In this document: positions 1 through 64,000 of the stretch, in pieces
How positions within the stretch are numbered: the stretch's first letter is position 1
How the letters are laid out: every line of letters begins with the position of its first letter
Assembly: GCA_006503475.1 (NCBI GenBank)
Contig: RSEH01000093.1
Coordinates: 62,001-126,000 of the forward strand
Direction of reading: 5' to 3'
From: Stentor roeselii
Lineage: Eukaryota > Ciliophora > Heterotrichea > Heterotrichida > Stentoridae
DNA: 64,000 bases
Notes under the pieces: model-generated
The model's input: the letters and a program-made list of their open reading frames with translations, nothing else
The model's database searches: none
What the model was told of the DNA's origin: nothing
Position numbers and translations under genes: made by a program

Positions 1-40
1 GCTGGAATCATGGATTTCGTGTTTTTCTCGAATAGTTATA

Positions 41-940
41 ATGACTGACTTTGATGACTACTTCGTTGTAGTCAAAAATATCGACTCTGGACAGTTCGGA
101 GAAGTCAACCTTTGTGAGAAACTTGAAAATCATGAAGAATTCGCTGTGAAAAAAGTAAAGAAAACGACTCTTAGCTCTTTAAAGATCTTGACTTGTCTTT
201 ATAATGAAATTCGCATTCAGAGAAAACTTGACCATCCAAGCATTGTGAAACTTTTTCATGTGTTTGAAGATAGTCAGTTCATTTATTTGGTAATGGAGTA
301 TGTAAGAGAAGGAAATTTATATAAGAGAATAGTTCAAAGTGAGGAAATCAGTGAAAGTGAAACTAAAGTTTTCACTAAAAATTTGATTGAAGTTGCTGGA
401 TTCATTCATTGTAAGGGAATTATCCATCGTGACATCAAGCCTGAAAATATTTTGATGACTTCAAAAGACTCGATCTTTCCTTTCAAAATAGCTGACTTTG
501 GGCTTGCATGTTTCTCTAAACAGCATGAAACGACTTGTGCAGGATCTCCAGGGTATATGGCTCCAGAGATGTTAAGAGGAGAGGCTTATACACTGAAAAT
601 CGATTTCTTTTCAATAGGAGTGATCTCTTTCATCCTTCTAACAGGTTTCACTCCATTCGGAGCCAATTCCACAAGAGACACCATAGCAAAGAACCTGAAA
701 TGCCAAATCCCTTTCAATTCATCATCAATAAAAAAATTACCTCTGCAAGCCAGAAACTTTTTAAAAAAAATCCTGAACCCAGACCCTGAAATACGTCCCG
801 GCTCAGTAGATTTACTGAGAAGCGATTGGCTAAGACAAGGCAAGAACGTGGACCAAGACAACACATCAACAACTGTGAAAGTTAATTTTCAAGAAGTTGG
901 TTATTCGTTTTCTAATGCAGCTGAGAACTTCCACTATTAA
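41..940 (+). CDS. CAMK-like Ser/Thr protein kinase
   Basis: A 299-residue protein that is almost entirely a protein kinase domain. The glycine loop reads DSGQFGEV (the first Gly of GxGxxG is replaced by Asp) and is followed by the ATP-binding Lys in FAVKKV. The catalytic loop is HRDIKPENIL, the magnesium motif DFGLA, and the activation segment ends GYMAPEM. The subdomain IX stretch FFSIGVISFILLTGFTPFG is typical of the CAMK group. A short tail of about 35 residues follows with no EF-hands or other domain, so it is not a CDPK. The start ATG sits in the context TTATAATG, like many genes here. It should phosphorylate Ser/Thr substrates; the substrate and exact subfamily cannot be told from the sequence. 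Confidence 0.9.
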   Translation: MTDFDDYFVVVKNIDSGQFGEVNLCEKLENHEEFAVKKVKKTTLSSLKILTCLYNEIRIQRKLDHPSIVKLFHVFEDSQFIYLVMEYVREGNLYKRIVQSEEISESETKVFTKNLIEVAGFIHCKGIIHRDIKPENILMTSKDSIFPFKIADFGLACFSKQHETTCAGSPGYMAPEMLRGEAYTLKIDFFSIGVISFILLTGFTPFGANSTRDTIAKNLKCQIPFNSSSIKKLPLQARNFLKKILNPDPEIRPGSVDLLRSDWLRQGKNVDQDNTSTTVKVNFQEVGYSFSNAAENFHY

Positions 941-986
941 GTAATAATTTGTAATTATTTAAAAAATAGACTAGTTCTACCTTTAA

Positions 987-2081
987 CTATTTCTTTATTA
1001 CTGATAAACGGTTGCTGACTGGACTTGCTCGGTGCACTGTGCTCCTTCTTTTGTTTAAGATATTATTCACTACTGTTCCTTGCGCTTCTTTTGGAAAGAT
1101 GGACAGTCTTCGGCTGGGTGCTGCTATGGTTTCAAGCATTTTGTTAATGTTTGGATGCTCTTCTATTGGAATCGCTTTTAAGCACATCTTGAAAATTTGT
1201 TGAGCCTCACTTTTTTTACCCAGCTCCACATATAGAGTAATCAAGTTTATTGCGGCTTCGGAATTAGGCCGCAATGAAAGGGAATCACTGAAAGCGCTGA
1301 TTGAATCCTGCAGCAGTCCAACCTTCTTAAGAGCAACTCCAAGATTATTATAAGTCCCAGGGTCCTCCTTAAGTTCAGCCGATCTCAAATAATAAGCAAT
1401 AGCTTCCTCAATATTCCCCTGCCTAAAATGTGCATTTCCAACACAAACTAAATTTTCACCAGACAAAGGAAGTTGCTGAAAAGACTGTAAAGCCTTATCA
1501 GGTTTATTATCATGTAAATAGCAATATCCCATATTAACCCAGCTCTTATAGAACTTGGGATCAGCATAAGTACTTTTAACATAACTTTCAATAGCTTTCG
1601 GGAAGTTGTTTTCAAGTTGGTAGCACATTCCGATATTAAAAAACATTCGACTTTCAGGAGCTTCATTCATTTCCATGAGTTTCTCATACCAAGTAATCGC
1701 GATGTCTGACTGTCCTGAAAGATAAAACATGTTTCCGATCTCCTCAACCAGGGTATAGTCAATCGGCTCTCCGTATATCTGCTCGACTTTCTCTTGGCAC
1801 ATCGTCAGAAAAATATAACATTCTGATATCAGCTGGTTTAAAAGAAGGAAACGACCTGCCAAAAGCACTGTCTCGATATAGTCAAAACGCTTTACTTCTG
1901 ATGTGATGTTGAAAAGAGTGTTAAATGCGTGGATTCGGTTGTTCTGGGATAGGTACTCGTGTATTTGAGAGTAAAATTGTGATGAACCTGCCTTTAACTT
2001 CTCGATGATTAGAGTTGATTTCGAAGCTGCTTGGTTTAGAGAGATTTGAAGTCCTTTGAAAAATTGGTTTTCTTTCGACAT
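987..2081 (-). CDS. TPR-repeat protein
   Basis: A 364-residue protein built mostly of tetratricopeptide repeats. TPR-like units start near residue 110 (EEIGNMFYLSGQSDIAITWYEKL) and run to about residue 290, with the usual Gly/Ala/Tyr spacing. The tail is basic and Ser-rich with two RRLS/RRST-like stretches that could be phosphosites. Such proteins are scaffolds, and many in ciliates belong to intraflagellar transport or BBSome-type complexes, but nothing here pins this one to a complex. It converges on the upstream kinase gene, with about 46 bases between the stops. The start follows CTAAAA. The family call is secure and the function is unknown. Confidence 0.8.
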   Translation of the reverse strand: MSKENQFFKGLQISLNQAASKSTLIIEKLKAGSSQFYSQIHEYLSQNNRIHAFNTLFNITSEVKRFDYIETVLLAGRFLLLNQLISECYIFLTMCQEKVEQIYGEPIDYTLVEEIGNMFYLSGQSDIAITWYEKLMEMNEAPESRMFFNIGMCYQLENNFPKAIESYVKSTYADPKFYKSWVNMGYCYLHDNKPDKALQSFQQLPLSGENLVCVGNAHFRQGNIEEAIAYYLRSAELKEDPGTYNNLGVALKKVGLLQDSISAFSDSLSLRPNSEAAINLITLYVELGKKSEAQQIFKMCLKAIPIEEHPNINKMLETIAAPSRRLSIFPKEAQGTVVNNILNKRRSTVHRASPVSNRLSVIKK

Positions 2082-2116
2082 TTTTAGAGAAGGAGAAGGT
2101 CTGAAGATAGAGACAG

Positions 2117-2158
2117 AAAAAGGAAAAAAGGAAAAAAGGAAAAAAAGGAAAAAAAGCT
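2117..2158. repeat. Purine tract, about 4-5 units of GGAAAAAA
   Basis: An imperfect tandem array of GGAAAAA(A) units. It lies just 5' of the TPR gene on the minus strand, where it reads as a T/C tract. It is probably a low-complexity promoter-proximal run with no coding meaning. Confidence 0.7.
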
Positions 2159-2336
2159 TTAAGTAAGAATTTAAATTTTTTTGTAATTAAATCAGCGAAT
2201 TTTCATAAGATTCGAAATTCCAATCCTCAAAAATACTTAATAGAAACTTTACTCTAAAAATATGTCTAAGTCGAATTTAATGTATCCGTTATCAAAATTT
2301 CTTAATTTAATGAACAAGAAAAAATGAATATATTTA

Positions 2337-2795
2337 ATGAAAAATATACAAAGCCAACCAGAGGTCGCTATCAACCTATTCTGCTGCATGTACCCCGGTT
2401 GCATCAGTGAATACTCAACGAAATTCAACTTGAAAAGACACGTTGAATCTGTTCATCTGCACTTTAAAAAATATCTCTGCTGCCAATGCAAGCTAAGCTT
2501 TTGCAGCAAGCAAAGTCTCAAGGAACATTTGAGGATCCACTCTGGAGTTATGCCTTTTAAATGTACTGCTTGTGGGAAAAGCTTCAGGCAGGCTAGTCAA
2601 CTTTCGTTACACAGAAGAATTCATATTCTTGAAGGAAGGGACTCAGAGTTCACCAAGATGAAGTTGGACGAAGAAATTTTCGATTTGAAGCCACTTCAAG
2701 TTTCGCTTGAAGTTGATAAGGGTAAGCTTCGCTTACCTGAAGTTTCGTTCATTAGGTCAGGGGCTACTCGCCTACCCTTTCCAATTTTTCCTTAG
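2337..2795 (+). CDS. C2H2 zinc-finger protein with three fingers
   Basis: A 152-residue protein with three adjacent C2H2 fingers between about residues 16 and 100. Finger 1 has CMYPGC spacing with His-x4-His. Finger 2 is CCQCKLSF ending HLRIH. Finger 3 is the textbook CTACGKSFRQASQLSLHRR. The linkers resemble those of TFIIIA/Kruppel fingers, so it probably binds nucleic acid in the nucleus. The remaining 50 residues are unrecognised. The start is the first in-frame ATG; a nearer upstream ATG at 2324 is out of frame. It may be a small transcription factor, but the DNA target is unknown. Confidence 0.8.
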   Translation: MKNIQSQPEVAINLFCCMYPGCISEYSTKFNLKRHVESVHLHFKKYLCCQCKLSFCSKQSLKEHLRIHSGVMPFKCTACGKSFRQASQLSLHRRIHILEGRDSEFTKMKLDEEIFDLKPLQVSLEVDKGKLRLPEVSFIRSGATRLPFPIFP

Positions 2796-3274
2796 TTTTA
2801 AAGTATTTTAATACTTATTTAGAAGAAGTGGAGTTTTTTTTTAGTTTCTGATGTGGGCTGATGATTTAGTAAAGCTCTCTGTTAAAAATGTAGGGATTAT
2901 CAGTATTATCAGTATTTTTATCCTTAGTTAAAAAGGATTAAGTTAATCAAATATCTGAGAAAATTATTTTCTACTAAATGGTTTAAGAAAAATACCTTAA
3001 ACTTAAGTTTATCAAAAAATAATTATAGCCCCTTCTGATCAAGAATGAATTATCAGGATTATTTTCTAAATATCTAAACGAAACCATGTTAAAATATCTT
3101 AGTAAGCATTTTTCCTCCCCTTCAACCAAATATGCCTTAAACTTCACTTTATCAAAAAAGTCATCAGAACCCTGCAGACCCATTAATCACTATCCTAATT
3201 ATTTTAAAAATCCTAAAGAAACCTATCTCTAAATAACTCATTCTACTACAACAAATAATCCCTTAACCTCCACT
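2796..3274. other. Intergenic region with diverged 130-140 base repeat
   Basis: No convincing gene. Two blocks beginning CCTTAAACTT at about 2995 and 3135 are similar over roughly 90 bases (TTTATCAAAAAA, then AAACGAAACC or AAAGAAACC at the end), and a weaker third start CCTTAACCTC lies at 3262. A 66-codon minus-strand reading frame (2983-3183) crosses this area and has a repetitive composition (LLRYF, SLRYF), so I treat it as probably not a gene. Confidence 0.4.
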
Positions 3275-4489
3275 TTAAACTACTTCAACAACAACAGCAC
3301 TTGCACCTCCTCCAGGATGCGAAACCGCAGCAACTCCAATACTTTTATTCCTTTCCCTCAAGGCATAAACCAAAGTAGCAACAATTCTTGCCCCACTCAT
3401 TCCAACAGGATCTCCAAGTGCAAGAGCGCCTCCATTAACATTGACCTTTTCCCTTGAAATTCCTTTCATCTTTAAAAAAACAAGTACACTAAGACTGAAG
3501 TCTTCATGAATCTCAAACAAATCAACTCCATCCAAAGAAATTCCAGCTTTTTTAACAGCGATGTCGACGACCTGCCCCGTCGCTTCTATAAACCTTCTAG
3601 GGTCAGTCTCAAAGTGAGCCCAAGCGAGTACCCTTGCAAGAGGTTTGACTCCAATTTTCCTGGCACGTTGTTCATTCACACAAACAATTCCACAAGCTCC
3701 ATCCGCGTATTTCGCCGAGTTTCCAGCAGTGATAGTTCCATCTTTTAAAAATAAAGTCCTCAACTGCGGAAGACTTGCCAGGTTCATTTTTCTCAGTTCT
3801 TCATCTTCTCTCACGAACTTTTGGTCGACACCTTTTGTGAACACCTCGACTTTCTCAGTCTCTTGCTTGAAAAAAAGACGCTGGCTTGCTTCGCGCGCCT
3901 TTGAATAAGACTCGCAGCTGTACTCGTCCTGGGCTGCTCGGGTTATGTCGAAGTTTAAAGCTGTGTCTTCTGCGAGTCTTCCTGGAAAGGAATTCGTGAT
4001 TGGACAGGATGAACCGTCTGAAAGAAGCGCGTCGGTCAATGTCCCGTCGCCGATCAATAAGCCTTTTCGGTTGTTGGGGAGGAGGAAAGGAGCAAGGCTC
4101 GGCATTTCCAGACCTAAAGCTATTGAGATTTGGCTATGGTCCAGGTGGATGCCTTGGCAGGCAAGGGTCAGTGCTTTTAGACCGGATGAGGAGGACTTGC
4201 TGATGTTGAAGCAGATTACGGAGTCTGGTAAACCTGAGTTTTGGGATATTTGACGCGATATTGACTGGCCCATACCTGATTGGAGACTCTGGCCCGTTAG
4301 TAAATGGGTTATTTGAGTTGGTACTAAACGGGATTGAATCAGGCAGGATTGAACTATTGAGGAACCTAAGTATGTTGCTGATAAACCGGATAAACTGCCC
4401 ATATAACTTCCAATAGGTGACCTGCGTGCAGAAACAATGACGACCCTAGACATGTAAGTAGAGACATTCCTATTTATCCGGCCCAGCAT
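3275..4489 (-). CDS. Thiolase-like protein lacking catalytic residues (probable pseudoenzyme)
   Basis: A 404-residue protein with a full-length thiolase fold pattern: VVIVSARRSPIGSYMGSLSG near the N-terminus, GTITAGNSAKYADGACG, VNVNGGALALGDPVGMSGAR, and a GGGASA end. Active thiolases use a nucleophilic Cys in NKVC(A/G)SG, Asn in NEAF, His in GHPIG and Cys in the C-terminal CxGGG region. Here the matching positions read SKSSSSG (Ser near residue 100), HEDF, GDPVG and VSHPGGG. All four are therefore changed although the surrounding motifs and length are intact. Standard acetyl-CoA acetyltransferase chemistry is unlikely; a binding or regulatory role, or a distinct thiolase-like protein class, is more plausible. 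The first 13 residues before MSRVV are Arg/Asn-rich and could be a short mitochondrial presequence, or translation may begin at the second Met. Confidence 0.85.
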   Translation of the reverse strand: MLGRINRNVSTYMSRVVIVSARRSPIGSYMGSLSGLSATYLGSSIVQSCLIQSRLVPTQITHLLTGQSLQSGMGQSISRQISQNSGLPDSVICFNISKSSSSGLKALTLACQGIHLDHSQISIALGLEMPSLAPFLLPNNRKGLLIGDGTLTDALLSDGSSCPITNSFPGRLAEDTALNFDITRAAQDEYSCESYSKAREASQRLFFKQETEKVEVFTKGVDQKFVREDEELRKMNLASLPQLRTLFLKDGTITAGNSAKYADGACGIVCVNEQRARKIGVKPLARVLAWAHFETDPRRFIEATGQVVDIAVKKAGISLDGVDLFEIHEDFSLSVLVFLKMKGISREKVNVNGGALALGDPVGMSGARIVATLVYALRERNKSIGVAAVSHPGGGASAVVVEVV

Positions 4490-4509
4490 AATAAGCCAGG
4501 TGGTTAACC

Positions 4510-5616
4510 TTATCTATTTCCAAACCCATTAGTGAATTCGAAGTCGTCTTCCCTACTAAAGAACCCAGTGGAAGGTACTTCTTCTTCTTCACTCTCACTA
4601 GTGGAAGAGCTTTCAGATTCCGAAGGTTCCGGCAAATAAACATCAGACTTGAAATCATTTTTCTGAGGTTCAGGCAATTTTACTTCTTTTTTAACCTCTT
4701 CTATTTTTTTTACGCTTTTATTTCCAATGCAAGATTTGACGTACTTGTCCAGTTCTCGACAGACACTTGGAGGAAGTCGGTCAATGTCGAACTCGAACTC
4801 CTTGCCTTTCATATCAGTGCAATCTTTCACGATATCTAAAACGCCTTTCAAGTACCGCGGTTCAAGTTTTTTGATATTATCACAAAGTTGTTTTTTTTCA
4901 AAGTACCCAAGTGGTTTATCTTGCGTTCTAATAGGATTTTCAGGTTTATTCTGAATGACTTTTAAAGCTTTTTCACTTTTTTCAACTTTTTCACTTTTTT
5001 CACTTTTTTCTATTCTGTCTTCCTTGGTTTTTTCGACTTTTTCATTTTTCTCTACAGAAGCCTTTTGTGGTGCAGTCTGAACGACGACATCATCCATTCC
5101 AACAATAAGATTTTCAAACTTATCACTGAGTTCACTGATCAAAGAGTAAACATCTGAATTCCCAGCGAAAAAGGAAAAAGAATTATTCCAAAGTTTCCTC
5201 ACATCAAGGGCAAAGCTATATCCATTCAGGTAAGTTCCAGACAAAAGTCTCAACTCAACAGTTGCCAAATCAAAGCAGTTATTAAATCTTTCATTGAACT
5301 CAGGAAAACTTTTTCTAGTGACAAAATCCCAAAAAGACGATATTTTTGGGTGTTGTTTCAAATCATTAAGAATTTTCAGAAGTTTTTTTCCTCCTTCATT
5401 TAACTTCACCGGTTCTTGACTTTTAACAATTTCTGGACCTGGTCGCTTTTCAGGAAGTCTTGACTGGTAGTTCAAGTTCGACATCAAATTTTCAGCTTCT
5501 GACTTTCGGTGAATCGCTTTGACTGGCTTGGGTTCAGCCCTGCAGCTTGTCTCGATTTTGTATTTAAAAGGCATGATTGCATTGATAATGGCGAGCTGTG
5601 TCGCGGAGAATTCCAT
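4510..5616 (-). CDS. BET-family-like protein: degenerate bromodomain plus NET domain
   Basis: A 368-residue protein. Residues about 95-180 resemble a bromodomain (FWDFVTRKSFPEF, then DLATVELRLLSGTY, WNNSFSFFAGNSDVY), but the usual acetyl-lysine-binding Asn of NCxxYN appears replaced by Phe and the PMD motif is lost. A charged linker rich in EKSEK repeats follows. Then comes a clear NET/ET domain (LGYFEKKQLCDNIKKL, FDIDRLPPSVCRELDKYVKS). The C-terminus is Ser/Glu-rich and acidic. BET proteins tie acetylated chromatin to transcription, with the NET domain recruiting partners. Nuclear location is inferred. The gene starts 10 bases after the stop of the upstream secreted-protein gene on the same strand, in the context CATAAATGG. 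Confidence 0.8.
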   Translation of the reverse strand: MEFSATQLAIINAIMPFKYKIETSCRAEPKPVKAIHRKSEAENLMSNLNYQSRLPEKRPGPEIVKSQEPVKLNEGGKKLLKILNDLKQHPKISSFWDFVTRKSFPEFNERFNNCFDLATVELRLLSGTYLNGYSFALDVRKLWNNSFSFFAGNSDVYSLISELSDKFENLIVGMDDVVVQTAPQKASVEKNEKVEKTKEDRIEKSEKSEKVEKSEKALKVIQNKPENPIRTQDKPLGYFEKKQLCDNIKKLEPRYLKGVLDIVKDCTDMKGKEFEFDIDRLPPSVCRELDKYVKSCIGNKSVKKIEEVKKEVKLPEPQKNDFKSDVYLPEPSESESSSTSESEEEEVPSTGFFSREDDFEFTNGFGNR

Positions 5617-5626
5617 TTATGAGAAA

Positions 5627-6061
5627 TTAATTATTTGAATACTCGTACATCCCTGCCTCGCATGGGTACAGCGCTGATTCGGAGTTACCTGGAATGCACC
5701 TTCCGAGAGACTTGCACCAGCCGCAGTTGCTCGCTGCGAAGCAGCTCGACATGGAAACGTTAAGTCTGCAGCGAAGGGTGGAGGAACTCAGGTTGTTGGA
5801 CCCGTCGTAGTATTGGGTTTGGGAGGGAACGGGCTCGGCTTTGTTTATTACTGGGCCGTCGTTTTGGGATAGTGATAGGTCTTCTACTATTCTTGGAGAT
5901 AGCCACCCTGAGTCGTCTTCAATTGTGTATCGCGAGACTGACGCAAATTTGTAAGTAATTGCTGAGGATGATGTTGAATCTGGAGAATTTGAGTAGGTCT
6001 CACCGATAACGTCAGCTGTCAGGGCTTGCACGCTGGGTAAGAAAAAAAGCATCGTTAACAT
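5627..6061 (-). CDS. Small secreted Cys-rich protein, PSI-like
   Basis: A 144-residue protein starting with a hydrophobic signal peptide (MLTMLFFLPSVQA). The middle is Ser-rich with no clear fold. The last 45 residues hold six Cys in the pattern C-x7-C-x5-CGWC-x5-C-x11-C, including NCGWCKSLGRC, which resembles a PSI (plexin-semaphorin-integrin) or small EGF-like module. It is probably exported or lumenal. There is no membrane anchor. The start codon is in CGTTATAATG. The exact family is not recognised. Confidence 0.65.
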   Translation of the reverse strand: MLTMLFFLPSVQALTADVIGETYSNSPDSTSSSAITYKFASVSRYTIEDDSGWLSPRIVEDLSLSQNDGPVINKAEPVPSQTQYYDGSNNLSSSTLRCRLNVSMSSCFAASNCGWCKSLGRCIPGNSESALYPCEAGMYEYSNN

Positions 6062-6181
6062 TATAACGGAATAAGAAAATGGAAGATGTTATTTTTGTCG
6101 AGGACTTTGGGTTGATTTTGGTTGGATTGACCTTTGCTTCGAATAATCGTAATTTACGTCTGTAATGAAAATTGCATAAAA

Positions 6182-6868
6182 ATGAATTATGTCTCAGATG
6201 ATTGCATGAGTCCCGCTAAACAGAAACATTTGGTTAAAGTTCTTCTTGATGACCTGCCTGATCCTTTATCTCCTGCTCTGGACTCTGCTAGCTTAACCCT
6301 GCAAGCCGAATCCCTACTAGGAGTGCCCCCTCCAGACGACGGTGAAGTAAGCTTCACAAGTTTAAACTCTTCAATCAGCGTTCCAGACTCCAACATCCAA
6401 GACCAACTAAACGTGATAAAAACCAAAAACGAGGAACTTCGAAAAACAGCCACTCTAACAATCCAAGACTTTAAAAACACTTCAAGAAACCTTCTTTCCA
6501 AATCTCAGCTTCAATCAAGTAAAAGTTCAATGATCCTTCACGAGCTCGAAAACTTCAAAAAAAACATCGAAGGCGTTTACGAAGAAGCCAAATTCCAAAA
6601 TTCCGTCAACAAGTCCTTCAACATTCCAAGTGTCGAAAGCGAAGAAAATCTCATCCAAGTCTACTCAAAGATCCAAGACATCCAAAAAGAAATCAACGAA
6701 GCAGCAGAGCGTCTTTTAGAAAGCGAAAAAATGATTTCAACAACAGAAGAAAAAAACCAAATCCTTGAAAATCGCATCAAAGAACTAGAAAAATCTTTAA
6801 ATCACTTAGACATCACTGAAGGTCCAGAATCAAGCAGAAGCGAGATCTGCATGTGTATGTTAACTTAG
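6182..6868 (+). CDS. Coiled-coil protein, function unknown
   Basis: A 228-residue protein if translation begins at the ATG at 6182 (context CATAAAAATG); the open frame extends further upstream but has no ATG there. It is acidic and Ser-rich at the N-terminus and then largely coiled coil (about residues 90-215, for example ERLLESEKMISTTEEKNQIL). The last residues, RSEICMCMLT, contain two Cys near the C-terminus, which might be lipidated, although they do not form a standard CaaX box. The gene converges on the VPS9-like gene with only 8 bases between stop codons. No family was recognised. Confidence 0.65.
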   Translation: MNYVSDDCMSPAKQKHLVKVLLDDLPDPLSPALDSASLTLQAESLLGVPPPDDGEVSFTSLNSSISVPDSNIQDQLNVIKTKNEELRKTATLTIQDFKNTSRNLLSKSQLQSSKSSMILHELENFKKNIEGVYEEAKFQNSVNKSFNIPSVESEENLIQVYSKIQDIQKEINEAAERLLESEKMISTTEEKNQILENRIKELEKSLNHLDITEGPESSRSEICMCMLT

Positions 6869-6876
6869 TTATGTAA

Positions 6877-8166
6877 TTAAACCACCAACTCACAGATCAA
6901 GAACTGAACCGACGAGCAAAAAACTTGAACTTCAGGAGAATCACTGAACTTCGACCCAAGAAAATCCCTGACAAGCTCGCATTCAGCTGCCGGGGTCTTC
7001 AGCGATGAGCGAAGAATGACGAAGGAAAGAAGCCGAAATTCTAATTCGTGAGTCGCTGAATCACTTTGAGTCGCTTCAATGATCCAGACCTTCAAAGCTC
7101 CGACGAGACTCGCCAAAGAACTTACTTTTTCCGAAGGACTTTTTTGGTCCTCGACTCGGTCGAGCATGTCGACGGCTTCATTGAAGACTTCACTGGGGCG
7201 AAGTTCATTTCCAATCATTAAAGTATCGAAGAGGTCTGAGTCAGTCCATTTGCTGGTCATTTGTCTTAACTCATTGACTTTTTCATCGCAACTCAACCAT
7301 TTCTGGGTGTATATCGGAAAGAGCACTGAGTATATCTTGCTGAAAATGTATTTCTCTACTGCTGGACGGCAAAACATCATCATTCGCTCGGAGTTTGCAC
7401 GGCCGTTGTTGTAGTGAGTGAAAAGTGCTTCAACTGTGTGATCGATTGTTTCTTTTACGCTGGTTAATGGAAGAGGCATCATGGAAACTGACTCTTCTGC
7501 GTTGCGGTATTGCTCGGAAAAGGCGGAGATGAAGTCGGATATTGACTTTCCCAGCGTGTAGGCCTCGGAACTGAGGATTTTGTGGAATTGGTAGTAAGAG
7601 GAACTCTCGTGTTTGCAGGTCATCACTGTTTCTTCTTCTTCGTTTATGAAGTTTTCGTAAGTCTCTGGTTGAAGTTTTGAGGTTTTCAAATAATCGTCAA
7701 GTCGGGTACGGAAGTCTGTGATTAGAGGAAGGAGAACTTGTGGAAGACCGTATATTCCTTTTATGTGAACTGTTCGCTTGCAGGTTGACTCGTTTAGAGA
7801 CAGGAGAAGACGCACTGCTGAAAGGATTTGACGAGGACGCTGCTCTGAGTTTAGGCAACACAGTAATACGCTTTTGAGGGAGTAACGCTCTTTGTAGACA
7901 GCTGTCGCCATCGAAGGAGTTCTTTCAATAACTTGAAATCTTTTCTTACCAGAAGACACCAAAAAAATATCAAATATTTCAGTAGTCGGGAAGCTAAAAG
8001 GTAATTCTCTCGAATAATTCGGCAAAAAAATTTCCAGATTATCATTAAGTGCAGATTCAGTTTTAATAATTAAAGAATGACTAGTAGTCAATTCCGATTT
8101 TTTCTGAACTTTGCGTTCTTCACTTAAGTCTTTGACATCAGCATCAACCATTTCCTGAAAAGCCAT
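6877..8166 (-). CDS. VPS9-domain-like protein (possible Rab5-type GEF)
   Basis: A 429-residue protein. The second half resembles a helical bundle plus VPS9 domain: RPAVEKYIFSKIYSVLFP, then PSEVFNEAVDMLDRVEDQKS, PSEKVSSLASLVGALKVWI and the closing EFRLLSFVILRSSLKTP. This order (helical bundle, hydrophobic FSKIY, SPxEK, then the LLxFVxLR segment) matches Rabex-5/RIN-type exchange factors. The usual DD-LLP stretch reads HELEFRLL and the conserved Tyr near the C-terminus is not obvious, so exchange activity is uncertain. If active it would act on endosomal Rab GTPases. The first 190 residues are unrecognised. The start ATG is in ATATAAATGG. Confidence 0.6.
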   Translation of the reverse strand: MAFQEMVDADVKDLSEERKVQKKSELTTSHSLIIKTESALNDNLEIFLPNYSRELPFSFPTTEIFDIFLVSSGKKRFQVIERTPSMATAVYKERYSLKSVLLCCLNSEQRPRQILSAVRLLLSLNESTCKRTVHIKGIYGLPQVLLPLITDFRTRLDDYLKTSKLQPETYENFINEEEETVMTCKHESSSYYQFHKILSSEAYTLGKSISDFISAFSEQYRNAEESVSMMPLPLTSVKETIDHTVEALFTHYNNGRANSERMMMFCRPAVEKYIFSKIYSVLFPIYTQKWLSCDEKVNELRQMTSKWTDSDLFDTLMIGNELRPSEVFNEAVDMLDRVEDQKSPSEKVSSLASLVGALKVWIIEATQSDSATHELEFRLLSFVILRSSLKTPAAECELVRDFLGSKFSDSPEVQVFCSSVQFLICELVV

Positions 8167-8241
8167 TTATATTAAATCTTCTTGAAAAAAATACAATGAT
8201 GACGACACTAATCAACCCACGACTAAATATTTCTTATTAAA

Positions 8242-8676
8242 CTAAGTCGAGCCCTCCTCCTCCTCCTCTTCTTCAGACGGAGACTCATCTTTAACAGTGT
8301 TAGTTTTACTCTGATGTTCCTGCAAAGACCCTGAAACAGCTGAGTTTTCTTCAGGTTTATCAGTTTTTGTCACTTCTCGATACCTTTGAAGGTAAAGTCG
8401 CAAAGGGTCGATATACTTCTCAAAGCCTAAAGTCGTCATCGCATGAAGCAGGTCATCTCCATTGATAGTTTTTCTTCTTTCACTCAAACACTTTTCACAA
8501 GCTTCACTCGTGATGAAGCTGATGAACTCTGATACACATTCTTGCACGCATTCTTTAGCGTCTTTAGAGATTTTCGCATTTGGCGGAAGAGCTTTTTTCA
8601 TGATTCTTGAAATGTTAGCAATAGGCAAGAACCTATCCTGTTCCCTGCCTTCATTATCTTGATTTTCGTCAGTCAT
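8242..8676 (-). CDS. NFYB: NF-YB / HAP3 CCAAT-binding factor subunit
   Basis: A 144-residue protein with a canonical NF-YB histone-fold core. It begins [18 protein letters not shown], continues with [19 protein letters not shown] and [16 protein letters not shown], and ends [20 protein letters not shown]. The core (about residues 14-102) is closely like the plant and animal protein. The tail is acidic, ending in runs of Glu. NF-YB pairs with NF-YC and NF-YA to bind CCAAT promoters; in a ciliate the partners must be encoded elsewhere. The start context TTATAAATG is the recurring one in this window. High confidence. Confidence 0.95.
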
Positions 8677-8729
8677 TTATAAGAAAGTATTGAAACCTAA
8701 AGATTTTAAAGTTCTTTAACTATTATGCC

Positions 8730-10139
8730 CTAAACAAGTCCCCAGACTTCCATATCAATGACGTAAAAGTTCTCAGTAGCACTTAAGACGATATTTTTAT
8801 AAGTGTCAGAAACCCCGCTTTGCCCTTGAGTTAAATCTTTATCAATGTAGAACCCTGAAGTGTTTCTACTTACCTCTTACCCTGAGCCCATGATGATGCA
8901 CTGCTCATCTGAACTCATGTAATAATTATTGACGAGCGTTGGAAAGAAACTCTGAATCTCTTGCGAGTCTTTAAAAGTAAACAAAAAACATTCCCCATTT
9001 CCATAAAATTTTCGAGACCGCACCCAGCTAGTCGACGCGAATCCTCCAAAAACAAAGTGCCCGTCGTCCTTAACGACAAAAACATTCGAGCCGTAGTTTT
9101 CACAGTTTCTGTAAAAAGTATGCAAAGACCAGCCATTTCGATCAGGTCTAAAAATCAAGTCCCATTCGCGATGTTTCAGGTAGTCCGGCAGTCGTTCAAC
9201 GATTTGCTGAATCATCAAGTCATTTAAAAGATGTGACTCGGTTGAAAGACTAGGCAAGAGACTTTCATTGACAATGGTTTTTTCAGTATCTGGGTCTTTT
9301 TTTTCTTTTAAAGGAGAATCGGAGAGGTTTTGTCCGATGACTGCTCCAGTTTCGTAGGCTTGGGTCTGGAAAACTTCCCAGTTGATGAGAGACTGGTAGT
9401 GAATCGTGTATTGTTGACGGAGGAGTACAAGGGGATGGTCGGATTTCATGCAGTGGGTTATTAAAGTTCGCGTTTCGGATTCGGGTAAGTCGTTTCTTCT
9501 GATCGTCATTAGGAAAGCTGCGAGGAAGGCTTGGCTGTATTCTTTAAGAACTAAGAACTGATCTGGGTTCCTGTTTGATGTCTCTGAATATAGCTATTTT
9601 AAGGTTACTTTGAAGTAAAGAGTTCCTTTTGGAGTTGACTTCTTTTGTTCTAATTGCTCGAAACCGGTCTTGCGAGTCACTATTTTTATATACAGCTGGT
9701 CTTCGGATCTCTCTTTGCTGTCAAAACCTGGGTACTGAACTACTACTACGGATAGTACGTCTCGAAGGTCTAAAAATTGGTGGAAGTCTAGAGATTCTAC
9801 TTCTTGTAAACCATTTGGAGTGAATATCAAAGTATTGAAAAAATTATAACATTCTGGGGTGAAGGTCAAGGCATATTCGTTATAATAAAGCACCCCTCTA
9901 ACATCTCCTTCTTTGCTACAATAAAAAGCAGTCATTTTATTCAAATCCTGCTGAGATTCAATCGCCATCAAGACCCTCGGAGCATCTTCTCCCTGCTCAA
10001 CTTTCAAAGTCATTCCAGGACAAATAATCGAATTTTCACAAAGTCCGTTCAATCTCAACAGCGAGTAAAGCGAAACATTATGTTTCAAAGCAATAGAAAC
10101 CAAAGAGTCATCCTCCTGCACCAAATAATTTTTTTCCAT
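8730..10139 (-). CDS. OXR1: OXR1-like LysM-TLDc protein, three exons
   Basis: One gene of three exons, complement(10139-9609, 9593-8881, 8865-8730), giving 459 residues. Without splicing it looks like two short unrelated genes. The N-terminus is a LysM domain (YLVQEDDSLVSIALKHNV, SLLRLNGL, ICPGMTLKV). The middle resembles the GRAM/PH-like region of OXR1. The C-terminal half is a TLDc domain (WDLIFRPDRNGWSLHTFYRN, FVFGGFAS) whose last strand, GFYIDKDLTQGQSG to FYVIDMEVWGLV, is completed only by removing the second intron. LysM-GRAM-TLDc is the order found in OXR1/NCOA7, involved in oxidative-stress resistance and V-ATPase regulation. Both introns are 15 bases with GT...AG ends and both would cause premature stops if kept. 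Confidence 0.92.
8866..8880 (-). other. 15-base spliceosomal intron (OXR1 intron 2)
   Basis: On the minus strand it reads GTAAGAGGTAAGTAG. Its removal joins MGSG to NTSGFYIDK in phase 2 and restores the conserved TLDc C-terminus; retention gives an immediate TAA. Confidence 0.93.
9594..9608 (-). other. 15-base spliceosomal intron (OXR1 intron 1)
   Basis: On the minus strand it reads GTAACCTTAAAATAG. Its removal joins the LysM/GRAM half to the TLDc half in phase 0; retention stops translation at the TAG that is also the intron 3' end. Confidence 0.93.
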
Positions 10140-10197
10140 ATCTAAAAATTTTCAATGAAAAAAATCTTCCTTCACAAAGTTCATTCTTAAGACTATT

Positions 10198-10722
10198 ATG
10201 TATAAAAACCGCTCCACTCTTTCAAAAGACTTGAAACCCTTTCGAGGATTCAAAAATTCCGTCGGGTTCTCCTCCCGACCTCGAATGATGAACAGTCCTG
10301 ACGAAACTTGCTACAACTCTAATTTTTCAGAGCTTTTCTACCAAAAAGTCGCTTCTTTGCGAAAGTTATTTGGAATCCAGCAGGACCCAAACATTTCTTT
10401 TCACAAGCCAATCAGTAGAACTCCAAAACCAGCTTCAACTCGAGAAAATTCTCAAGTTCTTCCTCCCCAGGTGAAAATAACGAGAAAAAGAAAAGAAACT
10501 TCTCTAGAAAAATACAGAAAATACAAACCCAACCCGTTTTCAAGAAATTTTAACCAGTCTTTTCACCAGGACTCAAAAAAAATCAAGATAAAAAAGAACG
10601 GCTCTTCGAATTCGTTGGATAAGAAGAAGATTTCAATAAACTTGCAACATTTGCCTTTGATTTCTAAGTCGAAGATGAACTTGTTCGCTGATGATGACGG
10701 AGAACAGCTGAAAGGATGGTGA
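10198..10722 (+). CDS. Basic low-complexity protein, unknown
   Basis: A 174-residue protein rich in Lys, Ser, Asn and Arg, with basic stretches such as KITRKRKETSLEKYRKY and KKIKIKKNGSSNSLDKKK. No domain was recognised. A nuclear or cytoskeletal role is possible from charge alone. It ends in a TGA stop. A GT...AG 15-mer overlaps that stop, but splicing it again produces TGA, so it changes little. The next gene starts 21 bases later. Confidence 0.6.
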   Translation: MYKNRSTLSKDLKPFRGFKNSVGFSSRPRMMNSPDETCYNSNFSELFYQKVASLRKLFGIQQDPNISFHKPISRTPKPASTRENSQVLPPQVKITRKRKETSLEKYRKYKPNPFSRNFNQSFHQDSKKIKIKKNGSSNSLDKKKISINLQHLPLISKSKMNLFADDDGEQLKGW

Positions 10723-10743
10723 GTTGATAATAGAATGATATAA

Positions 10744-13700
10744 ATGATTGTTTTTATATGTCTGGCTCAGGCCCTTGAGTTAATTCAAGATTTTCCTTCG
10801 GTATTTTATTTGAGTGAAAATGAGTTTTCAGCTGTTGAACTTCCTGATTATTTTTCGGGGAATGAGATCTGGTTTGATGTTAGTCCTGAAAATGACCAAG
10901 TGCATTTAAGACAGTCGGGACTTGAACCATTGCACTCGATGACTGTTAGGAACAAGATACAGAAACCTATAAAAACTAATCTTGTTGTTAATATCGAACT
11001 TATCGGCACATCTTCCAGTCAATTCGCGATTTATGCCTCTGGAAGTGAGATTTATTTATTTGATAGTAACCAGGAAGAGTTTTTGGCATGGAATATTCAT
11101 CAGGATATTCTTTCGTATACTTTGATTCAGTCTGATGTTATTAATGGAGTGGTTTTGTTAAGTCATTCTTGGTGGTTCCAGAAAAATCTTTTGTGGTTTT
11201 CAAGTATTTCTTTTGTTAAGGAAAAAATGCTACTTGGAACTCCACTTTTGATCACTTGTCTTAATTGTGATTTTGAAGAGTTTAACCCTGGATCGGCATA
11301 CATTTCAAATGGACTCTTGTATAAAAGTTTAGCTATCACTGGATATATTGATTCTACTGCTTATTTCGCGTATTATTCTATAGATCTTATTACGATGGTA
11401 GCTACTCAAATAAGCTTGCAAATTCTTGGAAATTTCTCAGTTCAATCAACTATTTTCGCTGTAACTTCAATGTACAAAAACTATGTTTTTGTACCTCAGA
11501 CGAATAATTTAATTAACTACGAATTGATTGTATCAAGAATGACTTTGAATTTAACTAGTAGTGTGAATCTCACTGAATTTGAAATAGTGGTGACTGACAT
11601 GAGATTATCAAATGATCTTAATCATCTTTTACTTGGAATTGAAGATGGAATTATGATTATTAATCAAGATTTTACAGAGATCTATATTGATAAGTTTTTA
11701 ATGAATATTTCAAACGTTCAAGTTACTTCTTCGAAAGAAAATATCTACTTGTTGTTACAGAACTCGAATATCAACTTACTCAAAGTCATAAGAAATCATT
11801 TTAGTTTTTATGAAATCGGTTTCATTAACCTTAATATTTCTGAAAATTGCTTGGGATGGGGAATTTATAACTCTTCTTTGACAGGATTTTCTTTGGTACT
11901 GAATAAAAACAGAGACTTGATAACTAACTATATCAGGTTATCAGCACCTTATCTCAATGTAACTAGTGCCGAGAAAACTATCATTTATACCCTGAATGCT
12001 TATGAAAACTCTACTGATAAGAACTTAAGCTTCAACTTTTTAGTTTCCAGGCCTAGCCCATTAGGTATAATTGAATATATGCCAGATATATATTTTCAAA
12101 CAGCAATATTTAGTGGCTTAAAATCTGAGGTTGAATTAAAACTTTATGATTATTTCTGTGGGTCCTGTATTGAATTAATCAGCATTGAATTAGTGAATAG
12201 CTCTGATTTATTTTCAATGACTTACGATTATAAAAGTACAATAAATTACCAAACCGCGACAATCAAATCTGACCTCAACTGGGTTCAAGGAATAATAATT
12301 TCATCAGATACAAATGTTTTTTTTTATAACAGTTCTTCAATACGCATGTTGTTAGATTCAGATATGGTGAAAGGGTATAATTTCGATGATGTTATCAATA
12401 AAATTTACACATGCTCATCGAAATACTTATTCGATGTGACTTCAGGAGGATTGAACTACTTGGTTTTGAATTATAATTTGAACGAAATTGATATAAAACA
12501 TGGTACTCAATATGTTTCATTCTCAGATATTCAATGTTCTGGTTTATTTGTAACTGCCCTCAACACATCAGGTCTTTATTTATTTAAAATCGTTGACTAT
12601 ACTTTGGAATATGTTTATGTTTTCAATCAAACTGTTCAGAACTCTCCAATGTTAATCAGTTCATTTTACCAAAATGAAAATAACTACGTTTGTGCAATAG
12701 TGAATGATAGTCTGGTGATGATGTTTAATATCGAAGGAAACGGTTTTTATCCTCTGAACTTCCCTCTCATTCAGTTCTCAGTACGTTTAGACCCTTTAAA
12801 AATATTCTGTTATCAGTCTGAGTTCTACTATGTCGCTTTTAAAGATAGTTCTATAAGTATTTTCAATGAATATGCTAAACTCATTAGAACATTTTATTAT
12901 CAACTTGATGGAGAACTTTTTTTTACTGATCAATTCATTATAACAACTTCAAATTATTTACTTCAAGTTTTTGACTCTAGAAGATATACTTGCAACGTTT
13001 TAATAGCTGAGTACTTAATCCCTGACTATTCACATTTTTCTTATTCCACTGAAAGCAATCTAAATCTTTACTTTCTTACAACAAGAGGAGAATTAATGAA
13101 CCTGAGCATTTTGAAAAACTATTCAACAGCTTTTATATCATTTAGCTTCAAAGCACCAGAAAACATTTCAGAAGTTTTGTATGAAGTTGACTTAAACGTC
13201 ACTCTAAGCAACTTAAATAATTCTCTAAGCAACTTTTACCAAGAAATTTCTCAGCTGGTTCCTTTAAATCTTTTTACAAATGGAGAAACTATTTTTAAAA
13301 ATAGTTCAAATGTCAAGTTGCTTCAAAATGAATTAAAAGACTTGGACTGTGAAAAAACTTCAATTTCTTTAGAAAAGATTTTTACAGGACAAGATCTGAT
13401 TTTAACTTTAGAAGATCCTTCTAAGACCTTATCAGTTCATCAAAGGATCTCAGAAAAGCAGAATGTTATAAAAATCCAACAAAAGTTCTCAGCACTTTTA
13501 CCAATAAAATCAACAGAAACCTTTATTTTCGCGAATCACAGTTATATTTGGCTTCTCGACATTAAGACAGAAGATATAAGCGAAATTTTTATAAAAGAAG
13601 GTGATAACGAGGTTGATTGCACCTCATTAGCCCTAATATACTTAAAAGAGCACTTAGTCTTCAAGCCAGATATAATTTTCAGTGCTGGATGCAGTATAAC

Positions 13701-14838
13701 GAACAACGAAGGAAAAGACCAGGTAAAATCTTACGCTCTTTATTTTTTTCTTTTTAATTCTGTCGGCCTGAAGCTACTTCAAAAAGTTGACCTTGCTTAT
13801 GAAGCTAGTTTAATGAGCTGTTCATCAACAATTGGTGGAAAATTTGTAGTGATGATCACTGACATCATACCAAATTACATGCATTATGATTTCGCGTGTA
13901 ACCATTTTCAGATCGTTGCAGGGTATGTTGAAGATCTGGATGTGAAGATATTATTGACAAGCTATTTAAGTCCTATTTCATTAGAAGTTAACTATTATTA
14001 CATCATCGACTTTGTCAGTTTTTTCGACCCGATGTTCAAAGTTTTTTATCTTTATCTTCTTGACTGGCACTACGGAATAAGAATCATAAAAATAGACCAA
14101 ATTTCTCCTATTTTTCAATACAGGATCGAGAATATCAAACTTATTAATGCAGTAGCTCTGACTAAGTGCGGAAGAATGATGATTATTTCTTATGATAATA
14201 CCACGATTATTAAGTACTTTATGGAGGATTGGTTTAGATTGAAATATAAATCGCAGATTTATTTATATAAAAGTAACTACCATGCGATTCCTTCTACTTT
14301 AGAATGCTCTTCATTTGTCTACTCGAATTATCTTCTCATGCTTATCCAAGACGATCAATTAAACACTTATCTTCATATCATAAATAATAGAGCAACTGAA
14401 CTTTCAAGCATTATTGCTGATGTCCTTGTGTATCAAGAATATGACGGAGTTTATGCTTTTTTTGATGAAGTTGATAATATCGCTGTTATCACACCTCAAG
14501 AGTTTTTTTTGTATCAAATCAATGAAAACTACTTGGAAATCAACCCAACAGGCAAGTGTGATGATGGAGTAAAGGAAAAGGTCTTGATTAAAGCAACAAA
14601 TTTAAATGGTGTGAATTCGTTTTGTACTCTAGAATTGGAAATTAAGAAAAATTATGATAGTGGAAATGTTTCTGGATCTGCTTTGTCTTTTTGGATCTGG
14701 ATTATTATTGGTGGGTTTATCACTGGTTTTATACTGATAGGTATCAAATTCGCTTTAAGGTACTCTGGAAGGAAAAATAAAAAGAAACATAACGAAGGAG
14801 ATTTATTTGATTATGAATTTTCGGAAGCAATTAATTAA
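10744..14838 (+). CDS. Large type I membrane protein with repetitive ectodomain
   Basis: A 1364-residue protein. It has an N-terminal hydrophobic signal (MIVFICLAQALELIQDF), a very large Asn/Ser/Tyr-rich ectodomain with many possible N-glycosylation sites, one transmembrane helix near residues 1315-1340 (LSFWIWIIIGGFITGFILIG) and a short basic, then acidic, cytoplasmic tail. The ectodomain has many beta-strand-like blocks (for example FAIYASGSEIYLFDS, HLLLGIEDGIMII) suggestive of propeller-type repeats, with a cadherin-like or Ig-like stretch just before the membrane (KATNLNGVNSFCTLELEI). It may be a surface or cortical adhesion-type protein. No family name can be given. The start context is GATATAAATG. 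Confidence 0.75.
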   Translation: MIVFICLAQALELIQDFPSVFYLSENEFSAVELPDYFSGNEIWFDVSPENDQVHLRQSGLEPLHSMTVRNKIQKPIKTNLVVNIELIGTSSSQFAIYASGSEIYLFDSNQEEFLAWNIHQDILSYTLIQSDVINGVVLLSHSWWFQKNLLWFSSISFVKEKMLLGTPLLITCLNCDFEEFNPGSAYISNGLLYKSLAITGYIDSTAYFAYYSIDLITMVATQISLQILGNFSVQSTIFAVTSMYKNYVFVPQTNNLINYELIVSRMTLNLTSSVNLTEFEIVVTDMRLSNDLNHLLLGIEDGIMIINQDFTEIYIDKFLMNISNVQVTSSKENIYLLLQNSNINLLKVIRNHFSFYEIGFINLNISENCLGWGIYNSSLTGFSLVLNKNRDLITNYIRLSAPYLNVTSAEKTIIYTLNAYENSTDKNLSFNFLVSRPSPLGIIEYMPDIYFQTAIFSGLKSEVELKLYDYFCGSCIELISIELVNSSDLFSMTYDYKSTINYQTATIKSDLNWVQGIIISSDTNVFFYNSSSIRMLLDSDMVKGYNFDDVINKIYTCSSKYLFDVTSGGLNYLVLNYNLNEIDIKHGTQYVSFSDIQCSGLFVTALNTSGLYLFKIVDYTLEYVYVFNQTVQNSPMLISSFYQNENNYVCAIVNDSLVMMFNIEGNGFYPLNFPLIQFSVRLDPLKIFCYQSEFYYVAFKDSSISIFNEYAKLIRTFYYQLDGELFFTDQFIITTSNYLLQVFDSRRYTCNVLIAEYLIPDYSHFSYSTESNLNLYFLTTRGELMNLSILKNYSTAFISFSFKAPENISEVLYEVDLNVTLSNLNNSLSNFYQEISQLVPLNLFTNGETIFKNSSNVKLLQNELKDLDCEKTSISLEKIFTGQDLILTLEDPSKTLSVHQRISEKQNVIKIQQKFSALLPIKSTETFIFANHSYIWLLDIKTEDISEIFIKEGDNEVDCTSLALIYLKEHLVFKPDIIFSAGCSITNNEGKDQVKSYALYFFLFNSVGLKLLQKVDLAYEASLMSCSSTIGGKFVVMITDIIPNYMHYDFACNHFQIVAGYVEDLDVKILLTSYLSPISLEVNYYYIIDFVSFFDPMFKVFYLYLLDWHYGIRIIKIDQISPIFQYRIENIKLINAVALTKCGRMMIISYDNTTIIKYFMEDWFRLKYKSQIYLYKSNYHAIPSTLECSSFVYSNYLLMLIQDDQLNTYLHIINNRATELSSIIADVLVYQEYDGVYAFFDEVDNIAVITPQEFFLYQINENYLEINPTGKCDDGVKEKVLIKATNLNGVNSFCTLELEIKKNYDSGNVSGSALSFWIWIIIGGFITGFILIGIKFALRYSGRKNKKKHNEGDLFDYEFSEAIN

Positions 14839-14993
14839 AGAATTGTTTGAACTGAAAATTTATTGATTAGATCGTTCGTTTAACTTCTAATTGTTTGTAT
14901 AAACATAGTAGCCTAATAATATGAATAATAACTAATATAATTAGCATCTACCCATAAACTTAATAGATTTTATTATTTCCCAATCATTTCAAC

Positions 14994-15863
14994 TTACACT
15001 AGTCTTAACCACGCAATCCTAGGATTAAAAATTCGATACTCCCAAGCCGCAATCCAATGTTTTAAATGTCCATAAGAACAAGAAACACTTCCTAACTGTT
15101 CAATCGCACTTATCGCGCAATCATTCTTGGTAATAAGCCAACTTCTAATATCTCCACAAGGCTTTGTCTGAGGAGTATCAACCCATCCAGGAGCAAGTGC
15201 AAGTCCAGTGACCCCTTCACTATTAAGCACATCAGTAAAGACCATGGTAAACGATTTACTAGCTGCATATGCAGAAAGTGAAGGAAGTCCAAGTCCAGGG
15301 ACAGCTCCAATTGAGCTAAGATTGATAAATTGAGTCTTTTTTCCGATATTGTTATTTTGTATCAGAAGTTTTGAAATAAAAACAACTGTCCAGATGTTGA
15401 TTGAAAGCATTTCAAGTATTTTCTCAATGTTTGACTCAAAGCCGAAAACAGCTACTCCAACATTATTAACAACCAGTTCAATTTTTAAACCTTCTAATGA
15501 ACTGAGTAGTTGATGATAATGGGAAGAAGGGTTTTTTTGCCATTTGTCGAATGTGAACTCGATGTTTTTGCATGAAATTCCGTATTTTTTCTCGAGGTCT
15601 GTAGAAACTTGAGACATTTTAGAGCTGTTTCGGCTTAGCTGGACTATATTAAAGCCTTTTCTTGCCAGTTCTTCTGCAAAGCCAAGGCCGATGCCATCAG
15701 TGGAAGCAGTAATAAGTGCCCAAGAGTCTCTAACAGGGCGAAGTTGAGATTTATGACTAATAGCAAGCCCGAAACATATAAGCTCTAAAAGATACTTTCC
15801 AATAAAGCAAGTTCCTAATATGAAAAGTGGCCAATCAATCATTGAAAACATTTTATAAATCAA
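14994..15863 (-). CDS. Short-chain dehydrogenase/reductase, HSD17B12/3-ketoacyl-CoA reductase-like
   Basis: A 289-residue SDR protein. The cofactor motif is TASTDGIG, the structural motif NNVG and the catalytic triad segment SAYAASKSF preceded by Ser (NLSSIGAVPGLG). An N-terminal hydrophobic segment (LFILGTCFIGKYLLELICFGLAI) suggests membrane anchoring, as in the ER-bound very-long-chain 3-ketoacyl-CoA reductase and steroid dehydrogenase family. The length fits this family. It probably reduces a keto group using NADPH in fatty-acid elongation or steroid metabolism; the substrate is not determined by sequence. It converges with the large surface-protein gene across a 155-base AT-rich gap. Confidence 0.85.
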   Translation of the reverse strand: MIYKMFSMIDWPLFILGTCFIGKYLLELICFGLAISHKSQLRPVRDSWALITASTDGIGLGFAEELARKGFNIVQLSRNSSKMSQVSTDLEKKYGISCKNIEFTFDKWQKNPSSHYHQLLSSLEGLKIELVVNNVGVAVFGFESNIEKILEMLSINIWTVVFISKLLIQNNNIGKKTQFINLSSIGAVPGLGLPSLSAYAASKSFTMVFTDVLNSEGVTGLALAPGWVDTPQTKPCGDIRSWLITKNDCAISAIEQLGSVSCSYGHLKHWIAAWEYRIFNPRIAWLRLV

Positions 15864-15987
15864 AAAGTTTCACTAAATTCTAATTTCAAAAAAAAATCTT
15901 CATATCATTAAATTTTCCTAATTTTCCCATCTAAGTTCTAATCACTTTCATAGTCAACTCTAAATATTGGAAAATATTCTTTTAAAA

Positions 15988-17421
15988 ATGCGACCTGGCA
16001 CAGGCCTAAACTCAGGACCTCGAACAAACTCTAAAAGTAGAAGTCTAACTCCAGGCCTTCAATCACGGCATGCCAACTTGGCATCCACCAACTGGAACAC
16101 ATTTTTTCTAAATGAAAACGGAAAACTTCCGCTTAACTCTCCAGTTGTTCCTCCCGAAACTGAAAAAGGAGAATACAGTCTTCAATTGAAAATCTTGAAA
16201 AACCAGCTGAACAAAACTCGGTTCAAGTGGGTCTCAATCGAGTCAAGTTTGAATTCAACAAAGGTTGAAATGCAAAAAGTAGAGAATAACGAAAAAGCCT
16301 CAGTTCAAAAACTTCAAAGTTCGAAAAAAAGACTGAAAAACTTGGAAAATCATCTTGAAAAGTTGAAAAACGATCTGGAATTTGCGGTAATTGATTCAAA
16401 TAACTATCAGTTTGTCAGGCAACGAATGATGGAAAACCGTGTCTTTTTAGATATCAAAGCGAATAAATTGAGGAACAAGTTGAAGATAGTTAATGAAGTT
16501 TTAAAGGAGCAGGAACTGCTTCTTATCAAAGTCATCAAAAACAACGGAAAAACATGTTGTAACTTCAAAACTCTTTTTGAAAAAGTTAAAGATGAAGAGA
16601 CTTGGAAATCTCTTATAAGTCAAAAACTCCAGAAAGAAGTTTACAAGAAGGAAGAAATGGTTGATATTCGAGAAGACATGCAAAAAAGAAGAGTTGAAAT
16701 CATTGAAAGTGTCGCGAATGAGGATAAAAATCAGAGAAATAATTTTTTAAGAGAAGGACTTCTCCTTAGCAGAACATGGAGCAAGTTCTTAAGCGCAAAA
16801 CTTTTAAAAGAAAAGCAAAAATCATCATATGTCGAAAAAGCTCATTCGAGGATCAGGGCTTTGACTGGCTTCTCTGATATTAACCAAGTGGTTCAAAAGA
16901 TCTTGACTAAGGAACAGGGCTACTCAAGTCTCATGAACATGATAGTTGAAAGCAGGAAGAAATGCGAGAGCTATTCACAAAAAAACATCGAACTTGAAAA
17001 TGAAATGCATGAAATCACTGTCAATTACAAGGAACCTGATACTAAAATTCAGCATAATCTTCAAATGTTTATTAGAAAAGGACTTAAAATCAGTGCCAGA
17101 AACGCAGAAAAGATAAAAAAACTTAAATTTGCTAAAAATTTCGTGGTTTTGTGGGTTAGCAACATGATTAAAAAATTAACTGGGTCTGAAGCTGATGGAA
17201 ATATCAAAGATTTATTTACCCAGCTGAGAAAAGCGGTTCAATCCAAGATAAGAAGATATGAAAAAATCGATATTTCTCTTGAGTTCTCTCCTGTTATTAA
17301 TTTCAAAAAATCTACTGAAGACGTTTTTAATTTTTCTGAATTGGTTTACCCTGAAGATGACTCTAGTGTATGTTCTCTGCATTTTGACAGAGTTTTGAGG
17401 AAGAAAACTACAAAAAAATAA
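15988..17421 (+). CDS. Outer-arm docking complex-like coiled-coil protein (CCDC114/CCDC151 type)
   Basis: A 477-residue protein from the ATG at 15988. The N-terminus is basic (MRPGTGLNSGPRTNSKSR) and most of the rest is coiled coil. A segment YVEKAHSRIRALTGFSDINQ followed by VVQKILTKEQGYSSL resembles the conserved block of ODA docking proteins CCDC63/CCDC114/CCDC151 (an ...AFxxIxxxTGxxD... motif). It shares this block and a late WVSNMIKKLTGS motif with the protein at 30994-32484, so the two are likely paralogues. Such proteins seat outer dynein arms on axonemal doublets. The family call is moderate because it rests on one motif block and overall architecture. Confidence 0.65.
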   Translation: MRPGTGLNSGPRTNSKSRSLTPGLQSRHANLASTNWNTFFLNENGKLPLNSPVVPPETEKGEYSLQLKILKNQLNKTRFKWVSIESSLNSTKVEMQKVENNEKASVQKLQSSKKRLKNLENHLEKLKNDLEFAVIDSNNYQFVRQRMMENRVFLDIKANKLRNKLKIVNEVLKEQELLLIKVIKNNGKTCCNFKTLFEKVKDEETWKSLISQKLQKEVYKKEEMVDIREDMQKRRVEIIESVANEDKNQRNNFLREGLLLSRTWSKFLSAKLLKEKQKSSYVEKAHSRIRALTGFSDINQVVQKILTKEQGYSSLMNMIVESRKKCESYSQKNIELENEMHEITVNYKEPDTKIQHNLQMFIRKGLKISARNAEKIKKLKFAKNFVVLWVSNMIKKLTGSEADGNIKDLFTQLRKAVQSKIRRYEKIDISLEFSPVINFKKSTEDVFNFSELVYPEDDSSVCSLHFDRVLRKKTTKK

Positions 17422-19017
17422 TTATTTAAGTTGTGGAAATGATAATTCTTTAGATGTTTTAGAAATTTGATTGAATGTCTTATAAGGGATAATTTTGGTT
17501 TTTTTGAATTTTCTATACTTTTCTTGCAAATTTTTGTAATTTTCATCATTTTCTTCTGAAATTAGATAAAAATACTTAAATACACAGAAATGGTATTTTA
17601 GTCGATAATTTTTATTTATCTACACTATCAAAGTTCAACCATTTTATTAAGGTCGAGGAAATATGAAATTTATAAAAATGTGTGAAATTTCATTAAACTT
17701 GGTCTATACCTTGATATCACTTATTTAATATGTTAATTTAATATAACTGAATCTTAACTGTATTAAATAATATTAGTGTAATCTGGGAACCAAGAAATAA
17801 GCTAACTATCTCAAAAGGTTTTCCTTGCTCATTTTTCACCTTACAAGTTCAAATAAATTGTTCTCAAACTTTCAGCTCTATTTCTGGGGATTATCTAAAA
17901 CTTGTTCATTTCCATAGACCATAATGGTGTTCCTATAGATTTGTCAGAGATTTTAATAAGTATATGAAATGATTTACTGTTGATAGAAGATCCTGCTTTA
18001 ATTGATGTTTAATCTGAACTTCAAAGTACCATAAATTATCAGTCCTGAATAGATATTGTCTTCAATCACTCTATTAGTGTTTTATGAGTGCGATATTTTA
18101 CTTTCACAAAAAATAATTTTTTCTGGTTCTTTTTACACATCCAAGCACCCTTTATTTAAATTTATGCAAATACCAACTAATCAAATTCAATAATTATATT
18201 ATTAGACTAAATTTTTCTTGAAATTGGGTTTAATTTTTTCTAATTAAACCAAGTCATCAAGTCACTCTTTATATTTTGAAGATACATCTAATAGTTTATT
18301 AATGTTAATATAGGCTAGAAATACTATTCCTTGATTCAAACCTTTCTTACATGAAGTTAAAACTTTAAAAATAGATTCTGCCTTTTCACATGAATCTTCG
18401 ATATATTTATTCAATTATATTCAATTCAACTATGGTGATTGTCATATAGGTTTAAATCGTTCATTTAGAATTTAATCAGATAAATCTGCTCATTTAAAAA
18501 AAAAATTTTTTTATAATACATTTTAAACTGCTTAGAAGTGGAGTCTCAATCCAGAATAAATATCGAAAGCTTAGATTAAATTTAATATAATACAGCTATG
18601 TTTGACACTGAGACTGAATGAAGTAGATTATATTCAAAGATATTCTATAAGCAAGATAAACTACAAAATTAAAGTTTTTAGTATTTATTCGGAACAGAAA
18701 GTTAAATATAAAAATAAGGAAAAAAAAATTCGATAACTCAAAATGTTTTCAAATTTATTATTATGAGATAAATTGGCAAATAAAAAACACTCAAAATGAG
18801 TTTAGATGAATAACACTAAATAATCTGATACTATTCTACCCATAAATTTCCAAAAAATCACATTAAATCTAATTCAACAACACAATAAAAATAAACACTA
18901 TAATTATTATAAGTTCTTAAATACTAGTAGAAACTTAAAACAAAATTATTTTTCAAGAAGATAATTATTCCACTGATGGTCTATAGCTACTCTATACAAT
19001 TAAAAGAATTATTTAAG
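17422..19017. other. 1.6 kb AT-rich stretch with no gene found
   Basis: Very AT-rich, with stop codons in all frames. I see no long reading frame, no tRNA-like B box, no spliced reading frame, and no tandem or inverted repeats worth naming. It is the longest gap in a window where most gaps are under 100 bases. It could hold an unrecognised non-coding RNA or the remains of a decayed gene. Confidence 0.6.
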
Positions 19018-19893
19018 TTATTGAACAGGACCCGCTAAACTATTCTCTATTTTTTCAGAGATTTCGTCAAGTCGGTTAAGAAAAGCTGAAAATCGATTGT
19101 CTAGGTTGTTTGTTTTAATCGAGCTTTTCTTTGTTTTGTTAATTTTTGGATGGAAAACTTGATCTTTCGTGTTTTCTTCCTCAATTTTTTTAGCTTTCAG
19201 CATCATTCTTTCCTGCCAGATTAGGTTGCGCTGTTGAAAGTCGACTGAAAAATCGCTTGGGTTACTGACAAGCTTAGGTTTGAATGAACATTCTTCTATT
19301 TCTTTTAAAACATTTAGATCTTTCGATGCCTCATGCTTTTTAACAAGTGAATTTTTCCATTGAACGTTACGCTCGTAGATACCGACACTCAAGTTCCTTA
19401 TATCCGACTTTTCAATACTAGGTTCAAAAGTGCATTCTTCAGCAATTTTTTTATCCTTTTCTTCTTTTTGTTCTTCCTTAGCCTTAACAATTTCGCGTTT
19501 CCATTCAACAGTTCTTTTATAAATAGGTTCATGAACATTATACTTTTTCGCAGGTACTTCAGCTTGAAGCGAGAAGTTTTTAAGCCTTTCTTTAAGGTCT
19601 TGTTGAGAGCCAAGTGAAGAGTCGATCGAATGTTTCGAGACTTTTCCCGGTTCAACTGTGAATCTAACAGGAGGATTTTTAGCAGATTGTTTTGACTTAA
19701 TCGATGAAACTGAACATTTCGACTCACTGTCAGGGGTCTGCAGATTGCTTCGTGCTTTTAACATCTTCCGAATTTGGTCTTTACGTGAAGAGTAAGCCAC
19801 TTGCGCTTCTTCTTCAGTCATATGGCTGTATGGAATTCCAACACTTTCTGAACCGCTTTCAGTCAAAGGAGACATCTCGAAGTTTAGATCCAT
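19018..19893 (-). CDS. Protein with three internal YxRxxxW...CTFxP repeats
   Basis: A 291-residue basic protein. Three copies of a unit of about 40-45 residues lie between about 120 and 255. Each unit has an aromatic/Arg-Trp start (YKRTVEWKREI, YERNVQWKNSL, QQRNLIWQERM), a Lys/Glu-rich helix and a Pro-containing close (CTFEPSI, CSFKPKL, QVFHPKI). Similar repeat motifs occur in ciliate and other protist cytoskeletal proteins, but I cannot name the family. The N-terminus carries a YSHM-type motif and Ser-rich patches. It is possibly a microtubule or cortical protein. The start is in CTATAAATGG. Confidence 0.7.
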   Translation of the reverse strand: MDLNFEMSPLTESGSESVGIPYSHMTEEEAQVAYSSRKDQIRKMLKARSNLQTPDSESKCSVSSIKSKQSAKNPPVRFTVEPGKVSKHSIDSSLGSQQDLKERLKNFSLQAEVPAKKYNVHEPIYKRTVEWKREIVKAKEEQKEEKDKKIAEECTFEPSIEKSDIRNLSVGIYERNVQWKNSLVKKHEASKDLNVLKEIEECSFKPKLVSNPSDFSVDFQQRNLIWQERMMLKAKKIEEENTKDQVFHPKINKTKKSSIKTNNLDNRFSAFLNRLDEISEKIENSLAGPVQ

Positions 19894-20190
19894 TTATAGT
19901 TCAAATAGATTATTATTATTCCTGAACAATTAACTTAGAAGTAAGGAAATTGAGGAAAGAAGCGAAAATTAGAAAAAATCAATCCATTATAAATTTATAT
20001 AAATAAATAATTCAACTGTTATTAAATCTGGTAAGTTTTTGAAACCAGCTTACAATAGAAATTTTTTAATCAATAAAAAATACTTAGAATACTTCAAATA
20101 CAGACTTAAACCTAAAAAAAATTTCAAAATGATTCATTCTTATAATTAGTTTAAATACTTGAGAATTATTCAGAAATTCATATAATTTAA

Positions 20191-20949
20191 ATGATTCGTT
20201 CTTACAGCGGTAAAAGGTCAGAGTCAAAACGATGGGTCAAGCACGCCCTGGACATTCATTACGAAAAGCTGCGTAACATGCGTCCAACTCTAGAACTATC
20301 TCGTCCACAGTACTTCCCCCACCTTCAATCCCGAGCAAAAAAAGAACAACAAAAAGAAGGTAAAAGCTAAAAAGATAGATTCACTGAAATCGAGCGTGAA
20401 AATCGCATCCTACTTGAAAAGATGTCAGGCATCCTCAACACCAAGTCATCAATTTCAGTCCCTTTCAAAAAAAAGTCCCTAAACACAGAAGTTCGCAAAA
20501 AGTTCCTAGAAAAAATCGCGGATGACAATAAAAGTTTCTTAAAACGTCTTCAATGTAGGACTCCAGTCTACAGCATTCAACAATGGGAAAGAGAATGGAA
20601 ACAAACTGAAAAACGACTGAAAAATATGAGCGAGTTTTCTTATAAACCTAATCAACGGTCAAGGGTATTCGAAATTTAGACAAAATCAGGTACAAGTAGA
20701 AATCTTTTATTTAAAAAATCGATTGAACTGGAAGGAAGGCACTTTTTAGTAGAAATTGTAAGAAAAGGAGAAAATATTAGAATTATTTTGTATGATCCTC
20801 AGGTAAGTGAAAGCTTCAGTTTGTATATTCCTTACAGTGAAGCTCTTGAATTGATGGGAGGTATTGAAAATTTCGAAGTTCTCACAAATATGTTTGCAGT
20901 GAAAAACAACGAAATCATGATATTAAATGGAAAAGAAAACGAGAATTAA
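20191..20949 (+). CDS. CFAP97-like cilium protein, three exons
   Basis: A gene of three exons (20191-20359, 20375-20664, 20680-20949) encoding 242 residues. Unspliced, it breaks into pieces and would be missed or truncated. Exon 1 begins MIRSYSGKRSESKRWVKHAL, and the exon 1-2 join gives DRFTEIERENRILLEKMSGI, the signature RIxxENxxLLxKM block of the CFAP97/Hemingway family linked to motile cilia. Exon 2 holds further basic sequence (RTPVYSIQQWEREWKQTEKR). Exon 3 carries a compact beta-rich C-terminus (GRHFLVEIVRKGENIRIILY) not known to me in metazoan CFAP97. Both introns are 15 bases and hold in-frame stops. The end lies 8 bases from the stop of the convergent neighbour. Confidence 0.88.
20360..20374 (+). 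other. 15-base spliceosomal intron (CFAP97-like intron 1)
   Basis: Reads GTAAAAGCTAAAAAG, phase 1. Removal joins QKE to DRFTEIEREN; retention stops at TAA after three codons. Confidence 0.9.
20665..20679 (+). other. 15-base spliceosomal intron (CFAP97-like intron 2)
   Basis: Reads GTATTCGAAATTTAG, phase 0. Removal adds a 90-codon open exon; retention ends the protein at TAG. Confidence 0.88.
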
Positions 20950-20957
20950 GATTAAAT

Positions 20958-22391
20958 TTAGAGGTTTTTCCTTAACCGGTGCTTAGGATGAATAGTGCTG
21001 AAAGTGACTTTATTTTGAACAGATGGAGTCCTAGCTTTAGTATTAAGCATTTTTTCTTTTTCAACAGGGGTGATCGAGCGAACCCTGACACTTTTTCGGT
21101 TATTGAAGAGTCTCTGAACCTTTGGAGATTTTGAGCCAAGTCTGATAGAATTGATGACTTTTGCCTGAGGATACATCGACGCTTGTGATATTCTCGCCAC
21201 TTCATGATCCGGGTTTATCGGACTAGCTCTTCTATCCTGTTCTTTCTCCATCTTATGAAAAGCTTTCGCTTTCGGTTTCGGGTTTTTCGGAGGTTCCGGT
21301 TTTAATTTCGTTTCACTTAATATCTGAGAAAGAGACACATGTCGTTCGAATTCAGTCGAACCATTAATCAAGTAATAAACCAAATTTTCTCTTTCAGTTA
21401 CTGAAATCTCAGTGTTTTCAAAAAGTTCTTTCAAGTTTAACTTTTTGGTCTCGTTGCTTTTTTTTAGTTTTACAACAAGACTCTTGTAAAGAGACTCTTT
21501 TATGCTTTTTGTATTGTGAAGCTTATGAAGTCGGTGAAGCCAGATCTCTTTTGACTCCGTTGTTAAAATTGGTTTAAATGGTTGGTTTGGGGTCTCTTGT
21601 AACTCGTAACAGAAGTAGTCTGGCAGCGGAGCTGCCAGGGGGGTGGGGGGCCTGGAGTAGACGTCGATGTTGTTGAGAAGTTGGTAGTATTCTCGGTCAG
21701 CTTCTGCTAGAACTTGGATCAAGTCTTTTGCTATGTTTTCTAAGGTTCCTACTAGCATTTGAATGTGAGTGTTTAGCTTTTGAACTGTCATTTCAGCTGG
21801 CTCTGGCTGGGATTTGACAGAAACTTCTTCTTGGGAGTCTCCAGCTATTGATTCGTTTATTGATTGGACTGAACTGCAGAGAGATGAGTTTGAATTTATT
21901 AGAGGAAATTTGACTTGTTCCTTGATAACTGAACTGGGTACCAAAGGTTTCAATATTTTCCTCAAATCGATATCAACACCTTTTAAATAATCTAAAAAAG
22001 TTGTCTGACATCTCGTCTTGTACTCTTTATGCACTGTAAGCAACTCATGCATCGTCTTTTGCATCAGACTTGAAGACTGCCTATAAGAGGTCTGAAGGAG
22101 ATTTAATTCGATTTTCAGTAGTTTTATTGAATCCGACATCGAATACAGCACATCAAAAGAAGAAGAAAGAGCTGTTAATTGTCTTGATTGTTTATCTGAA
22201 GAAGCAACTAGAGTTGAAACTAACAAAGCAATTTCTTCTAACTGAGCCAAATCAAAAAGGATCTTATTCGAAGCAGGAGCAATTTCAGAAGCAGATGAAA
22301 GAATCAAGTCCTGAAGATAACTCAAAGTCTCCCCATTACTTCGAGTAAGACGTTCAAGCGACGCCAGTGTCCGATGAATGTTTTTTACCAT
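20958..22391 (-). CDS. Coiled-coil protein, function unknown
   Basis: A 477-residue protein. The first 270 residues are mostly helical and probably coiled coil (LYSMSDSIKLLKIELNLLQ). A Pro-rich segment follows (SRPPTPLAAPLPDYF), then helices and a basic C-terminus rich in Arg, Ser and Lys (KSVRVRSITPVEKEKMLNT). No named domain was recognised. The Pro-rich segment is encoded by a GC-rich patch that is unusual here. A cytoskeletal or cilium-associated role is only a guess from its ciliary neighbour. Confidence 0.7.
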   Translation of the reverse strand: MVKNIHRTLASLERLTRSNGETLSYLQDLILSSASEIAPASNKILFDLAQLEEIALLVSTLVASSDKQSRQLTALSSSFDVLYSMSDSIKLLKIELNLLQTSYRQSSSLMQKTMHELLTVHKEYKTRCQTTFLDYLKGVDIDLRKILKPLVPSSVIKEQVKFPLINSNSSLCSSVQSINESIAGDSQEEVSVKSQPEPAEMTVQKLNTHIQMLVGTLENIAKDLIQVLAEADREYYQLLNNIDVYSRPPTPLAAPLPDYFCYELQETPNQPFKPILTTESKEIWLHRLHKLHNTKSIKESLYKSLVVKLKKSNETKKLNLKELFENTEISVTERENLVYYLINGSTEFERHVSLSQILSETKLKPEPPKNPKPKAKAFHKMEKEQDRRASPINPDHEVARISQASMYPQAKVINSIRLGSKSPKVQRLFNNRKSVRVRSITPVEKEKMLNTKARTPSVQNKVTFSTIHPKHRLRKNL

Positions 22392-22455
22392 GGTATGAAA
22401 TTATTTAAATCTGAAATAAAATTGTTCTCATTCTCAGAAAGTTGAAAAATAAGCT

Positions 22456-22824
22456 TTATTTAAAGAAATCGTTGAGGATATCTTGATGACATATCTGCCC
22501 TTCTTCTAATCTCGCTATTTCTCGGTTGGACTGGTAACGAATAAGTGTCGGCACGCATTTCACTCTTGTATTTCCATTCGTTCGGTAGGGGTGGCCTGGC
22601 TGGTTCTTCCATGACTCTCTTGGACCTACTTCGCAGTATAAAAAAGTCGTCTCTGCATTGTTTCTCTGAGCTTCTTCTAGATAAGGCTCTGCAGATACAC
22701 AGTCTGGGCACCAGCTTTGACCTGATACTGGATCTTTGGAACCGGTGAAGAGAGCCAACACGAGTCCTGAATGTTTCTGAAATTCTTCATCGAATTCTTG
22801 AGGAGAGTTCACTCGAATGGCCAT
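22456..22824 (-). CDS. TXNDC17: TXNDC17 / TRP14-like thioredoxin-related protein
   Basis: A 122-residue single-domain protein of the TRP14 (TXNDC17) family. The redox motif is WCPDC within SGQSWCPDCVSAEPYLEEA, the family hallmark in place of WCGPC. It also has LALFTGSKDPVSG near the N-terminus and the cis-Pro segment VKCVPTLIRY. The length matches the family (about 120). It is a cytosolic oxidoreductase acting on specific disulfides. The start is in AAAATATGG. Confidence 0.95.
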   Translation of the reverse strand: MAIRVNSPQEFDEEFQKHSGLVLALFTGSKDPVSGQSWCPDCVSAEPYLEEAQRNNAETTFLYCEVGPRESWKNQPGHPYRTNGNTRVKCVPTLIRYQSNREIARLEEGQICHQDILNDFFK

Positions 22825-23058
22825 ATTTTAATATTGTTTCTTTTTGGGAATGGGAGAAGACGGCTGAGAGATGATTTTTAGAATGTTTTTATTTTGGAAT
22901 TTAAGTTTTTATTGATAAAAATTTTCTTATTGATTGGGTTGTAAGTGAAAAGATTACAGATTGTTAAAAGCGAGAGTTTTTCACTTAGACCTTCTGTGAT
23001 TCTTCTTCAAAACGAAAAATCTTTAAAATACGAGTTTAAATGGAAGTTTAACAATAAA

Positions 23059-23505
23059 ATGTCGTATCTCCCTGCAGAACTAAGAGAAAATCTTAACTCG
23101 CTTTCTCTTTCCCTGGACTTGCTATCATCCAACCTGTCTCCAATATTCGAGTTTGACTCGTTGACGTCTTTGAATTCCCAGCTTTCAGTGGAAGACTCTC
23201 TCAAGGTAAACACAGCCTTGGCCTACACCCTGCAGTCACTTTTTTACGTTCTTCTTAAAACTCAAGGAAAAGACGTGTCTGAACATCCTTTAAAGCAAGA
23301 AATTGAGAGGATCAAGGAGTATGTTCAAAAAGTTCAAGAAGCTTTAGCTGAAAAACCTTCTGTTAGGATTGATCAGGCTGCTGCCAGTCGACTTGTTCAG
23401 GCAAATACTGAAGAAAAGGCTAGAACTTTGAAGGGATCTACACCTTTACCTCAGGCTGGTCATTTAACTTGGAAGACACAAATTGATAAAATTCTGAAAA
23501 ATTAG
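23059..23505 (+). CDS. C1D: C1D / Rrp47-like exosome cofactor
   Basis: A 148-residue protein from the ATG at 23059 (context ACAATAAAATG); the upstream open frame lacks an ATG. The Sas10/C1D domain is clear: LKVNTALAYTLQSLFYVLLK, then TQGKDVSEHPLKQEIERIKE, the classic C1D block. The tail is basic (AASRLVQANTEEKARTLKG), as in homologues. C1D/Rrp47 partners the Rrp6 nuclease of the nuclear exosome in rRNA and snoRNA processing. The length fits the family. Confidence 0.9.
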   Translation: MSYLPAELRENLNSLSLSLDLLSSNLSPIFEFDSLTSLNSQLSVEDSLKVNTALAYTLQSLFYVLLKTQGKDVSEHPLKQEIERIKEYVQKVQEALAEKPSVRIDQAAASRLVQANTEEKARTLKGSTPLPQAGHLTWKTQIDKILKN

Positions 23506-23873
23506 GTTATCAGGTAAATTTTAGATAAGTGGAAAAATTTGGGTTTTGAGAAGATTTTAGAGAGATTGGTTTTGGTGGATTTTTTTATTATTAGTGGATT
23601 AGGTTATGAGGGAGGTTACGGTGGTAGATTAGGTTAATTTAAGGTGGATTTATTGTGATTATTTAATTTGAAGTAGATTTATTTTGATTGTTGTTGGAGT
23701 ATTTTATATATCTTGATCAAAATAAGTATATTGAATTTTATGAGTCGAATAAATGAATAAGTTGATAGTAATTTAAAGATCTGAATATATCATGCAAGCC
23801 CACATCTATTCATCAACCCCAACCAATAATCCAATAATTAAACCTATCTCTTAATATCCTCTAAGCTATTCTC
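23506..23873. other. Convergent intergenic region, G/T-rich then C/A-rich
   Basis: No gene seen. The left part (about 23530-23700) is strongly G/T-rich on the plus strand, with irregular GGTTA and GGTGGATT words. The right part (about 23790-23880) is C/A-rich. In 23581-23640 I count 18 G and 1 C; in 23821-23880 I count 1 G and 16 C. Confidence 0.7.
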
Positions 23874-26069
23874 CTAATCATAACCCCTCAAAGTCATAGA
23901 TCTTGATTTCAAAGAAGGTGAAAGACTATACTTCTGACTAAAAGTGCTCCTTCCAGCATGCTCATTAAGACTCAACTCAGTAATAGCTCCATCAGGAAGT
24001 CTTAAAAAATGTCTATAAAGTTCCCTAGACCGATCATTTCCAACAGTATAAATAAGTACATGAATTGCTGTTTTAGTGACAGACAAATTGAATCCATCAA
24101 ACATCTGATAATTAAAAACACAAACTTTCCTAGTATCGCCATTCATACTATGATAATTCCTTGCTTTATAACAAACCCACTCAAGGTACCTTTTCGAGAC
24201 TTCTCCATCATGAGGTACAAAAAACCTTTCTTCTCCTCCATTAAGTCTCATATAAATATCCAAAAGTCTTCCGTTCATATGAAGAAACAAGAAATAATTA
24301 TAAAAAATAAAAACACAAAGGCCAGTAAGTCCTGCGTATAGGAAAATTGTTAGTAGAGCTCCTACTACACCATTACCTTCTGCCCTCTCAAAATAATTAT
24401 ACATGCGGAACGGGTCGACTTCCCAGTAGTCATAAACAAATCCATAAATAATCGCTTCAACCACAGTAATCAGCGGGTCAAAAATCATCACCAATCCCCA
24501 GGCCATGATAATTCTGAAACAAACATGTGGGAACCTGCCAATCAGTAAAAGACTTAAAAACGCCCAAAGACACATGCACAAAAACCAAAACAATATAAAA
24601 ATCGTCCCAATAATCAAAATCAAAACTTCATGTCTCAGTTTGGTTTGGGACTCATAGCGAAGCTCGGCAGTGAATAGTAAGACTTTGAAGTCGCTGACAG
24701 GGAAACTCTCAGCTTTCAAGTAAAGCCATTGACCAGCGAAGTGAAGGTAGCGACTGAGCCAGATCATGAGTATCAGGAGAATGAATGTGAAGTAAGTGGC
24801 CCAGTGCTTGTAAAATTTGAAACCGAATTCAGTGATTATCTCTGAGTAGATAAATTCGAACTTGTTCTTTGGAGTGATGAGGACACCTGACTTAGCTACT
24901 GAGTGTTTGTATTCTGAGTATTGCTCAGGGGCTATGAGTTCCTCGTATTGCTTTTGGTCTGGCTCAGTAATTAGCTCTTCTCGGATCACACGGTCACCTT
25001 TTAGCTCGACTGAATAGTCGGACTCCCCGTGGATTGTCTGGGGAAGGACTGTGACTTGGAAGTAAAGGTTGCACAGCCACTCATCAATATTTTTTCGATA
25101 CAACTGCTCAATTCCCGAAAACTTATCCACTGTATTTCTAATCGACGACCGAAGCAAAGGCACTTTAAACTTGCCCTGACTGATCTCAAACAGATTATCA
25201 ATAATCGGGAAGTACCCTTCAGCCACAATGACACTATTCGAATCAAGTATCTGAAAACAATAAACCATAGTGGGCAACATCTGTAGTTTCGAAGGAACCA
25301 ACACCTTCAAATTCGCTTTAAACCTGATGACTCTGCTTGAATGACGACCATCATGTTGATAAGGATTAGAAATATTGCACCATTCATCAGTAAGATACGT
25401 ATACTGCAGTATCTTTCCCCCGATCTTATCCTTTGTAGAGACCCTAAAAAAATAAGTCCCTCGTTCAAGTTTATCTTTTATATCACGGCACTGGTCAATT
25501 CTTATCTCGACGACCTGAGGTCTTCCTCGCCAAGTCAGTTTATAGACCCTTGAGATCCCTCCCATAACCAACTGGTCTTCTTTATCCTTTTCTTTTCTCT
25601 TAAATATCTCGACTTGCACATCAGCGTTTTTTTTTATCAGTTCAGTTTTTACATCGAGTTCTTTACGTCTCCAGATCTTTGAAACCTCGACTTGCCGCAG
25701 TTGATGGGCATGAGCTGAATTTTCTTTCAAGGCCTGGTATCGCTTGTTTTGCTTTTTGTATTGCTTGTGCAACTTTTTACGCGCTTTCTGCTCTTTTGAT
25801 AAGAGATTCAGTTGGTAGTCGTGTTGCGCCTTTGCCTGCTCTGTCAAGGCCATTATTCGCTCTTTTTCTAGGTTTTGCTCTTCTTGCTCGAAGTCTGTCG
25901 GGTCTATTGATTTGATGTTGATTCCTTCTTTATCTGCGTCTTGGTCTAGAAGTTCTGAGTAGTTCAGGAAGTCTGGGTTTTCAAGAACTTTCTTTAAGTT
26001 GGCTAAGGCTTGTTGGTGGTCTTCTGACGCTGAGATGTTTGGTTCGGTTAAGATGTCATCGTCGCTCAT
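23874..26069 (-). CDS. Multi-pass membrane protein with C2-like domain
   Basis: A 731-residue protein. The N-terminal 170 residues are charged and helical (KEQKARKKLHKQYKKQNKRY). A beta-rich region of about residues 170-330 (VYKLTWRGRPQVVEIRIDQC, GKILQYTYL, VLVPSKLQML) looks like a C2-type domain. Four or five transmembrane segments follow from about residue 405 to 610 (YFTFILLILMIWLSRYLHF, ILIIGTIFILFWFLCMCLWA, GALLTIFLYAGLTGLCVFIF), then a soluble C-terminus. No named family was recognised. It may be a membrane-associated ciliary or cortical protein, but that is only a guess. The start context is CATAAAAATG. Confidence 0.7.
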   Translation of the reverse strand: MSDDDILTEPNISASEDHQQALANLKKVLENPDFLNYSELLDQDADKEGINIKSIDPTDFEQEEQNLEKERIMALTEQAKAQHDYQLNLLSKEQKARKKLHKQYKKQNKRYQALKENSAHAHQLRQVEVSKIWRRKELDVKTELIKKNADVQVEIFKRKEKDKEDQLVMGGISRVYKLTWRGRPQVVEIRIDQCRDIKDKLERGTYFFRVSTKDKIGGKILQYTYLTDEWCNISNPYQHDGRHSSRVIRFKANLKVLVPSKLQMLPTMVYCFQILDSNSVIVAEGYFPIIDNLFEISQGKFKVPLLRSSIRNTVDKFSGIEQLYRKNIDEWLCNLYFQVTVLPQTIHGESDYSVELKGDRVIREELITEPDQKQYEELIAPEQYSEYKHSVAKSGVLITPKNKFEFIYSEIITEFGFKFYKHWATYFTFILLILMIWLSRYLHFAGQWLYLKAESFPVSDFKVLLFTAELRYESQTKLRHEVLILIIGTIFILFWFLCMCLWAFLSLLLIGRFPHVCFRIIMAWGLVMIFDPLITVVEAIIYGFVYDYWEVDPFRMYNYFERAEGNGVVGALLTIFLYAGLTGLCVFIFYNYFLFLHMNGRLLDIYMRLNGGEERFFVPHDGEVSKRYLEWVCYKARNYHSMNGDTRKVCVFNYQMFDGFNLSVTKTAIHVLIYTVGNDRSRELYRHFLRLPDGAITELSLNEHAGRSTFSQKYSLSPSLKSRSMTLRGYD

Positions 26070-26318
26070 TTTTATGTAGGGTGTTCTGGTTTATCATTGG
26101 ATGGCAGGATAATTGAAATATGATAAAAATAGCTGAATAATTAGAAAAATTTGACTTATTAATTAATGGCCAAATTGGTAAGTTAAAAAATCTTTCCATC
26201 ATGACTATTCCATGAAAACTTTCATCAAATCTTGCAAAGTTCAGAAAATTTCTTAGAAAATGCTGAAAATTTTCGTGATAAGCCTGAAAATTTGACCACT
26301 TTAATAATAACCTCAAAA

Positions 26319-27836
26319 ATGGGATGTTGCAAATCAAGCGTTACTCTCGACCCAAAAAAATTCTTTTCAAGTGAAGTATTTCAAAAAGAAGGAAACACGA
26401 ACGAGGAGCCAAATTACTTAAAAAAGCGTAAAAAGTCGATAAAAATAACTATCCGTGAAAAAGTCAGCATAAAACTAGGTCACTTGTACCAGTACTACGA
26501 CATCGGCGATGTCATCGGCGAAGGCGGCTTCGGCTGTGTGCGAAGAGGTGTTCAGATCTCAACAGGTCAAGAAGTGGCAATAAAGACAATAATGAAGTCC
26601 TTAGTTCAACGAACAGACGACACAAATGCGATCATGGAAGTAGAAATTTTGAGAACCCTTGACCATCCCAATATTTTAAAGATAAAAGAAGTAGTTGAGG
26701 ACAATCGAAACTACCACATCATCACTGAACTCTGCACTGGTGGCGAGTTATTCGCAAAGATATCTGCAATGAAGTCGTTTGATGAGGTGGTTGTTTCGAA
26801 GTACATGAATCAGATCTTTTCTGCCCTGGCCTTCTGCCATGAACACGGCATTCTTCATCGAGATATCAAACCTGAGAACCTTTTGCTTCAAACTGACGCC
26901 GTCGACTCTCCCATCAAAATCATCGACTTTGGAGTCTCTGGACTGAACTACGGTCAAAACAACGGGAATGTCAGGCAGTTTGTTAGTATTTTTTACCGTT
27001 GTCCTGAATATTTTTCAGGTATTTGTGATACGAAAAGTGATGTTTGGAGTGTTGGAGTTATTATTTACTTGATGCTTGCCGGGTACTTGCCTTTCAAGGG
27101 GAAAAATGAGAAGCAGATGGCAGAAAGTATTAAAAATCAAGAACTGCTTTTTGAGGGTGATGAATGGAAAGAAATTACTGAAGATTGTAAAGATCTTTTA
27201 AGACATTTGCTTGTTAAGGACCCGAACGAGAGGTACTCGGCGAAGCAAGCTTTTCAACACCCGTGGATTAGCAATGGGTCTAACATGACGTTTTTACTTA
27301 GCAGGTCTTTGTCGCAGCTGGGTGTGAAAAATCTGTTGAAATTTCGCTTTCATATGAAACTTAGACATGCTGTTCTGGAGTTCATCGTGAGTCACTTCAC
27401 CCACACTTCGGAAATTTATGAACTCCAGCAGGCTTTTATCGCTATGGATTATAACGGTGACGGAAAACTCACGACTGAAGAACTAACCGTCGCTTGTCTG
27501 ATGCTTGAATACACCAAAGAAGACGTTCAAGACATCCTAGGCGAATGCGACGCAAACATGAACGGAAGTCTAGACTATACCGAATTCTTAACAGCCGCTT
27601 CGAATTGGAAAAAAGTTCTAAACAAAAACAAACTAAAAGCCACCTTTGACTGTTTTGACATCGATAAAGACGGAGTCATCAGCTTGCCTGAACTAAAAGA
27701 AATGCTCAGTAATGACATGGGAGTAGAAGAAGAGATCTGGAATGAAATCTTCGGAGAAGTCGACTCAAATCGTGATGGCATGATCGACCCTGAAGAATTC
27801 GAAGCTGCGGTTTTGTTAAAAGGCATTTCTTGGTGA
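26319..27836 (+). CDS. Calcium-dependent protein kinase (CDPK)
   Basis: A 505-residue CDPK from the ATG at 26319. The N-terminus MGCCKSSV carries a Gly for myristoylation and two Cys for palmitoylation, suggesting membrane attachment. The kinase has GEGGFGCVRRG, VAIKTI, HRDIKPENLLL and IDFGVSG. The activation loop is unusual: the APE motif reads CPE (FYRCPEYFSG) and the usual GTPYY is replaced. Four EF-hands follow (MDYNGDGKLTTEE, CDANMNGSLDYTE, FDIDKDGVISLPE, VDSNRDGMIDPEE), all with plausible calcium ligands. It should phosphorylate targets in response to calcium. It ends in TGA, 12 bases before the next gene. Confidence 0.93.
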   Translation: MGCCKSSVTLDPKKFFSSEVFQKEGNTNEEPNYLKKRKKSIKITIREKVSIKLGHLYQYYDIGDVIGEGGFGCVRRGVQISTGQEVAIKTIMKSLVQRTDDTNAIMEVEILRTLDHPNILKIKEVVEDNRNYHIITELCTGGELFAKISAMKSFDEVVVSKYMNQIFSALAFCHEHGILHRDIKPENLLLQTDAVDSPIKIIDFGVSGLNYGQNNGNVRQFVSIFYRCPEYFSGICDTKSDVWSVGVIIYLMLAGYLPFKGKNEKQMAESIKNQELLFEGDEWKEITEDCKDLLRHLLVKDPNERYSAKQAFQHPWISNGSNMTFLLSRSLSQLGVKNLLKFRFHMKLRHAVLEFIVSHFTHTSEIYELQQAFIAMDYNGDGKLTTEELTVACLMLEYTKEDVQDILGECDANMNGSLDYTEFLTAASNWKKVLNKNKLKATFDCFDIDKDGVISLPELKEMLSNDMGVEEEIWNEIFGEVDSNRDGMIDPEEFEAAVLLKGISW

Positions 27837-27848
27837 TTTTAGTTAAAT

Positions 27849-29441
27849 ATGAACCAAATCGCTGAAAATATTCAGTCCAGGCTTAAACGATGGAAAAATC
27901 ACGCCCAAGTCGAACTTGTTCTAAAAACTCTCTCAATAATCAACAAATTCTTACAAGACTCCAGTCTTCAAACTGAAAACCCTCCAGCTTATCAAGCTTT
28001 AAATGAAAAAATCCATGATTTTCATCTGCAGGTCTTGAAAATCTCTGAAAGTTTCAAAGAACTGAAACAAAAAAAAATTGAAGACTTGCAAGTGATTCAT
28101 GCAAAGTTAGAAGTTTTTCTTGAAATTTTAAATAAAGCTGAATTTTCAGGACCTGATGATTTTGGATGGCATGATTTTAAGAGTTCTAGATGGGAAGAAC
28201 TGGAAAATTTCATAGAAGTGGTTGAATCAAGTAACTCTGAAAAGACTAAAAAGCAGTATCAAGAGTTTGTTGCGAAGGTGTCCTTGGGTCAAGCTTTTGT
28301 GATGAACGGCCTTCAAGAAACCAGCAGGTTTAAAAGGAATTTAATGGTGGGACTTTCAGCGATGTACTATTTTTTCAATAAAAAATCAGCAGAACGGAAA
28401 AAAGACCTGTCCTACGCAGTAGCAGATCCGAAATGCGCGATAACGACTTGGAACTTGCTGGACTCTTGGCTTTGTAGCAAGGCTATAAAAGCCTTACTTC
28501 CGAAAACCTCTGAAAATATTTTGATTTACATTCCAAGAACAGCTCGTCATGTCTCTTCAGGAGAACTTGCAAGGGCTTCAGGGTCTTTTTCAATGGAGCC
28601 TCTTCCAGACCATGTCCAAGTGCGACTTCTGAACTTTTCCCCATTGTTCAATAATTCGAATGACTCATCTTTCTGCTGTGGAAGTCGAGAAAAGCCTTTA
28701 AAACGTGCAAGAAAAGTGATTTTTCATATACATGGAGGAGGGTTCATCAGTCAGTCTTCTCAGTCACATCAAATGGCGACTTGCATGTGGACGAATGAAC
28801 TGAAAGTTCCTGTTTTTTCAGTTGATTATCGCCTGGCACCTCAGAATCCTTTTCCTGATGGACTTGACGACGTCTGGCAGGCTTACAACTGGCTTCTTTC
28901 AAATCATGAAGATCTTGGCATCAAGTTAAAGAAAATCGTTGTTGTTGGTGACTCTGCTGGAGGGAATTTATCAATTGTCCTTGCTATTAAAAGTGCCTTG
29001 GAAAGGATAAAGATACCTGATGGGCTACTTTTAGTTTATCCTGCTGTTTATCTTGATGATAAATTGATTAAAAAATCACTGTTTCGGTGTTTTGATGATG
29101 ATGTTGTGCCTTATAGCTTCTTGAAAATTTGTAAGGATTTGTATCTGCAGGATGAAACGTTGAAGCCTTCTGAGGATTTTATGATTTCGCCTTTAATGGC
29201 TTGTCAGGATCTTTTAAAATTGCTGCCGTCGACTAGGGTTCTTTTTGGAAATGATGATCCTTTGAGGGATTATGTTTTGAGCTTTATTGAAAAGTTGAAA
29301 AATTGTCAGGTTGATGTTAAGGGGAAATTGTTTTTAGATACTCCTCATGGAGCACTTAATTTTTATTTCCCTGGTGGAGTCAAAAAAGCTAAGCATTTTT
29401 TTAGAGCTTCTATTGAGTATTTTAGAGAATTGTTTAATTGA
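27849..29441 (+). CDS. LIPE: Hormone-sensitive lipase-like esterase
   Basis: A 530-residue protein with the two-part architecture of hormone-sensitive lipase. The N-terminal helical domain (about residues 1-240) includes the FNKKSAERKKDLSYAVADPK region. The alpha/beta-hydrolase domain has the oxyanion motif HIHGGGF, the nucleophile in GDSAGG (about residue 378), Asp in NDDPLRDY and His in TPHGALNF, a complete catalytic triad. It should hydrolyse acylglycerols or sterol esters. It lies 12 bases after the CDPK gene in the same direction. The stop is TGA. Confidence 0.9.
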   Translation: MNQIAENIQSRLKRWKNHAQVELVLKTLSIINKFLQDSSLQTENPPAYQALNEKIHDFHLQVLKISESFKELKQKKIEDLQVIHAKLEVFLEILNKAEFSGPDDFGWHDFKSSRWEELENFIEVVESSNSEKTKKQYQEFVAKVSLGQAFVMNGLQETSRFKRNLMVGLSAMYYFFNKKSAERKKDLSYAVADPKCAITTWNLLDSWLCSKAIKALLPKTSENILIYIPRTARHVSSGELARASGSFSMEPLPDHVQVRLLNFSPLFNNSNDSSFCCGSREKPLKRARKVIFHIHGGGFISQSSQSHQMATCMWTNELKVPVFSVDYRLAPQNPFPDGLDDVWQAYNWLLSNHEDLGIKLKKIVVVGDSAGGNLSIVLAIKSALERIKIPDGLLLVYPAVYLDDKLIKKSLFRCFDDDVVPYSFLKICKDLYLQDETLKPSEDFMISPLMACQDLLKLLPSTRVLFGNDDPLRDYVLSFIEKLKNCQVDVKGKLFLDTPHGALNFYFPGGVKKAKHFFRASIEYFRELFN

Positions 29442-29623
29442 GGAGATAATTATGAATATTTTAGGAATAAGGCACATTTTTTTATTGGAAAGGATTCTTT
29501 ATAAGATAAATAATCTTAAAACTGATCTTTTACAACCAAAATTTGATGAAAATTAATCATAAACATTACTTAACTTCATATTGAAAACTATCATTTTACA
29601 GCAAGTAAACCTCAAGTACTTAA

Positions 29624-30970
29624 ATGCAAGAAAAAGCTACAAAAATGACTCACTCTCTACATAAATCAAAACTAAGCCTCAGTCCAGAACCTCTAGTATC
29701 CTCCGAAGAAATCATCTTAGTCGAAGGACTAACAAGCTGGGAAAAGTCAAAGTTTCAGCTTTCATCCTCTAAAGTAATTCAAGCAGCTCAAGTCTTTCTC
29801 GAAAATAGAAAAAACAAGCGAGTTTCAGTAGAAAACCTGATAAAATCAAGAAAAACTCCAGCTACTACCAGGTCCATCATCTCATCTCCAGTTTTCCACC
29901 AGTCCCCCAAAGACCCTTTCGAGGTCCAGAAAGACTTATGGAACATCAACAAGCAATTCGAGTCAGAAATCCATTCAGCACTCGACCAACAATCATCCCA
30001 GCTAAAATCTCTCATCAACGAAAGAACTAAAATCCGCTCAGATTTAATAACTTTCCGAGAAAATCTCAAAATCTCTCAGAAAGAAATCGAAATCCACAAA
30101 AATTCCTTAAAAAATCTAGAAAAAATCATGAAAAACAACCAAAAAAAAAATTCAACTTTTTTCGACTTTTCACGAAAAAATTCAATAAAACAAGAAATTT
30201 TTCAAAAAGAAAGTAAATGTGCGGAATTTGAACTAGAGTTAAAGATCCTGGTTGATAAAAACATGAAAATTTTAGAAAATCTTGATGAAAAGTGTGCCTT
30301 GCTACGAAGAGAAATAGGACTTTTAAGGGAAACTTTGGTGAAGCACTATAAGAAATCGCTGAAAGATGGGAATGACCCAAGGAATGACGGGATTCAATGG
30401 ATTATCAGGGCTCTTTGGGACTTAGGCTTGAAGGTGTCCAGCAGTGATTTACCTGACTTCTGTGATTATGAAATAAGCCAAGTTATTTTGAAACTTGCTG
30501 GAAAAAACAGAGAACTCGAAGAAGCTCTCAAGTCCAGACCTCAAACTAAAAGATTCCAACATTTTGTTTCTTCAAGTCAAGAAAAGTTAAACGAAATTCA
30601 TTCAAGACTTTCACAAGCTTCTAAGAAAATCAGATTGAAACAATCTAAAGTCCAGCTTGTCAATCATAAAAAAAGAATCACTTGGACTGACCTGTTACCT
30701 GAAAATCCTCTTGAAGCCCACTATGCTAATCTTAAGTCCTCTTCAAAGCCTTCAGATCTTCTTCAAGAAATCGAATCTTTAAAGAGATCAGGAGTAAATC
30801 ATCTACTTCAAGTCATAAATCTCTCAAAGTCATCTCCAAAATTAACCCCCAGCCTTCTTCTCTCATCATTTCTCGGAATAGAAGTAGCTCGAGGACATTT
30901 ATTTACTTTCTCTAAAAAAAAAGCGGATCTCCCAAATCCTCTCTATTCAACTTCAAACCTAAAACCATAA
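29624..30970 (+). CDS. Coiled-coil protein, probably ciliary or cytoskeletal
   Basis: A 448-residue protein with a Ser-rich N-terminus, a long coiled coil (about residues 120-240) and a conserved-looking module, RNDGIQWIIRALWDLGLK, followed by SDLPDFCDYEISQVILKL. I have the impression of similar DGxxWIIxAIWxLG modules in cytoskeletal proteins but cannot name the family. The next gene, docking-complex-like, starts 23 bases downstream on the same strand. An alternative start Met lies seven residues in. Confidence 0.65.
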   Translation: MQEKATKMTHSLHKSKLSLSPEPLVSSEEIILVEGLTSWEKSKFQLSSSKVIQAAQVFLENRKNKRVSVENLIKSRKTPATTRSIISSPVFHQSPKDPFEVQKDLWNINKQFESEIHSALDQQSSQLKSLINERTKIRSDLITFRENLKISQKEIEIHKNSLKNLEKIMKNNQKKNSTFFDFSRKNSIKQEIFQKESKCAEFELELKILVDKNMKILENLDEKCALLRREIGLLRETLVKHYKKSLKDGNDPRNDGIQWIIRALWDLGLKVSSSDLPDFCDYEISQVILKLAGKNRELEEALKSRPQTKRFQHFVSSSQEKLNEIHSRLSQASKKIRLKQSKVQLVNHKKRITWTDLLPENPLEAHYANLKSSSKPSDLLQEIESLKRSGVNHLLQVINLSKSSPKLTPSLLLSSFLGIEVARGHLFTFSKKKADLPNPLYSTSNLKP

Positions 30971-30993
30971 CCTAATCAATTTTATTAATAACC

Positions 30994-32484
30994 ATGTTCA
31001 AAACAGAGGTCGACCTTGAGTCCTTTTCTAAAAAAGCGACAGCCCGGTGGAAAAAACAGTCACTCAGCAGCACCACTCGTCAAGTAAACAAATCCGAAAA
31101 CAAGCGTCTTCACAGCTTAATCCTAACAAACAAGCCAGAAAACTTCTTAAATCTTTCAACAACTGCTCCAGACTCCTCCGGAAAAGTCTCAAAACAAGAA
31201 GACCTTCCAGAGATATCAGCAGAGCTTCACTCCCTAAGAAAAAAACACGACATAAACAGAGGGTCCAACTTTTTACTTGACCGAAACATGACGAACCTGA
31301 AGAAGCAAATGGAAAGTTTCCGACTGGAAGAGCTGAAAACATTAAACCGCCTTACAAGTCTCAAAAACGAGGTAGAAAGACTTGAAAATGCTTTAGAAGA
31401 AACAGTCAAACGTCAAGAAGACGCTTTTGAAGCCACGAAAGTTTACAATCATATCATTGAAAGAATGAAAATTCATCGACTGAAACTCGATATAAAAAAT
31501 GAAGAAACGATTAAAACTTTAAAGGCAAGTCGCAGGGTGTTAGATGAAGAGTTCGAAGTGAGGCGGAAGCAGAAAGAATCGAAAATCAAGACAAAAAAAG
31601 CTTTGGACTCTTTAGAAGGCTTTATTGATCAGGAAACCAAAGATAAGGAAGACAGCGTCTGTGTCATTGAAAAGGACATGAAAAAAAGACTGGAAAACAG
31701 CAATAAAAGAGAAGATCGATATCGACGGCAAATAGAAATCGCTGAACGAGCAGCGAATGAAGATAGAGAAGCTCGGGCTACTCAGATGAGAGAAGACGTG
31801 ATTTTAATGAGATTCTGGTTCATTTATATGAGAAAAAGACTCGACTACGACATGAACCGTCTCAGTTACATTGAAGAGGCTTTTGAAAAAGTAAGAAAAA
31901 ACTCTCACATCAACGACACCTCAGAAATGGTCGCAAAGGTCCTCACAACTGAAATCGCCTTCAACGACCTTCGCAAAATAGTCGAAGACTCCAACTACAA
32001 CATCCTAAAAACCCAAGAAAAAATCCAAGAAATCGAGGAAAACCTTCGAAAAGTCGAGAAAATGAAAAATCAAAGTAACCTAAAAGAATCCCTTCAAACT
32101 GAAATCTTAGAAAAGCTAAAAACTGGCGTCGAGGACCAAAACAAGTTAATAAAACTTAAAGAAGTCCACCAAAAAATCAAAGTCTGGTCCTCAAAAATGA
32201 TAAAAAAACTTGGAGGGTCATTAAAATCCCCAAGTCTCCAAGAAAACATGTCAGTCATCAAAGACCTTCTAATAAATAACATCGAATCCCTAAAAACTTC
32301 AGGAAAACTTTCCCAAGTCGTAGAAGGCCAGCCCGTGAGTTTAAAGCAAGTGATTCAAAGCATCGAAAACAAAGACTTAAAGAAAATCCGAAGCGACAGT
32401 GCTGAAAGACTTCTTCAAGACTCAGAAGTAATGCGAGAGCTGGCTTATTCAACTCCAAGTCTCGACCTGAAGTTAAAAAAGTAA
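30994..32484 (+). CDS. Outer-arm docking complex-like coiled-coil protein (second paralogue)
   Basis: A 496-residue, highly charged, almost continuous coiled coil. The block LSYIEEAFEKVRKNSHINDT followed by SEMVAKVLTTEIAFNDLR aligns with the protein at 15988-17421 and with the conserved block of CCDC114/CCDC151-type docking subunits. Both also share ERAANEDREARATQMRED (VANEDKNQRNNFLREG in the other copy) and a late WSSKMIKKLGGS motif. It probably has a role at the outer dynein arm docking site of axonemal microtubules. The stop is followed 27 bases later by the next gene. Confidence 0.65.
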   Translation: MFKTEVDLESFSKKATARWKKQSLSSTTRQVNKSENKRLHSLILTNKPENFLNLSTTAPDSSGKVSKQEDLPEISAELHSLRKKHDINRGSNFLLDRNMTNLKKQMESFRLEELKTLNRLTSLKNEVERLENALEETVKRQEDAFEATKVYNHIIERMKIHRLKLDIKNEETIKTLKASRRVLDEEFEVRRKQKESKIKTKKALDSLEGFIDQETKDKEDSVCVIEKDMKKRLENSNKREDRYRRQIEIAERAANEDREARATQMREDVILMRFWFIYMRKRLDYDMNRLSYIEEAFEKVRKNSHINDTSEMVAKVLTTEIAFNDLRKIVEDSNYNILKTQEKIQEIEENLRKVEKMKNQSNLKESLQTEILEKLKTGVEDQNKLIKLKEVHQKIKVWSSKMIKKLGGSLKSPSLQENMSVIKDLLINNIESLKTSGKLSQVVEGQPVSLKQVIQSIENKDLKKIRSDSAERLLQDSEVMRELAYSTPSLDLKLKK

Positions 32485-32511
32485 TGTAATTACCTAAGCC
32501 CCCTATATTGA

Positions 32512-33129
32512 ATGAGTTCCGAGTTCTTCGACGAGGACCAGGCAGTGGAAGAGTTAAAAGCTCGTTTGAGAAGTATTAAAAAAGCTCTTATTCCTCTAAC
32601 AGTCGAAGGGCAGGTCGACCCGATGAGTGTCCCGAAGGACGTGAGAGAAGAAATCGTCCAGATCCTCGACGAACATGGGGGGATCGACTTGTTGTCAAGT
32701 CTTACAAAGCTGACGTTCAACACGATTAACAGCTGGCACCGCCGGTGGATCTACAACCCTTACATCTACAGAACACCCACTGACCCTTCACGTCCAAAGA
32801 AAACAAACGCGTTGATTAAAAAAGTCCTCAACCCGACACCGAAAGAACCAAAAATAACAAAGTCTCAACAGGTGATCACTTCAGAGTCTTCTGCAAGTCA
32901 AAGACTTTCTTGGAAACTGACCCCTCAACAGGAAAAGACTGTAAAAAGTATCAAAAAAATGATGGAAGAGAAAATTAAAGAAGGGTCCCCTCTTGATGAA
33001 GAGGTTGAAGAGGCTGTGAAAGAACTTTACAATGAAATTGGTGATGCTAGAGAAGTCGCTGTTCTTTTGGGGATTAGTAAAGATATTGTGGAGGAATGGG
33101 TGTTTGACTTAGACTTTACTATGAATTAA
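32512..33129 (+). CDS. Helix-turn-helix-like protein, unknown
   Basis: A 205-residue protein with two helical segments that look like HTH modules: one near residues 45-75 (IVQILDEHGGIDLLSSLTKL, then TFNTINSWHRRW) and one at the C-terminus (NEIGDAREVAVLLGISKDIV, then EEWVFD). The middle is basic and Pro-rich. It may bind DNA or act as an adaptor; no family was recognised. A candidate structured RNA begins just downstream on the same strand. Confidence 0.6.
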   Translation: MSSEFFDEDQAVEELKARLRSIKKALIPLTVEGQVDPMSVPKDVREEIVQILDEHGGIDLLSSLTKLTFNTINSWHRRWIYNPYIYRTPTDPSRPKKTNALIKKVLNPTPKEPKITKSQQVITSESSASQRLSWKLTPQQEKTVKSIKKMMEEKIKEGSPLDEEVEEAVKELYNEIGDAREVAVLLGISKDIVEEWVFDLDFTMN

Positions 33130-33130
33130 G

Positions 33131-33314
33131 ATTATGGAGTGTTGGAGCGTGTGATTGACATGATGTTAAGGAACTCATGTCACCCGTGCTCAGACTTTTT
33201 GACATCTTTGAGAAGAGACGGAAAACCGGGCTTCCTTCGACAATGTCAGAAATTTGAATAGATTCAGAAGGAAGGCAGGAGAGTTGATTGAATCATGAAT
33301 CGAGACTCTCTTTT
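33131..33314 (+). ncRNA. Candidate structured non-coding RNA with T-run terminator
   Basis: A compact, relatively GC-rich stretch with no reading frame. I find three stems: (1) GAGCGTG (33145-33151) with CGTGCTC (33185-33191), including two G-U wobbles, enclosing a perfect 8-bp stem TGACATGA (33156-33163) with TCATGTCA (33175-33182); (2) CTTCCTTC (33231-33238) with GAAGGAAG (33267-33274); (3) GAGAGT (33279-33284) with ACTCTC (33305-33310), plus inner GATT (33286-33289) with AATC (33298-33301). Stem 3 is followed directly by TTTT, like an RNA polymerase III stop. The wobbles fit a plus-strand RNA. It does not match U1, U2, U4, U5, U6, SRP or U3 motifs that I know. A snoRNA or lineage-specific RNA is possible. 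Confidence 0.4.
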
Positions 33315-33819
33315 CATCATTTGGTGTTTATATATCAGTGGAAGGAGAAGCTCTCATTAACTCGAGTTGTCAGAGGATATCATCATTAAAATTATATCCA
33401 TTAAATAAACTGCAAGAAACACTATGGAAGATGGATCAGGATTGCTTTTGAATAGCCGGATCTGAAAAGAATTTATTAAGAGAAGAGAATTTTTTAGGTT
33501 TTTTGAGATAATCTTGGGAGATTTAATCAAGGGGTTATTATGAAAAGATTCAAAACTATGAAAAGATAATCAAGTTTATTAACATTAGGGTAAAGTCTTC
33601 ATTTTTCCAATAATTCTCATCGATTTCAGTGGATTTCTAGAAATTTTTGAAAATTTTATAAAGGATTTTTGAAGACTTACTTGAAGCTTGGGGGTCTTGA
33701 ATTTCTGAATCTTATTGTTGGGATTAGGCTTTCATCTGACGGGAAAATTTTAGAAATATTTAAGAGGCCTGGGTATTCACACTTTAAGAATTTGTTTAAT
33801 CTTATTAAGAGCTACTTAT
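33315..33819. other. G/T-rich intergenic stretch with a minus-strand exon-like reading frame
   Basis: Mostly G/T-rich non-coding sequence; in 33481-33540 I count 15 G and 2 C. On the minus strand, from 33823 (ATG overlapping the stop of the neighbouring gene) to the TAA at 33677, an open frame appears if the 15-mer GTAGCTCTTAATAAG (33815-33801) is removed. It encodes LNKFLKCEYPGLLNISKIFP and about 20 more residues. This may be a missing 3' exon of the 33820-34029 gene, but the frames do not join cleanly. Confidence 0.35.
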
Positions 33820-34029
33820 TCATGAATTTCTTGAATAGGAGATCGTGAAAGTGTCTATTTCCACTGCGAATCTTGGATTGAGATTCGACATTGAGTTCAT
33901 GTTATTGAAACACTCTTCGATATCAAATGATGAGCCTCGGTTACTTGAGCTTAATGGGGAGATTCGATTTTCAAAGTTAATTACAGGAATTTCTTGATGT
34001 TTGTAGTGGTCAGTATTCTGATTTTCCAT
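33820..34029 (-). CDS. Small hypothetical protein, possibly incomplete
   Basis: A 69-residue reading frame starting in the strong local context ATATAAATGG. It is Asn/Ser-rich (MENQNTDHYKHQEIPVINF) with no domain. Its stop, TGA, overlaps an ATG in another frame that continues into an exon-like stretch. A sequencing indel, an unrecognised intron or a real short gene would each explain the arrangement. Confidence 0.35.
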   Translation of the reverse strand: MENQNTDHYKHQEIPVINFENRISPLSSSNRGSSFDIEECFNNMNSMSNLNPRFAVEIDTFTISYSRNS

Positions 34030-34422
34030 TTATATTTGAGTGATTTTGGTAAATTAACTAATAGAAATAACGATTTTGAATCATTTATAAAATTATGTAA
34101 AGCTTTTCGTGTAAATAAGCAATCCTTAATAATTTTTATTGAATCGCTATTTAATTGTTTCAAGTTCTCGAAGATTTTATTAAATTATTATAAGTTTATA
34201 AGTAATTACTAATCATTTAAATTAACTTAACATAAAAGTCTTCTTATCAGATTTTCCCATTTTGATATCAAAACTAGTAACTCCAGCAAAATCTTATAAC
34301 ATATCGATAAAAATTCCAGTCTCTATCTTCATCTCTCATAAAAACCACCATTCTCTAAAATTTCCGAAATTTTTTTCACTAAATATCTACATCCACGAAA
34401 TCAACTCTTTCAAATAATCAAA
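34030..34422. other. Intergenic, AT-rich then C/A-rich
   Basis: No gene seen. The right part is strikingly G-poor on the plus strand; in 34321-34380 I count 1 G and 17 C. It lies 3' of the thioesterase gene. Confidence 0.6.
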
Positions 34423-34863
34423 TTAACTACTCCATTTATGATTCATCATGAATTTAGTATGCTTTCCAGTAGCAACCAATACATCTCCAGAAGAAATTAA
34501 AGCACTTGTAAAAGCAAGACTTTTTCCAACCTTATGACAAGTAGCTTGAACATCCAGAGGTCCATCCTTAACAGCTCCAACAAAACTAACACTTAAATCA
34601 ACACTGACAGTATACCTATCATCAATCCCAGCAATAGCAATAGTGGTGGCCTGGTCAATGATAGTCGAAATGGCGCCTCCATGAAGAGTACCTCCACTAT
34701 TAGTCCATTCAGGAAGTACAGGCATCTGAAGCTTAACAATAAAAGTCTTTCCATTCAATTCACAATGACTGACCTTCATAGACTCAATCATCGTCCTGTC
34801 AAAAAAGGTCTTTCCAGGGTTTTTGGTGAGACAATTTGCCATATAAGCGACAACTCTATTCAT
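34423..34863 (-). CDS. ACOT13-like hotdog acyl-CoA thioesterase
   Basis: A 146-residue protein from the ATG at 34863 (context TTTATAATG); the open frame continues upstream without an ATG. It is a single hotdog (4HBT) domain. LPEWTNSGGTLHGGAIST contains the Asn and the HGG motif, followed by IDQATTIAI in which Asp occupies the usual catalytic acidic position. VDLSVSFVGAVKDG and VATGKHTKF are also family-typical. ACOT13 hydrolyses long-chain acyl-CoA. Its start codon is only 5 bases from that of the divergent channel gene. The molecular family is confident. Confidence 0.88.
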   Translation of the reverse strand: MNRVVAYMANCLTKNPGKTFFDRTMIESMKVSHCELNGKTFIVKLQMPVLPEWTNSGGTLHGGAISTIIDQATTIAIAGIDDRYTVSVDLSVSFVGAVKDGPLDVQATCHKVGKSLAFTSALISSGDVLVATGKHTKFMMNHKWSS

Positions 34864-34871
34864 TATAAATG
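34861..34871. promoter_or_regulatory. Shared start region of divergent genes: CATTATAAATG
   Basis: CAT (minus-strand ATG at 34863-34861) and ATG (plus strand, 34869) are separated only by TATAA. Read on either strand, the start codon is preceded by a TATAA- or TTATA-like word. The upstream transcription signals of each gene must therefore lie inside the other gene, or translation begins at internal Mets. Confidence 0.6.
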
Positions 34872-36506
34872 GAACAAGGATCTGAAAGATCTTCCAAGAT
34901 ACAACCTGAGCCTGAGTCAAACGACAGGATGCAACCTGAACCTGAGGATAATGATAGAAGACCTGCACTTTTTAATAATTTCAACTTTTTCAAGAGAAAA
35001 TCGGAAAATTCTGTTAGTCGAGTCCCTGCTGCGAAAGAAGTTGAAACTAAATCTAACTCGTTTTGGGTACCTCCTCCGAATAAGAACTTGAAAAGTATCA
35101 CTAGTGAAGAATTGAAAAATGATGATAATATTCTTGCTGTCTTGTCGTCGCTTAGTTGTGCTTGTGCATTGGCTGGTAATGAGCAGACTTTTTTGAAGTA
35201 CTCTGAGGAAGAATCGTATGTTCTTTACTTTCGATGTGCTTTGTTAATTATTTCTATTGCTAGTGTTATCTGGGTTGTTAGACGGTATCAGATGTTGCTT
35301 GTTCATCAAGTGCTGATTTATACAGTAGGGGTTAAAGACACTCTTTGGACAAGTGGCTTATGGAAAACAATGACAATCGAGATCCTAATTCATTCATTTT
35401 TCTCTCCACCAGGTATTGACTACCGATTCACAGTAAACACTTTAGGCTATGAAATCGAGTATTCCCTTGACGACATCCTAACAATTTTAGCCCTTTTTAG
35501 GCTTTACACCCTTCTACGTCTCTTCGGCCACCACAGTATCTACACTCAAAAAACAGCTGAAACAGTATGCGAAAGAAACGGTGAATCTGCAGATTCAATA
35601 TTCGCATTAAAGAGTTTCATTCAAGACAGTCCATTTCTAGGAATCGGTATAGTTTTCATCAGTCTTTCCTTATTCAGCGCAGTGGTGATGAGAATATTTG
35701 AAAGACCTGAGATCGTATCAGACGGAAAACCAATCCCAAGTAACTTAAGCGAGCTTTCTGACAACTTGTGGGTAATTTTCTTTACAACTACTACTGTCGG
35801 ATACGGTAACATTTATCCAATCACTCATATGGGAAGACTCACTTGCATCCTTGCCTGCATTTTCGGAAACATGTATCTGGGGATGCTTGTTGTCGCGATT
35901 AACCAGAAGATGGACCATTCAGACAGTGAAAACCTTTCATATGCCTGGATTTATCGGCATTATGTGAAAAATAATACTAAAAAGCATGCACTTAAATCCA
36001 TCAGACTTGCTGCTACTCTTTATCTGTTAAGTAAAAGATGGAAATGCAACTGTATCAGTCCTATTAAACCTAATCCACCAGTTAATATTGGAGAATGTTT
36101 CATTTCTTTTGATAGAAGGTTTTTGAATGAGAAACAGTTTATTAAAAAATGTCAGATTTATAGAGATATGAAAGGACATCTGATGAAAATGAAAGATATT
36201 ATTGATGATGCTAGGAATATTGGAAGGAAGGAAATTGAAAATATTAAGTTAATTGAAGATACTGTCAGAGTTGATACTTCTATCATTTTTAATAAGATTC
36301 AGAAAATGATCACGAGAGATACTTTGTTAATTAACAGCCAGACAAGCCATTCTCAGACTAATATTGAGAAAAAACTTGTTGAGGTCAAAGAAATGGCTAA
36401 TAAAATGAGAAAAACTATGAGAACTGTGTTGAGGAGACAGAATTCTCAGGATGACTCGCCTTTACTTAGAAGGGTTTCACTTGCTAATAGCTTTATGCTA
36501 AGCTAG
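34869..36506 (+). CDS. SK-type calcium-activated potassium channel-like protein
   Basis: A 545-residue channel. The selectivity filter is TVGYGN in WVIFFTTTTVGYGNIYP. Hydrophobic segments upstream (ALLIISIASVIWVVRRYQML, IVFISLSLFSAVVMRIF) and after the pore (LTCILACIFGNMYLGMLVVA) fit six transmembrane helices with the short loops of SK/KCa2 channels. The post-S6 stretch, with basic helical sequence (HYVKNNTKKHALKSIRLAAT), sits where SK channels bind calmodulin, and a C-terminal coiled coil follows. The voltage-sensor S4 is weakly charged, also SK-like. It would couple calcium to membrane potential in the cilium or cortex. The N-terminal 75 residues are low complexity. Confidence 0.82.
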   Translation: MEQGSERSSKIQPEPESNDRMQPEPEDNDRRPALFNNFNFFKRKSENSVSRVPAAKEVETKSNSFWVPPPNKNLKSITSEELKNDDNILAVLSSLSCACALAGNEQTFLKYSEEESYVLYFRCALLIISIASVIWVVRRYQMLLVHQVLIYTVGVKDTLWTSGLWKTMTIEILIHSFFSPPGIDYRFTVNTLGYEIEYSLDDILTILALFRLYTLLRLFGHHSIYTQKTAETVCERNGESADSIFALKSFIQDSPFLGIGIVFISLSLFSAVVMRIFERPEIVSDGKPIPSNLSELSDNLWVIFFTTTTVGYGNIYPITHMGRLTCILACIFGNMYLGMLVVAINQKMDHSDSENLSYAWIYRHYVKNNTKKHALKSIRLAATLYLLSKRWKCNCISPIKPNPPVNIGECFISFDRRFLNEKQFIKKCQIYRDMKGHLMKMKDIIDDARNIGRKEIENIKLIEDTVRVDTSIIFNKIQKMITRDTLLINSQTSHSQTNIEKKLVEVKEMANKMRKTMRTVLRRQNSQDDSPLLRRVSLANSFMLS

Positions 36507-36528
36507 AATAATTAGGTAATTATAATAA

Positions 36529-39500
36529 ATGGCTGCTAGGGTACATGAGCTTTTAAGTCAACTTGAACAGATTGACTATCGACATTCACCAACCAGTTCT
36601 CCTGTCGGAAATCAAAGATCAGTTCCCAACATCAGAGAAAGAAACTCAATGAAAAGAAGCCTGACCCATCTTCTTTCATCCCCAGTCCTGCAAGACTCCA
36701 ACCTAAGAACCGAGCTAGACGATTTAAAAGTACAACAAAAAGTTCTAAGTCTCCAAAAAAAGAAAGAAAACCAAAACTTCCAAAAACAATGCGAAAAAAT
36801 CGACACCCAAGTCAAAGCTCACAAAGAAGAGCTAATAAAACTAGAAAACCAGTTGATAACTCTAGAAACCAAGGCAGAAAACGTAGAAAAATCGATAAAA
36901 GAGAAGCAAGACGAGAAACTAGAAGCTTTCCGATACGCTTTAAAGCCTTTAGAAGACACAGCGAACACGATTTCAGATGAAAAAGAAGTCCTTATCCAGA
37001 AACACGAAAAACTGAGTAAAAGACTTGAAGAGCTTGATTCTTTAAGAAGTGTCAGAACCGACGAGCTCAAATCAGTCCTGGCCCAAAGGTCGGAATACGC
37101 CAAAAACCGAGAAAAACTTCAAAAGCTTTTAACAGACATCAAAGAAAACGACAACTGCAACTACCGCGAGTACGTCCAAGAGATTGAAACTCGAGAAATC
37201 CTCAACGCAATAAAAAACCGAAAGTCAAAACAAACAACTTCTCTTAAAGACCTGGAGAAAAAACTCGCTGAAATCGAAGTGGAAATCGAAAACTGCACAA
37301 AAAGACATCAAGAGATGAAAGGAGTCCCTGTTCTCATCCCGATAACCATAGAAAAAGAAATACTCGACATGGAAAACTACCTCAACTCCCTTTGCAAAGA
37401 CCTGAAAGTCCTTAGTTTAATGGACTTTATCCGAGAATACATGAAAAAAAAAACAGTCTCTCCTCAGGACTTAATCATTCAAGAGCAGATTTCACTTATT
37501 GAAGATAAAGAAATCCACATTGAGGAAAAATGGGCAAAACAAAAGGAAATGATGGAGTCAAAAATAATTGAAATGCGAAAAGTAACTGAAGAACAAGAAG
37601 TCGAACTTTATGCTTTAATCTCCAACTCCACTCCTGATAAACATCTAGAGTCAGCTTTATTGGAAATGCAAAGCACTTTAGAAATGATGAGAAAAGAAGC
37701 AGAAAAAGCTCATCGAAAGCATAAAGTAAAAATGCAAAACATCCAAAAGTGGAAAGAAGACAATCGCAAAAGACTTCAACAAATCGACTCCAGCAAGTTA
37801 ATCGACGATGTTGAAGTCATCAAGTCATTCAAACGTGAACTTCAAAAAAACGTTCCAAAACTTGACCAGTGGAAAGCCATCGAAAGTGTCATCAACAAGT
37901 ATATCGAAAAACTCACTGAAAGAAACAACAACTTTCAAGAAATACTAAAAAAAGAAACTGAAAGACTTGAATTTGAAAGCAAGCAAGAGTCGGAACTCAA
38001 AGAGCTCATCGCGAGTAAAAACGCTCTCATGGCTGACAGAGAGTCACTTCATCGAGAGTTCTTAAAAATAATCACTTTAGAAAAAGCAGCAGTGAAAAAA
38101 TTTGAAAACTTTAAAATCGAAATCGAAATTGAAAGGAAAAAACTTATTGAAAAAATAACTGAAACTAATATGAACAAGAATAAATCATCACTTTTACAGA
38201 TACAAAAGAAAAAAGGCGACAGGGCAATTGGCCAGATCAGGGAAAAAGAAGTGCAGACTGTTAAAGAAACTCAAGAAAAACAAAGAGAAGGTGTTAAGAA
38301 GAAGTTGGAAGGACTCACTTCTGATATTTCACATTGGGAGGGATTGATACAAAAAGTCGACTCGAGTATTAATGAAATATTAAAACCGGAAGTTACTAGT
38401 ATTGATCAGGATACTGTTAAGACCAAGCAGGAACTTCTGATTGTTTCTGAACAACTTAAAATTTTAAAGGATGCTGAAGAAGATGTTTCTGCGAAACTTG
38501 ATTATTTGATGGACTCGAAAAAAAGAGATATTAGCAGAAGTCTTCATAGGGCACTTGAAATTCATGGAAGTGATGTCGATCTTAAGAAGATTCATCGGTT
38601 GACTACTATTCGCGATAAAAAAGCATCTGCTATTAAACAACTTGTTGAGGAAAAGGAAAAAATTAAAAAAGAATATGAAATTAGGATGAAGAATAATCAG
38701 ATTGAAGAGGAGAAGATTAAGGCTAAAGTTATGAATCTTGAGGAAAATATTAATAATCAGGTTAAATCGAAAAAACAGTTTGAAATCTTCTCAAAACAAC
38801 TCACTACTGTTGAACATGATATTCCTGAAGATGATATTCCAGATATTGATCTTAATCAGGACTCTAAAGATGATGATGACTCACTTAAGGAGGACCAGGT
38901 CGGCAGTCGAGAGTCATATGAAGTAGAAAACACAATAGAAGCCCAATTAGAACTAGAAGAAAGTAAAGCATCAGACCCACATAACTCAACAACTCTGACT
39001 CTCAAAGGTGAAATCGAGATAAACATCGACCTAGACGACACTACCCAGGCCGAAAAAGACTTTTTTAATTCAATCGTTCCTCTGCTGACCGGAGTAAACA
39101 TCTACAAAAAACTCAGCCAAAGAAACTCTTTGGCTGTCGGTGAATTCGACCCTCTAGAGTCAGACGCTCCTGAAAACTTTGGATATGCTTTGAGAGTCAT
39201 GAGACTCAACAAATCACTTACTCGAATAGACTTCACCCATCCACAGAAAAAGACAAAAGAAGGGTCTTTTTTAGTTGAAACTATTTTGTCTGCTGTTATT
39301 CCTAAACATACTTCAGAGATGATTAAAGCACAGAAAAAAAATTGGCTAAATGATGGAAAAGATTTGGGAATCACTCCTGCTATGAACAAAAAGTACAGAG
39401 ACATGAAAAAAGCCGGCCTAATAAACTATTCCGACCCATCCTTCCGAGCAAAAAGTAAAGAAGCAAACTACTACCCATTTTTTGTAAACCTAGAAAAAGG

Positions 39501-39618
39501 CGGTAGAGTAGAGCTAATCGCATCAGGTTACTCAGCCTTCAAGCACTGGGTAGACGGTGTAAGTCTATTAGTCCGAACTCTAAAACAACTTCAAAGACTG
39601 AGTTCGCGCATCAGTTAA
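36529..39618 (+). CDS. Long coiled-coil protein with folded C-terminal domain
   Basis: A 1029-residue protein. After a Ser-rich N-terminus (about 60 residues), residues 65-770 are nearly continuous coiled coil with dense Lys/Glu heptads. An acidic linker (EDDIPDIDLNQDSKDDDDS) leads to a C-terminal domain of about 200 residues (TLTLKGEIEINIDLDDTTQ, FVNLEKGGRVELIASGYSAF, KHWVDGVSLLVRTLKQL) that resembles a PH-like fold by its strand-helix ending. It is probably a cytoskeletal or centriolar scaffold. No specific family was recognised. It starts 22 bases after the channel gene, in TAATAAATGG. Confidence 0.75.
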   Translation: MAARVHELLSQLEQIDYRHSPTSSPVGNQRSVPNIRERNSMKRSLTHLLSSPVLQDSNLRTELDDLKVQQKVLSLQKKKENQNFQKQCEKIDTQVKAHKEELIKLENQLITLETKAENVEKSIKEKQDEKLEAFRYALKPLEDTANTISDEKEVLIQKHEKLSKRLEELDSLRSVRTDELKSVLAQRSEYAKNREKLQKLLTDIKENDNCNYREYVQEIETREILNAIKNRKSKQTTSLKDLEKKLAEIEVEIENCTKRHQEMKGVPVLIPITIEKEILDMENYLNSLCKDLKVLSLMDFIREYMKKKTVSPQDLIIQEQISLIEDKEIHIEEKWAKQKEMMESKIIEMRKVTEEQEVELYALISNSTPDKHLESALLEMQSTLEMMRKEAEKAHRKHKVKMQNIQKWKEDNRKRLQQIDSSKLIDDVEVIKSFKRELQKNVPKLDQWKAIESVINKYIEKLTERNNNFQEILKKETERLEFESKQESELKELIASKNALMADRESLHREFLKIITLEKAAVKKFENFKIEIEIERKKLIEKITETNMNKNKSSLLQIQKKKGDRAIGQIREKEVQTVKETQEKQREGVKKKLEGLTSDISHWEGLIQKVDSSINEILKPEVTSIDQDTVKTKQELLIVSEQLKILKDAEEDVSAKLDYLMDSKKRDISRSLHRALEIHGSDVDLKKIHRLTTIRDKKASAIKQLVEEKEKIKKEYEIRMKNNQIEEEKIKAKVMNLEENINNQVKSKKQFEIFSKQLTTVEHDIPEDDIPDIDLNQDSKDDDDSLKEDQVGSRESYEVENTIEAQLELEESKASDPHNSTTLTLKGEIEINIDLDDTTQAEKDFFNSIVPLLTGVNIYKKLSQRNSLAVGEFDPLESDAPENFGYALRVMRLNKSLTRIDFTHPQKKTKEGSFLVETILSAVIPKHTSEMIKAQKKNWLNDGKDLGITPAMNKKYRDMKKAGLINYSDPSFRAKSKEANYYPFFVNLEKGGRVELIASGYSAFKHWVDGVSLLVRTLKQLQRLSSRIS

Positions 39619-39639
39619 TTTAATTTAACCAAGTCTAAA

Positions 39640-40791
39640 TCATGAAAGATCATCAGTATTCAAAAAAGTAACAATAACCGTTATATCATCTACCACATTC
39701 CCTTCATTAGAGATCCATTTAGTCCAGGCCAAAGCAGCCAATCTACAAGCGGCTTCCTTCGGGTCACGATTAGAAGTGCTGACAACTCTAACAGCTTCAT
39801 CATCCGAGATGAACTCCCAGACCCCATCACTACAAAGTACGATAAACTCATCATTTTCCGTAAGAGTCACTTCATTCGTTTGAGGGACACAAATGACTCC
39901 AATTGTCTGAGAGACCAAGTCTCCCAAAGCTCGAGTCATGGAAAGTCCTGGGTATTCCCTGCCCTTGAAGTAAACTCTTGAAGGGTTACGACCTGGAAGT
40001 TTTCGCACTTCTCCGCCAGCTGCTTCTATTCTTTCTTTTTCTTCTGACATGTCGGGCTTGTGGTCCATGTTGAGAACTATTGCTATGTGCCCTGAATCGG
40101 TTTTTCTGCCGAGGATTCCTCTCGAGTCACCTACGTGGGCAATGAATAGAGAAGACTTTCGCTTGTGGATTATTGTCGAAGTGCATCCTGACATGTTGCA
40201 GTCGTATTGGGATTCTTTTAAGCAGGAATGCTTTATTAGGTTCTGGTGAACTCGCACGAAACTGTCCTTTAAAGCTCGCTCGGGAGTCTCTTGCCAGCTT
40301 GGGTGAGATAGGAGAAGCTTTGGAAGCTCGGAATGAACGAAGTTTGAGATGTGATGGCCGTATACTCCATGTCCGTCGAAGACTCCCAGCATGAAATTAC
40401 TATCTTCAATGATAATCACGAAGTCATCCTGATTGGGCTGAGTGGGTTTCAATCCTTTTTTGCAGCAGACCCACATGTTTGACTTTTGTAAAACGTCAAT
40501 TTGGTTGTCGTGTCCGAAAATAGCCACTTTTTTATCTTCGAAAGGCTCTTGCTTGGATTCGCAGGGCACTCCTGCGATTTTTACAAAGTTGATCATTTCG
40601 TTAAAAGACCCTGAATCCGGTTTCAACTCACTCGGTTCAACTGCATCTGTGATTTTTTGAGATGGCCCGGGAAGGGATAACTTTGAGATTTGATCTGCTA
40701 ATGTCAGAGCTCGGTCTGGAGCTTTAGACGGGTATTGGATTACTTTTATACTTGAAATTTCATTTGAATCTTTACAGTGGCAACTTCCCAT
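39640..40791 (-). CDS. PP2C-type protein phosphatase with N-myristoylation signal
   Basis: A 383-residue PPM-family phosphatase. Metal-binding and family motifs are present: NQDDF, LGVFDGHGVYGH, HVGDSRG, DHKPDMSEEKERIEAAGG, MTRALGD and IVLCSDGVWEF, with the final DDIT. The N-terminus MGSCHCKDSNE has Gly2 plus Cys residues, predicting myristoylation and palmitoylation, as in many protist PP2Cs. It may oppose the membrane-tethered CDPKs encoded in the window, but this is inference. All catalytic residues appear intact. Confidence 0.93.
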   Translation of the reverse strand: MGSCHCKDSNEISSIKVIQYPSKAPDRALTLADQISKLSLPGPSQKITDAVEPSELKPDSGSFNEMINFVKIAGVPCESKQEPFEDKKVAIFGHDNQIDVLQKSNMWVCCKKGLKPTQPNQDDFVIIIEDSNFMLGVFDGHGVYGHHISNFVHSELPKLLLSHPSWQETPERALKDSFVRVHQNLIKHSCLKESQYDCNMSGCTSTIIHKRKSSLFIAHVGDSRGILGRKTDSGHIAIVLNMDHKPDMSEEKERIEAAGGEVRKLPGRNPSRVYFKGREYPGLSMTRALGDLVSQTIGVICVPQTNEVTLTENDEFIVLCSDGVWEFISDDEAVRVVSTSNRDPKEAACRLAALAWTKWISNEGNVVDDITVIVTFLNTDDLS

Positions 40792-41084
40792 TTTGAATAA
40801 TTGGGTAGTTTTATTCGTTTAAACAAAATTTCAGAATTTATAATAGTTTGGATAAGAAATTAGAAGATTTTTAGGATTTTAACTATTTTTGTAATTTTAA
40901 CAAAGAGATTAAAATTGTTTTCAAAACTTTATTAAATAAAAAGAATTACTTGAACCTGTCAACTAATAATAAATTTCCAATAATCACAAAAATAACACTT
41001 TAAAATAACAAAAATTCATTAAAAATCAACTCATCTAAAACTCCAACCAAACCTAAAAATTTCCCAAAAAATTCATAAATCAAA

Positions 41085-41867
41085 ATGGAATCTGACGACT
41101 TTTTTTCAAATCCAAAAGAATCCTCTCTCCAAAAAAACTTCTTAAAGTTCCTAAGAACCCGAAAGTCTCAAATCAAGCAAATGTCAATAAAGTCCCAAAC
41201 CGAGTCTCTAAACCGAGAAGACCCAATTCACAAGCAAGTTCTTCGTGAGAAGTTTTTAAACCGGGCAAAGTCCTACATCGGTATTCCATACGCAAGACGA
41301 TATCACGAAGAAGGATCATCAATGTACAACAGTCCTTTATTCCTAGACTGCTGTGCATTGGTGCGTCAATCATTAGACGACTTGCAAGAAGACTTCGGTT
41401 TCCGCATTGGGCGTTGGAACCAGGCCTATCAATACGACGTGTTAGGTCCTGAAATAACTTTAGAAGAAATGGTTCCTGGAGACCTGGTCTTTTACTCAGC
41501 GACTTATTACGACACGAAAAAAAGAAGACAAATTCATGACATGGTCCACGTCGAGATCTTTCTCGGAGGACCTACAGGCGAACAGAGCCTCGGGGCAAGA
41601 TGGTTCAAAGGCGCTGTGCAAGTTTTTGACTCGTTTAAATTTGTGTCAACTAATTATTATGATATCAAGTGGCACTTTAAAAGTATCGATCTCTGGCTTA
41701 AGGGAATCTGCACTTCACAATGTAATGAACATCCTTGGGGCACTGATAGAAAGTACAACTGGCTTACTCATAACTCTATTTTCGCCCAGGATCAGGAAGA
41801 AGCCACTGAAAACTCTACTCCTGAAAAAGGAAATCAAGGATTAATTGAAGGAATCTCTTATCCTTAA
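41085..41867 (+). CDS. NlpC/P60-like cysteine peptidase-fold protein
   Basis: A 260-residue protein. After a basic N-terminus, residues about 60-200 match the NlpC/P60 pattern: FLNRAKSYIGIPYARRYHEE, then LFLDCCALVRQSLDDL with the candidate nucleophilic Cys, PGDLVFYSATYYD, and HDMVHVEIFLGG with the His. The family is typically bacterial (cell-wall peptide cleavage), but eukaryotic members exist. Here it lacks a signal peptide, so it may act inside the cell. No neighbouring bacterial genes are seen and codon use is not visibly odd. The last 50 residues are unrecognised. Confidence 0.75.
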   Translation: MESDDFFSNPKESSLQKNFLKFLRTRKSQIKQMSIKSQTESLNREDPIHKQVLREKFLNRAKSYIGIPYARRYHEEGSSMYNSPLFLDCCALVRQSLDDLQEDFGFRIGRWNQAYQYDVLGPEITLEEMVPGDLVFYSATYYDTKKRRQIHDMVHVEIFLGGPTGEQSLGARWFKGAVQVFDSFKFVSTNYYDIKWHFKSIDLWLKGICTSQCNEHPWGTDRKYNWLTHNSIFAQDQEEATENSTPEKGNQGLIEGISYP

Positions 41868-41913
41868 AGCAAGAATTATTCTAAGATGTTTTTACTGCAG
41901 TGATTAGTTATAA

Positions 41914-42579
41914 ATGGAAAATTGTAAGAATTTTACAATACTCAACCCAGTGAAAGAAATTCCGAAACATCATTCGATTCAGTCTCGGTACTCGTCGTAT
42001 GATAGAGTTAATGACTATGTCAGGCACATCACTAAAGTTTTTGATAACGCTTTAAACAGGTCTGCGGAATACGACTCATCATGTGTCGAAAGTATCAGCT
42101 TCAAGTCAAAACTTCCTCAAATCAATGGAAAATTCAAAAATTCCAGTTTTCCGACTTCTCATGTAAGTCCAGAAATCTGTGAAAAAATCGCTTTAATAAA
42201 CGCTTATAACAAATTGTCTGACACTCGAATGTCAAAAGTGAAGATTCGAGCAAAGTCTACAGTTTTACCAGATGAAAAAATTTATAAACCTCGGAATGAG
42301 TTTTTATGTTACACTGGAAAGTTGCAGAAGATTTGTATGAAGTGCAATTATTCGATGGTTGATTGTCGTTGCATGTTGATGTCTCCTGCTTCGAAGAGGA
42401 ATGGAGAGGGTGATAGTCCTTTATCAGCTGAACTTTCCTTTTCGAAGAAAAAACCTCCTTTTGTGATCAGGTCGATGAACAGTTCATATTCGCTAAGTAA
42501 TAAGAAGCCGAGGAACAAATTAAGTTTTTCGTTTGAAGAAACGAATTTAACGCTTTTGCCTCGATATTTAAATAAATAA
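41914..42579 (+). CDS. Hypothetical protein with Cys-rich knuckle
   Basis: A 221-residue basic protein, unrecognised. One feature stands out: ICMKCNYSMVDCRCMLM (about residues 140-156), where CxxC and CxC could bind zinc. The rest is Ser/Lys-rich and likely disordered. The start context is GTTATAAATGG. It could be a small cytoskeletal or regulatory protein. Confidence 0.6.
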   Translation: MENCKNFTILNPVKEIPKHHSIQSRYSSYDRVNDYVRHITKVFDNALNRSAEYDSSCVESISFKSKLPQINGKFKNSSFPTSHVSPEICEKIALINAYNKLSDTRMSKVKIRAKSTVLPDEKIYKPRNEFLCYTGKLQKICMKCNYSMVDCRCMLMSPASKRNGEGDSPLSAELSFSKKKPPFVIRSMNSSYSLSNKKPRNKLSFSFEETNLTLLPRYLNK

Positions 42580-42971
42580 TGATTTTTAAAGCAAGTAATT
42601 TAGATTAGTACTCTATTTTGGATAGTAATTTTTGTGAGATTCTTTTTGAGAACTAAAATTCTTATGGAGCCCTGGAAGAACCAATCCTTATTCTTATCAA
42701 ATCGCAGCTGTTTCTATTTGATACAAGATCCTTCCCAATATAACCAACTCTAAAAAATTCAATATTTACCAACTATCTTCTTATTTTACCTAAAATTTAA
42801 CAATTTTATTCATAACTTTCAATCAATAAAGTTTCCATATCTCAGAAATCAACCCACATAGAAAACTTTCCATTAACTTATCGAAAATCCTACAATTTTC
42901 CAATCCTCAAACAACCCATACTGAACCACTTCCATCACTCAAAAGTTAAAAATAATTCCTTCATTAACTAT
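42580..42971. other. Intergenic, G/T side then G-poor C/A leader
   Basis: No gene seen. From about 42700 to the next start the plus strand is rich in A, C and T and poor in G, as in other 5' flanks here. Confidence 0.6.
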
Positions 42972-45900
42972 ATGGCGTCTTTCCATAATCGTGAAGAATC
43001 CAGCGAAAATCACGAACAAATCCGCGAGCTTGACCTTTTCGGAGGTTTTTCAAACGGTTCCGACAAATTCCCAACAAACAAGATCTGGTCCTCGCGATTC
43101 ACAGGAAAAAAAGTGATTCCTAAGAGTATCTTCGAGCAATTCCAGAAGTTATCGAACCTCTGGTTTCTTTTTATATCAATTCTGTCATTCATGTACTTTG
43201 AAAATTCATTTTGGAACCGCCTTAGTAGAGTGATTCCTCTGATTTTTATCTTAGGTTTAAACGTTTTCAAAGACTTTTTAAGTTTTTGGCAGCAACGGAC
43301 GACTGACATGAAGACCAACTTGGAGATTTACCTGGTTTGGAATGGACAAGACTTTGAAGAAAAGTTGTCGATGGATGTGAAAGTTGGAGACATTCTTCTT
43401 ATTTTTGATACTAAAACCATTCCTGCTGATTTACTTCTGCTTTCTATTGACGGGTATAAAGAATGCTTTGCTGATACTTTCGCTGTTTTAGGAGAAAGAA
43501 ACTTGCAGGTGAAAAAACCTGTGAAAGACACTCAGGCATTGTTGAATGGGGAGGACTTAAGTGAAGTTTTCAATAACTTAAAAAGGCTTAATGGCCAAAT
43601 CGCTGTTTTTAACAAGAGCAAAGCGCAGGACTTTACAGGGAAGATAAAATTAAGAGGCTTTCCAAAAGCTACCCGTCTCAGCTATGAAAACTTGCTTCTT
43701 AAAGGCACCATTGTAAAAAACGCGCATTGGGCTATTGGTTATGTTTTGTTCACAGGGCCTGAAACTTGCTTCTGTCCTGATCGCAAAAAGAGAAAAATAT
43801 CAACAATAGACAAAAAACTGGAAATCTGGAATGGACTTACTATTGTCGCTCTCATGATTTTCACTTTTATCGGATTCATCATCGGGCAGGTTTACTTCAA
43901 AGACCCTTCTGCAGGGGAAAACTTTGCAGGGCTGATGAAAGAAGCTCAGAACTTGATCCCGATTTCCTTTTACCTGGTTGTTTACCTTATCAGAAACCTA
44001 AAGTCCTTCCAGTTGACCCGCAGTGGCCTGGCTCTCACAGTGAACAACCCAGAAATCTTGGAAGATCTTGGAAATGTGGACTATATCGTCGTGAATAAAA
44101 CAGGGACTCTTACTGAAAATCAGTTAAAAGCTCAAGTTTGTGTTGTTTTAGACAAGGTCTTTTTAAACTTGCCTGTTTTTACACCCAGTGAAATCATCGA
44201 GTTTCGTGATACTGCCCGGGAACTTCAGTATCTGGACTCGGAAAGTTACACCTTTGATGATTTGAAGAATAGTGTTAAAATACGCGGGTCCCCCGCGTAT
44301 CACTTTCTTATGTGCATGGCTTGTTGTAATTACACCTCGACTAAAGGAATGGGTGAAGAGTATTTTTCACTTTCTGAAGATGATAAAGTCTTGGTTGAAA
44401 CTTCCTTGTTGTTCGGAATGAAACTGCTTACCAGGTCTTCTGGAGCATTTGTGTTGAACTTCAATGGAGAAGAACTTGAATATGTTCTGATGGCTTCTCA
44501 GCCTTTTTCAACTTCTGCTAAAAAATGCAGGGTGCTCCTTAAGGACCCGGGGCAGTCTCATGCTTATTTATATGTTAAAGGCTCTAAAGAAGACATGCTT
44601 GATATTCTTTCAATGACTTCTGAAGAAAAAACAGGAGTTGAAGAATTTACTCTTTCAAGAAACTTAATTAAAATGCGTGTTGTCATGATGGGATATAAAA
44701 AGTTGACTTCTCAAGAACTAGAAAACTTTGACTTTACTTATCAAACAGCTCTAAGCTGCCCTGTGAACAGCAGTGGTCGAATTGATGACCTTTTTGAAAC
44801 TTTTGAGAAAGGATGTGAGTTTTTAGGAATCGTTGCTATTGAAGATATTGTGAAAGAAAATAACTCTCTGTGCTTGAAACTCCTTCGTCAGGCTGGTGTC
44901 AAGACTTGGATTACCAGTGGGGACAATGAAGAAAGCACTTTAATTGCTGGTGTCGGGTCAAGGTTATTTGAAGAAAACGTCAGAATGGTCAGGCTCAGTC
45001 ATTTTTCTAATGAAAATGAATGCAGGACGATTATGATGCAGCAGATTAAAGAACATATCAAACATGACCATGGAAAAATGGTTGAAGCTTCTAATTCTTT
45101 TTTACATGGAAGTGAAGAAGATGATGATGGGTCAAACACTTATCGCATGCGAAGTGAACCTCTTATCATGAATGCCACTCCTAATGTGCATCCTTTGCAG
45201 GATAGGAAACGTGTACATAATCTAGTTGGTGCTTCTAATGCAACTAAAGACCAGATGAATTCTATTCAAAGTGAAAGTATTTACAAAATTAGGTTCAATC
45301 CGAATTCAGTTTATTTTGTACTTAGTGTTGATAAAACTGGACTTGACTTTGGATTGGCTTGTGAGGAAAATCGAAAACTTTTTATTTCTTTGTTGTTTGC
45401 TGCTCAGTGTGTTTGTTTTCATTCTTTGCAGTCTGAGGATAAAACTAGGGTTGTTCGAATGTTGAAAAATAATTTTAGGTTTAAACCTGTGGTTTTAACT
45501 ATTAGTGATAGTCAGTGTGATGCAGGAATGATACAAGAGGCACACATTGGTATTAGTCTAGAAACTGGTAGATCTCAGCTAATGAACATATCAGACGTAT
45601 CAATATCAACACTAAGTTACCTTCAAGACCTATTAATCTTCCACGGCCACTGGAGTCATATAAACCTTTCAGGAATTTTAAGTTTCAGTCTCTACTCCAA
45701 CACTTTACTCTTCACAGTTTTATACTTATTCAACATTTTCAGTGAATTTTCAGGTTCAGTGATAATAAGCGACGAGCTTTTAGTAATCTACACAATTCTC
45801 CTCCCAGTGATCCAAATGGTCTTTGTCGGTATCTACGACCAAGACCTAAACGATTCCCAGCTGTTAAGTTTTCCACAAGTCTACTCATTAGGAGTTCATA

Positions 45901-48900
45901 AAGAAATCATAACATACCGTCGAATGTCTCTTGCATTAGCAGAAGGCCTGGCTCATGGTGTGGTCGTTGCGATCTTTTTTCATCTGAGCTCTTTCAACAC
46001 AATCAGTTCAGAAGGCAAGTCTCTGAGTTATGAAGACACAGGTCTTTCCTTAGTCCTAACAATTTTTGTGATAAATTCTTGTAAACTGATTCACGAGACT
46101 CACTCTTGGAGCTTAAAAACCTTTGCAGGTCATTTGATATCAACTGTTTCTATCATCATTCATGTACTGGTCCTTAGCAATGGCTTGACACAGTGGACTG
46201 GTTTTGTGGATAACTTAAAAGACTTGCCAGCCATGATGGCAAATTGTTTTTTATTACCTGGAGTTATTTTTACTTTACAAGCTGGAGTCGTTTATTCTAA
46301 AAGTATCTTCTGGCCTGATGTTTTGCAGTATATTAAAAAGATTCATTTGATGGATATCACTTTTGACCTGGTCTCAAGGTTAGAGTTCTTTAAAGATGAA
46401 TTGCTTCGGGTTTACTTGAAGTCAAAAGACTGGAATAGTAAAGTCGATATTGAATCTCTTGACTTTAGCAAGAAAACTTTAAGATTTTTATCAGATGAGA
46501 AAGAAAAAGATTATACTTGGAATAAGGTACAAGAAAATTTGAAGAGTTTCCGTTATTTGTTGGTTTCTAGTGTGATTTGCTTGTCATTGCTTACGTTGAG
46601 TATCAGCTTGATATATGAAGTATCCTCAAAATACAATTTCATCATCCTTCCAGTTCTTTTACTCGGTTTTTGTGCATTGGTTAAGTACTCCTACAGCCGA
46701 AACTTCTACAAGACCTTCATCATATTTTTACCTATTTACTACTTCTCAATCCTTGTTTTTCTAGTGATTGCAGGAGAAATCTTCAACTTTCATTACATCG
46801 AAGGAAACAGTGTCCTAATCATAATCTTTTTAATCGCTTTCAACAGTGACTGGTTTTCCATCTCCACTCTTTCATTCATGAGTCTCTCCAGCACTATTTT
46901 CGACTCAATTTCTTACTACAAAAAAACTGGCCATTCAGAGCAAGTCCTTATTTTTCTATTATTTTACACATCACTGCTATTAAACTCAGCAGCAGTTGGA
47001 TACGGCATCGACAAGACCAAGCGTCAAGAATTCATTTTAATACAAAAAGTTGAAACTGAGGTAGACAAGTCAAAAAACATCTTATCTTACCTTTTGCCAG
47101 CCTTTGTCCGAAAGCGAGTCAAGGACGGTGCCAAGTACATTTCAGATGATCAAGGAACAGTGAGTGTTTTCTTCTGTGATATAATGGACTTTGAAGAAAT
47201 CGTCGCTGGCTTCACCCCACTTGAACTCACTACCTTCTTAGATGATGTCTTTGGAAAGTTTGACACTCTTTGCAGGGCTGTCGGAGTCACGAAGATAGAA
47301 ACTGTTGGAAAGACTTACATGGCTTGTGCTGGTTTAAAGGACAGTGAAGAAGAACTTGACCCTTATTTTTCCACCGTCGGGCATGCCCGACGGGCAATTG
47401 AATTAGGAATAGGCGTGTTGAGAATAGCGAATAGCATAAAAGTCAGAAAAGGAGTGACTCTCAGTGTAAAAATAGGAATCAACAGTGGGACAGTCACAGC
47501 TGGAGTGATTGGGTATCACAAGCCTCAGTTTTCTCTTGTGGGCGATACTGTGAATACTGCAAGTCGCATGGCTTCAACTTGCACAGCAGCTAACACGATT
47601 CAAATCTCCAAATCGACTTATGACATCTTAGAAGATAAGAAAGGTCTGGTCTTCACCCCCCGAAGTGCAGAGGTGAAAGGTAAAGGGCAGATGGAAACTT
47701 TCATGGTACGGCTTCCGATCGGTGCACTTGAAACAACGATATATGAAGTTAATCATCAAGCCTCAGCGAGGATGAACCACTCGCCACAAGGAATGAGTGC
47801 AAGAACAGTGACTTACTTTCCAAGGTCAAGTTTCGTTGAAACACAAACGATTCATGAGAGAAGACTGTCAAATTTACTGACACATCTGGAAGTCTCTGAC
47901 CCTTTGCAGTTGTTTTTAAGGAAAGACACAGAAGTTATTGAAAGGGTGAAACTTATCTCTTTTAGCTGCTCTGAAAGCACGAAAGAAAAAAAGTTTCGAC
48001 TAGAAACTGTTGAGAACAATAAACCTGTGATTATCTTTGCAATGATTGTCATTATTTTATGCAATGTTTTAGTAGGTATTGTTTTTCTTGTCAGTTTCAG
48101 CATGTCTCGCCTGCAGAATAGTTTATATCTGATTAAACTACTGATTGAGACGATTTTTGAGGTTTGCCTTTTAACTGGAATCAAGTGGTACTCGCAACAA
48201 CTGTGGTTCGCTTGGAGTCTTCAACTGGTTTACGTGTTTTCAGTCATTGTTGAGTTAATGATCTCGTTTTTCGAGCCTGTTGACCTTTCAATCCAGTTCT
48301 TAAGTTATCTGAACCACGTGCTGTTATTTTCTCATTGCGCTGAACTGTTTTTCAAGCACAACCTTTGGAGCCTCGTCCTTGTCACACTTCTTCGACTAGT
48401 GCGAGTTTTACTCTTCGACCCAGAAAATAACGTGATTTCCGCTTTTTACACAATAATCTGCACATGCACTTTGATTTTCACTACTTTTTCAACAGAAAAA
48501 ATGCTTCGAACGAATTCTACTTTAAAAGCCGCTGCTAATAAAGAACTGGATAAAACTGAAAAACTTATAAAAAAAATGATGCCCCCGCATGTTGTGCAGA
48601 AAATGAAGGAAGAAAGTAGTTTTACTGATAAAATTCAGCATGTTACTGTTCTTTATGCGGATATCGTCGGGTTCACTGCATGGTCCTCTACTCGAAGCCC
48701 GGAGGAAATCGTTGGAATGCTCTCGGAATTGTTCACGTCTTTTGATAAAAATTGTGTCAAGCATAATGTTTATAAAGTTCATACTATTGGAGACTGCTAT
48801 GTCGCCATGGGATTCACAGGAGAAGCTAATCGGAATCATTTGCAAGAATGCTTGAATATCGTTGAATTCGCACAGCAGATGATTGATATCATTAGAGATG

Positions 48901-49190
48901 TCAATATTGAAAATGGAATTAACCTTAATATGAGAATCGGAATTCATACTGGAGATGTCACTGCTGGTGTCACTGGCACTAATATTGTCAGGTATGATAT
49001 TTATGGAAGTGATGTCATGATTGCCAATAAAATCGAAAGTTGTGGAGTTCCTGGGAAAATCGCTGTAAGTATGGCTACCAAGAACTTAATTGAATCTTCT
49101 CCTGACAATACTTGTAGGTTTTTACAACATGTTGACTTTAATGTCAAATCAGCCAAGAAAAAAATACAGACTTTTTTGATAGATTTATAA
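42972..49190 (+). CDS. Guanylyl cyclase with N-terminal P4-ATPase-like module
   Basis: A 2072-residue protein of the ciliate/apicomplexan type. Residues about 30-1150 resemble a P4-type ATPase (PKSIFEQFQKLSNLWFLFIS, then VGDILLIFDTKTIPADLLLL), but the phospho-acceptor motif reads NKTGTLT instead of DKTGTLT, DGET reads LGER, and GDGAND reads SDSQCD. Two membrane blocks and two cyclase domains follow. C1 (about 1395-1570) has FFCDIMDFE, KIETVGKTYM (Glu at the purine-selecting position, the second metal Asp replaced by Lys) and VNTASRM. C2 (about 1890-2060) has YADIVGF and TIGDCYVAMG with both metal Asp residues but lacks the Asn/Arg pair. One complete site could form from C2 metals and C1 Asn/Arg, the inverted arrangement described for ciliate cyclases. 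It probably makes cGMP. Confidence 0.92.
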   Translation: MASFHNREESSENHEQIRELDLFGGFSNGSDKFPTNKIWSSRFTGKKVIPKSIFEQFQKLSNLWFLFISILSFMYFENSFWNRLSRVIPLIFILGLNVFKDFLSFWQQRTTDMKTNLEIYLVWNGQDFEEKLSMDVKVGDILLIFDTKTIPADLLLLSIDGYKECFADTFAVLGERNLQVKKPVKDTQALLNGEDLSEVFNNLKRLNGQIAVFNKSKAQDFTGKIKLRGFPKATRLSYENLLLKGTIVKNAHWAIGYVLFTGPETCFCPDRKKRKISTIDKKLEIWNGLTIVALMIFTFIGFIIGQVYFKDPSAGENFAGLMKEAQNLIPISFYLVVYLIRNLKSFQLTRSGLALTVNNPEILEDLGNVDYIVVNKTGTLTENQLKAQVCVVLDKVFLNLPVFTPSEIIEFRDTARELQYLDSESYTFDDLKNSVKIRGSPAYHFLMCMACCNYTSTKGMGEEYFSLSEDDKVLVETSLLFGMKLLTRSSGAFVLNFNGEELEYVLMASQPFSTSAKKCRVLLKDPGQSHAYLYVKGSKEDMLDILSMTSEEKTGVEEFTLSRNLIKMRVVMMGYKKLTSQELENFDFTYQTALSCPVNSSGRIDDLFETFEKGCEFLGIVAIEDIVKENNSLCLKLLRQAGVKTWITSGDNEESTLIAGVGSRLFEENVRMVRLSHFSNENECRTIMMQQIKEHIKHDHGKMVEASNSFLHGSEEDDDGSNTYRMRSEPLIMNATPNVHPLQDRKRVHNLVGASNATKDQMNSIQSESIYKIRFNPNSVYFVLSVDKTGLDFGLACEENRKLFISLLFAAQCVCFHSLQSEDKTRVVRMLKNNFRFKPVVLTISDSQCDAGMIQEAHIGISLETGRSQLMNISDVSISTLSYLQDLLIFHGHWSHINLSGILSFSLYSNTLLFTVLYLFNIFSEFSGSVIISDELLVIYTILLPVIQMVFVGIYDQDLNDSQLLSFPQVYSLGVHKEIITYRRMSLALAEGLAHGVVVAIFFHLSSFNTISSEGKSLSYEDTGLSLVLTIFVINSCKLIHETHSWSLKTFAGHLISTVSIIIHVLVLSNGLTQWTGFVDNLKDLPAMMANCFLLPGVIFTLQAGVVYSKSIFWPDVLQYIKKIHLMDITFDLVSRLEFFKDELLRVYLKSKDWNSKVDIESLDFSKKTLRFLSDEKEKDYTWNKVQENLKSFRYLLVSSVICLSLLTLSISLIYEVSSKYNFIILPVLLLGFCALVKYSYSRNFYKTFIIFLPIYYFSILVFLVIAGEIFNFHYIEGNSVLIIIFLIAFNSDWFSISTLSFMSLSSTIFDSISYYKKTGHSEQVLIFLLFYTSLLLNSAAVGYGIDKTKRQEFILIQKVETEVDKSKNILSYLLPAFVRKRVKDGAKYISDDQGTVSVFFCDIMDFEEIVAGFTPLELTTFLDDVFGKFDTLCRAVGVTKIETVGKTYMACAGLKDSEEELDPYFSTVGHARRAIELGIGVLRIANSIKVRKGVTLSVKIGINSGTVTAGVIGYHKPQFSLVGDTVNTASRMASTCTAANTIQISKSTYDILEDKKGLVFTPRSAEVKGKGQMETFMVRLPIGALETTIYEVNHQASARMNHSPQGMSARTVTYFPRSSFVETQTIHERRLSNLLTHLEVSDPLQLFLRKDTEVIERVKLISFSCSESTKEKKFRLETVENNKPVIIFAMIVIILCNVLVGIVFLVSFSMSRLQNSLYLIKLLIETIFEVCLLTGIKWYSQQLWFAWSLQLVYVFSVIVELMISFFEPVDLSIQFLSYLNHVLLFSHCAELFFKHNLWSLVLVTLLRLVRVLLFDPENNVISAFYTIICTCTLIFTTFSTEKMLRTNSTLKAAANKELDKTEKLIKKMMPPHVVQKMKEESSFTDKIQHVTVLYADIVGFTAWSSTRSPEEIVGMLSELFTSFDKNCVKHNVYKVHTIGDCYVAMGFTGEANRNHLQECLNIVEFAQQMIDIIRDVNIENGINLNMRIGIHTGDVTAGVTGTNIVRYDIYGSDVMIANKIESCGVPGKIAVSMATKNLIESSPDNTCRFLQHVDFNVKSAKKKIQTFLIDL

Positions 49191-49192
49191 AT

Positions 49193-50170
49193 ATGAATAG
49201 CTTGTCTCTTGAGCTTCTTGAGTTTAGAATGGGACTCGCTAGATATTCTTTACCTTGTGCGCGAAAAAGACTTGAGATTGAGAGAAATGGGCTGAAACCC
49301 TCTGATTCTTTACTTTTTGCAGCTGTTGGAAGTGTTCCTTGTGATTCTAGAGTGCCTATGGGACTTGCTATCGATGACCAATCCAACACAGTACTAATCG
49401 CTGGATGGTCCGGAGAGTTATCAATATGGAACATGAAAGGTGAAAAGCTCGATTCATTAAACATCCATTCGGACAAAGTTCAATGTGTAGATATAAAAAA
49501 CCAAAAAATTCTAACAGGCGGTTTCGATTCAAAAGTGATTTTATCCTCACCGAATCCCCAAGAATACCAAGGCCACAACGGGCGAGTAAATTCAGTGATT
49601 TGGAGTCACTTAAGCGACTATTTCTACAGTTGTTCCCACGACATGACATGGAAAGTCTGGTCAACCGAAAGAACCAGCAGCCTGATGACTCAAGAAGGTC
49701 ACGGCCGAGGAGTCTTCACAATTTCTCAGCATCCAGACGGAGGACTTCTGGGATCAGGAGACCTTTCAGGAATAGCTGCGCTTTGGGACTTGAGGACAGG
49801 AAAACACCTGATGACCTTTAAAGACCATACGAAAAAAGTACTTGACAGTGAATTTGCTGATAATGGTTATTTATTTCTTACTGCAAGTGAAGATAACACA
49901 GTGAAAATCTGGGATCTTAGAAAAAAAAGCCTTCTTTATTCAATCCCTGCACATTCCAAACTGGTAAGTTGCTTGGCCTTATCAAATTCTAGCATTTTTT
50001 CAGGAAGTTACGATGGGACTGTAAAGATCTGGAAGTTAAATGATTTTTCTTTAGTCCAGACCTTGAACCACAACACAAAAGTCACTGACTTGGCTTTAGA
50101 CTCTTCAGGAGAAGTTCTAGTTTCAAGTAACTTCGACAGGACCTTTAAGATCTGGTCAGCAATTCATTAA
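49193..50170 (+). CDS. PRPF4: PRPF4-like WD40 protein of the U4/U6 snRNP
   Basis: A 325-residue protein with seven WD40-like repeats. Matches to Prp4 include EGHGRGVFTISQHPDGGLLG, WDLRTGKHLMTFKDHTKKV, ASEDNTVKIWDLRKKSLLYS and IPAHSKLVSC, in the same order as in human PRPF4. The N-terminal segment (LLEFRMGLARYSLPCARKRL) is short compared with the animal protein (about 520 residues) but retains the SFM-like RKRLxxER region. Prp4 stabilises U4/U6 in the tri-snRNP, fitting an organism with many tiny introns. The start codon is only 2 bases after the cyclase stop; a later Met at residue 13 is an alternative. Confidence 0.88.
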   Translation: MNSLSLELLEFRMGLARYSLPCARKRLEIERNGLKPSDSLLFAAVGSVPCDSRVPMGLAIDDQSNTVLIAGWSGELSIWNMKGEKLDSLNIHSDKVQCVDIKNQKILTGGFDSKVILSSPNPQEYQGHNGRVNSVIWSHLSDYFYSCSHDMTWKVWSTERTSSLMTQEGHGRGVFTISQHPDGGLLGSGDLSGIAALWDLRTGKHLMTFKDHTKKVLDSEFADNGYLFLTASEDNTVKIWDLRKKSLLYSIPAHSKLVSCLALSNSSIFSGSYDGTVKIWKLNDFSLVQTLNHNTKVTDLALDSSGEVLVSSNFDRTFKIWSAIH

Positions 50171-50180
50171 TCATGTTAAA

Positions 50181-52022
50181 TTAATTATTATAAGCTTCCT
50201 TTTCACACTTGTCATATTCAAGCGCTTTGGAATAGTCAGAGACAGCTTTTTCCAGAAGTCCAATAGCATCGAAACAACACCCTCTATTGAAGTAAGCATT
50301 GGCGTTAGAAGGGTCAATTGAAAGTACTTCTGAGAAATCATTAATAGCTTCTTGGTAATTTCTATTCCTCTCCAATGAAATTCCTCGATTATGAAGGGCG
50401 TGAAGGTTTTTGCTGTCCATTTGAATCACTTTCGAGTAGTCTTGAATTGCCTGGTCGAATTTACAAAGTTTTGCAAGACAATAAGCTCGATTGTTGAGTG
50501 ATTTAATGGATTCTCCAGCGTATTTCATTTCTTCTGAATAGTCTTCAACAGATTTTTCGTAGTTTTCGAGCTTTCGCCAGGTAAGAGCGCGATTTGCGTA
50601 GATTACTGGATTGGTTCGGTCAAGACTTATCGCTTTTGAAAAGTCGTTTAATGCTGATTGGAATTGCCCTGAATTACGTAAACAACAGGCTCGGTTATGC
50701 CAATAAACTGAATTTTCCTTGTCTAAACGAATGCAGATCGAAAAATCTTGAATCGCTTCTTCGTATTTTCCTTGCTTGTCGAAGACTAGACCTCGCCCGT
50801 TGTAGGATGGAGTGTATTCTGCCTCGATCTCGAGAACTCGTGAGAAATATTCTAAGGCTTTTTCTAGATCTCCTTGCTTTTCTTTTAGTGTTGCCAGATG
50901 GTGAAGTGCGTTCACGTTGTTTGGTTGAAGTCGAAGGGCTTCTGTGTAGTCTCTTTCAGCATCCTTCGAATTCTCAAGTTTATCCCAACAAAAAGCTCTA
51001 TTATAAAGTGCTTTAAAATGCTTAGAATCAAGTTTCAAAGCACTCGAGTAATCCTGAATAGCTTTTTCATAATTCTTAAGTTTTCTATAAGCAAATCCCC
51101 GATTATGATAAAAATCTGCTTTTCCAGGGTCAATCGAAATAGCTTTAGAGAAGTCATTAATAGCAAGTTCAAGTTGATCATTTTTATCATAAGTAATCCC
51201 CCTGTTATAATAAACAAAAGGATTATTCGGGTCAATTTCCACAGCTTTAGAATAACTACCAATAGCAAGTTCAAACTTTCCAAGTTTATCAAAAGCAAAA
51301 GCTCGATTAAACAAAGACTTAAAATGTGCAGGGTTGATTTTAAGCGCTTCATTATAAAATTGAATAGCGGCTGAAAAGTCTCCCTTTTGCCTAGCAGCAT
51401 ATCCTTGTGAGTGAAAAGCTTCAACATCCGCAGCTTCAGTCTTATAAGTCTGTTCCATAGCCGAGTAGCTAAAATTAGACTCATTTGGCATAAGCACTCT
51501 TTTTGACGGTACTGGCGAAATACTTCTTTCCTGGTAATTCAAAGGCGTCGTCGGTCGAACTGGCAAGCAGCCTTCATTTTTAACCTTTACCAACTTTTTC
51601 ACTGAGATAAACTTCGTTTCTTTGTCCTTCTCCAGCGCGATTGAGTAGTCCTCGATCGCCTGGGCGAAGTTTCCTTTTCGGTTCTGACAAGCTGCCCGCG
51701 CGTAGGCCGCGCTGATGTGTGAAGGGTCCAGGTCTAAAGTCGTTGAATAGTCTCGGATTGACGAGTCAAGGTCTCCTGTCTTTTCAAGGCAAGAACCTCG
51801 AGTGTAATACGCGTTCGCGTTTTTTGGGTCTATTTGAAGAGCAAGGTCACAATCTTCTGAGGCTCTTTGAAAGTCGCCTTTTTTTATGTAATTCGATGCA
51901 CGGAGCAATAAAAATTTCAGGTCTTTAGGGTTCTCGGATAACTTTTCATGGCATCGGGTTATGATCTTGTCGATTTCTTGAGAAACTCGCATTGGCTTTT
52001 GTTGAAGTGGCTCGAAGGACAT
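50181..52022 (-). CDS. Multi-TPR protein
   Basis: A 613-residue protein consisting mostly of about 14 TPR units, for example NAYYTRGSCLEKTGDLDSSI, FKSLFNRAFAFDKLGKFELA and PFVYYNRGITYDKNDQLELA. Units are regular, with conserved YxNRG and DY/DF at helix B, as in large ciliate TPR families. A short non-repeat insert (about residues 150-200) separates the first three units from the rest. It is a scaffold of unknown partner. It converges on PRPF4, with 10 bases between stops. Confidence 0.85.
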   Translation of the reverse strand: MSFEPLQQKPMRVSQEIDKIITRCHEKLSENPKDLKFLLLRASNYIKKGDFQRASEDCDLALQIDPKNANAYYTRGSCLEKTGDLDSSIRDYSTTLDLDPSHISAAYARAACQNRKGNFAQAIEDYSIALEKDKETKFISVKKLVKVKNEGCLPVRPTTPLNYQERSISPVPSKRVLMPNESNFSYSAMEQTYKTEAADVEAFHSQGYAARQKGDFSAAIQFYNEALKINPAHFKSLFNRAFAFDKLGKFELAIGSYSKAVEIDPNNPFVYYNRGITYDKNDQLELAINDFSKAISIDPGKADFYHNRGFAYRKLKNYEKAIQDYSSALKLDSKHFKALYNRAFCWDKLENSKDAERDYTEALRLQPNNVNALHHLATLKEKQGDLEKALEYFSRVLEIEAEYTPSYNGRGLVFDKQGKYEEAIQDFSICIRLDKENSVYWHNRACCLRNSGQFQSALNDFSKAISLDRTNPVIYANRALTWRKLENYEKSVEDYSEEMKYAGESIKSLNNRAYCLAKLCKFDQAIQDYSKVIQMDSKNLHALHNRGISLERNRNYQEAINDFSEVLSIDPSNANAYFNRGCCFDAIGLLEKAVSDYSKALEYDKCEKEAYNN

Positions 52023-52085
52023 TTTTATGAATCTTTAAATAGATTGGGTTTTGATTTAACTTGTTGAGGTTTTGGTTCCCCATAA

Positions 52086-53615
52086 ATGGACTTCAATCAA
52101 GATTTTCATGATCGTCTTAAAAATCTTTTTTTTGGACCTGACCCGGACTTGGCCAGGGAAAAAAGAATGAATGGGCAAGTTGAACTTAGGAAAAATAAAA
52201 GACTTGAACTCACTTATAAGAAAAGGAATTTGAAAGGACTTGACTTGGAATGGATTAATATTGAAAAATTACCTGCTGAGGACTATTCACCGGATAAGAT
52301 TGAAGAGTATTTAATGTGTTTGAAACATGATAATAAGAAAGTTAACTTGGCAGGTGTTTATGGTCTTCGCAGGATTATATCAAACCCGAAGATCACATCA
52401 TTTGATTTTATTTTTCATTCAGAAGTTCTAAATCTAATCCCAGCCTTCATGTACCTCGACAGTTTTCCTCAACTTCAATACGAGACTGCCTGGCTTGTAG
52501 GAAATCTTTTCACAGGTAGTTCCTCAGAAATCGAATCATTGATAAACCACGGGTGTTTTTCTGGTTTGACTTACATGTTGAACTCTTCAATAACGGAAGT
52601 AAAAGAACAAGCTTTTTGGGCTTTAGGGAACATGGCGACTGATTCAAGCAAATTCCGTGACTTGCTGTTAGAAGCATCAGTTTTTTCAAACCTGGTAAAA
52701 ATAGTGATGAGTCTAAACACGCCTGTGAGACTTCTTAAACAAGGATGCTGGACCTTGAGCAGTATTTGCCGCATCAAGCCAGTGCCTTCTATGAACCACT
52801 GTGAAAGTCTCGTCGTTCCTCTGACGAAAGGCCTGTTGATGCACAAGGAAATAAAAGAAAGCACTGAAGATGTGATGTTGGCGATAATTTCAATAACCGA
52901 TGCTTTTCCTGTTCTTATTTCAAGGTTCAATGATAAGGACGTGGTTCAGACTTTTATGCAATTTCTTTACATGGGACAGGCAAGACTCACTGTTTTAGCA
53001 TTGAAAGTCGTTGGGAATTTCATTGCAAGTGATGACTGCCATACAGATGTTGTTATTCGTGCTGGAGTTTTAAAGGCTTTTGCGGTACTTGCCAAAAGTG
53101 AAGACTTGGAAGTGAGAAGAGAAGTTTTCTTGTCAATTTCTAATCTTTGTGCAGGGAATTATTTGCAGTTAGAAGCTTTGTGGAACTCTGGACTGATTAA
53201 ATTACTTTTTAATGATATTCAAAAACAGCCTTTTGAGATACTTCGAGATATCAGCTGGTCACTTTACAATCTCTCTTGCAATAATTTTTTATATCTTGAA
53301 GAAAGTATCCAAGAAGGTCTTTTCACCTCCTTTTCCAATCTGCTAAATACAAAAGACTCTAAAATCCTTCGAGTGGCTTTGACTTCTCTTTCAAAAGTTC
53401 TTGAACAAGTTTCAGAAAATGCTGATTTCCATTTAATTCTTCTAAATTCTCTTCAATCTTGTGACCTTTTCAACATTTTATCTAATCTTCAACAAAGTAA
53501 AAACTCAGAGATTTCAAATCTTTCTTCAAAGCTACTCGAAGCCTACTTCGACCGAGATTCAGAATACGATTCTCTCATAACAAACATAGAAGAGTTCTCT
53601 AATTACCACATTTAA
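52086..53615 (+). CDS. Importin alpha (karyopherin alpha)
   Basis: A 509-residue importin alpha. The N-terminus holds a basic IBB-like segment (KRMNGQVELRKNKRLELTYK). About ten armadillo repeats follow, with diagnostic sequences FPQLQYETAWLVGNLFTGSS, VKEQAFWALGNMATDSSKFR, LLKQGCWTLSSICR and LRDISWSLYNLSCNN. The Trp/Asn array that grips nuclear localisation signals (WLVGNL, WALGNM, WTLSSI, WSLYNL) is mostly kept, with Asn replaced in repeat 4. It carries cargo into nuclei with importin beta. The start is in CCATAAATGG. Confidence 0.93.
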   Translation: MDFNQDFHDRLKNLFFGPDPDLAREKRMNGQVELRKNKRLELTYKKRNLKGLDLEWINIEKLPAEDYSPDKIEEYLMCLKHDNKKVNLAGVYGLRRIISNPKITSFDFIFHSEVLNLIPAFMYLDSFPQLQYETAWLVGNLFTGSSSEIESLINHGCFSGLTYMLNSSITEVKEQAFWALGNMATDSSKFRDLLLEASVFSNLVKIVMSLNTPVRLLKQGCWTLSSICRIKPVPSMNHCESLVVPLTKGLLMHKEIKESTEDVMLAIISITDAFPVLISRFNDKDVVQTFMQFLYMGQARLTVLALKVVGNFIASDDCHTDVVIRAGVLKAFAVLAKSEDLEVRREVFLSISNLCAGNYLQLEALWNSGLIKLLFNDIQKQPFEILRDISWSLYNLSCNNFLYLEESIQEGLFTSFSNLLNTKDSKILRVALTSLSKVLEQVSENADFHLILLNSLQSCDLFNILSNLQQSKNSEISNLSSKLLEAYFDRDSEYDSLITNIEEFSNYHI

Positions 53616-53662
53616 AAATGCTTGTCTTCATCACCTGATGCTTATTTCGTCTTTAATAAATA

Positions 53663-55234
53663 ATGCTTTATCTTCCTCTCCTGCTTCTTTCATCATCAGC
53701 CAGTTCACCAGATCGAAGACTAGACAACCTTCCAACTCCCGGTCTAACCGATCACCAAATCCAAGAAGGAGGTTTTTTGATTTACATCCTAGGACTGGTT
53801 TTCATCTTTTTCGCGATTCACGAAGTGACTTCCAAGTACCTGATCCCTTCAATGAACTCAATGATTGACAATTGGAAGTTGAAACGTGATGCGATTGGAG
53901 AGATTCTTTTATCACTGAGCATAAGTCTTCCAGAGATTTTCATTGTTTCATTTTCCACGTATTTGACAGATAACACCCTAGGACTCGCGACAGTTTACGG
54001 CTCAGCAGCGATGAAGGGCATGCTGTGCATTGGCATCTGCAGCTTAACTAGCACAAAAGGCGCTGAACTTCATTGGTGGGTCGTCGTACGAGACTCACTT
54101 TTTAACACCCTGGGACTTTCCTTGCTCATCATTCTCACCTGGTCCTCAACAGTCGTCTGGTGGGAAGGCTTGATTTTGTTGGGTCTTTACTCCATGTATG
54201 CAGTGGCTTCTTACTACAACAAGTGGATTGAAAGAAGTGTTAAAAAATATCTGAGAATTCCTTATGAAGGTGATGAAATCGACTTTCACTTACTACCTGA
54301 AAGGGTCTTTCCTATTAGAAGATACTCGATCACTGACTTAAAAGACTTCATTCCTCCGCAACTTAACTTCAAAAAAGGCGTCCTTGCGAAAATGATTCGA
54401 AATGCACAACTTCAAGTCGTTAAAAGTCACTCTGACCGACTCATGGAGTTGAGGGCGAAACTGAAAAATATTTTTTATATCATCCTTAGAGCCATTGAGG
54501 AAAAAAAACGATGCAGCATTCAAAACAGACTCGATCGAAAAGTACTGAAAAAATTTGAAGGAGAGGAAAATTCAAGTAACCCGATTCAAGAAGAAATCGT
54601 TTCAAGGATCAAGAAACTTGAGTCTATCAGGTCTGAAGAAGTGACGAATCAACAGCAAGTCGTGAAAGTCGTTGCTCGAGGTTCACGTCTAAAGCATTAC
54701 TTTTTACTTCCATTGACGTACATGTTGAAGTTTTCTATTCCAAATTCAGAAAAATACCCGAAAATGTCACCGATTTCTGTAGTGTCTTCTTTTTTATGGC
54801 TGGGTGTTCTTTGTTTCTTCATGGTCTGGTGGATGGCCGAGGTCGGCAGGGGACTTCTCATTCCTCATGGAGTTCTTGGAGTCATCTTCGTAGCTGCAGG
54901 TCTCAACGTTCCTAAAATAATAAACTCGGTGTCGAAATGCTTGCAAGGAGAAGAGGAAGTAATGCTCAGTCACTCAATCAAGCCGAATAATGTCGCCTTT
55001 ACACTTGCTGTTGGACTTGCCTGGTTTTTTTATGGAGTTGTGACAGGAAAAGAACTACCAATCGACTCTGCTATTATTTACACTTCACTTACTCTTATTA
55101 CAGCTCTTGGGTGCTCTTATGTTTTCATTGGAGGCTTCAAGTGGAAGCTTTCGAGAAGTCTTGGAGTTGTTCTTCTTTTCTTTTATTTCTCATTTTTGCT
55201 CTTTTTCTTGCTACTCGAGTTTAAACAACTTTAA
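53663..55234 (+). CDS. NCKX-like cation exchanger with degenerate alpha-repeats
   Basis: A 523-residue membrane protein with an N-terminal signal peptide, two five-helix-like membrane halves and a large charged central loop (about residues 190-350). Organisation and some sequence resemble K-dependent Na/Ca exchangers: LSISLPEIFIVSFSTYL in the first half matches GSAPEL with Pro-Glu kept, and VAAGLNVPKIINSVSKC in the second matches AAGTSIPDLITS. The second-repeat Asp that binds cations is Lys here, and no acidic residue replaces the second site. Classic calcium exchange is therefore doubtful; altered specificity or a non-transport role is possible. The start is TAATAAATAATG. Confidence 0.7.
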   Translation: MLYLPLLLLSSSASSPDRRLDNLPTPGLTDHQIQEGGFLIYILGLVFIFFAIHEVTSKYLIPSMNSMIDNWKLKRDAIGEILLSLSISLPEIFIVSFSTYLTDNTLGLATVYGSAAMKGMLCIGICSLTSTKGAELHWWVVVRDSLFNTLGLSLLIILTWSSTVVWWEGLILLGLYSMYAVASYYNKWIERSVKKYLRIPYEGDEIDFHLLPERVFPIRRYSITDLKDFIPPQLNFKKGVLAKMIRNAQLQVVKSHSDRLMELRAKLKNIFYIILRAIEEKKRCSIQNRLDRKVLKKFEGEENSSNPIQEEIVSRIKKLESIRSEEVTNQQQVVKVVARGSRLKHYFLLPLTYMLKFSIPNSEKYPKMSPISVVSSFLWLGVLCFFMVWWMAEVGRGLLIPHGVLGVIFVAAGLNVPKIINSVSKCLQGEEEVMLSHSIKPNNVAFTLAVGLAWFFYGVVTGKELPIDSAIIYTSLTLITALGCSYVFIGGFKWKLSRSLGVVLLFFYFSFLLFFLLLEFKQL

Positions 55235-55338
55235 ATCAAATGATTAAATAACAAAATTCCTCGAAATAATTTAAGCTAAATCTCTGTCAATAATACTAAG
55301 TCAGTACTCAAGGCCCTTAAAAAAATGGATGATTATAA

Positions 55339-58300
55339 ATGTCAGGACTTACATTCAAAGCTTCAGACTTCCAGAAAGTGCGTCAATCTTACATCCCAAC
55401 TCTTCCAGAAGGTCTTCAAAGTGCAAACTCGAAGTTTTCCTTCACCTCACTTCCAGTCCTTGCAGAAATCAAGGAAAAGTACCCTTTGATAAGCGAGATC
55501 AAATACGTCGAATTCCAGCCAACGGATGAAGCTGAGGCTTCCGACATCTCGCCTCTGCGAATCGGAGTCGTTTTATCAGGAGGCCAAGCGCCAGGGGGTC
55601 ACAACGTGATCATGGGGATTTACGACTACATCAAAAGGCATCATCCTTCAAGTCAGGTCTTCGGGTTCCTCAATGGTCCTCGCGGAATTTACACGAACTC
55701 TTTCAAGGAAATCGACCATGACTTGATGCAAGCCTATCGAAATCAAGGAGGCTTCGACATGATCTGCTCAGGAAGGGATAAAATTGAGACGGAGGAACAA
55801 TATGCGAATTCTTTGAAGTACTGCACTGCTTTGAACTTGAATGGACTTATTGTCATTGGAGGAGATGACTCGAATACCAATGCGGCTTTACTTGCTGAGT
55901 ACTTTTTGAAGAGTGGCTCTAGTGTTAAGGTCATCGGGTGTCCGAAGACGATTGATGGCGATTTGAAGAATGAGTATATTGAAGTCAGCTTCGGGTTTGA
56001 CACTGCTTGTAAGACTTATACTGAATCTATTGGAAATGTTTGTCTTGATGCTGCTTCTACGAAAAAATACTATCATTTTGTTAGGCTCATGGGAAGGTCA
56101 GCCTCGCATATTGCACTTGAATGTGAACTTCAGACTAGGGCTAATTTGGTACTTATTGGAGAAGAGGTGCAAGAGAAAAATCAGACTTTGGCACAAATTG
56201 TTAATGAAGTCACTGAAATGGTCTGGAAAAGGGGAAATGAACTTAATAAACATTATGGAGTTGTACTTGTTCCTGAAGGACTTATCGAGTTTATTCCTGA
56301 AGTCAATCTGCTTATTAAAGAACTTAATGAGTTGATGGTTGGGGTCTCAGGAAGTGAAAGCGAGTTACGTGAACACGTGATTGGAAAATTAACCCCAGAG
56401 TCATCAGAGCTCTTTAAATTCCTTCCACCAAGTATCGCAAACCAACTTCTCCTAGATAGAGACCCTCACGGTAACGTGCAAGTTGCAAAGATCGAAACAG
56501 AGCGTCTTTTAATAATGCTAGTAGAATCTGAGTTATCAAAACGAAACTACGCTCATCCCTTTTTAGCTCAATCTTACTACTTCGGATATGAAGGCCGTTC
56601 CTGCCTTCCAAGTAACTTCGACGCGACTTACTGCAACGCTTTAGGCTTCACAGCAGGTTCTCTGATAAAATACGGCTTCACAGGGTGCATGGCAGTCTGC
56701 CGTGGCCTGACCCTTCCTCCCAACGAGTGGAAGTCAGCAGGTTGTCCTCTAGCAACGATGATGAACGTCGAAAGGCGCAAAGGCAAGGCCGTCGCTGTCA
56801 TCAAAAAAGCACTGGTCGAGCTGGACTCGCCTTTTTTCCAGGCCTATGCAAAAATCAGAGAATTTTGGAAGTACCACGACTGCTACCGAGTCCCAGGACC
56901 TATTCAGTTCGAAGGAACTGCCTCTGATAGCATTTCTTATATGTTAAAACCACCTGTCGATGGAGAACTTGAAAGTGTAGTCGAGGCAAATTACGGATTT
57001 CCTTATTTTTCTAGAAATTCTCAAAATTTCTCACCACTCATGCGCGCGAGGACTTCAGCTGAAGTTGACTTGCCTGGAGTTCTTAGAAAAAATCATCATA
57101 TTGTCCTTGGAGAAGTTTTGGAAAATGACTTCGAAGAAACAAAACAAGCGATTAAAGAACAACTTCCAGAACTCAGCAATAATAAACTAAGAAAATACGC
57201 TGAACTTGAAGAATGTAAAGAAAATCCTAAGTCCTGTAATATTGGAGTCTTGTTTCTAGGAAGACAAGCCCCTGGAGCTCATAACGTGATTCATGGAATT
57301 CTTCATGAGCTTGAGTCAAGTGGCGGAAATGTTTATGGATTTTTAGGAGGTGACCAGGGTTTAATCAATGAGAGTTATTTCAAGGTAAGCAAGGAGAACT
57401 TCGCGAATTACAAGAATACTGGAGGAGTTGATTATTTAGGAAGACTCGGCAACAGCATCCGTCACTCGGACTTCGAACGTGTTCGAAGCACTTGCAAGTC
57501 GCTGAACCTTGACGGCCTGGTCATCGCTGGCGCGACCCACGCGACTACCGACGCGGCTTATTTGGCAGAATACTTCTTGTCGCATAACGATCACACTAAA
57601 GTCGTGGCAGTGCCCATGACAGTCGATAACAACATCAGCCATCCACTCTTCGAGACTAGTCTCGGCTTCGACACTGCTTCTCGAGTCAATGCAGAGCTAG
57701 TCGGCAATATGATGACTGACTCTGCAAGTGCTACTAAATATTACTACTTCATTCGTGTCATGGGGCAGGACCCAAGCCACCTGGCAGTCGAATGCGCTCT
57801 TCAGACACATCCAAACTTAGTACTTGTCAGTGAGTTTCATAAAAGTGAAGGCAACACCCTGGTTGAAGTCGTCAGACAGATCTGTGATACTGTTCAAGAA
57901 CGAGCGAAAATCGGGAAACACTTTGGAACTTTACTTGTTCCTGAAGGACTATTGCAGCAGTTGTCACATTTCAGAGAACTTATTCAAGAAATCAACTCAC
58001 TTATGGGAAATAAGTCAAGAAGTGATAGAGAGAGATTAGCTAATGAACTTGTTAGATGTCCTGAAAGAATCGACGAGGTTTTCCATCATTATTCTGCTCC
58101 AGTTTTAAGAAACTTGCCAAGTTGGTTCCAGCTTCAGATCCTTACTAGAATTGATTCTAATGGTCACGTTCAACAGTCCTTGATTGAGACTGAAAGACTT
58201 TTAGCTGATTTAGTCGCTACTGAGTTGAAAGAAAGGAAAAAACAAGGAACTTATAAAGGCTCCTTCGCGCCAGTCTGCCACTTTTTCGGGTATCAAGGAA

Positions 58301-58818
58301 GATGTTCGTTTCCAACCGCTTTTGACTGTAGTTTGGGAAGTAGTTATGGAGCAGTCGCAGTGGGTCTTATCCGTGCAGGTCTTACAGGTTATCTGGTGAC
58401 TGCAAGAGGTTTAAACAGTCCCACAGTCAACTGGAGACTAGGAGGAATTCCTATTTCAGCCGTGATGAAGTTAAAGGGAAAGTCCGCCTATGGGCGGAAT
58501 AAAGTCGTAACCGCTTCTTCTGAAGTAGACCTTCTCAGCAAGGCCTACCAAAGAGTCTCTTCTGAGTCAAAGTCCTGGGCACTGACTGACCATTACTCAA
58601 ACCCAGGGCCTATTCAATTTGAAGGACCAGCGAAAGACTCTTTTAACTTGACACTGAAGGAAAACCACGAAGGTTACATGTTAAATCTTGGGAAAATTCA
58701 AGACCTCTGTTCAAGGATCCTGTCAGTCTGCAGGTTTGGAGTGCATGAAGACCTTTTGAAAACTGCTGTGATTGGGCTTTCATCAGTCGAGGACATTCTT
58801 AACCTGCACCGTAGATAA
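55339..58818 (+). CDS. Fused double PPi-type phosphofructokinase
   Basis: A 1159-residue protein with two tandem phosphofructokinase domains (about residues 60-560 and 630-1150). The first has RIGVVLSGGQAPGGHNVIMG, GGDDSNTNAALLAEYF (the PPi-type GGDDS), PKTIDGDL and MGRSASHIALECEL, so it is predicted active. The second keeps GRQAPGAHNVIHG but GGDDS is GATHATTDA, TIDGD is TVDNN and MGR is MGQ, so it probably regulates or stabilises. This matches the alpha/beta logic of plant PFP and the fused apicomplexan enzyme. It interconverts fructose-6-phosphate and fructose-1,6-bisphosphate using PPi, probably in the cytosol. The start is GATTATAAATG. Confidence 0.93.
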   Translation: MSGLTFKASDFQKVRQSYIPTLPEGLQSANSKFSFTSLPVLAEIKEKYPLISEIKYVEFQPTDEAEASDISPLRIGVVLSGGQAPGGHNVIMGIYDYIKRHHPSSQVFGFLNGPRGIYTNSFKEIDHDLMQAYRNQGGFDMICSGRDKIETEEQYANSLKYCTALNLNGLIVIGGDDSNTNAALLAEYFLKSGSSVKVIGCPKTIDGDLKNEYIEVSFGFDTACKTYTESIGNVCLDAASTKKYYHFVRLMGRSASHIALECELQTRANLVLIGEEVQEKNQTLAQIVNEVTEMVWKRGNELNKHYGVVLVPEGLIEFIPEVNLLIKELNELMVGVSGSESELREHVIGKLTPESSELFKFLPPSIANQLLLDRDPHGNVQVAKIETERLLIMLVESELSKRNYAHPFLAQSYYFGYEGRSCLPSNFDATYCNALGFTAGSLIKYGFTGCMAVCRGLTLPPNEWKSAGCPLATMMNVERRKGKAVAVIKKALVELDSPFFQAYAKIREFWKYHDCYRVPGPIQFEGTASDSISYMLKPPVDGELESVVEANYGFPYFSRNSQNFSPLMRARTSAEVDLPGVLRKNHHIVLGEVLENDFEETKQAIKEQLPELSNNKLRKYAELEECKENPKSCNIGVLFLGRQAPGAHNVIHGILHELESSGGNVYGFLGGDQGLINESYFKVSKENFANYKNTGGVDYLGRLGNSIRHSDFERVRSTCKSLNLDGLVIAGATHATTDAAYLAEYFLSHNDHTKVVAVPMTVDNNISHPLFETSLGFDTASRVNAELVGNMMTDSASATKYYYFIRVMGQDPSHLAVECALQTHPNLVLVSEFHKSEGNTLVEVVRQICDTVQERAKIGKHFGTLLVPEGLLQQLSHFRELIQEINSLMGNKSRSDRERLANELVRCPERIDEVFHHYSAPVLRNLPSWFQLQILTRIDSNGHVQQSLIETERLLADLVATELKERKKQGTYKGSFAPVCHFFGYQGRCSFPTAFDCSLGSSYGAVAVGLIRAGLTGYLVTARGLNSPTVNWRLGGIPISAVMKLKGKSAYGRNKVVTASSEVDLLSKAYQRVSSESKSWALTDHYSNPGPIQFEGPAKDSFNLTLKENHEGYMLNLGKIQDLCSRILSVCRFGVHEDLLKTAVIGLSSVEDILNLHRR

Positions 58819-58835
58819 TAGAACATGGCTATAAT

Positions 58836-60260
58836 ATGGGCTGTTGCCAATCAAGAGAAAATCCACCCCTCAAGGACAGCAGAGCAGTCAACCGCACAAG
58901 TCTCGTCTGCCACGTCAAAGGCATGCCCAGGGACAACTACCGCACTGTCAAGGTCCTTGGCAAGGGAGGCTTCGGCACGGTGACTCTCGTTGAAGACAAA
59001 AGAACTGGGGCAAGGAGAGCAATGAAAGAACTGCTCAAGAATGGACTGACTGAAGCTGACAGGACTACCATGTTAAAAGAAGTCACCACTCTCAGCACGA
59101 TTGACCACCCGAATATTATGAAAGTCTATGAACTCATTGAATCCAATACTTCCTTCAATATCGTCACGGAACTGGTAGAAGGAGGAGAGTTACTTGATAT
59201 GATCAGTCGAGAGAAAAAACTCAGTGAAAGCGCTGCTGTTCGCTTTTTGTTTGAAACTATGTCTGCTGTTTATTATTGTCATTCTATTGGAATTGTACAT
59301 CGTGACTTAAAGCCACAGAACCTGATGTTGACTAGCAAGGAAATCACTGCAACTATTAAAGTCATTGACTTTGGAATTGCTGATAAACTGAATGCAAAGA
59401 GAAAAATCACGGAAGTCATTGGAACACCTTTGTTCATGTCTCCTGAGATGTTCGCTGGAAGTTATGATGAAAAATGCGATATTTGGAGTGCTGGGGTCAT
59501 TTTGTATATGATGATCACTGGAACTGTTCCTTTCACTGGAAGCGGAGTCGCTGCTATTAGAGAAGCTGCTACTGCTGCTAGAATCGACTTCAGTAGACCT
59601 GCTTGGACTAATGTTTCGGAGGAGTTGAAAGACTTGTTAAGGAAAATGCTTGAACCTAAACCCGCTAAACGACTTTCAGCTAAACAGGTCCTTGATCATC
59701 CTCTTTTTGCGAAAATGCAGGCTGGGTCTTTGAGCACTAATCCTATCAGTGCTGAAGCTTTGGAAAATCTTCAGAAATTCCATGCACAGAATAAACTGGA
59801 AAAGTCGATTTTGACTTTTATCAGCACCACTATTATGGATGACTCTAGTAATAAAGAGTTGATTGACTTGTTCAAAGCGATTGATAAGAATAATGATGGA
59901 CGACTCAGTCGTGAAGAGATCATCAACGGTTACCAAGAACTAGGACTTAGCATAGAGCATGCTCAAGAAATCATAAACAAAATAGATTCAGACCAAAGCG
60001 GTCTGGTAGACTACTCCGAGTTCATAACAGCTACTCAAGACTGGAAGAAAGTATGCGAAAAAGACTTCCTAGAAAAGACATTCAAAATCTACGACATCGG
60101 AAAAGACGGTAATCTAAGCCTAAGCGAGCTAAAGCAATTAATCCCCGGAGTCGAGACAAGCGAATGGGACCAGTTCTTCAATGAAGCCGATAAGAACGGT
60201 GACGGCTTAATCAGCCTCTCAGAGTTCAAGAGCTACATAATGTCGAAGGTTAGTAATTAG
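58836..60260 (+). CDS. Calcium-dependent protein kinase (CDPK)
   Basis: A 474-residue CDPK. The N-terminus MGCCQSREN has Gly2 and two Cys for dual lipidation. The kinase shows GKGGFGTVTLVEDKRTG, RAMKELL, HRDLKPQNLMLT, IDFGIADKL and the usual GTPLFMSPEMF activation segment. Four EF-hands follow: IDKNNDGRLSREE, IDSDQSGLVDYSE, YDIGKDGNLSLSE (Gly in place of an Asp ligand, probably weak) and ADKNGDGLISLSE. It begins 17 bases after the phosphofructokinase gene. It has a more typical activation loop than the CDPK at 26.3 kb, so the two are distinct subtypes. Confidence 0.95.
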   Translation: MGCCQSRENPPLKDSRAVNRTSLVCHVKGMPRDNYRTVKVLGKGGFGTVTLVEDKRTGARRAMKELLKNGLTEADRTTMLKEVTTLSTIDHPNIMKVYELIESNTSFNIVTELVEGGELLDMISREKKLSESAAVRFLFETMSAVYYCHSIGIVHRDLKPQNLMLTSKEITATIKVIDFGIADKLNAKRKITEVIGTPLFMSPEMFAGSYDEKCDIWSAGVILYMMITGTVPFTGSGVAAIREAATAARIDFSRPAWTNVSEELKDLLRKMLEPKPAKRLSAKQVLDHPLFAKMQAGSLSTNPISAEALENLQKFHAQNKLEKSILTFISTTIMDDSSNKELIDLFKAIDKNNDGRLSREEIINGYQELGLSIEHAQEIINKIDSDQSGLVDYSEFITATQDWKKVCEKDFLEKTFKIYDIGKDGNLSLSELKQLIPGVETSEWDQFFNEADKNGDGLISLSEFKSYIMSKVSN

Positions 60261-60299
60261 CTGATTAATCCTCCATTTATAAAACATGAACCATTCAAA

Positions 60300-61058
60300 C
60301 TAATTAGAAAAACATTCAGACTGGCCCTCATTCAACTCGCCGAACAACTCAGCCCCAATCAACAACCTTGCTGTGTCCTCATCAGTCGAGGCTCTCTGGC
60401 TCAGAGAAGGCTCTTGAGTGTCCAACGCGAAGGTCCAGAATTCCAAATCCTTGACCTCTTCGAGTTCACCCGCTGATACCCATTCAAACTTGTAAAGGTT
60501 CCATGAATTTAGACCTTCGAGTGTCTTTCGAGCCGAGGAGTGACTTTGAAATTTTAGAAATGCGCATCGGATGTTGTTGTGGAAATGAAATTCGACTTCT
60601 AGGATTCTTGAAGGGTTTTTAAATGAGTCTAATATACTTTCGCATGTCGCGGAATCTGTGATTGGAAAAAGTTTTATGATACGTTTTAAGCAGTTTTCTG
60701 AGGGGATTATCTGCTTTTGAAGGGATGTTAGAAGGTTATCGACTTTTTTCTGGTCGCGAAAATGGCTTCGGTGAGTTTCAAGAAATTGGCAAGCTTGTTC
60801 TGTTCTGCCTTCCTGATGAAGAATGCTGGCGATATCTTTAATCGCACTTTCTGTCCGATCACCTTGTTTGATTGCCATTTCATAGTAAAACTTCGCTAAT
60901 TTCAGGTCTTTGTGAACGTACTCCGCCCTTTTAGCGAGTGCATAAGGAGAATTTCCTTTGGGAAGAGGCAGTTCTGGGTCACAAGATTTTAGGTAGTCAG
61001 GAGCTTCTATTTGTAGGAGTTTTTTGTGGTGATTTGAGGGCTTCTTACACAATTTCAT
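60300..61058 (-). CDS. Protein with Sel1/TPR-like repeats and RRM-like domain
   Basis: A 252-residue protein. Residues about 35-115 form alpha-helical repeats (YALAKRAEYVHKDLKLAKFY, YEMAIKQGDRTESAIKDIAS) of TPR/Sel1 type. Residues about 125-205 look like an RRM: IIKLFPITDSATCESILDSF, then ILEVEFHFHNNIRCAFLKF in the RNP1 position and ARKTLEGLNSW. The RNP aromatic residues are only partly conserved, so RNA binding is uncertain. The C-terminus is acidic. No named family. Confidence 0.6.
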   Translation of the reverse strand: MKLCKKPSNHHKKLLQIEAPDYLKSCDPELPLPKGNSPYALAKRAEYVHKDLKLAKFYYEMAIKQGDRTESAIKDIASILHQEGRTEQACQFLETHRSHFRDQKKVDNLLTSLQKQIIPSENCLKRIIKLFPITDSATCESILDSFKNPSRILEVEFHFHNNIRCAFLKFQSHSSARKTLEGLNSWNLYKFEWVSAGELEEVKDLEFWTFALDTQEPSLSQRASTDEDTARLLIGAELFGELNEGQSECFSN

Positions 61059-61471
61059 ATGATTTATTTACGTTTTCTGGTCAGTATAGCATAATGGAAT
61101 ATTAATTAAAAAGGGAATTCGCGGTTTAGGTTTCGAGAAAAATGATTTGAGTAAGTATTAAGGAATTGTTAAGTAAAGTTGCTTTATTGAAGTAGGTCTG
61201 TTTAAGTTTTTGATTATTTTCTTTTATTGATTCATTTTTAAGAGTTTATTGGATTGAATTTATGATATTTTTAAGATTTTAGATATTTAATGATAATGCA
61301 GTCCGATTCGGAATAAATATCGTTAAGATTATCTTAATCAAATCCACAACAATCCCCAAACCTCAAACTCGAAACCAATACCCACAATAAACCCTAATAA
61401 ACTCAAAACCTTCCTCAATCTCTTAAATCTTTTCAATCATCCACTGCACTTTAAATTTTCCTAATAAATTA
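61059..61471. other. Divergent intergenic region with a sharp base-skew switch
   Basis: No gene seen. Plus-strand bases 61141-61200 contain 15 G and 2 C; 61321-61380 contain 3 G and 18 C. The two start codons flank the region, so each gene has a C-rich, G-poor leader on its own sense strand. Confidence 0.7.
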
Positions 61472-63250
61472 ATGAGAAGTCTAAGAAACAGCATCGGAAG
61501 TTCTTCAGAAGTTCACAAGAGCCTTCAAGGTTACGAGTCTTTAAAATCCAACCTGCTGGAGTTCCCAAGCATGGAAATCTCTAAAACAAGGAACAATTCA
61601 ATAGACCCAGGACTAAAAAGTCTAAGAATCAAACTAACTGAAATGGAAACAATTCTAAAGATAAGCCGAGAACGAGTGAGATTATTAGAAAGAACCGTAG
61701 AAGACCTTTCGACGCAAGTAGAAAAACTTCAGGGTGTTAACAAAGCTTTACTTTCCGAGAAACTTGACCTGAACTCTTCAGACATTCATTATTTTGTGCA
61801 AGACCTGATCGTGAACGACATCAAAAAACAACTGGAAGAAACCCAAGAAGACATGGAAAAGTACCGACTGGACTCTGAGAGATATAAAAAGAAATACGAA
61901 ACAATAGTCCAAGAAAACAAAAGAATCGAAGGAATGATTAAAAGATACAGAAAAATTGTTTCAGAATTCGGAGCAAGTAAAATAATTCCCCTCGAAAACT
62001 CTTCAGCAGTTGATGATGGAGAAGCTCTTCTCCCCAACATCAAAAAGCACTGGACAGATAAAAGCAAACCAAAAAACCCAGAAAAACCAAGAGTAAAATA
62101 CTGGAACATAATCGAGCAAGGACTAAAAGAAATGACAGAATCATCATCATTAGTCCATCTTTTCACTAAAACCTGCACAACTTTAAGATCTCTGACCTCC
62201 AGCAGTAAAATTTCCCTTTACATAATATCCCCATCGATTCAAAACATCTACGTGCAGCACTTCCAAAGTGTTCAGCACGTGCAAAGAGTTCTTTTAGGCA
62301 ACACCTGGGTGCAACTTCACACAGACCCTTCATGCGACGTGGTAGAGCCGTCATTTTCTAAAACAGACGAAGTTACTCCCAGTCTACGCTCTCCAGAAAA
62401 GTTAATTTTTTGCCTTTCTCTTCAAAAAGAGCCAAGTCTTGTCCTTCAACTGCTAAGCCCACCACGGGCCTTTGACGCAAACGATGAAAAAATGGTTTCC
62501 ATTGTGATGCAGTTCTTAGCTTGCTGCACCAAACTCATCATGTCAGGAAAGCGTGAAAAGTCGTTAAAGGACCAGCTGGTTGAAATCGTCAACGTTTCTT
62601 CAGCGATCTCAAAGTCCAGAAGTCACCAGTCCTTAGCCAACTCAGTCGACGAGCTGCTTCCGAAGTTCTTCGAATGTGAAACCGCTGGAGTGGTCTTCGT
62701 TGACGAGGAAAGCCAGGAATTGTACACTTTGGCTTATTCTTCAGAACAGAACAAGAAGTACTCACAAGACATCATCAGGTTTCCAATCACCATGGGACTT
62801 ACAGGCGAGACTTACAAGAACAAAGGTTGCATGATTTATGAAGGTGTTAAGAAAAAGCATTTATACAACCCAGAAATTGATAATATCGCCTCTGCCAGTG
62901 ATTTAAACTCTTGTCTTATGTCGTGTTTGCCTGGACCTAACTCTAGCATTGTTGGAGTCCTTCAACTTGGTAATAAAAGTGGAGGGTTTTCTCAAAGAGA
63001 AATTCAGGTCGTCACTGGGGTCAGCACGATTCTTGGCTTTATGGTCGCTGGGATCAATGATATTTCTGAAGCTATGGAACTTACCATTAAGATGAAACAA
63101 CATCTATATAACCTCAGTGTCGGCCTTGGAGGCGATATTTATGAATTATCTCCAGATACTTCAGGGATTGTCGACCAGATTGAAATTATCAAGTCAGTTG
63201 TTTACACCTGGTCTAAAAGTAAAAAAGCTAAGATGCAGACTATTTTGTGA
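61472..63250 (+). CDS. Coiled-coil protein with tandem GAF domains
   Basis: A 592-residue protein. Residues about 50-165 are coiled coil (KISRERVRLLERTVEDLSTQ). A first GAF-like domain spans about 205-355 (SSLVHLFTKTCTTLRSLTSS) and a clearer second about 365-545 (AGVVFVDEESQELYTLAYSS, FPITMGLTGETYKNKGCMIY, GPNSSIVGVLQLGNKSGGFS), the latter with the NKF/Y-like NKSGGFS motif. No catalytic domain follows, unlike GAF-containing phosphodiesterases. It could bind cGMP or another small ligand; since a guanylyl cyclase lies in the same window this is attractive but unproven. The stop is TGA. Confidence 0.78.
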   Translation: MRSLRNSIGSSSEVHKSLQGYESLKSNLLEFPSMEISKTRNNSIDPGLKSLRIKLTEMETILKISRERVRLLERTVEDLSTQVEKLQGVNKALLSEKLDLNSSDIHYFVQDLIVNDIKKQLEETQEDMEKYRLDSERYKKKYETIVQENKRIEGMIKRYRKIVSEFGASKIIPLENSSAVDDGEALLPNIKKHWTDKSKPKNPEKPRVKYWNIIEQGLKEMTESSSLVHLFTKTCTTLRSLTSSSKISLYIISPSIQNIYVQHFQSVQHVQRVLLGNTWVQLHTDPSCDVVEPSFSKTDEVTPSLRSPEKLIFCLSLQKEPSLVLQLLSPPRAFDANDEKMVSIVMQFLACCTKLIMSGKREKSLKDQLVEIVNVSSAISKSRSHQSLANSVDELLPKFFECETAGVVFVDEESQELYTLAYSSEQNKKYSQDIIRFPITMGLTGETYKNKGCMIYEGVKKKHLYNPEIDNIASASDLNSCLMSCLPGPNSSIVGVLQLGNKSGGFSQREIQVVTGVSTILGFMVAGINDISEAMELTIKMKQHLYNLSVGLGGDIYELSPDTSGIVDQIEIIKSVVYTWSKSKKAKMQTIL

Positions 63251-63332
63251 ATAAATAACTTTTGATTGTTTATTTCCTGTAGATTAATTTCCTCTTCATT
63301 ACTATTCAGAGTTCATTAATAATAATACGCTT

Positions 63333-64000
63333 ATGAGTTCTGAAAACTTCTCAAAGCTCAGATTCACCAACAGTAAAGACTTGGAAAGCATCGAAGAAGA
63401 AACTGAGCCTTGCTCCAGTATTCTTGACATGCCAGAATTTTCTCCATTCTCGGAAGACCTTCTCGATCAACTCGCTCCAGTCCTGCCAGAGGCTGTGCAA
63501 GAGACTCAAAGCCTTTCAAGGCCTCAAAGTTACCGAGCAGCACGAGCGATAAACATTCAAATGACGAGCGACTTCATCAAAACGATTCAAGTGGCTTACG
63601 AGAACTTCTGGGAGGCGATAGAGAAGAACTTGCAAGAAGAAGTCAAAGCGTTTTTAGACATTCCTGACTTGGACATCAACGCGACTGGGCTGAACAAATG
63701 GACAGCTTTGCATATCGCAGCTTCTAAAGGGTATAAACCGATGACAGCCTTGCTGCTATCACGAGAAAGCAATGTAAATGCGAAAACGTCGATGAACCGA
63801 ACAGCGCTTCACTTATCCTGCATTCACAACCATTTAAAAGTAGTAAAACTGCTTGTGAGACACAAATGTGAATTAAACCTTCAGGATAATGATGATAACA
63901 CAGCCTTGCATTACGCGGCAAGTCTGGGTTTTGAGGACATTGTAGAGTTTTTACTGCAAAATGGAGCACAAGTTAATATTTTTAACAATTTAAAACGCAC
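63333..64000 (+). CDS. Ankyrin-repeat protein, partial
   Basis: The reading frame starts at the ATG at 63333 (MSSENFSKLRFTNSKDLESI) and is still open at the window end (222 complete codons). From about residue 110 it has ankyrin repeats: NKWTALHIAASKGYKPMTAL, MNRTALHLSCIHNHLKVVKL and DDNTALHYAASLGFEDIVEF. The N-terminal 100 residues are Ser/Glu-rich with no domain. The protein continues beyond the window, so other domains (for example kinase or channel) cannot be excluded. Confidence 0.85.
   Translation, partial: MSSENFSKLRFTNSKDLESIEEETEPCSSILDMPEFSPFSEDLLDQLAPVLPEAVQETQSLSRPQSYRAARAINIQMTSDFIKTIQVAYENFWEAIEKNLQEEVKAFLDIPDLDINATGLNKWTALHIAASKGYKPMTALLLSRESNVNAKTSMNRTALHLSCIHNHLKVVKLLVRHKCELNLQDNDDNTALHYAASLGFEDIVEFLLQNGAQVNIFNNLKR

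Follow-up and report, generated by a model that had tools for sequence, protein, structure and literature searches.

The 64,000-nucleotide stretch of Stentor roeselii DNA analyzed here (the window; contig RSEH01000093.1, positions 62,001 to 126,000) carries a gene that a preliminary description had read as a thiolase with all four catalytic sites replaced, which raises the question as to whether its product is kept without thiolase chemistry and, if so, for what. The gene is a single open frame with no internal stops and no frameshifts, and its product is, by sequence, a full-length homologue of the T2-type (ACAT1-like) thiolases (Table 1). Pfam finds thiolase along its entire length (Thiolase_N, E=7.6e-56; Thiolase_C, E=1.7e-32); Thiolase_C spans residues 282 to 402 of 404, and there is no extra C-terminal domain. 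The NCBIfam subfamily model TIGR01930, a whole-length profile, scores the protein at 301.7 bits, above its curated cut-off of 240.55, and for each of the other 24 of the 25 NCBIfam models listed the protein lies under that model's own cut-off. The top relatives among solved structures are acetyl-CoA acetyltransferases (about 266 bits), and the predicted fold is that of a thiolase, although AlphaFold supplied with a thiolase alignment would return this fold regardless of individual residues. The protein thus resembles the T2/ACAT1 family in full-length homology, length, domain order, tetramerization loop, and predicted fold, but differs from it in the four catalytic residues and in the residues at Gly415, Lys263, Ser284, and Met193, all of which are replaced.

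Table 1. Positions in the window of the pseudo-thiolase gene and of its altered or retained sites (replaced residues numbered as in human T2)
Feature	Window position	Strand	Basis
Pseudo-thiolase open reading frame, single open frame, 404 aa	3275..4489	-	ATG at 4489, TAA stop
Ser100 (TCC), at nucleophile Cys126	4190..4192	-	Alignment to human T2
His328 (CAT), at Asn353 (oxyanion hole 1 water)	3506..3508	-	Alignment
Asp360 (GAT), at His385 (oxyanion hole 1)	3410..3412	-	Alignment
Ser390 (TCG), at acid/base Cys413	3320..3322	-	Alignment
Pro392 (CCT), at Gly415 (oxyanion hole 2 main-chain N)	3314..3316	-	Alignment; role from PMC6790690
Pantetheine loop AGNSAK (human AANAST), including Ser284 to Ala259	3710..3727	-	Alignment; coordinates by arithmetic
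Ser239 (AGT), at Lys263 (CoA 3'-phosphate salt bridge)	3773..3775	-	Alignment; role from PMC6790690
Pro169 (CCA), at Met193 (pantetheine tunnel)	3983..3985	-	Alignment; role from PMC6790690
Tetramerization loop, residues 134-153 (human 160-177), near-canonical similarity	4031..4090	-	Coordinates by arithmetic

Residue-by-residue alignment to human T2 and other thiolases confirms the replacement of all four catalytic sites. Instead of the catalytic Cys-Asn-His-Cys set (in CxS, NEAF, GHP, and CxG), the window protein has Ser-His-Asp-Ser, and the motifs reported earlier (SKSSSSG, HEDF, GDPVG, and VSHPGGG) had each been read correctly. The damage exceeds that list, extending to Gly415 and three CoA-site residues. 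According to PMC6790690, oxyanion hole 1 of human T2 consists of His385 and a water held by Asn353, and oxyanion hole 2 of the main-chain nitrogens of Cys126 and Gly415; the CoA 3'-phosphate forms a salt bridge with Lys263 only, and residues 193-200, 353-356, and 280-285 line the pantetheine tunnel. The window protein lacks the NH at Gly415, having a proline there, and keeps one of the four CoA-site residues (Tyr219). Its CoA-binding loops are the part least similar to intact thiolases, with a mean ligand-loop identity of 0.33 to 20 intact rows, against a mean of 0.74 among those rows themselves. Compared with the intact paralogue L002, 11 of 33 ligand-loop residues are identical, which is not significantly different from either the rest of the protein (p=0.067) or the tetramerization loop (p=0.078); the latter, with 11 of 18 identical, is not significantly higher than the remainder (173/336, p=0.48).

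How unusual this is was gauged from 216 aligned rows, comprising the 214 listed database hits (the most similar ones rather than a random sample), the window protein, and human T2. The Cys-Asn-His-Cys (CNHC) tetrad is present in 208 of them. The eight exceptions are the window protein, P0001, P0080, P0082, and four of the five database proteins that group with the window protein in the tree described below. P0080 is a fragment of an intact copy, and P0001 is a 276-aa fragment of the window protein, missing the N-terminal part, identical across all 276 residues, and covering three of the four catalytic changes; it is listed on three contigs of 12,209 bases or less (the window's own contig is 158,038 bases) and may not be an independent sample. 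P0082, a 394-aa database protein among the 214 listed hits and outside that group, is CNHP, with Cys413 replaced by Pro. That the four changes are assembly or sequencing errors in an ordinary thiolase has a negligible chance of being correct, as we found no evidence for it, the protein is 50% identical (201/403) to its nearest intact paralogue, partial versions of the changes occur in four related database proteins, and the identical 276-residue fragment lies on other contigs, albeit perhaps not independently.

In a maximum-likelihood tree of 48 rows the window protein falls in a six-member clade (support 100/100) within a larger group that includes Blepharisma and Stentor proteins; the nearest intact relatives of the clade are weakly resolved (84/60). 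The six members have six different catalytic sets: SHDS in the window protein, CNHC in P0002, CDNC in P0003, CNHP in P0004, CNHA in P0005, and CNHS in P0121. All six share an AGNSA pantetheine loop, where intact rows mostly have AANAS, as well as five newly fixed positions and an Ala or Pro at Gly415; Ser284 and Met193 are lost in all six and Lys263 in five. The acid/base Cys is lost in four members and the nucleophile in the window gene only, such that the CoA site appears, from these sequences, to have been altered before the nucleophile was lost. The window gene is, as judged from this tree and alignment, the end state of a clade with graded loss and no lone oddity, although the drift itself (six members, six sets) is as compatible with relaxed constraint as with a new role. 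A profile made of the window protein and P0002 to P0005 scores these four at 736 to 747 bits, partly by construction, and P0121, which is not in the profile, at 687 bits; the next protein listed scores 538 bits, and the sole hit named as Stentor coeruleus among the 120 listed scores 500 bits. A scan of viral contigs with the clade alignment gave two distant thiolases, L010 (34% identity) and L011 (26%).

The preliminary description called for a search of the genome for an intact paralogue, and in the 44.4-Mb assembly (522 contigs) we find at least nine thiolase matches: the window gene, six intact CNHC homologues (L002, L003, L005, L006, L007, and L008), L004, and L009. The window gene is the one match on its contig, with no second thiolase found there. 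L002 and L003 are each 65% identical to Stentor coeruleus SteCoe_33279 (262/403 and 261/403), and 65% (260/403) and 63% (254/403) identical, respectively, to a Blepharisma stoltei protein. Judged by these genes, the host would be a heterotrich ciliate distinct from both of those species. L004 (L004:1492-2679, plus strand; G000:C421) has three intact catalytic sites and a Pro for the acid/base Cys413; its Blepharisma stoltei relative P0019 keeps a Cys at this site, and P0004 in the window's clade has a Pro there, as in L004. L009 (L009:1435-2574, minus strand; G000:C25, near 26249-27313) is a second, more degenerate thiolase with His-Asn-Asp-Ile at the catalytic positions.

We favor the reading, with a probability of roughly one in two, that the window protein is a former T2 thiolase without thiolase chemistry that has been retained for its folded body. 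Its origin would lie in a duplication, within the heterotrich ciliates, of a mitochondrial-type acetoacetyl-CoA (T2) thiolase. Thiolysis and Claisen condensation have very probably been lost, because the nucleophile, the acid/base, and both oxyanion holes are altered; the sequence changes are observed, and the loss of activity is what we infer from them. PMC6790690 reports that human Cys126Ser has wild-type-like expression and 0% activity. Nonetheless, two replaced sites need not equal zero activity, as PcaF H356A-C90S keeps 7% activity and H356A-C386A keeps 5% (PMC7337054). The fold is probably under purifying selection, rather than belonging to a decaying pseudogene, and the earlier proposal that the catalytic set is gone and the fold kept is supported, the fold being a predicted one. 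CoA or acyl-CoA may well be bound weakly or differently. More tentatively, the protein could act as a non-catalytic subunit, joining the tight dimer or tetramer of an intact paralogue such as that at G000:C231, since its T2 tetramerization loop is kept; as each T2 active site relies on neighboring subunits for its completion, a mixed assembly would dilute or tune the activity of that paralogue. Regulation of an active partner, one of the two roles put forward for this gene at the outset, would fit the kept loop, and the intact paralogues in the same genome are candidate partners.

The other proposed role, acyl-CoA binding, is weakened by the replacement of Lys263, Ser284, and Met193 and by the low similarity of the CoA-binding loops to intact thiolases. 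A protein that acts as a CoA or acyl-CoA sensor or sink, binding its ligand without turnover, therefore seems unlikely. Tyr219, which hydrogen-bonds adenine in human T2 (PMC6790690), is kept; a Cys-to-Ser thiolase has been crystallized with propionyl-CoA (6bjb, as described in its entry), and active-site mutants of PcaF bind CoA derivatives (PMC7337054). These precedents have to be weighed against the loss in the clade of Lys263 (5/6), Ser284 (6/6), and Met193 (6/6), and against the ligand-loop identity of 0.33.

The possibility that this is a decaying pseudogene or relaxed gene, with the catalytic changes as the first visible damage, we consider quite unlikely. It would account for the stepwise loss of the catalytic set, which is different in each of the six clade members, and for the long end branch of the window protein (0.49, versus a median end branch of 0.15). 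However, a neutral branch with some 198 missense changes (0.49 per site) should have accumulated 9 to 12 stops, and none is present. The probability of no stop lies between 6e-6 and 1.4e-4 according to the transition bias, assuming that the entire end branch is neutral; the bound may be compatible with a very recent loss of function. Clade members are all 403 to 404 aa long, with one single-residue gap among the five that were aligned, and five positions are newly fixed in all six. Clade variability also tracks that of canonical thiolases, with a Spearman coefficient of 0.42 outside the active/CoA set (n=340) and 0.48 inside it (n=52); the value inside the set also counts against the reading that we favor.

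We compared change inside and outside the active/CoA set at the 80 columns in which 35 intact rows show 95% identity or more. These rows include human T2 and exclude the six clade members, L004, L006, L007, L008, L009, P0012 (a near-duplicate), and L002 and L003 (near-identical to P0006 and P0130). The window protein is changed in 10 of 21 columns in the set versus 7 of the 59 others (p=0.0014). Applied to the rest of the clade, the test yields p=0.26 for P0002, 0.045 for P0003, 0.020 for P0004, 0.11 for P0005, and 0.105 for P0121, and is thus significant in three of the six clade members (the window protein, P0003, and P0004); for L004 and L009 the values are 0.68 and 0.015. Without the four catalytic residues the window protein still shows 6/17 versus 7/59 (p=0.034); the result is borderline when restricted to the catalytic loops (5/11 versus 12/69, p=0.0496). 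A second measure disagrees with the column test: on the window branch, among columns with a clear ancestral state, 7 of 28 are changed inside the set and 47 of 187 outside it, or 25% each, such that by this measure the active/CoA set has no excess change, a point in favor of decay and against the reading that we prefer. Left out of this measure is any column in which P0002 disagrees with P0003, two of the catalytic ones among them. Outside the set, the columns that have changed are those that are more variable in intact thiolases (AUC 0.669, p=5e-4); inside it the comparison gives AUC 0.643 (p=0.26). The gene therefore has neither stops, frameshifts, nor substitutions blind to conservation, and the combination of an undamaged frame with substitutions that avoid conserved sites is evidence against a decaying pseudogene.

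A repurposed enzyme, in which Ser100, His328, and Asp360 would act as a serine esterase/thioesterase or acyltransferase triad in the thiolase pocket, appears improbable from the alignment. Thiolases and ketosynthases correspond in their catalytic sites. The four catalytic residues of T2 face one cavity (PMC6790690), and PMC12664062 describes FabH-like priming ketosynthases that use Cys-His-Asn and a thiolase-fold protein, DpsC, with Ser118-His297-Asp302, which self-acylates and hands acyl groups to a carrier protein. However, Pro392 leaves oxyanion hole 2 with a single main-chain donor, the CoA-binding residues are degraded, and a Ser-His-Asp set is found in none of the five clade-mates. The Asp of DpsC lies five residues after its His, whereas the spacing in the window protein is 32 residues, and PMC9573744 gives the DpsC set as Ser-His-His (His266 and His297). 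A DpsC-like triad is doubtful on this basis, the letters being alike but the places not clearly so. The same source reports a complete loss of activity for the C116S mutant of CerJ, an enzyme with a Cys-His-Asp set.

A broader version, in which the pocket has been rebuilt around this triad as a new serine hydrolase or acyltransferase and the L009 family rewritten in parallel, is a long shot. If true, heterotrich ciliates would have derived new chemistry from T2 thiolase on two or more occasions. The L009 family does have a fixed rewritten site (His, Asn, Asp, and a shifted Cys): its eight relatives P0215 to P0222 have His at the nucleophile Cys, ND(F/Y)F, GDT, and NCxxE, and a shortened cationic/adenine region. 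It resembles the window protein in genome of origin, thiolase fold, and the replacement of His385 by Asp, but is deeper and separate, with near-invariant GHxG, ND(F/Y)F, GDT, and NCxxE motifs and the shortened region. Its almost unvarying new motifs make the L009 family a stronger candidate for new chemistry than the window protein. A profile matching T2 structures mixed the window protein with ordinary thiolases and gives little information on the L009 family alone.

Thiolase-like proteins without catalytic residues are already known, although none of those considered here matches the window protein. MsTLP1, as described in PMC3406046, has a thiolase fold lacking the catalytic fingerprints, in which it resembles the window protein, and was found by measurement to be without thiolase activity; it is a monomer with an extra C-terminal domain, YSCF/GGL/NGG motifs, and 15% identity to the Z. 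ramigera thiolase, whereas the window protein lacks the extra domain, has HEDF/GDP/SHP, and lies inside a heterotrich-like T2 group. We rejected this type on motifs and domain content, going by its published description. The trypanosome SLP and the Sal and Ltp2 proteins are likewise thiolase relatives with altered active sites, one of them a protist protein. PMC12329534 describes YDHF/YDCY/YDCF motifs that serve retro-aldol cleavage in Sal and Ltp2, with the same suggested for TbSLP. The window protein has HEDF at the NEAF site and no YDxF/Y, and this aldolase type was also set aside by motif, again from the description; equating the YDxF/Y motifs with the NEAF site is our own reading and may hold. 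No entry titled TLP1 or SLP is present among the best 50 rows of the structure comparison.

Comparable with the preferred reading, that of a retained non-catalytic protein, are PqsB, a thiolase-superfamily subunit without the triad that pairs with a related catalytic subunit in PqsBC, and KS-CLF, a heterodimer of thiolase-superfamily subunits in which the chain-length factor (CLF) presumably lacks catalytic residues. Both differ from the window protein in belonging to the ketosynthase branch. Genes of the PqsB/CLF type adjoin that of their partner; a Pfam scan of the six neighboring open reading frames of the window gene finds no thiolase. Five of the six have matches (kinase, TPR, C2H2, BET bromodomain, and NF-Y-like) and the frame at 6877-8166 has none, and the six offer no metabolic clue. 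A mere 20 bases (4490-4509) lie between the pseudo-thiolase ATG and the stop of the BET-bromodomain gene upstream of it (4510-5616, minus strand). Elsewhere in the window, positions 36001 to 40000 have a strong AT skew (0.262) over a 1029-aa open reading frame (36529-39618), the product of which looks K/E-rich and coiled-coil-like by eye.

We found no published account of this pseudo-thiolase in a literature search conducted largely outside subscription journals. Automatic annotation is misleading for such proteins: the window protein passes the curated thiolase cut-off, and P0215, of the L009 family, carries the database label acetyl-CoA C-acetyltransferase. The job of the kept protein is probably structural or regulatory. 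Because a CNHC relative, members altered by half, and an end state altered throughout all fall in one clade, with intact paralogues in the genome of that end state, the likely order in which the active site was dismantled can be read: the CoA loop and Gly415 (6/6) would have changed first, then the acid/base Cys (four members), and the nucleophile last, in the window gene only.
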